64,000 bases of DNA from Sipunculus nudus (lineage: Eukaryota; Annelida; Sipuncula; Golfingiida; Sipunculidae): positions 2,585,001-2,649,000 of the forward strand of contig CM049320.1 in assembly GCA_026874595.1 (NCBI GenBank), in the 5' to 3' direction. Numbering within the stretch: position 1 is the first letter of the stretch; each line of letters opens with the position of its first letter. A program made the translations under genes and the position numbers. Shown here piece after piece: positions 1-64,000 of the stretch. Below the pieces are notes generated by a model. It worked only from the letters and a program-made list of their open reading frames with translations. It was not told the DNA's origin and ran no database searches.

Positions 1-198
1 TCTCTTTAAGTATTTTCTGTTTGTCCCTCACGTTTATCATTTGAAACAAATGACTATAAAGTAAAGGCTCAATCATCCGTGGCCGTATCCTTTCATCTCT
101 GCTTGATGATGTATTTGCAGCAAAGTTTATGCTCCATCAAGGCAATCTTACCATTAGCCATTACGTAAATTTCACATAACATATTTGATTTCATATAA

Positions 199-265
<67 letters not shown>

Positions 266-266
266 A

Positions 267-297
<31 letters not shown>

Positions 298-316
298 GGT
301 CAAGTATAATACTCAC
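1..316 (-). other. Wnt4 intron 3, 3'-truncated by the window edge
   Basis: This is the start of the intron that follows Wnt4 exon 3, reading on the minus strand from the GTGAGT donor at 316-311. It contains a composite microsatellite at 201-297, (AT)n followed by (GT)n with a short GC-alternating patch. Nothing gene-like is seen in it. The next Wnt4 exon must lie left of base 1. Confidence 0.8.
201..297. repeat. (AT)n-(GT)n compound microsatellite
   Basis: About 38 bp of AT alternation (201-238) passes directly into about 59 bp of GT alternation with one GA and a GCGCGCGC patch. Purine-pyrimidine alternation of this kind can adopt Z-form DNA. It lies 20 bp inside the intron from the donor of Wnt4 exon 3. 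The long TH and IY runs it produces in translation are artefacts. Confidence 0.97.
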
Positions 317-591
317 CAGTCTACCGGCTTGGTTATTGTGTAAGTTCATTAATGCCCTGTCTATGCGTTTGCCTTTTGTACGTTCTCGTGCGTCCACGAA
401 GCGCTGAGAGAAGGCGGTCCCGAATGCTATATTGTCGGAACATCCCGACCACTCGAAGCCGTCCGGAGATTTCCCCCTCTTGGTTCTGTCACATCCACAT
501 CGCTCAAGTTTACCGGAACTGCACGCGCGGGTCACTGAGTGCGAAACCCCAGCAGACGATATCGCGTGCACGAATGCTGCCTCGCGGGTAC
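317..591 (-). CDS. Wnt4: Wnt4 exon 3 (residues 104-195)
   Basis: This is the third coding exon of a secreted Wnt glycoprotein ligand, which signals through Frizzled and co-receptors. It starts after a TTTTTTCAG acceptor (593-592) with two bases that complete the glycine codon begun in exon 2. It ends in phase 0 at CTG before a GTGAGT donor. It encodes [15 protein letters not shown], then [16 protein letters not shown] (about residues 124-139), [11 protein letters not shown] (151-161), [11 protein letters not shown] and RALMNLHNN. The Wnt cysteines at 127, 135, 137 and 154 are present. The wording matches the Wnt4 subfamily better than other Wnts, notably QGTREAAF, CSSGKLE.CGCDR and the SDNIA.G.AFSQ.FVD.RER block. 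Length is 275 nt with no stop or frameshift. The acylation-site exon (HGVSGSC region) is outside the window. Confidence 0.96.
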
Positions 592-720
592 CTGAAAAAA
601 GTATGAACTACTTACATTTGTATATACAACTGCTGATGCTTTATACTCCAAATACTATTAAACAACAGGTGCTACTGCAACTACCACAGCTACTAACACT
701 ACGTACTCTACTACTATTAA

Positions 721-801
721 TACTTATAATAATAATGATAGTAACAATAATTAAAATAATAATAATATTGATAATAAAATAATAATGATAATGATAATTA
801 C

Positions 802-842
<41 letters not shown>

Positions 843-875
843 TAAGCAGAAGAAGAAGAAGAAGAAGAAGAAGAA
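721..875. repeat. AAT-rich tract followed by (AAG)n
   Basis: An imperfect AAT/ATA tract (about 721-840, cleanest at 800-838) is followed by an (AGA)n run at about 847-875. It is simple sequence with no coding value and lies close to the exon 3 acceptor of Wnt4. Confidence 0.9.
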
Positions 876-1682
876 CAAAGCAGAAGAATTCTTATTATTA
901 TTATGTTAACTCATAAGAAAGAGGTTGTAAACATTACAGTTATAAAGACTTCTATGACAATAAAGCTCATAAACGGGACACTAAATACATGTATTGAGGA
1001 AAAAAGCAAATTCTAAAAAATACATATTAAAATCTCTTGGTTTTGATTTTTATACGTTTAAACAAACTTATGTTAAGTCATTTTAAAAATACCTAATTGA
1101 ATTTTATCACGTCATCTAAACACAGTGAACGTGTAAAGTTGTCCGCATTTTACATAATCATTTAAACTGAATGTATTCATTAGGATATACATATATATGC
1201 TTTGGACACATGGTAACTAAAATTCCCAGTTTAACGTTTGTGTACAACAATTATAAAATTATCCCAGTTTCAAAATGTGTTCTATGAATCTATATCGAAT
1301 CACTGAGATATCATCGTATTGGTCAATAAAACTATTTTAATGTACCGTAATTTTTTAGTAAAGGATTCCTACTACAAGAAATAAAATACCAACACTCTTA
1401 TGCCCTTTGCTGTTTCCGTTATAATCGCCCGCTTTTATTACTAGCGGTATACCCATAATTTCGCCATGCGACATGTGACATCCGGGTTTTAGTGTGTACT
1501 CAAAATGGCAGCCCCATCAGCGGGTTGGAGAAACTAGGAGAAATAAACCTGTCATTGTTCAATAATGGCGAGGGGATACGACACGAAAGTACTCCGAGGA
1601 CAGCGTCTAGGGGAGTATCTATCTACTTAGAGAGTTCGGTGTCCAGGGGATCTGTCTAGACAAATTTTAAAGTGGAGTCACG

Positions 1683-1700
1683 TTTTTTTTTTTTTTTTTT
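1683..1700. repeat. T18 homopolymer
   Basis: An uninterrupted run of 18 T follows a GC-richer stretch at 1,430-1,680. It could be the poly(A) of a minus-oriented retroposed fragment, but no target-site duplication was recognised. Confidence 0.8.
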
Positions 1701-2897
1701 ACCACACCCAATTACTTAAAATTATATTACGATTGTGTAAAATTGTTCTCAATCACTTAGTTTTTACAGATAAAGATTAAAGAAGCAAGAGCGTTAAATC
1801 AAAAGTAATCATCCATTTTCCTCGAAATCTTGGGTAAAAGCTTTGAAACTAATAAACAGTGTTCACGCGTCATTTATATATCATATAGGAAAATGGACCA
1901 GTGTCCCTTGCGCATGCATTAAATTACCCCCCTCCGCCATGCCAACCCTACCCTAATAAATCTGCCACGGTCGCTGAGACAGTATGGCTGGGCACTTCAG
2001 TGTGGGCCTAATCTAATGTTAGGTACATCAATTATAAACCTGAGTTTATATGGCGAGCCTGGATCAGTGACGCTGACCGTAGACGTACCTAATTGGAGCG
2101 ACGCCCGGACTGACAGGGGGCGGGTGAGGTGTTCTTCACAAGACGCAAATTCAAGCTAAGATAAACAGGAAATACCCCCGAAACACACACAAATCAAAAT
2201 ATTAGCCCTGACATATGGACTGTTAGTGTTATTTCGACATTGAGAGATATTTCAGGCCAAACCCCTGTCCCTTGTGTACACAAGATTACAATGTACCGGC
2301 AAAATAGCTGTGTATTGTTTTCTGGTTTTCATCATCGGCAGTCCCTTAATCTGGTGATTATACGTTTGTGTTACCCCCATATTTATACTGTGGAAAAACA
2401 CTAACATAACCATATATATTTGTGTGTGTGTACACATCATGTAACATTTTGTGGATCTGATTCAGTTATAAAAAGCACGCTTAATCTGCCTATGTAACGA
2501 TTCCAGTCTTTCTACCGCGCGTGAGGGCGACTGCAAAATCCTGATGTGACGTATTTTCCGCCTTTTGCGGCTTACCGCCTCTCGTTGAGTACTAGGAGTA
2601 GGAGAAGATTAACTTTAATCCCCGACGTACGAGAAAACAAAAAATCGTATTTTCAATTGTTTGTGGCGTACCTCCAGGCAGACCACATGAGGCAACAGGG
2701 TTGCATACATAGGACGCACATTTGCATCAGAACATAATGCATCTTTAATTAAAGTAAGGTAAAAGTATATATACTCTATATTTTTTGTATACGTAACCTG
2801 TGTCTTTTCTACCGAAGAATCCGCTAAAAGCCCGGAAATGTTCCAAAGCCAAACTCTATTAATTATCACCGCAAGACAGAAAATCCGTTCCTTTCAT

Positions 2898-2902
<5 letters not shown>

Positions 2903-2952
<50 letters not shown>
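2903..2952. repeat. (TA)n microsatellite
   Basis: About 25 uninterrupted TA units. The peptides of alternating I and Y read through it are artefacts. Confidence 0.97.
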
Positions 2953-2955
<3 letters not shown>

Positions 2956-5900
2956 AAACATATGGTTTGTGTGTTTTCTTTATACTTCAAGTGTAACCAG
3001 TCTGGGAACTCACAGAGCGGTACACCACAAACAGAACGCCAGAAGTCTTCTGATTGGGTTTCGGAGGTCGGCATTCAAGAAGCCAAAGCTGCATGTGAAA
3101 CAAGCTCCGTGCGAGCCTCTCAGGTCGTTACTCGTGTTGATGTTCCCGTCTTCTTTACCTGGTTAGATGCCGTTTCCACCTGCAGCAAAGGTGCCAGCCG
3201 CACCCTCCGGCTTCCCGCGACCGGTCCCATAATGCAACCCATCTGTAGCAGACGATTCACGCATCGCGGGAACATGTACCTTCAGATTAGATGTGAAAAC
3301 TATTTTGTCGCACAAGTACGGTAGTTACCCCGAGCCTGATCAGATTGCCGCCAACACAAGAATCCTGGATATAAACTGGAACAGACTGGTCAGGTAGTCA
3401 CGTGACTACAACGAATCCGCCCTGGATCTACGCTACAGGAGCCATTTTCCATTCTGAATTTTCCAGATTTAATTACTAATAATTAGAATAAAATTGACTT
3501 AAGGGATCATTGCGCCTCTGTCTTTATAATCAGGCCAATAAGAGACTATCCCAGTTCCAATATCTAATGCGAAACCTTGCATGAATAACCAATGTGATTT
3601 CAATAAGTTATATTTTATGTATGGAGAAGTAGTTGATCAAAACTGTTGCTTAAGTAGCTCAGTTGGCAAAAACCCAATACATGTAGGTAAAATCAATCAT
3701 AAATTTGTTTAACTTCCAAAATAGACCTTAAAAAGTATACATTACTTTAAACATGGTGCAGGGTTTTTTCTGATGGTATGCATGATATTTAAACATTTAA
3801 AAATTTTAAATTCATGCTCTTTTAGACACCAAGCAATAAATTGTTTAGTGGACTAATATAAAGCTACATGGCAATATCTAAAATGTCATTTTTTGTTTTT
3901 TACCTGTATCATGTTTCAATCTAACTTAAAACTTTAATTTAAAATTAACGTCGATCGGACTAATTTTCGACATGATAAGGGAAAACAAAACACGGCAATC
4001 GAAATATTGTCATGTAGTTAAATATTATTAATCCACTAAACAATGGCTTGTTAATTACCTGATTTCTAAATTACCATAAATTAATTTTTTTAATGTTAAT
4101 ATATCATGTGAAAATTAATGAATAATTAAAAATGTGTATATCAACCGAAAAGGACACTGTGCCAGGTTTAAATTAATGTATACTTTATGGGGTCTGATAT
4201 GAATCTAAAACAACTTTTTGATTGATTTTTTTCAAAGAAAAAACTTATAAGACTCTTCAAGCGTTTCAGCCTTTTCGTATATAAGGGAATTGTATCACCC
4301 GAACTTCCTGCAACATTCAGAGCTCTTAAAGGCGCAACATAAATACATGTACAATACGTGAAGTGGTACATATATATGTTCATTTGCTCAATGTTATACT
4401 TTATGAATGTAATTATACCGAGTGTACAACGACATTTGGTTAAAGAGGCTTATTCCGATATGTTACGTCCATTATTAAAGATATTACGTTGAATCTATAA
4501 AAAAAACAGGCCAGAAAACCCCGATCCCATGGTACACGGACGGTCAATTGTGTTTATAACCACGTGTTTTTTACATGTTGGGGGTCCGCCAAAATAACCA
4601 AACACATCTATAACAGGGACATAATGCGGTATGTCTACCAAAGAAAATATGGCAAATGACGTTATGCAACTTGTGACCTTCCAGTTCTCGCACATATCCC
4701 ACTCAGTACCTTTGGTTACATGGTTTGTCTGTTTGTCAACATGGACGCATGTTCCGCGTTTACACCTCCCTACTTTAACAAAACATATATATAGAAATAT
4801 ATAAATAGAGATAAGAATGCCAGAATTCTTGGTCTGCATTGTAAAGTCATCAACATTACGCTGATCAAGGTCGCAGATTGTTTCTGCATACCTTCATGCA
4901 AACAGAAGCCGCCATACAGCCCGCTATATGATATATAGACGGCAGCTAATAACGAACTGCCGGTACTCCGGCTTTGTCGGGGTAGTCACCCTGTAGGAAC
5001 ATCAGCTGAGGACGATAAAACTGATTAAGGTGTCGCTATGTCAGCCCTGAGCCCCATACATTACCACGCTTGTAGTAGAGGGAATTACTAACATATGTAC
5101 CGTGTGATGTATGCCCAATCCGTGTCCCTTTTCCCGCAACTTACGCCCCGCAGAGGGGATAAAGTATACGAAAAGATCCCTACGTTTCACGCTACTGTAC
5201 CTTGTGGATATAAAACCAGGTCTTAGGGAAGGTATGAGCGACCCATCTGCCGTTATACAATCACCGAAGGGATCATTTATATTCAAGATTTGATTTAAAT
5301 ACCTTGTTTCAAGCTGCACTACACAGAGCACTAAGACACCATTGCTGTTATTTACTGGCCATGCTCAAGCTCAGACATGCATGGTTTAAATATATTTGTG
5401 AAAGAACCAGATGAAGACCTTTGAATGTTTCAATAAATATATATGACATTTTACGTGTTGAAGCTCCGTTCCTACTTTCTATGGAAATGTACCTCAGCTA
5501 AACATATTTAAAAATATAGGGATCCAAGATGGGTGTTTATTGTTTGAAGGATTCTTAGTCAGTAACAATAAATCTCCCGAGTGCAATTTACAATCGGCGA
5601 ATAAGTTATAGCGCATTTGTACGGTAACCGGTACCTTCACTGACTGTCAGCAGCTTTATATATAGTTTTATAATTTGAAATATTTGTAAATCTTTTATTA
5701 CATTATAAACTTGCTAAGTTCAGTTGACAACAGTTCTCTGTTTTTCTCTAGATTGTTACACTAATAATTTATCGGAAATCTTTTGCGGGTATTTTTAATG
5801 TAAATACTAAGCGTTAATTTTTAGTTTTTACTTTGGAGCCTATGATAATAAAGGCAAGAGGAAAATAAAGTCTTCGCAGGGAGAAAAAATAGAATTAAGA

Positions 5901-6649
5901 CTTTGGATATTATTGATAATAATAATTGTATCATTTGATAATTTCAACAAATATATATAAGTTGATGGATGTGATGGTCATGTGTGATCAACGTCTTGTA
6001 CAGTTTCTATAGCCTGACAGTTTAAACCAGATTAAACTCTCTATAAAGGATATCAAGGATAGCAATCGGCACGGCGAGCGTAACTGAACCTCTGCCAGAT
6101 CAAAACGAGAAAATTGTATGGTGCAGAAAGCAGGCCATGTCTCAAGGTATCTATCAATACAGTTTAATTTCAATTTTGACTGAAAACCGTGGTTTAGTGA
6201 ACATCTCGCGGATTGCCTTAAGCGAACTGCGTTAATTTACCGAAGGAAATGGTTTAAACGAAATATATTCAAAGTAACACATATGTTTCAGTGTTGATAT
6301 TTTAGTAGTGGCGCAAATACGTATGATCTCATATAATTGAATAATTAAAATATTTAACCTTGTTATTCCAAGTTAAGAAAAATATCTCGTTTCTAAACCG
6401 TAAGTGAGATGTTAGCTATAAAACATTGGCAAAGACGAAAGTAGAAACCTAGAAATAACAAAGATAGGTTCTCAGAAATGGTATAGAAGGTAATACGAGT
6501 GAAATAAATATAAATCCAAACAAAATAGATACATGTTTTAAAACAAACACGCACAGATTTAAGGTATAAACATATGTTTTTAGCCAAATACATTGTTGGT
6601 GTTAAATGAAGGAGGCCTGAGGGTAATGATCTATAATATGCACGTCTGC

Positions 6650-7170
6650 AAGAACACGCTATCTGCGTCCTGTTAGTCCATCTGGTTAGTTTTCCGCGGT
6701 CATCGGCGCATGTCGGGGCATCACGTTAATAGACCCTGATCGCCCGTACAAACTCGAAGCCGGCCGTCACCATCTAGATGAATCTATGGGTAACTGCAGA
6801 CTCCCAACTCCGCTCCTTATCACCGTGGGTCACAAACTTAACCAGTCGGTCTGATAGCTCGGTATATCTACCCCCGGCGTTGATCCTTCAACTGGGCTGG
6901 ATTTATTGTCACCCGGCGTGCGGCGGGGGTGACCTTTGACCCCGGGTCCGGCCTCCCAGCTCCCCCCACCCCGTCAGTATTGAAATCATTCGTGGGACTG
7001 CTCTTGTAACGAGATTAAGGCGCCTCCGCAGTCGACAAACAGAAGATTTACAGGAGCTGGCCCCAGCACATTAGCATGTCACATGCAAGGAACGGTGATG
7101 CCGGCGGTTATTTCTTGGCAGGGTAATTTATGCCTATCTGATTTGGCAGCTGGCTCGGGTACAAGAAAGA
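6650..7170. promoter_or_regulatory. GC-rich intronic island with a nuclear-receptor DR1 site
   Basis: This roughly 500-bp stretch is clearly richer in GC and CpG than the AT-rich intron around it. At 6,930-6,942 it holds two AGGTCA-type half-sites (minus strand GGGTCA, one-base spacer, AGGTCA). This DR1 arrangement is bound by RXR, HNF4 or COUP-type receptors. No open reading frame explains the composition. An intronic enhancer of Wnt4 is a reasonable guess, but the sequence alone cannot show activity. Confidence 0.35.
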
Positions 7171-7326
7171 CGAGTCAATCAAGGAACACTTGTTTTTTTT
7201 TTGCTACTTCCTTTTTTTTCCGTTCTCAATTTTAAGAGGTCCGTCAGTTTGTAACTGAGATGGCCTAAGATGATTTAAATGAATATTCTGATTTCGTTCA
7301 TACATGCAAGAACTAACTTATTTCGG

Positions 7327-7446
<120 letters not shown>

Positions 7447-8477
7447 CATAGAATTACCAGTTTGTAATCCATTATGTACCAAACGAGATATTCTATAATA
7501 TGCAGACAGGATTGATTGATTTTTAATAAGCCGATTTAATCATTATCCATTCATTAACGTGACACGTGTGTAACCGTCAGACTTACAGATGAATGGTCTT
7601 TCAATTAATTCTATTACATACCCATTTACCTTTTGAAAGATAAGAGAAGCATGGTATGGCATTTACGTAATAGGGGAGGACATCTTAAGACGACTAGGTT
7701 GTACTTGGTGACAGGCTCTGGAGAAATAATTCACGCGATGGTCACTCCGTTGTTATGTAAATCACGCAGGGCGTGGGGATATATTCCCCTGTGTATAGTT
7801 CTCAAACGTGAGACCGTGGGACATCTTGAAATACAGCGGAGTAAAGTCATAAAAACCTCCATGTCATTCAAATGGTCATTTATGGCCTATAATGACGAAC
7901 GATTGGATCAGAGCGACATTTTATGTTAATTACAGGGTAATACACACAGTCGCACAGCGGGTGCTTTTCAAACCGGTCTTACGCTTTAAATGTCGTTTGT
8001 GGACATGCATGCTTTCGCGAGATGATGTGGGCGTTTAGCTACCGTCTCAATAAGAGTATGCCAAGGTTTAATAGAATCATACAGCTTTCGCCGTGAGCGC
8101 TATATGCCCGGCTTAATGGCTTTTTAACCTTCTCGAATACGTAAACAGTTTACTGCTAAGCTAATGCCAGGGTGCCTTGTTCACCCCACCCCAAGTAATT
8201 GAACATTCAATCGCTCAACTAAAAGGGCGCGGAGTCACCTTTTAATGCATTGACATCCAAGGAATACCACGGACCACAGTTGATGTTCCCACATCTGCTT
8301 ATGGGAATCCAGCAATCATCAATCAACATACGTTTTTACATATTCAATTTGGAACACCTCCGTGGAATTATATATATATTTGTATATAGAAGGTAGTGTT
8401 ACCCTCCGATGTAAAGTGCTCTATGGCCTACAGACTAGGCCAGAGCGGTATAACTCTGAAGAAAAACAACACTTTTA

Positions 8478-8525
8478 ATTCACAACAGTCTGTTTCACGG
8501 GATGCGACCCGATCATCAGGTGAAT
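8478..8525 (-). ncRNA. hammerhead ribozyme-like motif, minus-strand copy
   Basis: This is the mirror copy of the motif at 8,556-8,603, reading leftward from 8,525. It has the same core (CTGATGA, then GAAA), the same stem I complement ATTCAC/GTGAAT and the same short stem III. Because the two copies lie in inverted orientation, any transcript through both would pair the arms with each other and probably mask both ribozyme folds. Confidence 0.55.
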
Positions 8526-8555
8526 GTGGTTAGAATGAAGCTTCATTCTTACCAC

Positions 8556-8603
8556 ATTCACCTGATGATCGGGTCGCATCCCGTGAAACAGACTGTTGTG
8601 AAT
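8556..8603 (+). ncRNA. type I hammerhead ribozyme-like motif
   Basis: The parts fall in hammerhead order. Stem I 5' strand is ATTCAC (8,556-8,561). The core CTGATGA is at 8,562-8,568. Stem II is CGGG/CCCG (8,570-8,573 with 8,580-8,583) around a 6-nt loop. The GAAA core is at 8,585-8,588, and its last A is the first base of stem III. Stem III pairs 8,588-8,591 with 8,593-8,596. The predicted cleavage follows U8597 (GUU). The stem I 3' strand GTGAAT (8,598-8,603) pairs fully with 8,556-8,561. A very short stem III with a tiny loop is typical of type I hammerheads of Penelope-like elements and metazoan retrozymes, which act best as dimers. One defect is a T-T pair (8,569/8,584) at the base of stem II where G-C is usual, so activity is uncertain. 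Confidence 0.6.
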
Positions 8604-8634
8604 TAAAAGTGTTGTTTTTTTTCAGAGTTATATT

Positions 8635-8636
<2 letters not shown>

Positions 8637-8685
<49 letters not shown>
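8637..8685. repeat. (TA)n microsatellite beside the palindrome
   Basis: About 24 TA units begin a few bases after the right arm of the palindrome. Confidence 0.95.
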
Positions 8686-8687
<2 letters not shown>

Positions 8688-8819
8688 ATATATATTTATA
8701 TATATGGCTATATGTTACCAATGCCACTCCCCTAAATATAATAAACAGAACAGATTATCAGCACATGAACAATAAACAACTTAACAATATCAAATCATCG
8801 TCTACATAGTATATAAGCA

Positions 8820-8821
<2 letters not shown>

Positions 8822-8861
<40 letters not shown>
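8822..8861. repeat. (TA)n microsatellite
   Basis: About 20 TA units with no interruption. It lies in Wnt4 intron 2 and is not coding. Confidence 0.95.
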
Positions 8862-8864
<3 letters not shown>

Positions 8865-9099
8865 GTTCTCATAAATAATTGATTATCTATACGGTATTTT
8901 CTTAAGTTTCTTATTATTTGACCTTTTGTATGTAATGGAAGTTCACTTTTTTTATTTAGAAAACGATCCAATGACATTGGACGGATTTTTATAGTTTTAT
9001 TTCTATCTTCTCCGGGCAATCTAGGTTCAATCATATGTCATAGGGGTTCGTCCTTTCAACATCCTCTCGTTCTATAGTGATGTACGGATAACTGACGTT

Positions 9100-9101
<2 letters not shown>

Positions 9102-9154
<53 letters not shown>
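9102..9154. repeat. (TA)n microsatellite
   Basis: About 26 TA units in intron 2, roughly 430 bp from the exon 2 donor. Confidence 0.95.
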
Positions 9155-9159
<5 letters not shown>

Positions 9160-9588
9160 GAGATATTCATTACCTGAACATTTCACCCTTAGAAATGTAT
9201 ACCAATACCAGGTTTTTAGTTATAAATCACAGGGATCCGTTATATTACCTGAACATATTCACTTCGGAACTGCTTGTAATTTGAGAGTCAAATAAATATT
9301 TCATATATAATGTGGTTGGCCTTTTGTTCGCGCGGGTTTCAAATTGGTGGTATTCATGAAAGGGCAGTTACCACAAAAATAAAATCTTTGTGAACAAGAC
9401 GCCTCGTCTACGGAGGTGAAAACACTGAAAAAGTTAAAATCGCGCAACTGTTAATCCGGCGAATATGGAGCCAAACACAGCATGATAAGAGTGTATGTGT
9501 AATTAATCCGAACATTTTCATATTTTTTTTTCAGCTATTCGGATTAAAAAGTTTTACTGTATATGATATTAATAAGAACTTTCCTCAC

Positions 9589-9821
9589 CTTGATTAAGTA
9601 CATTTCCGAATATAGACCTAGTATCCACTGTACTACAGTTCCAGCGTCTGTTTACGAACTGGTACTGACACTCCGTGATTGACAGACGGGCTCCCTCCTT
9701 CACGCTGGGAATCAGGTCCACATTACGCCGACATATTTTTTTCTGTCTACCGACCAACCCCGGAATTTTTTCACAGTGGTTCTCGTGTGTCACTGCATTT
9801 ATAGATGACATCGCCATTGAG
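9589..9821 (-). CDS. Wnt4: Wnt4 exon 2 (residues 26-104)
   Basis: This is the second coding exon of the Wnt4 ligand. It starts after a TTTTTTTCCAG acceptor with one C that completes the CTC leucine begun in exon 1. It ends CAA G before a GTGAGG donor, carrying one base forward (phase 1). Its 233 nt encode the start of the Wnt domain: NHCEKIPGLVGRQKKICRRN (residues 40-59), VKEGARLSITECQYQF (66-81) and NRRWNCST (83-90), which is the Wnt hallmark with an N-glycosylation sequon NCS. IFGNVLNQG follows and joins exon 3. Cysteines at 42, 56, 77 and 88 are in the expected places. All three junction phases agree (2, 1, 0), which supports the model strongly. No defect is seen. Confidence 0.97.
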
Positions 9822-9950
9822 CTGGAAAAAAACATATATTTAAACATAATATATATAATAACGTAATGTAACATTACATAACAGAACATTAATTAAAATC
9901 TCACATAAGATAAACTCATGCACATTTTTTATCTATATAAATCTCTCTTT

Positions 9951-9960
9951 CCCTCCCTCC

Positions 9961-10014
<54 letters not shown>
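9951..10014. repeat. (CT)n-(TA)n compound microsatellite
   Basis: A CCCT/CT run is followed by interrupted TA alternation. It sits about 130 bp upstream (in transcription) of exon 2, inside intron 1. Confidence 0.93.
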
Positions 10015-10659
10015 TCGAACGTTTACTTTCGATTTTGAAATATATAATTCCAGCACCAAAAAAATCCTTATTTTTTTATTTAAATCCATACCATTAATGT
10101 AAATTTGTCAAAGCTTTATACGTTAACGCGCTCCCCGGAAATGCATTGTAAATGCATTGCCCGAAATAGACTTGTCTTTAATGTATATACATCGCATTTC
10201 AAAACTGCCTTATCATACAAATGATTTCTTCTGAATTTGTATTTTAAAATATTCACGTATATTAATTTATGTATTTTAAATGATCGTTCAAGAACGCTTT
10301 TATTTTAGCTGATAAGGTATATCAAATATACGTTTATATCATGTCATGATCCGCCTTACAGTTACATATTCATCTACTGTTTATGTAATATTTACGAGTC
10401 TTTGTGGTATAAAGTCCAAACAGTACATTGAAAATGACAAATAAAGACACCATGATTGTTTCAGGATTGCGGGGTAATAAATCTAATAATAATCAATAGC
10501 CACACGTGCTCTTTGGTATGGGGTTGTCAAATAAGCATTTGTTTGCTTGTATACTTATCAAACTAACTGGTGTTTATTTGTTTGTTTAGCAATTTATTTA
10601 TATATATATATAATTTATGATGCATTTTATATCAGCCATGGCATACAGTTATATTTCTC

Positions 10660-11060
10660 GTTCTATCCTGCGCTCCCTATACGCCGCTCACTTAACTTGC
10701 GCACGTGTTTGATTGACAGGTGATCGGCCGTAATTATCGGAGAAGGCGTTCTGGTCCAGATAAACGTGTTTATTTCACCCATTCAACACTTTTCTCCGAA
10801 AACTTCAGAAATGGGGCAAACATAGACACGGACAACCGCCAGACGGAGCCCTCCTTGGCCCAGACCCCCGTGTATCTGTTCCTTATCAGGGCAAAAACCT
10901 CCATGGTTGTCAATCGACCTGGAGCTTAAAGAGTGAAAGTTGTACTGCTCGGGTAGGGTCATCTATCAGTCTTTGAAAGGTCTCCCTTATCTAATCCTTA
11001 TCACCCCGCAGGCTTCTGAGGAGGGTTCTTACCCCCCGCGCCTCGCCTCGCTTCATCCCA
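10660..11060. promoter_or_regulatory. GC-rich intronic island with PBX-MEIS, GATA and TCF-like sites
   Basis: This roughly 400-bp island stands out from its AT-rich surroundings. It contains a full TGATTGACAG decamer at 10,710-10,719, the composite PBX-PREP/MEIS site. It also has an E-box CACGTG at about 10,702, three CTTATC GATA sites (10,882-10,887, 10,986-10,991, 10,997-11,002) and CTTTGAA (10,971-10,977), a TCF/LEF-like core. The open frame at 10,720-10,929 has no recognisable motif and is probably chance. A cis-regulatory module of Wnt4 is plausible but unproven. Confidence 0.4.
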
Positions 11061-11823
11061 GCTTCAGGCTCTTATACAATGTAGATAAATGTATAATATA
11101 TAATACTAAAAGATGATGTATACAGTTATAAACTGATGCATGTGTTTTGGATGATGCACTTAGAATTTATTTTATAACTTCATCTTAATTTTTTAAAATT
11201 AAAATAAACGATCACGTACAACTAGAGGTCAACGTTGAAATTACCGTCAGCCACTTACAAATCCCAACGCATCATCTATATTTCATTTGAGGAAATCTTG
11301 AGTTTGTTACCGGCTGTTACCAAGTTCTTAAAAAACAACTTTGACCATTTACCTGTACGCATCAGTCATACCTAAATCGATCCCTTGCGAAACTTAAATA
11401 TGTAGACAATTATCTTTTATATAAGATGTTACGTATTTATATGCTCTTTTGTTTAATCAATTAATTCTTTTACAACAAGCCAGTCAAAACATTATTATTG
11501 TATGTAATATTTTGTTACGTATATATATATATATAAATATCTGATCTTGTATGTATTATATATAAGTTGTAGGCGTGCTTTTGATATACTTATAAGCTTG
11601 TGCTAACATGCAGTGAATATCTATGAAAAGGCACATGTATATATAATTATAGTGTATATTCTGACAAATATATAGTCAGTGTTAGAACACATCAACAGAA
11701 CATTTAAGTGTATATATATACATATATATATATAAAATAAATATATATAAATATACTAATATCCTGTATTGAATGGAAAAGGAGATTAGTTGAAGATATA
11801 TTAAGAACTCAGAACTGACCAAG

Positions 11824-11827
<4 letters not shown>

Positions 11828-11874
<47 letters not shown>
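11828..11874. repeat. (TA)n microsatellite
   Basis: About 23 TA units in Wnt4 intron 1. Shorter TA tracts lie nearby at about 11,520 and 11,710. Confidence 0.95.
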
Positions 11875-11877
<3 letters not shown>

Positions 11878-12659
11878 CATTTATTCATTACAAAGAATAT
11901 ACATCATTTGAATAAGTTAAATAAAAAAACAAAGGAATAAACAATGCAATGTGGAATCACTCGACTGTAGGTTGAGTGATGAAAAAGTCAATGAAAAATA
12001 TATATGGTAAAATTGGTATTGTCGGTTATGCCATCTTTTAAAATTACTAAATCGAGGACGATGCTTCCTATAGCTCCTCTTCACAGATTTCTGGCGACAT
12101 AACTTTGCGACAAAGTTAATTAAATTCAGTCATGTGTACATTAGTTTTATATTGTTCACTTATATAACCAATAAAACCAGTCAAATCATGGGTACCTTTG
12201 TAGGCTAAAACTGATTCTCAAATGGTTTAATTTTTTCAAAGATTATACAGAAAAACAATGATTAATTACACCTTAAATTTCGCCCTCAATTTTAACCTGA
12301 TGGTCAGTGACATCTTATTTGGAAAAATTTAAATAGCAAACCCATCATGCATGTTATACATAAAATGCAAGGTTTTGAAAAACACAGTCCTGTTCGTATT
12401 TACAGTATGTATATATGTAAATTTTTATCTTATACGAACACTTGGAAAATATTACAATTTTATCTAAGTCATAATATCAAGGTGGTACTGTATATACATA
12501 TGTGTTTGGATGTGTGTACGTTTGTTATACGGATGTTTGCTTTCGTTTCGTCTTCATGAATGCAAAGGTATACAGAGGATGATCATTAATATGAGTATAT
12601 ATTAAGTATATTACAGTAATACTAATAACACAGAACAAATGATCTATAATAGAAATAGA

Positions 12660-12860
12660 ATTTGTATAACATCTGTCTGAAAGGTCCCTCAGTAACTCGA
12701 TGGCGTCTATCTGAACAGCGTCCTTTTTAATGGCGCCCATCTGAGCAGCTTCCATTTTAATAGCGTCCTTCTGATACGTGGGCGTCCATTTGAAAACATC
12801 TGATATGGCCCCGTGTATGGACTGCATAGGAGTCATCATGTTTGCAAGGAACATATAACT
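12660..12860 (-). other. short internally repetitive segment with an open frame, unrecognised
   Basis: On the minus strand this stretch has near-repeats of about 33 bp containing GACGCTATTAAAATGGAAGC, GGGCGCCATTAAAAAGGACGC and GACGCCATCGAG. They are read in one open frame as QKDAIKMEAAQ, MGAIKKDAVQI and DAIELLRD, an 11-residue amphipathic pattern. The frame is 109 codons from an ATG at about 12,854. No splice sites or homology were recognised. It may be a decayed element, a small unannotated exon, or chance. Confidence 0.3.
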
Positions 12861-12928
12861 ACCATTTTATAAACATTAATTTGCGTTCTCGAGTGAAATA
12901 ATAAAACGCTACATTGATATTTTTCTTC

Positions 12929-12939
<11 letters not shown>

Positions 12940-12984
<45 letters not shown>
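12940..12984. repeat. (AT)n microsatellite
   Basis: About 22 AT units, preceded by a shorter AT run at 12,929-12,938. It lies in intron 1. Confidence 0.95.
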
Positions 12985-12987
<3 letters not shown>

Positions 12988-15635
12988 CAAGAACTAAAAG
13001 TGAATTGTATGGACTAAAAGTGTAGGCCTATTAACAGGAAAACTTTGAAAATCTTCACTGAATTCCTAATTCTGTTTAAAGATCTTGAACCATGGAGCTT
13101 CAACCATGAATACGCATGTTTTCTATTGGTCAAACCTTTTTTCACCATTCAGATCTCGTTTTCAGTCAAAAAGTCAATTAAGTATTAGCTTAGGAATGTT
13201 TTCAGCTGAAAAGAATTGTTTTGGTAGCAGACACCTCAATCAAGCATCCACTTTAATTAAATAAAACACACATTTCGCCCTCACCAATCTATAAGTATAT
13301 GCATGCTGTTAAGTGCTTTCATGTACATACATGTACATAACTACATGTACATAAATATGCTTCTTCAAAATGCATATCATCCAAATGTAATTTATAATAT
13401 AAACAACAATTTAAATATAATCATATTACTTATTGGTTCAAGATGTGGAGTTTTTATAAAATGCACGTTCTCTTTTTAATGAGTTGACCTTTGATCAGAA
13501 GGAGCTTGGGATTTATACATTCTCTCTGCAGAAGACTGGTACCCGCCTAAAAAAACACCGCCCCACCTGTGTGCCAATCGAAAGCTAACTGGGTGAACTG
13601 GTATTTATCAAGCTTATATTTCTGCGTTCCAGCAAAAGAAACAACCACAGAGCCAATATTTGGGTCACGTGTTCGCTGGTTCTGCCACCATCTGAACAAA
13701 CGTGGGAACCAGCGGGAGGTCCTCAAGAACAATCTATGGAGGTTCACCTGAGCCCAGCTGTATCCTTAGTGCTAACTGCCCCGGGCTATAACCCCGCGGT
13801 AGAGGGGTAAAAAATTTACCCCGTACCACCTACTGTATCTAACCCGTCTCCAGTATCTACCACATGAACTGGGGAAACGCAGTAAGACACAGCGTGCATA
13901 CAATTTTTTGTTTCAACAACTGCTCTTTATATTTCAATAAATGAATGTTTGACGCATGGAAGGTTTCGTCTTCACTCGTGTGTGTACGGTAACAAAGTCA
14001 CTGGGTTCTCGTGCTTTTACGGTACATCAGGTTCTGGATGATATGGAGGTCAAACAAACGTTTTAACACGAGCTTCAGTTTGTGCCTCAAGGCTGAATCC
14101 CACATAAAATATACAGCCATGATGTGATTGGCCGTTACAAGTGTGGTATCATGCTTTAAAATCTGAAACCAATTAAATTAATATATATATATATATTATT
14201 TATTCTTGTTATGTAGTCTTCTTGTTAAAATGTACTTCTGAAAATAGGGTGATAGATTACCAAATAAGGCGATTCTATTTTTGAACCGAAAGTGATGTGT
14301 TTTGCACGAGGATGATGAGTCGAAATTCCTACGCGATTTTTGTATTTTGAGTGATCTTCACGAAAATCGATTTCCTAGAAGAAAATTACTGAAATTAGAC
14401 CATATATATAAGTTACATAACCAACATATGTTACTTTCCAGTTTTGACACCTGTCGTTATAATTGTAGAGGGATTAAATGAAACAAATGCATGCAAATCT
14501 TCGTTACGAAACATTTAAACGAGAATACAGGATTTATATACAGTAATTAAACCTGCCCCTTCCCTTGTTGAAAACTTTGTGAAAATTAGACCCTCCTCTA
14601 GACGCAGTGAAAATAACATCCCTCCGTGTCCAGCATCCTCGTGTGAATCTTCATGTGAGAAGTGCATCCCCCTTATTGTTTAGATGATGAATATCTTTTC
14701 ATGTTGGATTTAGTTATTTTTGGTGCTAACTATGTATAATAACTAACTCCATGTTATAAAACAAATCAGCGTATAAAACCGACATTATATGCATCCCTCA
14801 TATTTTATTTATTAGCAAATGTTAATCTGAAACTTTAATGTGCATAACTACGTTCATACATATTTTAATAAATTTAATAAATATTCATAGAAATATCATT
14901 GAATGGATATAAGGTGATGAATGTAATAATTGCAGCTTATTCTTGCGTAATGGAACGTGTTAAAGTTTAGATGAAAAGAACTTCAGGCTATTATATTGTA
15001 ATAAAAAGTAGCCTTAATTAACAATCGCAATGTCGCATGTATGAATGAGAAAGGTGACAGTGTTAATTGGTTACGGGCTTAATTAGACGCTCTTCAAAGA
15101 GAAACTAATAATAATAAAGTAACGTGTTGGAGTCTGAGAGAATTAAGACGTTTATAGCGTCTGAAACCACCGTGCGTTCCTGGCGAATACATCAGCGTCA
15201 AACGGGGCAATAAAAAGTCCGCTGGGGGATTGGGCGACGTAAATACGTGAGTGGGGCAACAAACCCTAATTACACGGCGTCAGTGGAGCGTTCCGAAATA
15301 AAACGAAGCGTACACGGCCGTAGCTATTGATATGAAAAATATTGTTAGGCGATTGACACGTTGTTTCTTTACGACCGACATGTCAGAGATGTACGAGACC
15401 GCCAAAGGCGATTTGTGTCCGAGAACCCATACATCATCCAGCTATAGCGGCTTCTGTTATAGCCTGCCTCAAGTTCATACTGACGGGCTCTGTTTATGAA
15501 TTCTCTTTTAATAGGAAATTAATAAGGGGGAATTCTGGAGTAGTTTCCAGACACTTCTATAACTGGAAAGGGTTTATTTATATACAAGTACACACGTATG
15601 CATGTTGGTGTTGAAGGGAATATGAGAAAATTAAG

Positions 15636-15665
15636 ATTCCCCCCCCCCCCCAAAAAAAAAAAAAA
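15636..15665. repeat. adjacent C and A homopolymers
   Basis: A run of about 13-14 C is followed directly by about 14 A. Such junctions are error-prone in sequencing and assembly, so the exact lengths should be treated as uncertain. Confidence 0.85.
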
Positions 15666-16263
15666 TTAATATTGTCTTCATTTTTTTACATGAGGTCTGT
15701 TTTTCCTGGAAAAATACCAGGACTGATAATTTTAAGCTTTAGTTTTTCCTAATACTGCATACAGTACCATACGGTGTGCATGCAACCTCAGTCTGCTCAT
15801 AGATGTCATATACACACATTTTAAACCTGTAAACGTTTTATGATGAAATTGTATCGGACTTCCATACTGTGTTCTTGTTTTCCATGACATAAGATCCGCT
15901 TGGCCCGTATTTTCCAAGAATGATGAAATATCTTTCGTTTGAGACAAAGGCTCTTTTCCTCTGCATGGTCAGATTCGGATCACTGACATGTATAATCCAA
16001 ATTAGTATATATGTATGTGAAAAGTGTTCTAAATTTTATATTTTCATGAATACCCATATATATATATAAACCCGATACCACGATGAATATGAATATATAT
16101 TAATATGTATAAACATGCACACAAAACACACACGGACACACACGTGTATAAATATATAAATATGTATAAATTTACACATACACACAGATGCACTTTCAAG
16201 TATTCTCTCTCGTTTCCCCTTACAGATGTAGATGTATAAACCTGCGACTGCATGATGTCACGC

Positions 16264-16345
16264 TATATATATATATATATATATATATATTAGTCTGAAA
16301 AAAACACATACATATAAAGATACACAAGTATGTATATATGTACGC

Positions 16346-16391
<46 letters not shown>
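16264..16391. repeat. two (TA)n tracts
   Basis: TA alternation at 16,264-16,291 and 16,347-16,391 is separated by about 55 bp of AC- and AT-rich sequence. It is simple sequence in Wnt4 intron 1. Confidence 0.94.
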
Positions 16392-16394
<3 letters not shown>

Positions 16395-18319
16395 TTGTTA
16401 TCTCGTTTTATTATATTCGTGTGTACTCCACCAAAGTGATACTCAATGAAGTTCCAATTCTCGACTTATTTTATCAATGCTTCTTTTACGAGGTGCAAAA
16501 TGGCCCAGTTAGCGGCAATAAAACAATACAAGGATTATTCGCTTATATACAAGTAATTAGACCTGGCATGTGACAACATGAGGTCATAACCTCGCCAATA
16601 AAAAAAAAAACAGTAGGGCACCCGACGGAACCGTCTGAAGAAATCCACAGCTGAAATCATTAACACTTAGCAAATGTTGCCTTTCTAAAGACCCGCAATG
16701 TCTTTCGGGAGCACAAAAGTTGACGGAATCATTTACCATTGCGGCAATATATAACGCCCGCTCCCCATATGAAATGGACACGATGAAAGAATGCGGGCGT
16801 GAACACCCAAAAGGACTCAAACTGACGCGTGTCAAGTATCAAGAATAAACAATAATTGTTTATTAAATAGTAATATAAACATCGCAGTGACTGAAAGCTT
16901 AGTTAGCAAGTGTAACATAAAAAAATTGTTACCCCGCCGTGCATGTGGGAAAGATCTATTTGTCGGCGGATTACTAGTCGTTCTGATGGATACACATATT
17001 GTACCGGGGAGACCTACTGTCGACAAATTGAGATTTATAGTGGCTTTAGAAAGAACACATGCAAGTGTGAAAAAAACCGACAATGATTTAATACATCACC
17101 TGAAACGCTTTTCTTATTATATACAGAGCCCTAGTTAATGAATTTACGAGGTTCCTGCACGTAATAAGCTAGGGCGGTATGACTGCTGTCTCTACCGATA
17201 TGCGGCTCCCGATGTGAGCGCACAATGAAATACAGCGTACTCCACTGAGCGCATACCTACGCCAAGACAAAACAACCTCAATATATTCTTTCCCCAATTA
17301 ATTTTTTCCCAGTCATTTAGTACCCTGGCCCATGTCCAATTCCCTTTTCGCAATTTATTCAGTGGGTTTTTAATTCTTACGAACAAACAAACTCACGCGA
17401 AAACAAGTAGGAATAAATACATCACCTACTTGATTTATGGTATAGAGATAACCAATACTGGATCTTTTATGCTTTATAATACAAAAAAAGTATAGGTAAG
17501 AAATATTTTCTTCATATTTTTACTCATATTTTCATGTTTAATTGATTTTTCCTCTAAACATTCTCCAAAGCCAGTCTTGACATGTCATAAGGAAAAACAT
17601 AGCAAAAGAAAACAATGCGGAATTTTGGGTAAGTTTTTCTTTCTTCTACATTTTTATATTAACCTGTCACAGGAAATCCATTGTGTTAATTGCTCGGGTT
17701 AATTTGTAATCCTAGTAAAATTTGATACATATTAACCAAAACATTTAAGAAAAAGGGCCATGGTTTTTATTTTTTTCGGACGAGATCTTATTAGTAGCAA
17801 TTTTTGTTTATCTCTTTGTGCATCTGCCTATATCTGTATGTCTGTTTATCTCTGTTGTTGGTTTTTGTGTTGTTTTTTTTTCGCAATCTCTACCGTCTTT
17901 CTTTTCCTCTATCTCTTTGTCTGTCTTTCTGTCTCTCGCCCTCTTAATGTATGCTTTTTCTCACCACCACCTCTCTCCCATATTTCTCTCTCTCTTTCCC
18001 CCCCCCCCCCCCTCTCTCTCTTCGTGTCAGTGTCAAATTTACAGAAATGGTATGCGAGCCCCATTAAAATCTATTTAGCCCCGGACGGACAGCTGTCGGT
18101 ACACCAAGCCGTACAATGATAGTACTGTATCGGACATCAACATAGGATACCCTACCCACCGTCAGACACGAAAACCCGCTGTGCTGAGACCTACAGCACT
18201 GAGGGAGGTCCGAGAGAGACTGGTATCACGGCATCAGCAACAGCCCTGTGTCTGCTTACGACAGACTAATTACCAGCTTATATAATCCACACAGCCCACC
18301 GGTGTCATGTCGCCAACAG

Positions 18320-18420
18320 GTGAACTTTACGACATTACGTAATGAGACGGTCGTAAATATGTCTGCCGGATGATAACCGGTTTACGACATCATTTATATC
18401 ATCCGATTTACGATATCATT
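18320..18420. promoter_or_regulatory. cluster of four TCGTAAA sites with a bZIP palindrome
   Basis: Four copies of TCGTAAA (or its complement TTTACGA) lie within 88 bp: 18,326-18,332, 18,351-18,357, 18,381-18,387 and 18,407-18,413. TCGTAAA is a core preferred by posterior Hox proteins (Abd-B/HOX13 class). Between the first two is ATTACGTAAT (18,334-18,343), a perfect palindrome of the PAR-bZIP/NFIL3 type. Two of the copies share a longer unit (TTTACGA.ATCATTTA), so local duplication could explain part of the cluster. A homotypic regulatory cluster in Wnt4 intron 1 is possible. Confidence 0.35.
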
Positions 18421-18469
18421 TAAGTACATAGAGCTAATATACCTGGTCATAAATCTGACTTTGTCAGCT

Positions 18470-18472
<3 letters not shown>

Positions 18473-18520
<48 letters not shown>
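18473..18520. repeat. (CT)n microsatellite
   Basis: About 23 CT units, beginning about 55 bp to the right of the TCGTAAA cluster. Confidence 0.96.
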
Positions 18521-18524
<4 letters not shown>

Positions 18525-21464
18525 ACTCACACACCCTTAATTAGGTTAATGAAACATATTGATTAAAAGGTCCTACATGCATGTCAACATGTCATTTTGA
18601 ATATTCCATAATCATTACTCCTTGTGAATTTACGTAGAGACATCCGTTAGCACGTGACATAAGAGAATTCCGTATATTTAGACTTGCAATACAATATATG
18701 CCATGAAATCCTTAAAGCGAGTTAAAATGGCAACAGTTAGATTTAGTCAATTATTTAAATCCATGCACGGAACCTGATAAAAATTTAACGCTGGAATTTG
18801 GTTCAAAGAACGAAGCAAGCACGATCTCATAGTGACCCGTCCTTTTTTTAAAATCCTGTAAACCCTGTTTGTTTAATCACTTCTAAGTCTTATTTAATTA
18901 TTTAAAATAGTTATTCCCTCGGATATTTGAATTTAAGGTGCCCATTCACCTACCTTTAGATAAAAGATTTTGTGTGATTTCTGGCTTCCTCTGTGAATAA
19001 ACGCATGTATAATAACGATTTAATGGAAATTTTGGTTGTGAAAATTTCCTATTACGCCTTCGTGAAGGAGGTATGAACTTGTTTATCAACAACAGGTTTG
19101 TAAACACAGCAATGTTGACTAACGGGAAAATCGCGTAACCTAAGGTGTAGGTTGCATATATGCGGAGGTAGAAAGGTCACTTGTTGCAAAACGCCATTTG
19201 CAAAGTTCTGGCTTATCTGACTTGCTGCCAGATGCCCATGTTGAATTTGTTTTGATTATTTTGGCGGGACCCCACATATTATAAACACATTGGTATAAAC
19301 AAAACAAGCAGCCTATATGTGCGGTGATATCAACGTTTTCTGGCCTATCTTTTTTTATATAAGCTCCAAGGGATTACCTTAAGTATATAAAGGTCTGATA
19401 GGTGATTGGGCCCCTTTAACTTTATCGCTAGTTTTAATCTGCATCTTGACCCAAAAAAATTAAAAAAATAACCAGTATATTGCATAATGGTATATTTCCT
19501 CATCTTTTTTTTTATTATTTATGTTATTTAAATTATCACATATTGTTTATTATATGTCATAATTAATAATATATCATTATCCCTAATAATACAGTTTTTG
19601 TAGCTTTAACGTTAAATTGTATTGCATTATATTGTATCGTATGGCATCGTATTGTCTAGTATTGTATTGTATTATGTTTTATTAATTCCTATATTGCTGG
19701 GTGCATTTGTATTCTGTAAATTTGCACACGCATGTATCAACATATATGAAATAAATATGTGTGACAGGAAGGGGCGGTATATACAGAAGTCCGTTTCTTG
19801 GTGCATTAAATCCGCTGTCACGATAGATAAGTTTCAAACTTTGACGTGAACGTTCTACGCAACTGACGTGTTACGCAGCTATACACGGGAGATATACGAC
19901 TGAACTTCGCCTTGATTGGTTTTGCACGGCGGGCCGCTTATCACAAAGAATACATACCTTCTTCAGGGAAAACGTGATTAACGCGCACTGATGTCACGTG
20001 ACAGGTGATCATCCTGTAATTCTGGGCTATAATAGATGTTTACGATTAGATAAACCACTCATTATTCCGCGACGTCAGTTCTGAATGACCACTTGACATA
20101 CATAGTGATTTGCTTTAATCCTTTGACCACATGTTTCTGTTTAATTCAATCTATGTTTGATGACTGCGTGTCACCTGACCTGCCATCACTTTCCAAAATT
20201 ATCGTCCTAATGACGCCGGGCGTGAAATTGTAAGTGTATAATTAAGATCTGGACATCGATCTTCATGGAATTCAGAGGTCATGCTAACATTCCATACCGT
20301 AAATATGCCACAAGTACCCGCATTAACAATTTCCCTTGGAAGATTAAATATCCACTCGTACATGTATGTTTATATATATTCGAATTGCCTGACAATGATA
20401 TTGTTATTACATAGCATTTATGCATGTATGATTAAACATTTATAGATAATTCATCATAATTTATAATAAAAATAACTATATAATATATATATAATTAGAT
20501 AAGATTTAGTATTTCGTGTATGAAATTATAAATTGAAGGTATCATTTGGAATATATGCATTTTCTATCTTTCTTTCTTTCCTTCTTTCTTCCTTTCTTTC
20601 CTCTTTCTCTCCCTCTCTCTTCCTCTTTCTCTCTATCTCCATATGTGTGGGTCTATCTTCTAGAATATGTATTTGTTTCTTTGTGTGTGAAACTTTGTAA
20701 TTTTATCTGCATTCCATTGCCTCTATGTATGTGACACGGTAACATCATTTATGATTTCGGAAGAATTAATTTTAAGATTTCCGATTCGTCATGGTTTATA
20801 GCCAAGATATCAGATCCATTTTGTTATATATCAAGATTTTCAGCAAAGTCGATAAATTGCAAATTAAAAGAATGGATGTAGGTGATACCAGTCAAAATCA
20901 CCCATTACAGAACGATATAAACGTCTAATAAATATACCTATTCAGAAAATTAAAAATTGATAATTGCTACGGCTAGGCAGGGTGGCGTCGTACAGCATGG
21001 GTTTACCTTTCTCTGCAGACGCCGAGACGTGCTACACAAAAGGTAAATTATACACACGGAGTAAGCAGGTTAATTGGTTTGGCGTCACACACAAGCCATG
21101 ATAACTTGATTGATCGTAATTAATGGTATGTTTGTCTGTATATGTCGCCACGGCACAAAAGAAGAAAGAAAAAAATAGGCCGAGAGTGAGAGAGAAAGGG
21201 AGGGAGAAAGCAATGCATACGTGATACTTGATACGATATGTTCACGTAAACATGCAAGAAAGGCAAGAACCCAGAAAACAATAATTGATACAGACACCTC
21301 GCAAGCTGTATTAAACCGTACCAAACCTTCAAATATGTTATTGTATATTAATATATAAATTGCGTGTGTGCGATTCGATTTATTATGTTGGAAAGAATTA
21401 ATTTGATGATTCGTTTATAGAAAAAAAAAACACATTCATAATTTGATTTTCGTATTTTCTCTCT

Positions 21465-21467
21465 CTC

Positions 21468-21520
<53 letters not shown>

Positions 21521-21610
21521 CATAAACACACACATATATAAATGTACAAGGGGTGATTGGGTTTAAATAAATAAATAAGTATATATATATATATATATAT
21601 ATATATTAGT
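21465..21610. repeat. TA-rich microsatellite cluster
   Basis: TA alternation at about 21,469-21,515 (one interruption) and 21,580-21,606 is separated by ACACAC and AAATAAATAAAT patches. The alternating I/Y peptides encoded here are artefacts. Confidence 0.93.
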
Positions 21611-21822
21611 GTCTGAAAATAAACAAACCTAAAGACACACTCATTTAAATATTTTATGTGTATGTGCGTGCGCGTGTAGTGACTTTTCGTTTTAATCTGA
21701 GTCATTTGTGTGTTTGTATGTACATGTAAAGCACAAACAAACTGTTTACATCTATCAACACTTCTTTTTTAATATATCAAATAAATTTGATTAAATTTGG
21801 TGTCACCCCTCACTGTAACATG

Positions 21823-21823
<1 letters not shown>

Positions 21824-21874
<51 letters not shown>
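21824..21874. repeat. (AT)n microsatellite next to Wnt4 exon 1
   Basis: About 25 AT units lie 45 bp inside intron 1 from the exon 1 donor. Such closeness to a splice donor may affect local structure of the nascent RNA. Confidence 0.95.
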
Positions 21875-21876
<2 letters not shown>

Positions 21877-21918
21877 CTTTCATCTCTTCAATATAAATAA
21901 GCGTGTGTTTCTACTTAC

Positions 21919-21995
21919 AGCCATTTGACGCCCCATGCAGTGCCCGTCAAAAGTTGAAAGACACACAGCCACACGGCGTACGCAGATGTTCTCAT
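21919..21995 (-). CDS. Wnt4: Wnt4 exon 1 (start codon and signal peptide)
   Basis: This 77-nt coding part of exon 1 encodes residues 1-25 plus two bases of residue 26. The ATG at 21,995-21,993 has A at -3. The peptide is MRTSAYAVWLCVFQLLTGTA followed by WGVKWL: a basic start, a hydrophobic core at about residues 5-18 and a small-residue cleavage region near 19-22, as expected of a secretory signal. The following K-W-L-S...SS wording lines up with the N-W-L...SS segment of Wnt4 proteins. The GTAAGT donor at 21,918 leaves CT, which joins the C opening exon 2 to give CTC, so the frame runs directly into the Wnt domain. The exon is short and would be missed by an ORF search. The start is chosen because the signal peptide begins exactly here. 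Confidence 0.9.
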
Positions 21996-22620
21996 CCTCA
22001 GCAACTTTCTCCACAGACGTCGGGTAATGGGCGCAATATTTCTTCTTCCCTCTGATCTTTTATCTTCAAGCTGTTTTTTTTAGCACCAGACTGCTGATAA
22101 AGCCACTGGTTCAGCCTGACAGAGTGAAGCGACAGACGGTACAGAGATTGAGTGTGAGATGACGTACCATTCTAGAGTTAAAACAGCCTGCTCCTTGCTG
22201 CAAGCAGTCATACTTGCGGCTGCATTTGTCTTCGAGTGAAGGATCTCTGAATGTATCACTGTGACCTTTTCTTATAATTGGCCCAAGTGGAGATTTGATA
22301 TCAAAGAGAACATAAATAGATCCGTGGCGCTTGGTGTGAAATAAAAACTACAGTATCCGCTGGTCTCGTATGATTTTGTTCCATGCGTTCACTTTGACAC
22401 TTCACGGCTCCCTCGGGTTCCCCTTGTATCCAACTGAGTCTCAAGAGAACCCGGCTGTGTACCTATCAACCACCTCCGCGTGACTGACAGACAACACGAC
22501 ATGAATATTCATACTTCTGTAATTACCATATGAACAAATCAGAGTTCTGATTGGCTCTTGAGCGTTGGCATCGACCAATCAGGTAAAGACTTCCTGAATA
22601 CACCACCACGTGCTCGACGC
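21996..22620 (-). promoter_or_regulatory. Wnt4 5' UTR and candidate proximal promoter
   Basis: This sequence lies upstream of the Wnt4 start codon on the minus strand. Two CCAAT-type boxes in opposite orientation lie at 22,550-22,554 and 22,575-22,579, about 555-585 bp before the ATG. A weak TATA-like AATTATAAG is read on the minus strand at about 22,271-22,279. A plus-strand TATAAA at 22,723-22,728 could belong to a divergent transcript, but no plus-strand gene follows it. The transcription start cannot be fixed from sequence. Confidence 0.35.
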
Positions 22621-23061
22621 TCACCTGTCAATCTTGGCAGAACTTATGAATCAAGTTCGACTCTGTCATCAGCCGGTTCGCTAGCACTTTAATGGGTAAT
22701 TGAACGATCCAGGCGCCTCCGATATAAAACTTCTATTGTACACAAGGGACTGGTAAATGGCTGTTCTTTGCCTCACAGAACAAAAAGATGGAGTGATGCG
22801 ATGGTGTCTGATAAAACGACGGTAAGCTGGTTTTCTTCAATTTGACATGGCAGCTCCCTGTATGCGGCTTCAGGGGACGCCTCTGTAGAGATACCGACGA
22901 GCGTGACAGGCGCGAGATCCTTTGGTGAAACGGTCGCTGCTATGACAACATGTATTATCAGGTGTGATATCTTAAAGTTTATAATTTATCAGTCAAAAGT
23001 GTTTATATTGAAAGCTCTTAAGGTTATTGTTACGCAAGAAGAACTCATTTAAAGTGTACAG

Positions 23062-23064
<3 letters not shown>

Positions 23065-23141
<77 letters not shown>
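23065..23141. repeat. (CT)n-(TA)n compound microsatellite
   Basis: CT alternation (23,065-23,097) passes into TA alternation (23,099-23,141). The same CT-then-TA arrangement is seen at 7,329-7,438 and 9,951-10,014. Confidence 0.96.
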
Positions 23142-23143
<2 letters not shown>

Positions 23144-24670
23144 ACTGGGTCTAAATTGGCAGTATCATGTTACATAATAGTATAGTATACATTTATGAAA
23201 AAAAGTGTTATGGCAACACAATTAAGGTGATTTTTGTATTTGAATTATGCTTTAAGATTCTCTTATAATTAAACTTACACACAAATACAGGATTCCTTAA
23301 CCGTAGACACTTATCACTTCATTTCGAGGTTAAGTTTATGTCACTTGATTTCCAACGGTCACCATGGGTATACACGGGTTAATATAAATTGACCAAGTAA
23401 ACACGTGTGTGTTGCTCTGTTATCATTTTATTGATTTGACACAAGCTATTGTACAGAGTAAATAACGTATTTCTTTTTTTTTCTGTACCGTTTCCTACAT
23501 GAACATTTTCATCTGTAGAAAGAATTATTATTTTTCATATCGTAAAATTATAAAGTTGTTTTATTTCTGTTATATAAAATAAATACGTAACAGCAAAATA
23601 GTATATGTTCACCGAGTGGGGGGGGGGGGTATATGGATATAGAAAATATGAATATACCAGCAAATAGAAGATTTCAAAATGATAAAAATTTAAGATATTT
23701 AAAAAAAATTGTAATTAAACAATATTATATATAACCAGCTACACAAGTATAAAAATATATTAATAAACTGAGAGCTGCCCCAGAGTTATAATATATACAC
23801 AAAGTAAATGTTTGAATATGTCAAAACAAGTACGTGTCCATGACAAAGAAAGATGTTTTGTTCAACCGAGGTCGAGCTGGGCGTCGTGGGGAGTTTGTCT
23901 GTGTATGGTTTGTCAACACAAACAGTAATTATAGGTCGTGTTTTAATTAACGTTCCACAACGTGCATATAAGTGGTTTAATTTCAACGTATTTTGCTAGT
24001 AACTCGGCCACTTATCATTCCTTTCAGATACAATCTTATATGATTACGCAATAAAAATATGTGATGATATCTACAAAGATAATAGTTTTTTTAGAGTGAA
24101 TGATTTCGTGTGAACAGGAAATTCTTATACGAAGTGATTTAAGAGCAATTGAATGACACCAATGAAATTAAATATAATTATCAGGTTTTCGGCGTTTGAT
24201 TTCAAAAGCGAAGCCTTCTTAGAAGGACACCTTATCGTCAGCTTAATTATTACCGTAAGAAATTATCCTCAACAATACGCGACATTTGATATGGTCTTCA
24301 ATGCTAAATGAAGTCAAAGGTTTAATTATATTTCTTTGGGCGAAGGTATAAGTCGTATTGAACAAATACATTGTTAATCTTATGGTTATTGGACCGCTAT
24401 CCTTATGCGGCGTAATGTATACGGAACCGCCTTTACAAGCGATTTCTTAACTATAACCATATCTCTCTCTCTCTCTCTTTCTCTCTCTCTCATGAACCCA
24501 CGTGCATGCGTTACTTGACTTGCTCATCACATTTCACGTTCCAACCAACATAAAATATAAATAAACAAAAGTGTTACCGTATGCACAATACATTTTTATA
24601 CAAATTATGATTATATAATAATAATTATAAATGCTTAAAAATACCATCGAAAGTAAAACTAAATGAACCA

Positions 24671-24671
<1 letters not shown>

Positions 24672-24737
<66 letters not shown>
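24672..24737. repeat. (TA)n microsatellite
   Basis: About 33 uninterrupted TA units in the intergenic region. Confidence 0.96.
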
Positions 24738-24738
<1 letters not shown>

Positions 24739-26238
24739 TAGTTTATGCATATAATTACAGCACCGGTCTTCGTTTGGAACAAAGCTTTCAGCGTTCTTGA
24801 AGCTAGGCTCAACTGCTGACTCCTGGCGGAAGTATTAATAACTATTAAATTGAGTTTGATCATTCTCCCTAAAAACGTGGTCCCTGTAACTCTTGGGGAA
24901 AACACAAAATAATCGAGGCTGCTATAGTAAGCGTTCATTGATTGTGAATTTTGTTTGAAAGAGCAGGGTATTCTTCCCTGTATGTAGTGGCGATGCCAGC
25001 TTTCAGATTTCATGGTATCATGAAGATATACATCCTAAATGCCATCCAAGGTATTTCCTAATACAACACCTGCAATAATGCATTTTATTTAGAGATGTAC
25101 TAATCTAAATACGCTGCCACCACTCTTTAAACTATATTTACTATATATATAATTAAATGTATTTTAAAACAATTGGAAACGCCCGAAGCAGCGTTTAACA
25201 CATGAAAGGCAACCAGCAATATTAAAATCCATGCACATACAAAACATAATAAACATCACAAACGGTTGTATACATATTATTTTACATCTCGTACGTAATT
25301 CATTATATATAGTGGTAAGACTTAACCGATTCATTTAAAACACTGATCAAACCAAAAAAAGTATGTTCAGTTAGCTCTGTTCAGCATATATACATGCAGT
25401 TCCACTGCAGTTCACTGAAATGTAACAGGGTATTATATAAATATACGGAGAAGTCACGTAAAATCCAAAAATGAGTGGTTGGGTTGGTTATGGTTGACAG
25501 CACCTGTACATATCAGGTTGCATATAGAAACTCAGCACAGTTTCTGACTTTTATACATTTTGCAGATTCTCAGAATTATAGAGGTTGATGGTTGAGTACT
25601 CTTCGATTTTGGTTAGAGCTGGTTGTCCGAGAATAAACAGGTGTTGTAAAAATCTGTACAATTTAAACCTGCACATTTGGTGAAGTTGACAAGACCACCT
25701 TGCACTGGAAATATTGGAAAACCTAGGACAGGTGCTGCCACCTGACGTCAAATTAACTAAATTAAGTAATGAAATTAGGTAATACTATAGAATTATACAT
25801 TTATAATACATAACATATTTATTACAGGATAAATAACATCAAAACCTTTGACTATGTATCCCTGCGTAAACACAACTGTAACATTCGCGATAATTATAAT
25901 TTCCATCATGATTAGCAGATGACAGTCTTGCATAAATGTTCAGGAGACGAAACCGTGGAAATCATAGGGGACTCCACTTGGACCCAATAACATCTTGTGC
26001 CACAAAAAGGTGAGTAATTTAAGTTTAGTAATGTGCGATTCTGCTAATTAGTGTTTTCTCCTGTCCAATCCTCGTCTTCCACTCCGCGCAGATCTAATGA
26101 CACCAGAACTTTGGCGCATGACGTGCAAACCCTAGATTACAAAACAATAATTTTCTGAAAGAAAAATAAATTATTTAAAATCCAGCCATCCGACTCAGAC
26201 AATAGTGCCGATTCGACGGATTTTGTATTTTGCTTGAA

Positions 26239-26244
26239 TTTATT
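26239..26244 (-). terminator. candidate polyadenylation signal AATAAA of the EGF-repeat gene
   Basis: A canonical AATAAA on the minus strand lies about 136 nt after the TAG stop at 26,382-26,380. It is the nearest canonical signal I see, so a short 3' UTR is likely. AT-rich sequence makes chance matches common. Confidence 0.4.
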
Positions 26245-26379
26245 GTTCTCATTTATCCGGATAAAAGATATATCAATACCCTGTCCTGTTCGGTTTATCG
26301 AAGATATACTGTATACTACGGATGCATTGTACGATTTCTTTCGTATTAGACTTTGCGCCGCCTGTAGCATTATTATAAA

Positions 26380-26435
26380 CTAGATGTCACATTCATGGAC
26401 CGGGTTGTCTATACCGACCAGTTCTTTTGGTGCCT
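26380..26435 (-). CDS. EGF-repeat membrane protein, terminal exon (cytoplasmic tail and stop)
   Basis: This is the last exon of the minus-strand membrane protein gene. It follows a TTTTCTGTCTTTCAG acceptor (AG at 26,437-26,436). Its first two bases complete the codon begun in the 17-nt exon (G+AG = E). It then encodes APKELVGIDNPVHECDI and a TAG stop at 26,382-26,380. The tail after the membrane is only about 26 residues, too short for an enzymatic domain, so the protein probably acts as a receptor or adhesion molecule through partners. I recognise no named signalling motif. The exon was found by joining phases, and its short length means the call depends on the microexon at 26,932-26,948. 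Confidence 0.75.
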
Positions 26436-26865
26436 CTGAAAGACAGAAAACATTGTTCAGGGAATACACTAGCCGTTAACCTTAATACATTAAATTAATG
26501 CATTAATTACAACCCCCCCTCCTTGTGATCAAAAGGTGATCAAATAACAGCTCCCCACCTCCTTGTGCAGAATCATGATGCATTAGCACATTATATGACA
26601 GACGTTAAACACGATAGTTGTCACAAATATCATATACTTTATATTGGAAATTACCAAGAGTTATATAGCAATAAAGATATTCATTTTTCTCTCCCTCTCC
26701 ATGCATCTAGCCCCCTCCCTTTCTCTCTCCCTTTCTCTCTCCCCCCCATCTCTCTACCCTCTCTCTCCCTCTCCCTTTTCCTATCCCCCGTCTCTCCCTC
26801 TTTCTCTCTCTCTTTCTCTCTCTCTTCCCCCCTGTGTCTCTCCGCCCCCTCTCTGTCTCTCTCTG

Positions 26866-26896
<31 letters not shown>

Positions 26897-26931
26897 TCTT
26901 TTTAAATGTTTAAGCCTTAGAAAAGACTTAC
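26436..26931 (-). other. last intron of the EGF-repeat gene, with a CT-rich tract
   Basis: This 496-bp intron runs between the microexon donor GTAAGT and the terminal acceptor. About 200 bp of imperfect CT, CCCT and CTGT repeats occupy 26,690-26,895. That makes one strand nearly pure pyrimidine and gives a false serine- and leucine-rich frame. Confidence 0.75.
26690..26895. repeat. imperfect (CT)n/(CTGT)n polypyrimidine tract
   Basis: About 200 bp of nearly pure C and T on the plus strand, with CCCTCTCTC-type and CTGTCTCT units. On the transcribed (minus) strand it is a GA-rich intronic tract about 40 bp downstream of the microexon donor. Confidence 0.93.
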
Positions 26932-26948
26932 CATCTGTCATTTTCTTC
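26932..26948 (-). CDS. 17-nt microexon of the EGF-repeat gene (RKKMTD)
   Basis: The 17 bases lie between AATATTTTGTAG (AG at 26,950-26,949) and a consensus GTAAGT donor (26,931). Entering in phase 2 after the transmembrane exon they read AG+G, AAG, AAA, ATG, ACA, GAT and leave a G, giving R-K-K-M-T-D. This extends the basic stop-transfer cluster after the membrane segment (T-R-R-K-K). The leftover G then joins AG of the last exon to give glutamate. Both phases fit exactly and no other small exon is needed. Skipping it would shift the last exon into another frame that ends 14 codons later. Confidence 0.75.
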
Positions 26949-27369
26949 CTACAAAATATTAAACAAAATGTCTTGAATTTCCTCAGTGTAATGTTCAAGT
27001 ATGAACTTACAATTAAGTACCATGTTATAAAACAAATCCACGTTAGTATTGCTGCTTTATGTTGATTTCATTCATGTCATATGCACCGAACTAATGCAAT
27101 TTTGCTGGAAAACTCAAGCTTTTACTATTTACCCACGGCAGAAGTAATAGCCTTTAAATAATCTTTATGAAATCCTCGGATTTAGTCAAAGTTTCAAGTT
27201 ATCTTTAAATTTTCACAGATTTATAGAATATACAACTAAATGGTGAATCAGATATATATCCGTGGTCCCACAACCCGGCAAATAATGACAAAAGCAACCA
27301 CGACTTATGTTTTCATGAGACAATAACCACGTTTCATATAAAGATATAAACTGAAGAAAAATAACCCAC

Positions 27370-27514
27370 CTTCTTGTGAAATATATCGCAAGTACAACCA
27401 CGAGTGCAATGAGTAAAGCTGATAGAATACCGCCACACAGCCCGCCTATTAAAGGGACGTTCAAACCGCTAGGGGCAGCACCGGGCGTGTTATAGCCCGT
27501 GTTCACAGTCAACA
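27370..27514 (-). CDS. EGF-repeat membrane protein, transmembrane exon
   Basis: This 145-nt exon follows an ATATTTTAG acceptor and ends AG before a GTGGGT donor (enters phase 1, leaves phase 2). It encodes a juxtamembrane linker (VNTGYNTPGAAPSG). A single hydrophobic segment of about 26 residues follows, from VPLIGG to LAIYF, closed by the basic T-R-R that the microexon continues. The segment has small-residue spacing (GG, CGG, S-A) of the kind found in helix-packing membrane spans. The arrangement, with EGF domains outside, one membrane pass and a basic stop-transfer inside, indicates a type I cell-surface protein. Confidence 0.88.
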
Positions 27515-27808
27515 CTAAAATATAACAACATGCATGCGTCAAGTTACCATTTTTTGTCTCCATTCCGTTGTTTTTATTATGTGGTGATATTGCATTATTC
27601 ATCGCATTTTACGTTTTACGTTTATAAATCGATATACCTTTTACGTATTGGTCTACATCAGCATCAGATTACGTTAACGATCAATTTTATTGCAGAGAAA
27701 TGTAAAATACATGGCATCAAAATAAAATATTTTCCTCTTATTATGCTACTTTCTTCTAATTTGTCCCATTTTATAGCTTTGGATGATTATTAGCCATTAG
27801 TAACAGAC

Positions 27809-27943
27809 CTGTATGACACGTGACGCCCGTGTAGCCCGCCTCACATCGACACGACCCGTCGATTGGGTTACAAAACTCCTGTTTTTGACAATGGGAGGAA
27901 CATTTTTCTCTGCAACCTTTCCCATAAAAACCTTGTGGACAGC
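27809..27943 (-). CDS. EGF-repeat membrane protein, membrane-proximal 8-Cys EGF exon
   Basis: A 135-nt exon, phase 1 at both ends, encodes exactly one EGF-like domain. It opens CPQGFYGKGC, continues REKCSSHC and FCNPIDGSCRCEAGYTGVTC, and ends CHTG. Eight cysteines are present in laminin/MEGF-type spacing (C-G-F-Y-G...C...C...C...C....C.C..G.....C). The acceptor is CCCTGAAG and the donor is GTCTGT. Domains of this type occur in MEGF10/11, SREC and Draper-like phagocytic or adhesion receptors, and in large mollusc-expanded EGF receptor families including receptor tyrosine phosphatases. Which of these it is cannot be decided from two repeats, though the short tail argues against a phosphatase. 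Confidence 0.93.
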
Positions 27944-28680
27944 CTTCAGGGGGAGAAAGAACAATAACATGATCCGTGTTAAATATATTTTCCCAGTTTT
28001 TACTACCTTATTGCGGAATAAATACAAAAATAAAAGGATAAATATAGAGTTCACATTAACAAGTGCTAAACTTAATTTAACTCCAATAAGTCTATAAGGA
28101 CCCTCAGATACACCCATATAAACCACATAATTTATCATTATAATTATAATCTATTATTACTTGTTTTATACGAAATCGCCGCTACTATTTTTCAAAGATA
28201 ACTTTTTAGTGGTAGGACGTAGCCTAGTGGGCAAGGCGTTGGACTGAAGGCTCCCGGCTCGAACCCCGCCGATGCCTATGTTTACCGTCAGGTCATGAAT
28301 AATTATTCCTCATCAAGTATAAAACCTGGAACTGAGAAGGCTTAATAATTACCTATTATTATTATTATCATCATTATTATTGTTATTATTATTATTATGC
28401 ATGGACACCTTCATCCTAATCCAATAGACATTGCCACCAAAAGGCCAAAGACATATCCTTAACAAATATATTTTTTTCGTGAATGAGTCTCAAGCCCTAG
28501 GTTTATAATATTGCTAATCGCTGTAAATACCTCAATTCCTTCAAAGAAATAATTGAGGCATCATTAATATATAATTTTGAATTTATAGTGGTTAAATTGA
28601 AATAGACATTTCATTAATTTTAATTACTGTTAATTATTTTAGCAATAAGATGATACATTTATGGTAAATTTAGTACTCAC
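27944..28680 (-). other. intron between the two EGF exons
   Basis: A 737-bp intron, AT-rich, containing the tRNA-derived SINE. No other feature is seen. Confidence 0.85.
28211..28397 (+). mobile_element. tRNA-derived SINE with (ATT)n tail
   Basis: The head looks like a tRNA: a pol III box A (TAGCCTAGTGG, 28,220-28,230) and box B (GGCTCGAACCC, 28,256-28,266) at tRNA-like spacing, starting GGTAGGACGTAGCC. A unique body of about 80 bp follows, then a tail of TTATTATTATTATC units from about 28,354 to 28,397. This is the classic SINE layout. It lies in the intron between the two EGF exons, antisense to the gene. Clear target-site duplications were not found by eye. A functional tRNA gene is unlikely, because the 3' half does not pair back to the start. 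Confidence 0.8.
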
Positions 28681-28815
28681 TTTCATGACAGGTGGCGTCA
28701 GTGTAGCCAGCAGCACATTGACAAGAGCCGTTGACGTGGTTGCATGAACCTCGGACCAGACAGTGTGGTGAACATGTTTGCTTACAGTCTACCCCGTAGT
28801 GGCCGCCAGAACACC
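28681..28815 (-). CDS. EGF-repeat membrane protein, upstream 8-Cys EGF exon
   Basis: A second 135-nt, phase 1-1 exon encodes one EGF-like domain with eight cysteines: CSGGHYGVDC, KQTCSPHC, GSCNHVNGSCQC, AAGYTDATC, ending CHE. The acceptor is TTGTTTATCTAG and the donor is GTGAGT. Its last base A plus GC of the next exon gives S, so the two repeats join without a gap. Equal length and phase with the next exon show domain duplication by exon. Upstream exons are not visible before the satellite begins. An alternative is that transcription starts just upstream and the frame from an ATG at 28,885, which reads through the acceptor, gives a weakly signal-like N-terminus directly before the first cysteine. 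Confidence 0.93.
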
Positions 28816-29171
28816 CTAGATAAACAACAAAATTAACGCCTGAGCCAGGTAGAGTAAGAAAACCACATACTGCGCTTGACTTCATATTCGCGAGGCTGTT
28901 CTTAATCGCGTTTTTTACCTTTTCATCGTTTCGCAGGGTTTCATTTTTGCGATCTTAATATGCATTAACTCAACAATAGTATACCCTTTATCAGCTGATT
29001 AGTTAATATGCTCGCTTAATCTGAACAATCTGACGAGTATCAGAGCAGAAATTCTTGTCCCAATAGAGTAAAGACAGATACTATGAAAGATATGATATTG
29101 TTTATAATGTCTATCTTTAATTCGCAGATAACAAAAGATATATTCTATTATTAAAATGTATCAGTCTTTTG
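28816..29171 (-). other. unique sequence between the EGF exon and the satellite
   Basis: About 356 bp of AT-rich unique DNA separates the first visible EGF exon from the satellite edge. No EGF-like exon, signal-peptide exon with a good donor, or clear promoter element was found. It is either the 3' end of a very long intron or a promoter-proximal region. Confidence 0.6.
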
Positions 29172-29401
29172 CATAAAGACTTATAAGATACTAGCGTGGT
29201 CGTGTTGATAACATACATAACATACCAGTGAGGCTATATTAGCTATATTATAAAAAGACTAATCTGCAGACGTGGGCGCGTTGATAACATACATAACAGA
29301 CCAGTGAGGCTATATTATAAAAAGACTAACCTACAGGCGTGGTCGCGTTGATAACATACATAACAGACCAGTGAGGCTATATCATAAAAAGACTAACACC
29401 T

Positions 29402-30479
29402 ACAGACGTGGACTGCGTTAATAACATACATAACAGACCAGTGAGGCCATATTATAAAAAGACTAACCTACAGGTGTGGGCGCGTTGATAACATACATAA
29501 CAGACCAGTGAGGCTTTGCCATAAAAAGACTAACCTACAGGCGTGGGCGCGTTGATAACATACATAACAGACCAGTGAGGCTTTGCCATAAAAAGACTAA
29601 CCTACAGGCGTTGGCGCGTTGATAACATACATAACAGACCAGTGAGGCTATATTATAAAAAGACTAACCTACAGGCGTGATCGCGTTGATAACATACATA
29701 ACAGACCAGTGAGGCTATATTATGAAAAGAATAACCCACAGGCGTGGTCGCGTTGATAACATACATAACAGACCAGTGAGGCTATATTATAAAAAGACTG
29801 ACCTACAGGCGTGGACGCGTTGTTAACATACATAACAAACCAGTGAGGCTTTGCCATAAAAAGACTAACCTACAGGCGTGGTCGCGTTGATAACATACAT
29901 AACAGACCAGTGAGGCTATATCATAAAAAGACTAGCACCTACAGACGTGGACTGCGTTAATAACATACATAACAGACCAGTGAGGCCATATTATAAAAAG
30001 ACTAACCTACAGGTGTGGGCGCGTTGATAACATACATAACAGACCAGTGAGGCTTTGCCATAAAAAGACTAACCTACAGGCGTGGGCGCGTTGATAACAT
30101 ACATAACAGACCAGTGAGGCTTTGCCATAAAAAGACTAACCTACAGGCGTTGGCGCGTTGATAACATACATAACAGACCAGTGAGGCTATATTATAAAAA
30201 GACTAACCTACAGGCGTGATCGCGTTGATAACATACATAACAGACCAGTGAGGCTATATTATGAAAAGAATAACCCACAGGCGTGGTCGCGTTGATAACA
30301 TACATAACAGACCAGTGAGGCTATATTATAAAAAGACTGACCTACAGGCGTGGACGCGTTGTTAACATACATAACAAACCAGTGAGGCTTTGCCATAAAA
30401 AGACTAACCTACAGGCGTGGTCGCGTTGATAACATACATAACAGACCAGTGAGGCTATATCATAAAAAGACTAGCACCT
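29402..30479. repeat. 539-bp octamer higher-order repeat, two copies
   Basis: Copies at 29,402-29,940 and 29,941-30,479 look identical by eye. Each is eight monomers with length variants and starts at the unusual ACAGACGTGGACTGCG monomer. It lies near the left edge of the array. Confidence 0.85.
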
Positions 30480-33400
30480 ACAGACGTGGTCGCGTTGATA
30501 ACATACATAAAAGACCAGTGAGGCTTTATTATAAAAAGACTAACCTACAGGCGTGGGCGCGTTGATAACATACATAACAGACCAGTGAGGCTTTGCCATA
30601 AAAAGACTAACCTACAGGCATGGGCGCGTTAATAACATACATAACAGACCAGTGAGGCTATATTATAAAAAGACTAACCTATAGGCGTGGTCGCGTTGAT
30701 AACATACATAACAGACCAGTGAGGCTATATCATAAAAAGACTAACACCTACAGACGTGGACGCGTTAGTAACATACATAACAGACCAGTGAGGCTATATT
30801 ATAAAAAGACTAACCTACAGGCGTGGACGCGTTAATAACATACATAACAGACCAGTGAGGCTATATTATAAAAAGACTAACCTACAGGTGTGGTCGCATT
30901 GATAACATACATAACAGACCAGTCAGGCTATATTATAGAAAGACTAACCTACAGGCGTGGGCGCGTTGATAACATACATAACCGACCAGTGAGACTTTGC
31001 CATAAAAAGACTAACCTACAGGCGTGGGCGCGTTGATAACATACATAACAGACCAGTGAGGCTTTATTATAAAAAGACTAACCTACAGGCGTGGTCGCGT
31101 TGATAACATACATTACAGACCAGTGAGGCTATATTATAAAAAGAATAACCCACAGGCGTGGTCGCGTTGATAACATACATAACAGACCAGTGAGGCTATA
31201 TTATAAAAAGACTGACCTACAGGCGTGGACGCGTTGATAACATACATAACAAACCAGTGAGGCTTTGCCATAAAAGACTAACCTACAGGCGTTGGCGCGT
31301 TGATAACATACAAAACAGACCAGTGAGGCTATATTATAAAAAGACTGACCTACAGGCGTGGACGCGTTGATAACATACATAACAAACCAGTGAGGCTTTG
31401 CCATAAAAAGACTAACCTACAGGCGTTGGCGCGTTGATAACATACATAACAGACCAGTGAGACTATATTATAAAAAGACTGACCAACAGGCGTGGACGCG
31501 TTGATAACATACATAACAAACCAGTGAGGCTATATTATAAAAAGACTGACCTACAGGCGTGGACGCGTTGATAACATACATAACAAACCAGTGAGGCTAT
31601 ATTATAAAAAGACCGACCTACAGGGGTGGACGCGTTGATAACATACATAACAAACCAGTGAGGCTATATTATAAAAAGACTAACCTACAGGCGTGGACGC
31701 GTTGATAACATACATAACAGACCAGTGAGGCTATATTATAAAAAGACTAACCTACAGGCGTGGACGCGTTGATAACATACATAACAAACCAGTGAGGCTA
31801 TATTATAAAAAGACTGACCTACAGGCGTGGACGCGTTGATAACATACATAACAAACCAGTAAGGCTTTGCCATAAAAAGACTAACCTACAGGCGTTGGCG
31901 CGTTGATAACATACATAACAGACCAGTGAGGCTATATTATAACAAGACTGACCTACAGGCGTGGACGTGTTGATAACATACATAACAAACCAGTGAGGCT
32001 ATATTATAAAAAGACTGACCTACAGGCGTGGACGCGTTGATAACATACATAACAGACCAGTGAGGCTATATTATAAAAAGACTAACCTACAGGCGTGGAC
32101 GCGTTAATAACATACATAACAGACCAGTGGGGCTATATTATAAAAAGACTAACCTACAGGTGTGGTCGCGTTGATAACATACATAACAGACCAGTCAGGC
32201 TATATTATAGAAAGACTAACCTACAGGCGTGGGCGCGTTGATAACATACATAACCGACCAGTGAGGCTTTGCCATAAAAAGACTAACCTACAGGCGTGGG
32301 CGCGTTGATAACATACATAACAGACCAGTGAGGCTATATTATAAAAAGACAAACCTAAAGGCGTGGTCGCGTTGATAACATACATAACAGACCAGTGAGG
32401 CTATATTATAAAAAGAATAACCTACAGGCGTGGTCGCGTTGATAACATACATAACAGACCAGTGAGGCTATATTATAAAAAGACTGACCTACAGGCGTGG
32501 ACGCGTTGATAACATACATAACAAACCAGTGAGGCTTTGCCATAAAAAGACTAACCTACAGGCGTTGGCGCGTTGATAACATACATAACGGACCAGTGAG
32601 GCTATATTATAAAAAGACTGACCTACAGGCGTGGACGCGTTGTTAACATACATAACAAACCAGTGAGGCTTTGCCATAAAAAGACTAACCTACAGGCGTT
32701 GGCGCGTTGATAACATACATAACAGACCAGTGAGGCTATATTATAAAAAGACTGACCTACAGGCGTGGACGCGTTGATAACATACATAACAAACCAGTGA
32801 GGCTATATTATAAAAAGACTGACCTACAGGCGTGGACGCGTTGATAACATACATAACAAACCAGTGAGGCTATATTATAAAAAGACTGACCTACAGGCGT
32901 GGACGCGTTGATAACATACATAACAAACCAGTGAGGCTATATTATAAAAAGACTGACCTACAGGCGTGGACGCGTTGATAACATACATAACAGACCAGTG
33001 AGGCTATATTAGAAAAAGACTAACCTACAGGCGTGGACGCGTTGATAACATACATAACAAACCAGTGAGGCTATATTATAAAAAGACTGACCTACAGGCG
33101 TGGACGCGTTGATAACATACATAACAAACCAGTGAGGCTATATTATAAAAAGACTGACCTACAGGCGTGGACGCGTTGATAACATACATAACAAACCAGT
33201 GAGGCTATATTATAAAAAGACTGACCTACAGGCGTGGACGCGTTGATAACATACATAACAGACCAGTGAGGCTATATTAGAAAAAGACTAACCTACAGGC
33301 GTGGACGCGTTGATAACATACATAACAAACCAGTGAGGGTATATTATAAAAAGACTGACCTACAGGCGTGGACGCGGTGATAACATACATAACAAACCAG

Positions 33401-36400
33401 TGAGGCTTTGCCATAAAAAGACTAACCTAAAGGCGTTGGCGCGTTGAAAACATACATAACAGACCAGTGAGGCTATATTATAAAAAGACTGACCTACAGG
33501 CGTGGACGCGTTGATAACATACATAACAAACCAGTGAGGCTATATTACGAAAAGACTGACCTACAGGCGTGGACGCGTTGATAACATACATAACAGACCA
33601 GTGAGGCTAAATTATAAAAAGACTAACCTACAGGCGAGGACGCGTTGATAACATACATAACAAACCAATGAGGCTATATTATAAAAAGACTGACCTATAG
33701 GCGTGGGCGCGTTGATTACATACATAACAGACCAGTGAGGCTATATCATAAAAAGACTAACACCTACAGACGTAGACGCGTTAGTAACATACATAACAGA
33801 CCAGTGAGGCTATATTATAAAAAGACTAACCTACAGGCGTGGACGCGTTAATAACATACATAACAGACCAGTGAGGCTATATTATAAAAAGACTAACCTA
33901 CAGGTGTGGTCGCGTTGATAACATACATAACAGACCAGTCAGGCTATATTATAGAAAGACTAACCTACAGGCGTGGGCGCGTTGATAACATACATAACCG
34001 ACCAGTGAGGCTTTGCCATAAAAAGACTAACCTACAGGCGTGGACCCGTTAAAAACATACATAACAGACCAGTGGGGCTATATTATAAAAAGACTAACCT
34101 ACAGGTGTGGTCGCGTTGATAACATACATAACAGACCAGTCAGGCTATATTATAGAAAGACTAACCTACAGGCGTGGGCGCGTTGATAACATACATAACC
34201 GACCAGTGAGGCTTTGCCATAAAAAGACTAACCTACAGGCGTGGGCGCGTTGATAACATACATAACAGACCAGTGAGGCTATATTATAAAAAGACAAACC
34301 TACAGGCGTGGTCGCGTTGATAACATACATAACAGACCAGTGAGGCTATATTATAAAAAGAATAACCTACAGGCGTGGTCGCGTTGATAACATACATAAC
34401 AGACCAGTGAGGCTATATTATAAAAAGACTGACCTACAGGCGTGGACGCGTTGATAACATACATAACAAACCAGTGAGGCTTTGCCATAAAAAGACTAAC
34501 CTACAGGCGTTGGCGCGTTGATAACATACATAACGGACCAGTGAGGCTATATTATCAAAAGACTGACCTACAGGCGTGGACGCGTTGTTAACATACATAA
34601 CAAACCAGTGAGGCTTTGCCATAAAAAGACTAACCTACAGGCGTTGGCGCGTTGATAACATACATAACAGACCAGTGAGGCTATATTATAAAAAGACTGA
34701 CCTACAGGTGTGGACGCGTTGATAACATACATAACAAACCAGTGAGGCTATATTATAAAAAGACTGACCTACAGGCGTGGACGCGTTGATAACATACATA
34801 ACAAACCAGTGAGGCTATATTATAAAAAGACTGACCTACAGGCGTGGACGCGTTGATAACATACATAACAAACCAGTGAGGCTATATTATAAAAAGACTG
34901 ACCTACAGGCGTGGACGCGTTGATAACATACATAACAAACCAGTGAGGCTATATTATAAAAAGACTGACCTACAGGCGTGGACGCGTTGATAACATACAT
35001 AACAAACCAGTGAGGCTATATTATAAAAAGACTGACCTACAGGCGTGGACGCGTTGATAACATACATAACAGACCAGTGAGGCTATATTATAAAAAGACT
35101 GACCTACAGGCGTGGACGCGTTGATAACATACATAACAAACCAGTGAGGCTATATTACGAAAAGACTGACCTACAGGCGTGGACGCGTTGATAACATACA
35201 TAACAGACCAGTGAGGCTATATTATAAAAAGACTAACCTACAGGCGTGGACGCGTTGATAACATACATAACAAACCAATGAGGCTATATTATAAAAAGAC
35301 TGACCTATAGGCGTGGGCGCGTTGATTACATAAATAACAGACCAGTGAGGCTATATCATAAAAAGACTAACACCTACAGACGTGGACGCGTTAGTAACAA
35401 ACATAACAGACCAGTGAGGCTATATTATAAAAAGACTAACCTACAGGCGTGGACGCGTTAATAACATACATAAGACCAGTGAGGCTATATTATAAAAAGA
35501 CTAACCTACAGGTGTGGTCGCGTTGATAACATACATAACAGACCAGTCAGGCTATATTATAGAAAGACTAACCTACAGGCGTGGGCGCGTTGATAACATA
35601 CATAACCGACCAGTGAGGCTTTGCCATAAAAAGACTAACCTACAGGCGTGGGCGCGTTGATAACATACATAACAGACCAGTGAGGCTATATTATAAAAAG
35701 ACTAACCTACAGGCGTGGTCGCGTTGATAACATACATAACAGACCAGTGAGGCTATATTATAAAAAGAATAACCCACAGGCGTGGTCGCGTTGATAACAT
35801 ACATAACAGACCAGTGAGGGTATATTATAAAAAGACTGACCTACAGGCGTGGACGCGTTGTTAACATACATAACAAACCAGTGAGGCTTTGCCATAAAAA
35901 GACTAACCTACAGGCGTTGGCGCGTTGATAACATACATAACAGACCAGTGAGGCTATATTATAAAAAGACTGACCTACAGGCGTGGACGCGTTGATAACA
36001 TACATAACAAACCAGTGAGGCTATATTATAAAAAGACTGACCTACAGGCGTGGACGCGTTGATAACATACATAACAAACCATTGAGGCTATATTATAAAA
36101 AGACTGACCTACAGGCGTGGACGCGTTGATAACATACATAACAAACCAGTGAGGCTATATTATAAAAAGACTGACCTACAGGCGTGGACGCGTTGATAAC
36201 ATACATAACAGACCAGTGAGGCTATATTAGAAAAAGACTGACCTACAGACGTGGACGCGTTGATAACATACATAACAAACCAGTGAGGCAATATTATAAA
36301 AAGACTGACCTACAGGCGTGGACGCGTTGATAACATACATAACAAACCAGTGAGGCTTTGCCATAAAAAGACTAACCTAAAGGCGTTGGCGCGTTGAAAA

Positions 36401-39400
36401 CATACATAACAGACCAGTGAGGCTATATTATAAAAAGACTGACCTACAGGCGTGGACGCGTTGATAACATACATAACAAACCAGTGAGGCTATATTACGA
36501 AAAGACTGACCTACAGGCGTGGACGCGTTGATAACATACATAACAGACCAGTGAGGCTATATTATAAAAAGACTAACCTACAGGCGTGGACGCGTTGATA
36601 ACATACATAACAAACCAATGAGGCTATATTATAAAAAGACTGACCTATAGGCGTGGGCGCGTTGATTACATACATAACAGACCAGTGAGGCTATATCATA
36701 AAAAGACTAACACCTACAGACGTGGACGCGTTTGTAACATACATAACAGACCAGTGAGGCTATATTATAAAAAGACTAACCTACAGGCGTGGACGCGTTA
36801 ATAACATACATTAAAGACCAGTGAGGATATATTATAAAAAGACTAACCTACAGGTGTGGTCGCGTTGATAACATACATAACAGACCAGTCAGGCTATATT
36901 ATAGAAAGACTAACCTACAGGCGTGGGCACGTTGATAACATACATAACCGACCAGTGAGGCTTTGCCATAAAAAGACTAACCTACAGGCGTGGGCGCGTT
37001 GATAACATACATAACAGACCAGTGAGGCTATATTATAAAAAGACTAACCTACAGGCGTGGTCGCGTTGATAACATACATAACAGACCAGTGAGGCTATAT
37101 TATAAAAAGAATAACCCACAGGCGTGGTCGCGTTGATAACATACATAACAGACCAGTGAGGCTATATTATCAAAAGACTGACCTACAGGCGTGGACACGT
37201 TGATAACATACATAACAAACCAGTGAGGCTTTGCCATAAAAAGACTAACCTACAGGCGTTGGCGCGTTGATAACATACAAAACAGACCAGTGAGGCTATA
37301 TTATAAAAAGACTGACCTACAGGAGTGGACGCGTTGATAACATACATAACAACCAGTGAGGCTTTGCCATAAAAAGACTAACCTACAGGCGTTGGCGCGT
37401 TGATAACATACATAACAGACCAGTGAGACTATATTATAAAAAGACTGACCTACAGGCGTGGACGCGTTGATAACATACATAACAAACCAGTGAGGCTATA
37501 TTATAAAAAGACTGACCTACAGGCGTGGACGCGTTGATAAAATACATAACAAACCAGTGAGGCTTTGCCATAAAAAGACTAACCTACAGGCGTTGGCGCG
37601 TTGATAACATACATAACGGACCAGTGAGGCTATATTATCAAAAGACTGACCTACAGGCGTGGACGCGTTGTTAACATACATAACAAACCAGTGAGGCTTT
37701 GCCATAAAAAGACTAACCTACAGGCGTTGGCGCGTTGATAACATACATAACAGACCAGTGAGGCTATATTATAAAAAGACTGACCTACAGGTGTGGACGC
37801 GTTGATAACATACATAACAAACCAGTGAGGCTATATTATAAAAAGACTGGCCTACAGGCGTGGACGCGTTGATAACATACATAACAAACCAGTGAGGCTA
37901 TATTATAAAAAGACTGACCTACAGGCGTGGACGCGTTGATAACATACATAACAAACCAGTGAGGCTATATTATAAAAAGACTGACCTGCAGGCGTGGACG
38001 CGTTGATAACATACATAACAGACCAGTGAGGCTATATTAGAAAAAGACTAACCTACAGGCGTGGACGCGTTGATAACATACATAACAAACCAGTGAGGCT
38101 ATATTATAAAAAGACTGACCTACAGGCGTGGACGCGTTGATAACATACATAACAAACCAGTGAGGCTATATTATAAAAAGACTGACCTGCAGGCGTGGAC
38201 GCGTTGATAACATACATAACAGACCAGTGAGGCTATATTAGAAAAAGACTGACCTACAGGCGTGGACGCGTTGATAACATACATAACAAACCAGTGAGGC
38301 TTTGCCATAAAAAGACTAACCTAAAGGCGTTGGCGCGTTGAAAACATACATAACAGACCAGTGAGGCTATATTATAAAAAGACTGACCTACAGGCGTGGA
38401 CGCGTTGATAACATACATAACAAACCAGTGAGGCTATATTACGAAAAGACTGACCTACAGGCGTGGACGCGTTGATAACATACATAACAGACCAGTGAGG
38501 CTATATTATAAAAAGACTAACCTACAGGCGTGGACGCGTTGATAACATACATAACAAACCAATGAGGCTATATTATAAAAAGACTGACCTATAGGCGTGG
38601 GCGCTTTGATTACATACATAACAGACCAGTGAGGCTATATCATAAAAAGACTAACACCTACAGACGTGGACGCGTTAGTAACATACATAACAGACCAGTG
38701 AGGCTATATTATAAAAAGACTAACCTACAGGCGTGGACGCGTTAATAACATACATAACAGACCAGTGAGGCTATATTATAAAAAGACTAACCTACAGGTG
38801 TGGTCGCGTTGATAACATACATAACAGACCAGTCAGGCTATATTATAGAAAGACTAACCTACAGGCGTGGGCGCGTTGATAACATACATAACCGACCAGT
38901 GAGGCTTTGCCATAAAAAGACTAACCTACAGGCGTGGGCGCGTTGATAACATACATAACAGACCAGTGAGGCTATATTATAAAAAGACTAACCTACAGGC
39001 GTGGTCGCGTTGATAACATACATAACAGACCAGTGAGGCTATATTATAAAAAGAATAACCCACAGGCGTGGTCGCGTTGATAACATACATAACAGACCAG
39101 TGAGGGTATATTATAAAAAAGACTGACCTACAGGCGTGGACGCGTTGTTAACATACATAACAAACCAGTGAGGCTTTGCCATAAAAAGACTAACCTACAG
39201 GCGTTGGCGCGTTGATAACATACATAACAGACCAGTGAGGCTATATTATAAAAAGACTGACCTACAGGCGTGGACGCGTTGATAACATACATAACAAACC
39301 AGTGAGGCTATATTATAAAAAGACTGACCTACAGGCGTGGACGCGTTGATAACATACATAACAAACCATTGAGGCTATATTATAAAAAGACTGACCTACA

Positions 39401-42400
39401 GGCGTGGACGCGTTGATAACATACATAACAAACCAGTGAGGCTATATTATAAAAAGACTGACCTACAGGCGTGGACGCGTTGATAACATACATAACAGAC
39501 CAGTGAGGCTATATTAGAAAAAGACTGATCTACAGGCGTGGACGCGTTGATAACATACATAACAAACCAGTGAAGCTATATTATAAAAAGACTGACCTAC
39601 AGGCGTGGACGCGTTGATAACATACATAACAAACCAGTGAGGCTTTGCCATAAAAAGACTAACCTAAAGGCGTTGGCGCGTTGAAAACATACATAACAGA
39701 CCAGTGAGGCTATATTATAAAAAGACTGACCTACAGGCGTGGACGCGTTGATAACATACATAACAAACCAGTGAGGCTATATTACGAAAAGACTGACCTA
39801 CAGGCGTGGACGCGTTGATAACATACATAACAGACCAGTGAGGCTATATTATAAAAAGACTAACCTACAGGCGTGGACGCGTTGATAACATACATAACAA
39901 ACCAATGAGGCTATATTATAAAAAGACTGACCTATAGGCGTGGGCGCGTTGATTACATACATAACAGACCAGTGAGGCTATATCATAAAAAGACTAACAC
40001 CTACAGACGTGGACGCGTTAGTAACATACATAACAGACCAGTGAGGCTATATTATAAAAAGACTAACCTACAGGCATGGACGCGTTAATAACATACATAA
40101 CAGACCAGTGAGGCTATATTATAAAAAGACTAACCTACAGGTGTGGTCGCGTTGATAACATACATAACAGACCAGTCAGGCTATATTATAGAAAGACTAA
40201 CCTACAGGCGTGGGCGCGTTGATAACATACATAACCGACCAGTGAGGCTTTGCCATAAAAAGACTAACCTACAGGCGTGGGCGCGTTGATAACATACATA
40301 ACAGACCAGTGAGGCTATATTATAAAAAGACTAACCTACAGGCGTGGTCGCGTTGATAACATACATAACAGACCAGTGAGGCTATATTATAAAAAGAATA
40401 ACCCACAGGCGTGGTCGCGTTGATAACATACATAACAGACCAGTGAGGCTATATTATCAAAAGACTGACCTACAGGCGTGGACGCGTTGATAACATACAT
40501 AACAAACCAGTGAGGCTTTGCCATAAAAAGACTACCCTACAGGCGTTGGCGCGTTGATAACATACAAAACAGACCAGTGAGGCTATATTAAAAAAAGACT
40601 GACCTACAGGCGTGGACGCGTTGATAACATACATAACAAACCAGTGAGGCTTTGCCATAAAAAGACTAACCTACAGGCGTTGGCGCGTTGATAACATACA
40701 TAACAGACCAGTGAGACTATATTATAAAAAGACTGACCTACAGGCGTGGACGCGTTGATAACATACATAACAAACCAGTGAGGCTATATTATAAAAAGAC
40801 TGACCTACAGGCGTGGACGCGTTGATAACATACATAACAAACCAGTGAGGCTATATTATAAAAAGACTGACCTACAGGGGTGGACGCGTTGATAACATAT
40901 ATAACAAACCAGTGAGGCTATATTATAAAAAGACTGACCTACAGGCGTGGACGCGTTGATAACATACATAACAGACCAGTGAGGCTATATTATAAAAAGA
41001 CTAACCTACAGGCGTGGACGCGTTGATAACATACATAACAAACCAGTGAGGCTATATTATAAAAAGACTGACCTACAGGCGTGGACGCGTTGATAACATA
41101 CATAACAAACCAGTGAGGCTTTCCCATAAAAAGACTAACCTACAGGCGTTGGCGCGTTGATAACATACATAACGGACCAGTGAGGCTATATTATAAAAAG
41201 ACTGACCTACAGGCGTGGACGCGTTGTTAACATACATAACAAACCAGTGAGGCTTTGCCATAAAAAGACTAACCTACAGGCGTTGGCGCGTTGATAACAT
41301 ACATAACAGACCAGTGAGGCTATATTATAAAAAGACTGACCCACAGGCGTGGACGCGTTGATAACATACATAACAAACCAGTGAGGCTATATTATAAAAA
41401 GACTGACCTACAGGCGTGGACGCGTTGATAACATACATAACAAACCAGTGAGGCTATATTATAAAAAGACTGACCTACAGGCGTGGACGCGTTGATAACA
41501 TACATAACAAACCAGTGAGGCTATATTATAAAAAGACTGACCTATAGGCGTGGACGCGTTGATAACATACATAACAGACCAGTGAGGCTATATTAGAAAA
41601 AGACTAACCTACAGGCGTGGACGCGTTGATAATATACATAACAAACCAGTGAGGCTATATTATAAAAAGACTGACCTACAGGCGTGGACGCGTTGATAAC
41701 ATACATAACAAACCAGTGAGGCTTTGCCATAAAAAGACTAACCTAAAGGCGTGGACGCGTTGATAACATACATAACAAACCAGTGAGGCTATATTACGAA
41801 AAGACTGACCTACAGGCGTGGACGCGTTGATAACATACATAACAGACCAGTGAGGCTATATTATAAAAAGACTAACCTACAGGCGTGGACGCGTTGATAA
41901 CATACATAACAAACCAATGAGGCTATATTATAAAAAGACTGACCTATAGGCGTGGGCGCGTTGATTACATACATAACAGACCAGTGAGGCTATATCATAA
42001 AAAGACTAACACCTACAGACGTGGACGCGTTAGTAACATACATAACAGACCAGTGAGGCTATATTATAAAAAGACTAACCTACAGGCGTGGACGCGTTAA
42101 TAACATACATAACAGACCAGTGAGGCTATATTATAAAAAGACTAACCTACAGGTGTGGTCGCGTTGATAACATACATAACAGACCAGTCAGGCTATATTA
42201 TAGAAAGACTAACCTACAGGCGTGGGCGCGTTGATAACATACATAACCGACCAGTGAGGCTTTGCCATAAAAAGACTAACCTACAGGCGTGGACGCGTTA
42301 AAAACATACATAACAGACCAGTGGGGCTATATTATAAAAAGACTAACCTACAGGTGTGGTCGCGTTGATAACATACATAACAGACTAGTCAGGCTATATT

Positions 42401-43399
42401 ATAGAAAGACTAACCTACAGGCGTGGGCGCGTTGATAACATACATAACCGACCAGTGAGGCTTTGCCATAAAAAGACTAACCTACAGGCGTGGGCGCGTT
42501 GATAACATACATAACAGACCAGTGAGGCTATATTATAAAAAGACAAACCTACAGGCGTGGTCGCGTTGATAACATACATAACAGACCAGTGAGGCTATAT
42601 TATAAAAAGAATAACCTACAGGCGTGGTCGCGTTGATAACATACATAACAGACCAGTGAGGCTATATTATAAAAAGACTGACCTACAGGCGTGGACGCGT
42701 TGATAACATACATAACAAACCAGTGAGGCTTTGCCATAAAAAGACTAACCTACAGGCGTTGGCGCGTTGATAACATACATAACGGACCAGTGAGGCTATA
42801 TTATCAAAAGACTGACCTACAGGCGTGGACGCGTTGTTAACATACATAACAAACCAGTGAGGCTTTGCCATAAAAAGACTAACCTACAGGCGTTGGCGCG
42901 TTGATAACATACATAACAGACCAGTGAGGCTATATTATAAAAAGACTGACCTACAGGTGTGGACGCGTTGATAACATACATAACAAACCAGTGAGGCTAT
43001 ATTATAAAAAGACTGACCTACAGGCGTGGACGCGTTGATAACATACATAACAAACCAGTGAGGCTATATTATAAAAAGACTGACCTACAGGCGTGGACGC
43101 GTTGATAACATACATAACAAACCAGTGAGGCTATATTATAAAAAGACTGACCTACAGGCGTGGACGCGTTGATAACATACATAACAGACCAGTGAGGCTA
43201 TATTAGAAAAAGACTAACCTACAGGCGTGGACGCGTTGATAACATACATAACAAACCAGTGAGGCTATATTATAAAAAGACTGACCTACAGGCGTGGACG
43301 CGTTGATAACATACATAACAAACCAGTGAGGCTTTGCCATAAAAAGACTAACCTTAAGGCGTTGGGGCGTTGAAAACATACATAACAGACCAGTGAGGC

Positions 43400-44330
43400 T
43401 TTGCCATAAAAAGACTGACCTACAGGCGTGGACGCGTTGATAACATACATAACAGACCAGTGAGGCTATATTACGAAAAGACTGACCTACAGGCGTGGAC
43501 GCGTTGATAACATACATAACAGACCAGTGAGGCTTTGCCATAAAAAGACTGACCTACAGGCGTGGACGCGTTGATAACATACATAACAAACCAGTGAGGC
43601 TTTGCCATAAAAAGACTAACCTTAAGGCGTTGGCGCGTTGAAAACATACATAACAGACCAGTGAGGCTTTGCCATAAAAAGACTGACCTACAGGCGTGGA
43701 CGCGTTGATAACATACATAACAAACCAGTGAGGCTTTGCCATAAAAAGACTAACCTTAAGGCGTTGGCGCGTTGAAAACATACATAACAGACCAGTGAGG
43801 CTTTGCCATAAAAAGACTGACCTACAGGCGTGGACGCGTTGATAACATACATAACAAACCAGTGAGGCTTTGCCATAAAAAGACTAACCTTAAGGCGTTG
43901 GCGCGTTGAAAACATACATAACAGACCAGTGAGGCTTTGCCATAAAAAGACTGACCTACAGGCGTGGACGCGTTGATAACATACATAACAGACCAGTGAG
44001 GCTTTGCCATAAAAAGACTAACCTAAAGGCGTTGGCGCGTTGAAAACATACATAACAGACCAGTGAGGCTTTGCCATAAAAAGACTGACCTACAGGCGTG
44101 GACGCGTTGATAACATACATAACAAACCAGTGAGGCTTTGCCATAAAAAGACTAACCTAAAGGCGTTGGCGCGTTGAAAACATACATAACAGACCAGTGA
44201 GGCTTTGCCATAAAAAGACTGACCTACAGGCGTGGACGCGTTGATAACATACATAACAAACCAGTGAGGCTTTGCCATAAAAAGACTAACCTTAAGGCGT
44301 TGGCGCGTTGAAAACATACATAACAGACCA
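43400..44330. repeat. 134-bp dimeric sub-array
   Basis: About seven tandem copies of a two-monomer unit. One monomer has CTTTGCC...GACTGACCTACAGG and the other CTTTGCC...CTTAAGGCGTTGGCGCGTTGAAAAC. Markers recur every 134 bp (43,554, 43,688, 43,822, 43,956, 44,090). Every copy here is of the CTTTGCC type, so stop codons are lost and longer frames appear. Confidence 0.88.
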
Positions 44331-47300
44331 GTGAGGCTATATTATAAAAAGACTAACCTACAGGTGTGGTCGCGTTGATAACATACATAACAAACCAATG
44401 AGGCTATATTATAAAAAGACTGACCTACAGGCGTGGACGCGTTGATAACATACATAACAAACCAGTGAGGCTTTGCCATAAAAAGACTAACCTTAAGGCG
44501 TTGGCGCGTTGAAAACATACATAACAGACCAGTGAGGCTTTGCCATAAAAAGACTGACCTACAGGCGTGGACGCGTTGATAACATACATAACAAACCAGT
44601 GAGGCTTTGCCATAAAAAGACTAACCTTAAGGCGTTGGCGCGTTGAAAACATACATAACAGACCAGTGAGGCTATATTATAAAAAGACTAACCTACAGGT
44701 GTGGTCGCGTTGATAACATACATAACAAACCAATGAGGCTATATTATAAAAAGACTGACCTATAGGCGTGGGCGCGTTGATAACATACATAACAGACCAG
44801 TGAGGCTTTGCCATAAAAAGACTGACCTACAGGCGTGGACGCGTTGAAAACATACATAACAGACCAGTGAGGCTATATTATAAAAAGACTGACCTACAGG
44901 CGTGGACGCGTTGATAACATACATAACAAACCAGTGAGGCTATATTACAAAAGACTGACCTACAGGCGTGGACGCGTTGATAACATACATAACAGACCAG
45001 TGAGGCTATATTATAAAAAGACTAACCTACAGGCGTGGACGCGTTGATAACATACATAACAAACCAATGAGGCTATATTATAAAAAGACTGACCTATAGG
45101 CGTGGGCGCGTTGATTACATACATAACAGACCAGTGAGGCTATATCATAAAAAAACTAACACCTACAGACGTGGACGCGTTAGTAACATACATAACAGAC
45201 CAGTGAGGCTATATTATAAAAAGACTAACCTACAGGCGTGGACGCGTTAATAACATACATAACAGACCAGTGAGGCTATATTATAAAAAGACTAACCTAC
45301 AGGTGTGGTCGCGTTGATAACATACATAACAGACCAGTCAGGCTATATTATAGAAAGACTAACCTACAGGCGTGGGCGCGTTGATAACATACATAACCGA
45401 CCAGTGAGGCTTTGCCATAAAAAGACTAACCTACAGGCGTGGGCGCGTTGATAACATACATAACAGACCAGTGAGGCTATATTATTAAAAGACTAACCTA
45501 CAGGCGTGGTCGCGTTGATAACATACATAACAGACCAGTGAGGCTATATTATAAAAAGAATAACCCACAGGCGTGGTCGCGTTGATAACATACATAACAG
45601 ACCAGTGAGGGTATATTATAAAAAGACTGACCTACAGGCGTGGACGCGTTGTTAACATACATAACAAACCAGTGAGGCTTTGCCATAAAAAGACTAACCT
45701 ACAGGCGTTGGCGCGTTGATAACATACATAACAGACCAGTGAGGCTATATTATAAAAAGACTGACCTACAGGCGTGGACGCGTTGATAACATACATAACA
45801 AACCAGTGAGGCTATATTATAAAAAGACTGACCTACAGGCGTGGACGCGTTGATAACATACATAACAAACCATTGAGGCTATATTATAAAAAGACTGACC
45901 TACAGGCGTGGACGCGTTGATAACATACATAACAAACCAGTGAGGCTATATTATAAAAAGACTGACCTACAGGCGTGGACGCGTTGATAACATACATAAC
46001 AAACCAGTGAGGCTATATTATAAAAAGACTGACCTACAGGCGTGGACGCGTTGATAACATACATAACAGACCAGTGAGGCTATATTAGAAAAAGACTAAC
46101 CTACAGGCGTGGACGCGTTGATAATATACATAACAAACCAGTGAGGCTATATTATAAAAAGACTGACCTACAGGCGTGGACGCGTTGATAACATACATAA
46201 CAAACCAGTGAGGCTTTGCCATAAAAAGACTAACCTAAAGGCGTGGACGCGTTGATAACATACATAACAAACCAGTGAGGCTATATTACGAAAAGACTGA
46301 CCTACAGGCGTGGACGCGTTGATAACATACATAACAGACCAGTGAGGCTATATTATAAAAAGACTAACCTACAGGCGTGGACGCGTTGATAACATACATA
46401 ACAAACCAATGAGGCTATATTATAAAAAGACTGACCTATAGGCGTGGGCGCGTTGATTACATACATAACAGACCAGTGAGGCTATATCATAAAAAGACTA
46501 ACACCTACAGACGTGGACGCGTTAGTAACATACATAACAGACCAGTGAGGCTATATTATAAAAAGACTAACCTACAGGCGTGGACGCGTTAATAACATAC
46601 ATAACAGACCAGTGAGGCTATATTATAAAAAGACTAACCTACAGGTGTGGTCGCGTTGATAACATACATAACAGACCAGTCAGGCTATATTATAGAAAGA
46701 CTAACCTACAGGCGTGGGCGCGTTGATAACATACATAACCGACCAGTGAGGCTTTGCCATAAAAAGACTAACCTACAGGCGTGGACGCGTTAAAAACATA
46801 CATAACAGACCAGTGGGGCTATATTATAAAAAGACTAACCTACAGGTGTGGTCGCGTTGATAACATACATAACAGACTAGTCAGGCTATATTATAGAAAG
46901 ACTAACCTACAGGCGTGGGCGCGTTGATAACATACATAACCGACCAGTGAGGCTTTGCCATAAAAAGACTAACCTACAGGCGTGGGCGCGTTGATAACAT
47001 ACATAACAGACCAGTGAGGCTATATTATAAAAAGACAAACCTACAGGCGTGGTCGCGTTGATAACATACATAACAGACCAGTGAGGCTATATTATAAAAA
47101 GAATAACCTACAGGCGTGGTCGCGTTGATAACATACATAACAGACCAGTGAGGCTATATTATAAAAAGACTGACCTACAGGCGTGGACGCGTTGATAACA
47201 TACATAACAAACCAGTGAGGCTTTGCCATAAAAAGACTAACCTACAGGCGTTGGCGCGTTGATAACATACATAACGGACCAGTGAGGCTATATTATCAAA

Positions 47301-47879
47301 AGACTGACCTACAGGCGTGGACGCGTTGTTAACATACATAACAAACCAGTGAGGCTTTGCCATAAAAAGACTAACCTACAGGCGTTGGCGCGTTGATAAC
47401 ATACATAACAGACCAGTGAGGCTATATTATAAAAAGACTGACCTACAGGTGTGGACGCGTTGATAACATACATAACAAACCAGTGAGGCTATATTATAAA
47501 AAGACTGACCTACAGGCGTGGACGCGTTGATAACATACATAACAAACCAGTGAGGCTATATTATAAAAAGACTGACCTACAGGCGTGGACGCGTTGATAA
47601 CATACATAACAAACCAGTGAGGCTATATTATAAAAAGACTGACCTACAGGCGTGGACGCGTTGATAACATACATAACAGACCAGTGAGGCTATATTAGAA
47701 AAAGACTAACCTACAGGCGTGGACGCGTTGATAACATACATAACAAACCAGTGAGGCTATATTATAAAAAGACTGACCTACAGGCGTGGACGCGTTGATA
47801 ACATACATAACAAACCAGTGAGGCTTTGCCATAAAAAGACTAACCTTAAGGCGTTGGGGCGTTGAAAACATACATAACA

Positions 47880-48690
47880 GACCAGTGAGGCTTTGCCATA
47901 AAAAGACTGACCTACAGGCGTGGACGCGTTGATAACATACATAACAGACCAGTGAGGCTATATTGCGAAAAGACTGACCTACAGGCGTGGACGCGTTGAT
48001 AACATACATAACAGACCAGTGAGGCTTTGCCATAAAAAGACTGACCTACAGGCGTGGACGCGTTGATAACATACATAACAAACCAGTGAGGCTTTGCCAT
48101 AAAAAGACTAACCTTAAGGCGTTGGCGCGTTGAAAACATACATAACAGACCAGTGAGGCTTTGCCATAAAAAGACTGACCTACAGGCGTGGACGCGTTGA
48201 TAACATACATAACAAACCAGTGAGGCTTTGCCATAAAAAGACTAACCTTAAGGCGTTGGCGCGTTGAAAACATACATAACAGACCAGTGAGGCTTTGCCA
48301 TAAAAAGACTGACCTACAGGCGTGGACGCGTTGATAACATACATAACAAACCAGTGAGGCTTTGCCATAAAAAGACTAACCTTAAGGCGTTGGCGCGTTG
48401 AAAACATACATAACAGACCAGTGAGGCTTTGCCATAAAAAGACTGACCTACAGGCGTGGACGCGTTGATAACATACATAACAAACCAGTGAGGCTTTGCC
48501 ATAAAAAGACTAACCTAAAGGCGTTGGCGCGTTGAAAACATACATAACAGACCAGTGAGGCTTTGCCATAAAAAGACTGACCTACAGGCGTGGACGCGTT
48601 GATAACATACATAACAAACCAGTGAGGCTTTGCCATAAAAAGACTAACCTTAAGGCGTTGGCGCGTTGAAAACATACATAACAGACCAGT
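47880..48690. repeat. second 134-bp dimeric sub-array
   Basis: This is the duplicate of the dimer cluster, carried along in the 4.49-kb block copy, with one dimer fewer. Markers at 48,046, 48,180, 48,314 and 48,448 show the 134-bp step. Confidence 0.86.
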
Positions 48691-51600
48691 GAGGCTATAT
48701 TATAAAAAGACTAACCTACAGGTGTGGTCGCGTTGATAACATACATAACAAACCAATGAGGCTATATTATAAAAAGACTGACCTACAGGCGTGGACGCGT
48801 TGATAACATACATAACAAACCAGTGAGGCTTTGCCATAAAAAGACTAACCTTAAGGCGTTGGCGCGTTGAAAACATACATAACAGACCAGTGAGGCTTTG
48901 CCATAAAAAGACTGACCTACAGGCGTGGACGCGTTGATAACATACATAACAAACCAGTGAGGCTTTGCCATAAAAAGACTAACCTTAAGGCGTTGGCGCG
49001 TTGAAAACATACATAACAGACCAGTGAGGCTATATTATAAAAAGACTAACCTACAGGTGTGGTCGCGTTGATAACATACATAACAAACCAATGAGGCTAT
49101 ATTATAAAAAGACTGACCTATAGGCGTGGGCGCGTTGATAACATACATAACAGACCAGTGAGGCTTTACCATAAAAAGACTGACCTACAGGCGTGGACGC
49201 GTTGAAAACATACATAACAGACCAGTGAGGCTATATTATAAAAAGACTGACCTACAGGCGTGGACGCGTTGATAACATACATAACAAACCAGTGAGGCTA
49301 TATTACAAAAGACTGACCTACAGGCGTGGACGCGTTGATAACATACATAACAGACCAGTGAGGCTATATTATAAAAAGACTAACCTACAGGCGTGGACGC
49401 GTTGATAACATACATAACAAACCAATGAGGCTATATTATAAAAAGACTGACCTATAGGCGTGGGCGCGTTGATTACATACATAACAGACCAGTGAGGCTA
49501 TATCATAAAAAGACTAACACCTACAGACGTGGACGCGTTAGTAACATACATAACAGACCAGTGAGGCTATATTATAAAAAGACTAACCTACAGGCGTGGA
49601 CGCGTTAATAACATACATAACAGACCAGTGAGGCTATATTATAAAAAGACTAACCTACAGGTGTGGTCGCGTTGATAACATACATAACAGACCAGTCAGG
49701 CTATATTATAGAAAGACTAACCTACAGGCGTGGGCGCGTTGATAACATACATAACCGACCAGTGAGGCTTTGCCATAAAAAGACTAACCTACAGGCGTGG
49801 GCGCGTTGATAACATACATAACAGACCAGTGAGGCTATATTATAAAAAGACTAACCTACAGGCGTGGTCGCGTTGATAACATACATAACAGACCAGTGAG
49901 GCTATATTATAAAAAGAATAACCCACAGGCGTGGTCGCGTTGATAACATACATAACAGACCAGTGAGGGTATATTATAAAAAGACTGACCTACAGGCGTG
50001 GACGCGTTGTTAACATACATAACAAACCAGTGAGGCTTTGCCATAAAAAGACTAACCTACAGGCGTTGGCGCGTTGATAACATACATAACAGACCAGTGA
50101 GGCTATATTATAAAAAGACTGACCTACAGGCGTGGACGCGTTGATAACATACATAACAAACCAGTGAGGCTATATTATAAAAAGACTGACCTACAGGCGT
50201 GGACGCGTTGATAACATACATAACAAACCATTGAGGCTATATTATAAAAAGACTGACCTACAGGCGTTGGCGCGTTGATAACATACATAACAGACCAGTG
50301 AGGCTATATTATAAAAAGACTGACCTACAGGCGTGGTCGCGTTGATAACATACATAACAAACCAGTGAGGCTATATTATAAAAAGACTAACCTAAAGGCG
50401 TTGGCGCGTTGAAAACATACATAACAGACCAGTGAGGCTATATTATAAAAAGACTGACCTACAGGCGTGGACGCGTTGATAACATACATAACAAACCAGT
50501 GAGGCTATATTACGAAAAGACTGACCTACAGGCGTGGACGCGTTGATAACATACATAACAGACCAGTGAGGCTATATTATAAAAAGACTAACCTACAGGC
50601 GTGGACGCGTTGATAACATACATAACAAACCAATGAGGCTATATTATAAAAAGACTGACCTATAGGCGTGGGCGCGTTGATTACATACATAACAGACCAG
50701 TGAGGCTATATCATAAAAAGACTAACACCTACAGACGTGGACGCGTTAGTAACATACATAACAGACCAGTGAGGCTATATTATAAAAAGACTAACCTACA
50801 GGCGTGGACGCGTTAATAACATACATAACAGACCAGTGAGGATATATTATAAAAAGACTAACCTACAGGCGTGGTCGCGTTGATAACATACATAACAGAC
50901 CAGTGAGGGTATATTATAAAAAGACTGACCTACAGGCGTGGACGCGTTGTTAACATACATAACAAACCAGTGAGGCTTTGCCATAAAAAGACTAACCTAC
51001 AGGCGTTGGCGCGTTGATAACATACATAACAGACCAGTGAGGCTATATTATAAAAAGACTGACCTACAGGCGTGGACGCGTTGATAACATACATAACAAA
51101 CCAGTGAGGCTATATTATAAAAAGACTGACCTACAGGCGTGGACGCGTTGATAACATACATAACAAACCATTGAGGCTATATTATAAAAAGACTGACCTA
51201 CAGGCGTGGACGCGTTGATAACATACATAACAAACCAGTGAGGCTATATTATAAAAAGACTGACCTACAGGCGTGGACGCGTTGATAACATACATAACAG
51301 ACCAGTGAGGCTATATTAGAAAAAGACTGACCTACAGGCGTGGACGCGTTGATAACATACATAACAAACCAGTGAGGCTATATTATAAAAAGACTGACCT
51401 ACAGGCGTGGACGCGTTGATAACATACATAACAAACCAGTGAGGCTTTGCCATAAAAAGACTAACCTAAAGGCGTTGGCGCGTTGAAAACATACATAACA
51501 GACCAGTTAGGCTTTGCCATAAAAAGACTGACCTACAGGCGTGGACGCGTTGATAACATGCATAACAAACCAGTGAGGCTATATTATAAAAAGACTAACC

Positions 51601-51774
51601 TACAGGTGTGGTCGCGTTGATAACATACATAACAGACCAGTGAGGCTATATTATAAAAAGACTGACCTACAGGCGTGGACGCGTTGATAACATACATAAC
51701 AAACCAGTGAGGCTATATTACGAAAAGACTGACCTACAGGCGTGGACGCGTTGATAACATACATAACAGACCAG

Positions 51775-54700
51775 TGAGGCTATATTATAAAAAGACTAAC
51801 CTACAGGCGTGGACGCGTTGATAACATACATAACAAACCAATGAGGCTATATTATAAAAAGACTGACCTATAGGCGTGGGCGCGTTGATTACATACATAA
51901 CAGACCAGTGAGGCTATATCATAAAAAGACTAACACCTACAGACGTGGACGCGTTAGTAACATACATAACAGACCAGTGAGGCTATATTATAAAAAGACT
52001 AACCTACAGGCGTGGACGCGTTAATAACATACATAACAGACCAGTGAGGATATATTATAAAAAGACTAACCTACAGGTGTGGTCGCGTTGATAACATACA
52101 TAACAGACCAGTCAGGCTATATTTTAGTAGGACTAACCTACAGGCGTGGGCGCGTTGATAACATACATAACCGACCAGTGAGGCTTTGCCATAAAAAGAC
52201 TAACCTACAGGCGTGGGCGCGTTGATAACATACATAACAGACCAGTGAGGCTATATTATAAAAAGACTAACCTACAGGCGTGATCGCGTTGATAACATAC
52301 ATAACAGACCAGTGAGGCTATATTATAAAAAGAATAACCCACAGGCGTGGTCGCGTTGATAACATACATAACAGACCAGTGAGGCTATATTATCAAAAGA
52401 CTGACCTACAGGCGTGGACGCGTTGATAACATACATAACAAACCAGTGAGGCTTTGCCATAAAAAGACTAACCTACAGGCGTTGGCGCGTTGATAACATA
52501 CAAAACAGACCAGTGAGGCTATATTATAAAAAGACTGACCTACAGGCGTGGACGCGTTGATAACATACATAACAAACCAGTGAGGCTTTGCCATAAAAAG
52601 ACTAACCTACAGGCGTTGGCGCGTTGATAACATACATAACAGACCAGTGAGACTATATTATAAAAAGACTGACCTACAGGCGTGGACGCGTTGATAACAT
52701 ACATAACAAACCAGTGAGGCTATATTATAAAAAGACTGACCTACAGGCGTGGACGCGTTGATAACATACATAACAAACCAGTGAGGCTTTGCCATAAAAA
52801 GACTAACCTACAGGCGTTGGCGCGTTGATAACATACATAACGGACCAGTGAGGCTATATTATCAAAAGACTGACCTACAGGCGTGGACGCGTTGTTAACA
52901 TACATAACAAACCAGTGAGGCTTTGCCATAAAAAGACTAACCTACAGGCGTTGGCGCGTTGATAACATACACAACAGACCAGTGAGGCTATATTATAAAA
53001 AGACTGACCTACAGGTGTGGACGCGTTGATAACATACATAACAAACCAGTGAGGCTATATTATAAAAAGACTGGCCTACAGGCGTGGACGCGTTGATAAC
53101 ATACATAACAAACCAGTGAGGCTATATTATAAAAAGACTGACCTACAGGCGTGGACGCGTTGATAACATACATAACAAACCAGTGAGGCTTTGCCATAAA
53201 AAGACTAACCTTAAGGCGCTGGCGCGTTGAAAAAATACATAACAGACCAGTGAGGCTATATCATAAAAAGACTAACCTACAGGCGTGGACGCGTTGATAA
53301 CATACATAACAAACCAATGAGGCTATATTATAAAAAGACTGACCTATAGGCGTGGGCGCGTTGATTACATACATAACAGACCAGTGAGGCTATATTATAA
53401 AAAGACTAACCTACAGGCGTGGACGCGTTGATAACATACATAACAAACCAATGAGGCTATATTATAAAAAGACTGACCTATAGGCGTGGGCGCGTTGATT
53501 ACATACATAACAGACCAGTGAGGCTATATCATAAAAAGACTAACACCTACAGACGTGGACGCGTTAGTAACATACATAACAGACCAGTGAGGCTATATTA
53601 TAAAAAGACTAACCTACAGGCGTGGACGCGTTAATAACATACATAACAGACCAGTGAGGCTATATTATAAAAAGACTAACCTACAGGTGTGGTCGCGTTG
53701 ATAACATACATAACAGACCAGTCAGGCTATATTATAGAAAGACTAACCTACAGGCGTGGGCGCGTTGATAACATACATAACCGACCAGTGAGGCTTTGCC
53801 ATAAAAAGACTAACCTACAGGCGTGGGCGCATTGATAACATACATAACCGACCAGTGAGGCTATATTATAAAAAGACTAACCTACAGGCGTGGTCGCGTT
53901 GATAACATACATAACAGACCAGTGAGGCTATATTATAAAAAGAATAACCCACAGGCGTGGTCGCGTTGATAACATACATAACAGACCAGTGAGGGTATAT
54001 TATAAAAAGACTGACCTACAGGCGTGGACGCGTTGTTAAGATACATAACAAACCAGTGAGGCTTTGCCATAAAAAGACTAACCTACAGGCGTTGGCGCGT
54101 TGATAACATACATAACAGACCAGTGAGGGTATATTATAAAAAGACTGACCTACAGGCGTGGACGCGTTGTTAAGATACATAACAAACCAGTGAGGCTTTG
54201 CCATAAAAAGACTAACCTACAGGCGTGGACGCGTTGATAACATACATAACAAACCAGTGAGGCTATATTATAAAAAGACTGACCTACAGGCGTGGACGCG
54301 TTGATAACATACATAACAAACCATTGAGGCTATATTATAAAAAGACTGACCTACAGGCGTGGACGCGTTGATAACATACATAACAAACCAGTGAGGCTAT
54401 ATTATAAAAAGACTGACCTACAGGCGTGGACGCGTTGATAACATACATAACAGACCAGTGAGGCTATATTAGAAAAAGACTGACCTACAGGCGTGGACGC
54501 GTTGATAACAAACATAACAAACCAGTGAGGCTATATTATAAAAAGACTGACCTACAGGCGTGGACGCGTTGATAACATACATAACAAACCAGTGAGGCTT
54601 TGCCATAAAAAGACTAACCTACAGGCGTTGGCGCGTTGATAACATACATAACAGACCAGTGAGGCTATATTATAAAAAGACTGACCTACAGGCGTGGTCG

Positions 54701-57700
54701 CGTTGATAACATACATAACAGACCAGTGAGGCTATATTATAAAAAGACTAACCTAAAGGCGTTGGCGCGTTGAAAACATACATAACAGACCAGTGAGGCT
54801 ATATTATAAAAAGACTGACCTACAGGCGTGGACGCGTTGATAACATACATAACAAACCAGTGAGGCTATATTACGAAAAGACTGACCTACAGGCGTGGAC
54901 GCGTTGATAACATACATAACAGACCAGTGAGGCTATATTATAAAAAGACTAACCTACAGGCGTGGACGCGTTGATAACATACATAACAAACCAATGAGGC
55001 TATATTATAAAAAGACTGACCTATAGGCGTGGGCGCGTTGATTACATACATAACAGACCAGTGAGGCTATATCATAAAAAGACTAACACCTACAGACGTG
55101 GACGCGTTAGTAACATACATAACAGACCAGTGAGGCTATATTATAAAAAGACTAACCTACAGGCGTGGACGCGTTAATTAGATACATAACAGACCAGTGA
55201 GGATATATTATAAAAAGACTAACCTACAGGCGTGGTCGCGTTGATAACATACATAACAGACCAGTGAGGGTATATTATAAAAAGACTGACCTACAGGCGT
55301 GGACGCGTTGTTAACATACATAACAAACCAGTGAGGCTTTGCCATAAAAAGACTAACCTACAGGCGTTGGCGCGTTGATAACATACATAACAGACCAGTG
55401 AGGCTATATTATAAAAAGACTGACCTACAGGCGTGGACGCGTTGATAACATACATAACAAACCAGTGAGGCTATATTATAAAAAGACTGACCTACAGGCG
55501 TGGACGCGTTGATAACATACATAACAAACCATTGAGGCTATATTATAAAAAGACTGACCTACAGGCGTGGACGCGTTGATAACATACATAACAAACCAGT
55601 GAGGCTATATTATAAAAAGACTGACCTACAGGCGTGGACGCGTTGATAACATACATAACAGACCAGTGAGGCTATATTAGAAAAAGACTGACCTACAGGC
55701 GTGGACGCGTTGATAACATACATAACAAACCAGTGAGGCTATATTATAAAAAGACTGACCTACAGGCGTGGACGCGTTGATAACATACATAACAAACCAG
55801 TGAGGCTTTGCCATAAAAAGACTAACCTAAAGGCGTTGGCGCGTTGAAAACATACATAACAGACCAGTGAGGCTTTGCCATAAAAAGACTGACCTACAGG
55901 CGTGGACGCGTTGATAACATACATAACAAACCAGTGAGGCTATATTATAAAAAGACTGACCTACAGGTGTGGTCGCGTTGATAACATACATAACAGACCA
56001 GTGAGGCTATATTATAAAAAGACTGACCTACAGGCGTGGACGCGTTGATAACATACATAACAAACCAGTGAGGCTATATTACGAAAAGACTGACCTACAG
56101 GCGTGGACGCGTTGATAACATACATAACAGACCAGTGAGGCTATATTATAAAAAGACTAACCTACAGGCGTGGACGCGTTGATAACATACATAACAAACC
56201 AATGAGGCTATATTATAAAAAGACTGACCTATAGGCGTGGGCGCGTTGATTACATACATAACAGACCAGTGAGGCTATATCATAAAAAGACTAACACCTA
56301 CAGACGTGGACGAGTTAGTAACATACATAACAGACCAGTGAGGCTATATTATAAAAAGACTAACCTACAGGCGTGGACGCGTTAATAACATACATAACAG
56401 ACCAGTGAGGATATATTATAAAAAGACTAACCTACAGGTGTGGTCGCGTTGATAACATACATAACAGACCAGTCAGGCTATATTTTAGTAGGACTAACCT
56501 ACAGGCGTGGGCGCGTTGATAACATACATAACCGACCAGTGAGGCTTTGCCATAAAAAGACTAACCTACAGGCGTGGGCGCGTTGATAACATACATAACA
56601 GACCAGTGAGGCTATATTATAAAAAGACTAACCTACAGGCGTGGTCGCGTTGATAACATACATAACAGACCAGTGAGGCTATATTATAAAAAGAATAACC
56701 CACAGGCGTGGTCGCGTTGATAACATACATAACAGACCAGTGAGGCTATATTATCAAAAGACTGACCTACAGGCGTGGACGCGTTGATAACATACATAAC
56801 AAACCAGTGAGGCTTTGCCATAAAAAGACTAACCTACAGGCGTTGGCGCGTTGATAACATACAAAACAGACCAGTGAGGCTATATTATAAAAAGACTGAC
56901 CTACAGGCGTGGACGCGTTGATAACATACATAACAAACCAGTGAGGCTTTGCCATAAAAAGACTAACCTACAGGCGTTGGCGCGTTGATAACATACATAA
57001 CAGACCAGTGAGACTATATTATAAAAAGACTGACCTACAGGCGTGGACGCGTTGATAACATACATAACAAACCAGTGAGGCTATATTATAAAAAGACTGA
57101 CCTACAGGCGTGGACGCGTTGATAACATACATAACAAACCAGTGAGGCTTTGCCATAAAAAGACTAACCTACAGGCGTTGGCGCGTTGATAACATACATA
57201 ACGGACCAGTGAGGCTATATTATCAAAAGACTGACCTACAGGCGTGGACGCGTTGTTAACATACATAACAAACCAGTGAGGCTTTGCCATAAAAAGACTA
57301 ACCTACAGGCGTTGGCGCGTTGATAACATACACAACAGACCAGTGAGGCTATATTATAAAAAGACTGACCTACAGGTGTGGACGCGTTGATAACATACAT
57401 AACAAACCAGTGAGGCTATATTATAAAAAGACTGGCCTACAGGCGTGGACGCGTTGATAACATACATAACAAACCAGTGAGGCTATATTATAAAAAGACT
57501 GACCTACAGGCGTGGACGCGTTGATAACATACATAACAAACCAGTGAGGCTATATTATAAAAAGACTAACCTACAGGCGTGGACGCGTTGATAACATACA
57601 TAACAAACCAATGAGGCTATATTATAAAAAGACTGACCTATAGGCGTGGGCGCGTTGATTACATACATAACAGACCAGTGAGGCTATATCATAAAAAGAC

Positions 57701-60700
57701 TAACACCTACAGACGTGGACGCGTTAGTAACATACATAACAGACCAGTGAGGCTATATTATAAAAAGACTAACCTACAGGCGTGGACGCGTTAATAACAT
57801 ACATAACAGACCAGTGAGGATATATTATAAAAAGACTAACCTACAGGTGTGGTCGCGTTGATAACATACATAACAGACCAGTCAGGCTATATTTTAGTAG
57901 GACTAACCTACAGGCGTGGGCGCGTTGATAACATACATAACCGACCAGTGAGGCTTTGCCATAAAAAGACTAACCTACAGGCGTGGGCGCGTTGATAACA
58001 TACATAACAGACCAGTGAGGCTATATTATAAAAAGACTAACCTACAGGCGTGATCGCGTTGATAACATACATAACAGACCAGTGAGGCTATATTATAAAA
58101 AGAATAACCCACAGGCGTGGTCGCGTTGATAACATACATAACAGACCAGTGAGGCTATATTATCAAAAGACTGACCTACAGGCGTGGACGCGTTGATAAC
58201 ATACATAACAAACCAGTGAGGCTTTGCCATAAAAAGACTAACCTACAGGCGTTGGCGCGTTGATAACATACAAAACAGACCAGTGAGGCTATATTATAAA
58301 AAGACTGACCTACAGGCGTGGACGCGTTGATAACATACATAACAAACCAGTGAGGCTTTGCCATAAAAAGACTAACCTACAGGCGTTGGCGCGTTGATAA
58401 CATACATAACAGACCAGTGAGACTATATTATAAAAAGACTGACCTACAGGCGTGGACGCGTTGATAACATACATAACAAACCAGTGAGGCTATATTATAA
58501 AAAGACTGACCTACAGGCGTGGACGCGTTGATAACATACATAACAAACCAGTGAGGCTTTGCCATAAAAAGACTAACCTACAGGCGTTGGCGCGTTGATA
58601 ACATACATAACGGACCAGTGAGGCTATATTATCAAAAGACTGACCTACAGGCGTGGACGCGTTGTTAACATACATAACAAACCAGTGAGGCTTTGCCATA
58701 AAAAGACTAACCTACAGGCGTTGGCGCGTTGATAACATACACAACAGACCAGTGAGGCTATATTATAAAAAGACTGACCTACAGGTGTGGACGCGTTGAT
58801 AACATACATAACAAACCAGTGAGGCTATATTATAAAAAGACTGGCCTACAGGCGTGGACGCGTTGATAACATACATAACAAACCAGTGAGGCTATATTAT
58901 AAAAAGACTGACCTACAGGCGTGGACGCGTTGATAACATACATAACAAACCAGTGAGGCTTTGCCATAAAAAGACTAACCTTAAGGCGCTGGCGCGTTGA
59001 AAAAATACATAACAGACCAGTGAGGCTATATCATAAAAAGACTAACCTACAGGCGTGGACGCGTTGATAACATACATAACAAACCAATGAGGCTATATTA
59101 TAAAAAGACTGACCTATAGGCGTGGGCGCGTTGATTACATACATAACAGACCAGTGAGGCTATATTATAAAAAGACTAACCTACAGGCGTGGACGCGTTG
59201 ATAACATACATAACAAACCAATGAGGCTATATTATAAAAAGACTGACCTATAGGCGTGGGCGCGTTGATTACATACATAACAGACCAGTGAGGCTATATC
59301 ATAAAAAGACTAACACCTACAGACGTGGACGCGTTAGTAACATACATAACAGACCAGTGAGGCTATATTATAAAAAGACTAACCTACAGGCGTGGACGCG
59401 TTAATAACATACATAACAGACCAGTGAGGCTATATTATAAAAAGACTAACCTACAGGTGTGGTCGCGTTGATAACATACATAACAGACCAGTCAGGCTAT
59501 ATTATAGAAAGACTAACCTACAGGCGTGGGCGCGTTGATAACATACATAACCGACCAGTGAGGCTTTGCCATAAAAAGACTAACCTACAGGCGTGGGCGC
59601 ATTGATAACATACATAACCGACCAGTGAGGCTATATTATAAAAAGACTAACCTACAGGCGTGGTCGCGTTGATAACATACATAACAGACCAGTGAGGCTA
59701 TATTATAAAAAGAATAACCCACAGGCGTGGTCGCGTTGATAACATACATAACAGACCAGTGAGGGTATATTATAAAAAGACTGACCTACAGGCGTGGACG
59801 CGTTGTTAAGATACATAACAAACCAGTGAGGCTTTGCCATAAAAAGACTAACCTACAGGCGTTGGCGCGTTGATAACATACATAACAGACCAGTGAGGGT
59901 ATATTATAAAAAGACTGACCTACAGGCGTGGACGCGTTGTTAAGATACATAACAAACCAGTGAGGCTTTGCCATAAAAAGACTAACCTACAGGCGTGGAC
60001 GCGTTGATAACATACATAACAAACCAGTGAGGCTATATTATAAAAAGACTGACCTACAGGCGTGGACGCGTTGATAACATACATAACAAACCATTGAGGC
60101 TATATTATAAAAAGACTGACCTACAGGCGTGGACGCGTTGATAACATACATAACAAACCAGTGAGGCTATATTATAAAAAGACTGACCTACAGGCGTGGA
60201 CGCGTTGATAACATACATAACAGACCAGTGAGGCTATATTAGAAAAAGACTGACCTACAGGCGTGGACGCGTTGATAACAAACATAACAAACCAGTGAGG
60301 CTATATTATAAAAAGACTGACCTACAGGCGTGGACGCGTTGATAACATACATAACAAACCAGTGAGGCTTTGCCATAAAAAGACTAACCTACAGGCGTTG
60401 GCGCGTTGATAACATACATAACAGACCAGTGAGGCTATATTATAAAAAGACTGACCTACAGGCGTGGTCGCGTTGATAACATACATAACAGACCAGTGAG
60501 GCTATATTATAAAAAGACTAACCTAAAGGCGTTGGCGCGTTGAAAACATACATAACAGACCAGTGAGGCTATATTATAAAAAGACTGACCTACAGGCGTG
60601 GACGCGTTGATAACATACATAACAAACCAGTGAGGCTATATTACGAAAAGACTGACCTACAGGCGTGGACGCGTTGATAACATACATAACAGACCAGTGA

Positions 60701-63314
60701 GGCTATATTATAAAAAGACTAACCTACAGGCGTGGACGCGTTGATAACATACATAACAAACCAATGAGGCTATATTATAAAAAGACTGACCTATAGGCGT
60801 GGGCGCGTTGATTACATACATAACAGACCAGTGAGGCTATATCATAAAAAGACTAACACCTACAGACGTGGACGCGTTAGTAACATACATAACAGACCAG
60901 TGAGGCTATATTATAAAAAGACTAACCTACAGGCGTGGACGCGTTAATTAGATACATAACAGACCAGTGAGGATATATTATAAAAAGACTAACCTACAGG
61001 CGTGGTCGCGTTGATAACATACATAACAGACCAGTGAGGGTATATTATAAAAAGACTGACCTACAGGCGTGGACGCGTTGTTAACATACATAACAAACCA
61101 GTGAGGCTTTGCCATAAAAAGACTAACCTACAGGCGTTGGCGCGTTGATAACATACATAACAGACCAGTGAGGCTATATTATAAAAAGACTGACCTACAG
61201 GCGTGGACGCGTTGATAACATACATAACAAACCAGTGAGGCTATATTATAAAAAGACTGACCTACAGGCGTGGACGCGTTGATAACATACATAACAAAGC
61301 ATTGAGGCTATATTATAAAAAGACTGACCTACAGGCGTGGACGCGTTGATAACATACATAACAAACCAGTGAGGCTATATTATAAAAAGACTGACCTACA
61401 GGCGTGGACGCGTTGATAACATACATAACAGACCAGTGAGGCTATATTAGAAAAAGACTGACCTACAGGCGTGGACGCGTTGATAACATACATAACAAAC
61501 CAGTGAGGCTATATTATAAAAAGACTGACCTACAGGCGTGGACGCGTTGATAACATACATAACAAACCAGTGAGGCTTTGCCATAAAAAGACTAACCTAA
61601 AGGCGTTGGCGCGTTGAAAACATACATAACAGACCAGTGAGGCTTTGCCATAAAAAGACTGACCTACAGGCGTGGACGCGTTGATAACATACATAACAAA
61701 CCAGTGAGGCTATATTATAAAAAGACTGACCTACAGGTGTGGTCGCGTTGATAACATACATAACAGACCAGTGAGGCTATATTATAAAAAGACTGACCTA
61801 CAGGCGTGGACGCGTTGATAACATACATAACAAACCAGTGAGGCTATATTACGAAAAGACTGACCTACAGGCGTGGACGCGTTGATAACATACATAACAG
61901 ACCAGTGAGGCTATATTATAAAAAGACTAACCTACAGGCGTGGACGCGTTGATAACATACATAACAAACCAATGAGGCTATATTATAAAAAGACTGACCT
62001 ATAGGCGTGGGCGCGTTGATTACATACATAACAGACCAGTGAGGCTATATCATAAAAAGACTAACACCTACAGACGTGGACGAGTTAGTAACATACATAA
62101 CAGACCAGTGAGGCTATATTATAAAAAGACTAACCTACAGGCGTGGACGCGTTAATAACATACATAACAGACCAGTGAGGATATATTATAAAAAGACTAA
62201 CCTACAGGTGTGGTCGCGTTGATAACATACATAACAGACCAGTCAGGCTATATTTTAGTAGGACTAACCTACAGGCGTGGGCGCGTTGATAACATACATA
62301 ACCGACCAGTGAGGCTTTGCCATAAAAAGACTAACCTACAGGCGTGGGCGCGTTGATAACATACATAACAGACCAGTGAGGCTATATTATAAAAAGACTA
62401 ACCTACAGGCGTGGTCGCGTTGATAACATACATAACAGACCAGTGAGGCTATATTATAAAAAGAATAACCCACAGGCGTGGTCGCGTTGATAACATACAT
62501 AACAGACCAGTGAGGCTATATTATCAAAAGACTGACCTACAGGCGTGGACGCGTTGATAACATACATAACAAACCAGTGAGGCTTTGCCATAAAAAGACT
62601 AACCTACAGGCGTTGGCGCGTTGATAACATACAAAACAGACCAGTGAGGCTATATTATAAAAAGACTGACCTACAGGCGTGGACGCGTTGATAACATACA
62701 TAACAAACCAGTGAGGCTTTGCCATAAAAAGACTAACCTACAGGCGTTGGCGCGTTGATAACATACATAACAGACCAGTGAGACTATATTATAAAAAGAC
62801 TGACCTACAGGCGTGGACGCGTTGATAACATACATAACAAACCAGTGAGGCTATATTATAAAAAGACTGACCTACAGGCGTGGACGCGTTGATAACATAC
62901 ATAACAAACCAGTGAGGCTTTGCCATAAAAAGACTAACCTACAGGCGTTGGCGCGTTGATAACATACATAACGGACCAGTGAGGCTATATTATCAAAAGA
63001 CTGACCTACAGGCGTGGACGCGTTGTTAACATACATAACAAACCAGTGAGGCTTTGCCATAAAAAGACTAACCTACAGGCGTTGGCGCGTTGATAACATA
63101 CACAACAGACCAGTGAGGCTATATTATAAAAAGACTGACCTACAGGTGTGGACGCGTTGATAACATACATAACAAACCAGTGAGGCTATATTATAAAAAG
63201 ACTGGCCTACAGGCGTGGACGCGTTGATAACATACATAACAAACCAGTGAGGCTATATTATAAAAAGACTGACCTACAGGCGTGGACGCGTTGATAACAT
63301 ACATAACAAACCAG
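51775..63314. repeat. 5,770-bp tandem segmental duplication within the satellite
   Basis: Copies at about 51,775-57,544 and 57,545-63,314 are directly adjacent, and all markers are offset by 5,770 bp. Examples are the rare ATTTTAGTAGGACT monomer (52,130 and 57,900), GTGATCGCG (52,270 and 58,040), and GCGTTAATTAGATAC (55,181 and 60,951). In the parts compared by eye only one difference was noticed (AACAAACC near 55,518 versus AACAAAGC near 61,288). This implies a very recent event of about 86 monomers. Confidence 0.88.
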
Positions 63315-64000
63315 TGAGGCTATATTATAAAAAGACTGACCTACAGGCGTGGACGCGTTGATAACATACATAACAGACCAGTGAGGCTATATTAGAAAAA
63401 GACTAACCTACAGGCGTGGACGCGTTGATAACATACATAACAAACCAGTGAGGCTATATTATAAAAAGACTGACCTACAGGCGTGGACGCGTTGATAACA
63501 TACATAACAAACCAGTGAGGCTTTGCCATAAAAAGACTAACCTAAAGGCGTTGGCGCGTTGAAAACATACATAACAGACCAGTGAGGCTATATTATAAAA
63601 AGACTGACCTACAGGCGTGGACGCGTTGATAACATACATAACAAACCAGTGAGGCTATATTACGAAAAGACTGACCTACAGGCGTGGACACGTTGATAAC
63701 ATACATAACAGACCAGTGAGGCTATATTATAAAAAGACTAACCTACAGGCGTGGACGCGTTGATAACATACATAACAAACCAATGAGGCTATATTATAAA
63801 AAGACTGACCTATAGGCGTGGGCGCGTTGATTACATACATAACAGACCAGTGAGGCTATATCATAAAAAGACTAACACCTACAGACGTGGACGCGTTAGT
63901 AACATACATAACAGACCAGTGAGGCTATATTATAAAAAGACTAACCTACAGGCGTGGACGCGTTAATAACATACATAACAGACCAGTGAGGCTATATTAT

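Follow-up and report, generated by a model that had tools for sequence, protein, structure and literature searches.

Three described systems bear on the locus reported here, which lies in a 64,000-nucleotide stretch of the Sipunculus nudus genome (the window). The Penelope elements of Adineta vaga, as portrayed in the portion of PMC3846280 cited in this work, share with it pseudo-LTRs (pLTRs), a head-to-head inverted pLTR, palindromic inverted junctions, one inverted pLTR that may bear a tail, target duplications and simple AT-rich targets. In the named cases of that portion, the target duplications measure 8–10 bp, and the tail is given as 31. PAc, a Poseidon-type Penelope-like element (PLE) of Anolis carolinensis, likewise has a hammerhead near the pLTR/ORF junction, an AT-rich target and tandem copies; two internal reverse transcription (RT) start sites bound its tail, and both strands are cleaved and extended in vitro (PMC11167929). 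For PLEs in general, completion of the insertion involves additional steps that have yet to be validated (PMC11167929). Finally, the metazoan non-LTR retrozymes also carry a type I hammerhead motif within an animal repeat, according to the excerpt cited (PMC7229834). With a probability of roughly four in five, we interpret the palindrome in the window as a tiny truncated PLE insertion in which two leaders are fused 5′ to 5′, one of them with a 60-bp tail, within a 14-bp target duplication.

Structure of the palindrome

The insertion spans approximately positions 8389–8628 and is thus wider than the palindrome first noted. Its parts follow in the order target duplication, tail, inverted arm, direct arm and target duplication:

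8375–8388, no strand: left target-site duplication, TATATTTGTATATA; an identical 14-mer lies at 8629–8642
8389–8448, minus strand (sense orientation): 60-bp ‘tail’ of the putative PLE; matches ref 227–286, the tail of L143 and L216
8449–8540, minus strand: inverted arm, read as the end of the PLE leader/pLTR from ref 135 to the body end (inverted-repeat alignment, genome matches)
8478–8525, minus strand: hammerhead-type motif of the inverted arm (descriptor; letters identical to the plus copy)
8541–8632, plus strand: direct arm, the same leader segment in sense; its last bases, 8629–8632, double as target duplication
8556–8603, plus strand: hammerhead-type motif of the direct arm, with predicted cleavage at 8597/8598 (descriptor; genome pattern matches)
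8629–8642, no strand: right target-site duplication, identical to the left 14-mer and opening into a (TA)n tract that runs to 8705

As the first-pass annotation had stated, positions 8449–8632 form a spacer-less inverted repeat of two 92-bp arms (0 nt between them), which are 98% complementary and differ by two mismatches, at arm positions 13 and 83. The TA-rich target described in the same annotation is also present, in the form of the tract adjoining the right duplication. Folded as RNA, the palindrome gives a hairpin of -161 kcal/mol (z = -29.7 against shuffles), and an inverted-repeat scan of window positions 1–29241 reported no other. Rfam microRNA matches in the palindrome were set aside, as they fall below gathering scores and are expected of any long hairpin.

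Perfect palindromes are a known type of assembly artefact, and a fold-back read could in principle have produced this one. However, the symmetry is lost sharply at each arm end and the flanks are unlike each other; a target duplication is present, and similar pairs occur at many other sites. We regard an artefact as a negligible prospect.

The palindrome is flanked by a pair of minus-strand Wnt exons (191–607 and 9569–9892; Pfam wnt, E = 1.8e-34 and 1.7e-17), and therefore probably lies inside a Wnt intron. The right half of the window (29242–64000) is filled by a 35-kb tandem array of about 518 copies of a 67-bp unit with 91% matches.

Genome copies and a probable Penelope-like source element

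Copies were sought in the window’s own assembly of 1.43 Gb. One arm has at least 48 matches in this genome, and a pattern made of the core plus stem II of the hammerhead-type motif matches 1931 times (1018 + 913), with 0 matches for the reversed-pattern control. A single pattern scan found 149 short head-to-head pairs, again with a control of 0; this number is a minimum and favours short arms, because the pattern restricts the gap to 12–42. The genome-wide copies with the same core that the first-pass annotation had suggested looking for are therefore abundant.

The motif forms part of the leader of a tandemly arranged retroelement of 2.9 kb. At locus L216 the tandem units are 2924 bp long and an intact 713-aa open frame is present three times, with the tail placed after the body end and before the ORF; repeats also occur in L217 and L218. 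At L143, the arm ends inverted repeats of 566–568 bp that enclose a coding stretch. The 713-aa frame contains, in this order, FDIVDFYPSI, MGSFDGAEVCE, YRDDGL and IVYKATV..YIG, which we take to be motifs of a PLE reverse transcriptase and its GIY-YIG endonuclease. Queried with the frame, neither Pfam nor PDB returned a family or chain supporting an RT or endonuclease, so that the name ‘PLE’ rests on these motifs and on architecture.

The architecture is PLE-like in several respects (PMC11167929 and the cited portion of PMC3846280): tandem units and tandem or partial-tandem pseudo-LTRs, inverted pLTR ends of which one carries a tail (seen in L143 and in 49 of the 50 unique pairs), and AT-rich targets with a duplication, which is 14 bp for the window copy. 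From its sequence, we read the source element as a PLE. The link to Penelope-like elements proposed at the outset thus gains support, with the arm residing in the leader of a tandem retroelement that has a long frame, and the alternative assignment to a metazoan retrozyme falls away, as the tandem unit is 2924 bp long and coding. At L216:1–7055, full-length PLE units are arranged as a large head-to-head palindrome whose ~3.5-kb arms are 99.8% identical, and L219:237–533 consists of tail, unit 1–115, unit 2773–2862 and an inverted tail, which suggests a read-through RNA and a template jump.

Rules across head-to-head pairs

A scan of the window and 86 loci yielded 53 head-to-head pairs, or 50 after three duplicates were dropped; the filter missed six of the 48 loci taken from the 149-pair scan (L176, L183, L187, L193, L194 and L197). 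In 52 of the 53 aligned pairs (49 of 50 unique ones) the tail is found at exactly one end, the remaining pair having none. If the tail were chosen independently and with even odds at each end, about half of the pairs would be expected to be mixed. Boundaries were testable in 36 pairs, with a target duplication of 14 bp in four and of 13 bp in two; 21 are TA-only and uninformative, and nine have no target duplication.

The 5′ ends of the arms are clustered. Among the 52 tail-bearing pairs, 29 tail arms and 23 other arms start at ref 141, and a further 8 and 11, respectively, at ref 143. Ref 141 lies 17 nt before the core, and an RNA starting there would have its predicted cleavage site after nt 53. 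The native sequence at the arm start is TTC-ATTC, which in our estimation resembles an initiator. The arms in the window begin at ref 135, 6 nt before this inferred mRNA start. We also examined 20 further sites on contig C1, sampled along the 1931-match list after removal of previously examined sites and of two longer pairs (at ~3.78 and 26.47 Mb); shorter copies are missed in this sample because the motif was required. In 11 of these sites the 5′ end falls at unit 2774–2790, four of the 11 starting at ATTCTAACC (one of these with three extra bases), and many of the 20 are single arms without a tail.

These regularities bear on two other origins of the palindrome. The first is a short palindromic unit, either MITE-like or a hairpin retroelement, that is mobile in its own right and descends from one or a few master palindromes, as might be imagined from the 149 short pairs and from the 38 copies that share one junction form. 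The junctions, however, take many different forms, and the commonest, with 38 copies, is found in either orientation with respect to the tail, which disfavours a single amplified palindrome. Single-arm copies moreover end in the same way, long-armed and full-length copies have the same layout, and a tail at one end is unfit for a terminal-inverted-repeat transposon. We consider such a unit very unlikely; a MITE or DNA transposon proper was rejected on the one-ended tail and the variable junctions. The new small hairpin element envisaged in the first-pass annotation is likewise replaced, as an autonomous entity, by a truncated product of a longer element.

The second origin starts from the same PLE but involves a single cDNA, which would snap back at its 3′ end and copy itself. 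Self-priming of this kind has been inferred from such palindromes in rotifer Penelopes (PMC3846280, in the part cited). Several features here would suit it. The junction at C1:100350248 carries GTTAG-AATGAAG-CTAAC, the native hairpin sequence, and the window junction is centred on AGCT, which is also found in native sequence. The two arms of one locus are, in addition, unusually alike, differing by 1.73 compared to 3.71 in shuffled pairs (0 of 20000 shuffles; 37 loci). A self-copied arm should nevertheless carry a tail or stop at a random end. In 49 of the 50 unique pairs, one arm instead bears the tail and its partner stops at, or close to, the body end, and many junctions have extra bases or unequal arm starts. 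We judge self-priming unlikely, and retain the joining of two separately primed leader cDNAs as the preferred reading.

The hammerhead-type motif

Each arm had been proposed to hold a hammerhead ribozyme-like motif. In the direct arm (plus strand), stem I pairs ATTCAC (8556–8561) with GTGAAT (8598–8603) over 6 bp, stem II pairs CGGG (8570–8573) with CCCG (8580–8583) over 4 bp, and stem III pairs ACA (8588–8590) with TGT (8594–8596) over 3 bp. The core elements CTGATGA (8562–8568) and GAAA (8585–8588) are in place, and the triplet is GUU. The inverted arm carries the mirror image on the minus strand. The conserved core CUGANGA/GAAA and the three stems hence occur in order, except that stem II opens with a U·U mismatch (8569/8584) in place of a pair. 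CTGATGA-N16-GAAAC is kept in 91 of 100 arms of head-to-head pairs, and 90 of 91 matched arms have U·U at the base of stem II. A descriptor of the motif geometry, built post hoc, matches only the two arms within the window. On both strands of 20 Mb of Markov sequence, its loosest form matches once and the stricter forms (stem I of 5 or 6 bp, stem II of 4 bp) not at all, so that a match by chance is rare.

Covariance models give a different picture. Rfam assigned no family to the whole window at gathering score; at E ≤ 10, no hammerhead family was returned for positions 8400–8700, for a single arm or for the leader of a full-length copy. As controls, 20 loci were drawn from the 84 (of 121) on viral contigs that satisfy a hammerhead descriptor. 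At gathering score, Rfam placed a hammerhead family in three of these 20 geometry-picked loci, twice at the picked site, and at E ≤ 10 it found the canonical motifs of both L045 (28.4 bits) and L012 (23.2 bits), two loci missed at gathering. Because canonical controls do score at E ≤ 10, the silence on our motif means that it truly fits the Rfam models poorly and is atypical at best. What stands of the original proposal is the layout and the intact core; a regular stem II and a match to Rfam are missing, and the covariance-model search that had been recommended turned out negative. Covariation was unusable, as the rows had been picked by a core-fixing pattern and are nearly uniform. A scan of the viral contigs for the motif itself returned one contig, L001, which by eye has G and C at positions 10.1/11.1. 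One of the viral contigs among the hammerhead controls gave a match to the Twister-P5 ribozyme (L099:1199–1253).

The resemblance could accordingly be a coincidence or the outcome of decay, leaving a family motif without a ribozyme role. The missing Rfam match and the near-universal U·U fit this explanation, as does folding of the isolated motif, which favours a different structure: its best fold, only about -10, is not that of a hammerhead. Against it, besides the rarity of chance matches to the descriptor, U10.1–U11.1 occurs in natural hammerheads and is described as the best tolerated mismatch in the section of PMC3088659 cited here. PLE hammerheads are furthermore atypical minimal variants, judging from the excerpts cited (PMC7229834, PMC6155905), and sit near the pLTR/ORF junction (PMC11167929). 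Coincidence or decay appears rather unlikely to us; the family motif may be a hammerhead variant by analogy with these examples, and we put its identity as a ribozyme at about two in three.

In the full-length element, the leader motif may be able to cleave, perhaps with help from a protein as in PAc. The hammerhead-type motif would belong to that full-length RNA and is probably a silent passenger in the palindrome. Cleavage of RNA from the window locus is unlikely, because the antisense arm is transcribed first on either strand and the hairpin should win.

Two variations within the family were observed. The two commonest 51-nt forms of the motif (24 and 23 of 91 arms) differ in stem III only, ACAGACTGT versus ACAGTCTGT; these are mutual reverse complements, and an uninterrupted stem III could arise in mixed dimers. 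In a subfamily (L165, L168, L188, L194 and others), the predicted cleavage triplet reads GUA instead of GUU, and ACAACATTCAC or a similar sequence lies upstream of it.

A model for the insertion

The sequences of these loci show a pair of 3′ ends that face outward, a single tail, clustered 5′ ends and, in the clear cases, a target duplication. The clustering of the arm 5′ ends and the one-tail rule suggest that both target strands prime reverse transcription, which runs to the 5′ end of the mRNA. The element’s protein would cut both strands of an AT-rich target, as extrapolated from the Anolis PLE in vitro (PMC11167929). Each cut end would then prime reverse transcription internally on the element mRNA; the one-tail rule suggests that the body end is used by one of them and the tail end by its partner. 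As the clustering of 5′ ends suggests, each cDNA would extend to the start of the mRNA, some 17 nt ahead of the hammerhead core, or stop close to it, and joining of the two cDNA ends would yield the head-to-head palindrome. Protein action, strand use and joining are what we infer in this scheme.

Some observations count against the model. Nine of 36 pairs lack a target duplication. Many of the 20 further sites are single arms, so two-ended priming is not seen in every insertion. The window arms start at ref 135 and not at ref 141, and the low divergence between arms would also fit self-priming. The top and bottom strands of PAc were not seen to differ in their RT start site, and a strict one-tail rule would not be predicted from this (PMC11167929).

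A broader possibility, which we hold tentatively and at somewhat less than even odds, is that PLE integration is two-ended, with both target strands priming on a capped mRNA 5′ leader, the tail and body start sites serving one strand each, before the cDNAs are joined head to head. Such palindromes would preserve the start of the mRNA and perhaps also a G templated by the cap. Genome-wide, the base before the inferred +1 A is the native C in 1230 cases, G in 234, T in 120 and A in 65. Thirty-eight of the G cases belong to one palindrome class and can be explained by the partner arm, which leaves 196. At the examined loci, the palindrome arms whose base the partner does not account for have G in 14, A in 7 and C in 1, some of which appear by eye to be mutations of the partner arm; single arms have G in 4 and T in 5. 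An excess of G beside AT-rich targets is what cap copying would be expected to leave, but with mixed local cases we regard the signal as no more than suggestive.

As a probable truncated PLE insertion, the palindrome is ordinary in kind and unusually informative in number, and is neither a new hairpin element nor a retrozyme. A head-to-head pair of hammerhead-like motifs need not mean a new element, and the many sister copies hint at how PLEs enter DNA from both sides. With over a hundred short products whose ends are readable, this genome would allow direct testing of two-ended priming, of the two RT starts and of the mRNA 5′ end. Among the titles listed by our literature searches, none concerned leader-only PLE palindromes.

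Comparison with known systems

Retrozymes are small direct tandem repeats of 150–450 bp in the part of PMC7229834 cited, whereas the tandem found here is 2.9 kb and coding, and its short forms are inverted or single arms. The start codon of PAc is located at stem II and its RT start sites fall within the ORF; in the present element, the long frame has its first ATG after motif and tail. PAc shows no strand difference in RT start, in contrast to the single tail per pair observed here, and its cleavage needed protein; cleavage of our candidate motif is a prediction from sequence.

An inverted, fused pair had been thought unusual, but head-to-head inverted pLTRs with palindromic junctions are already documented for Penelope in the cited portion of PMC3846280, so that the arrangement is ordinary for the class. 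Compared to Adineta vaga, the target duplication is 14 bp in clear cases and the tail 60 bp rather than 31; the insertion can shrink to two leader ends of ~90 bp plus a tail, and over a hundred such short pairs are found.
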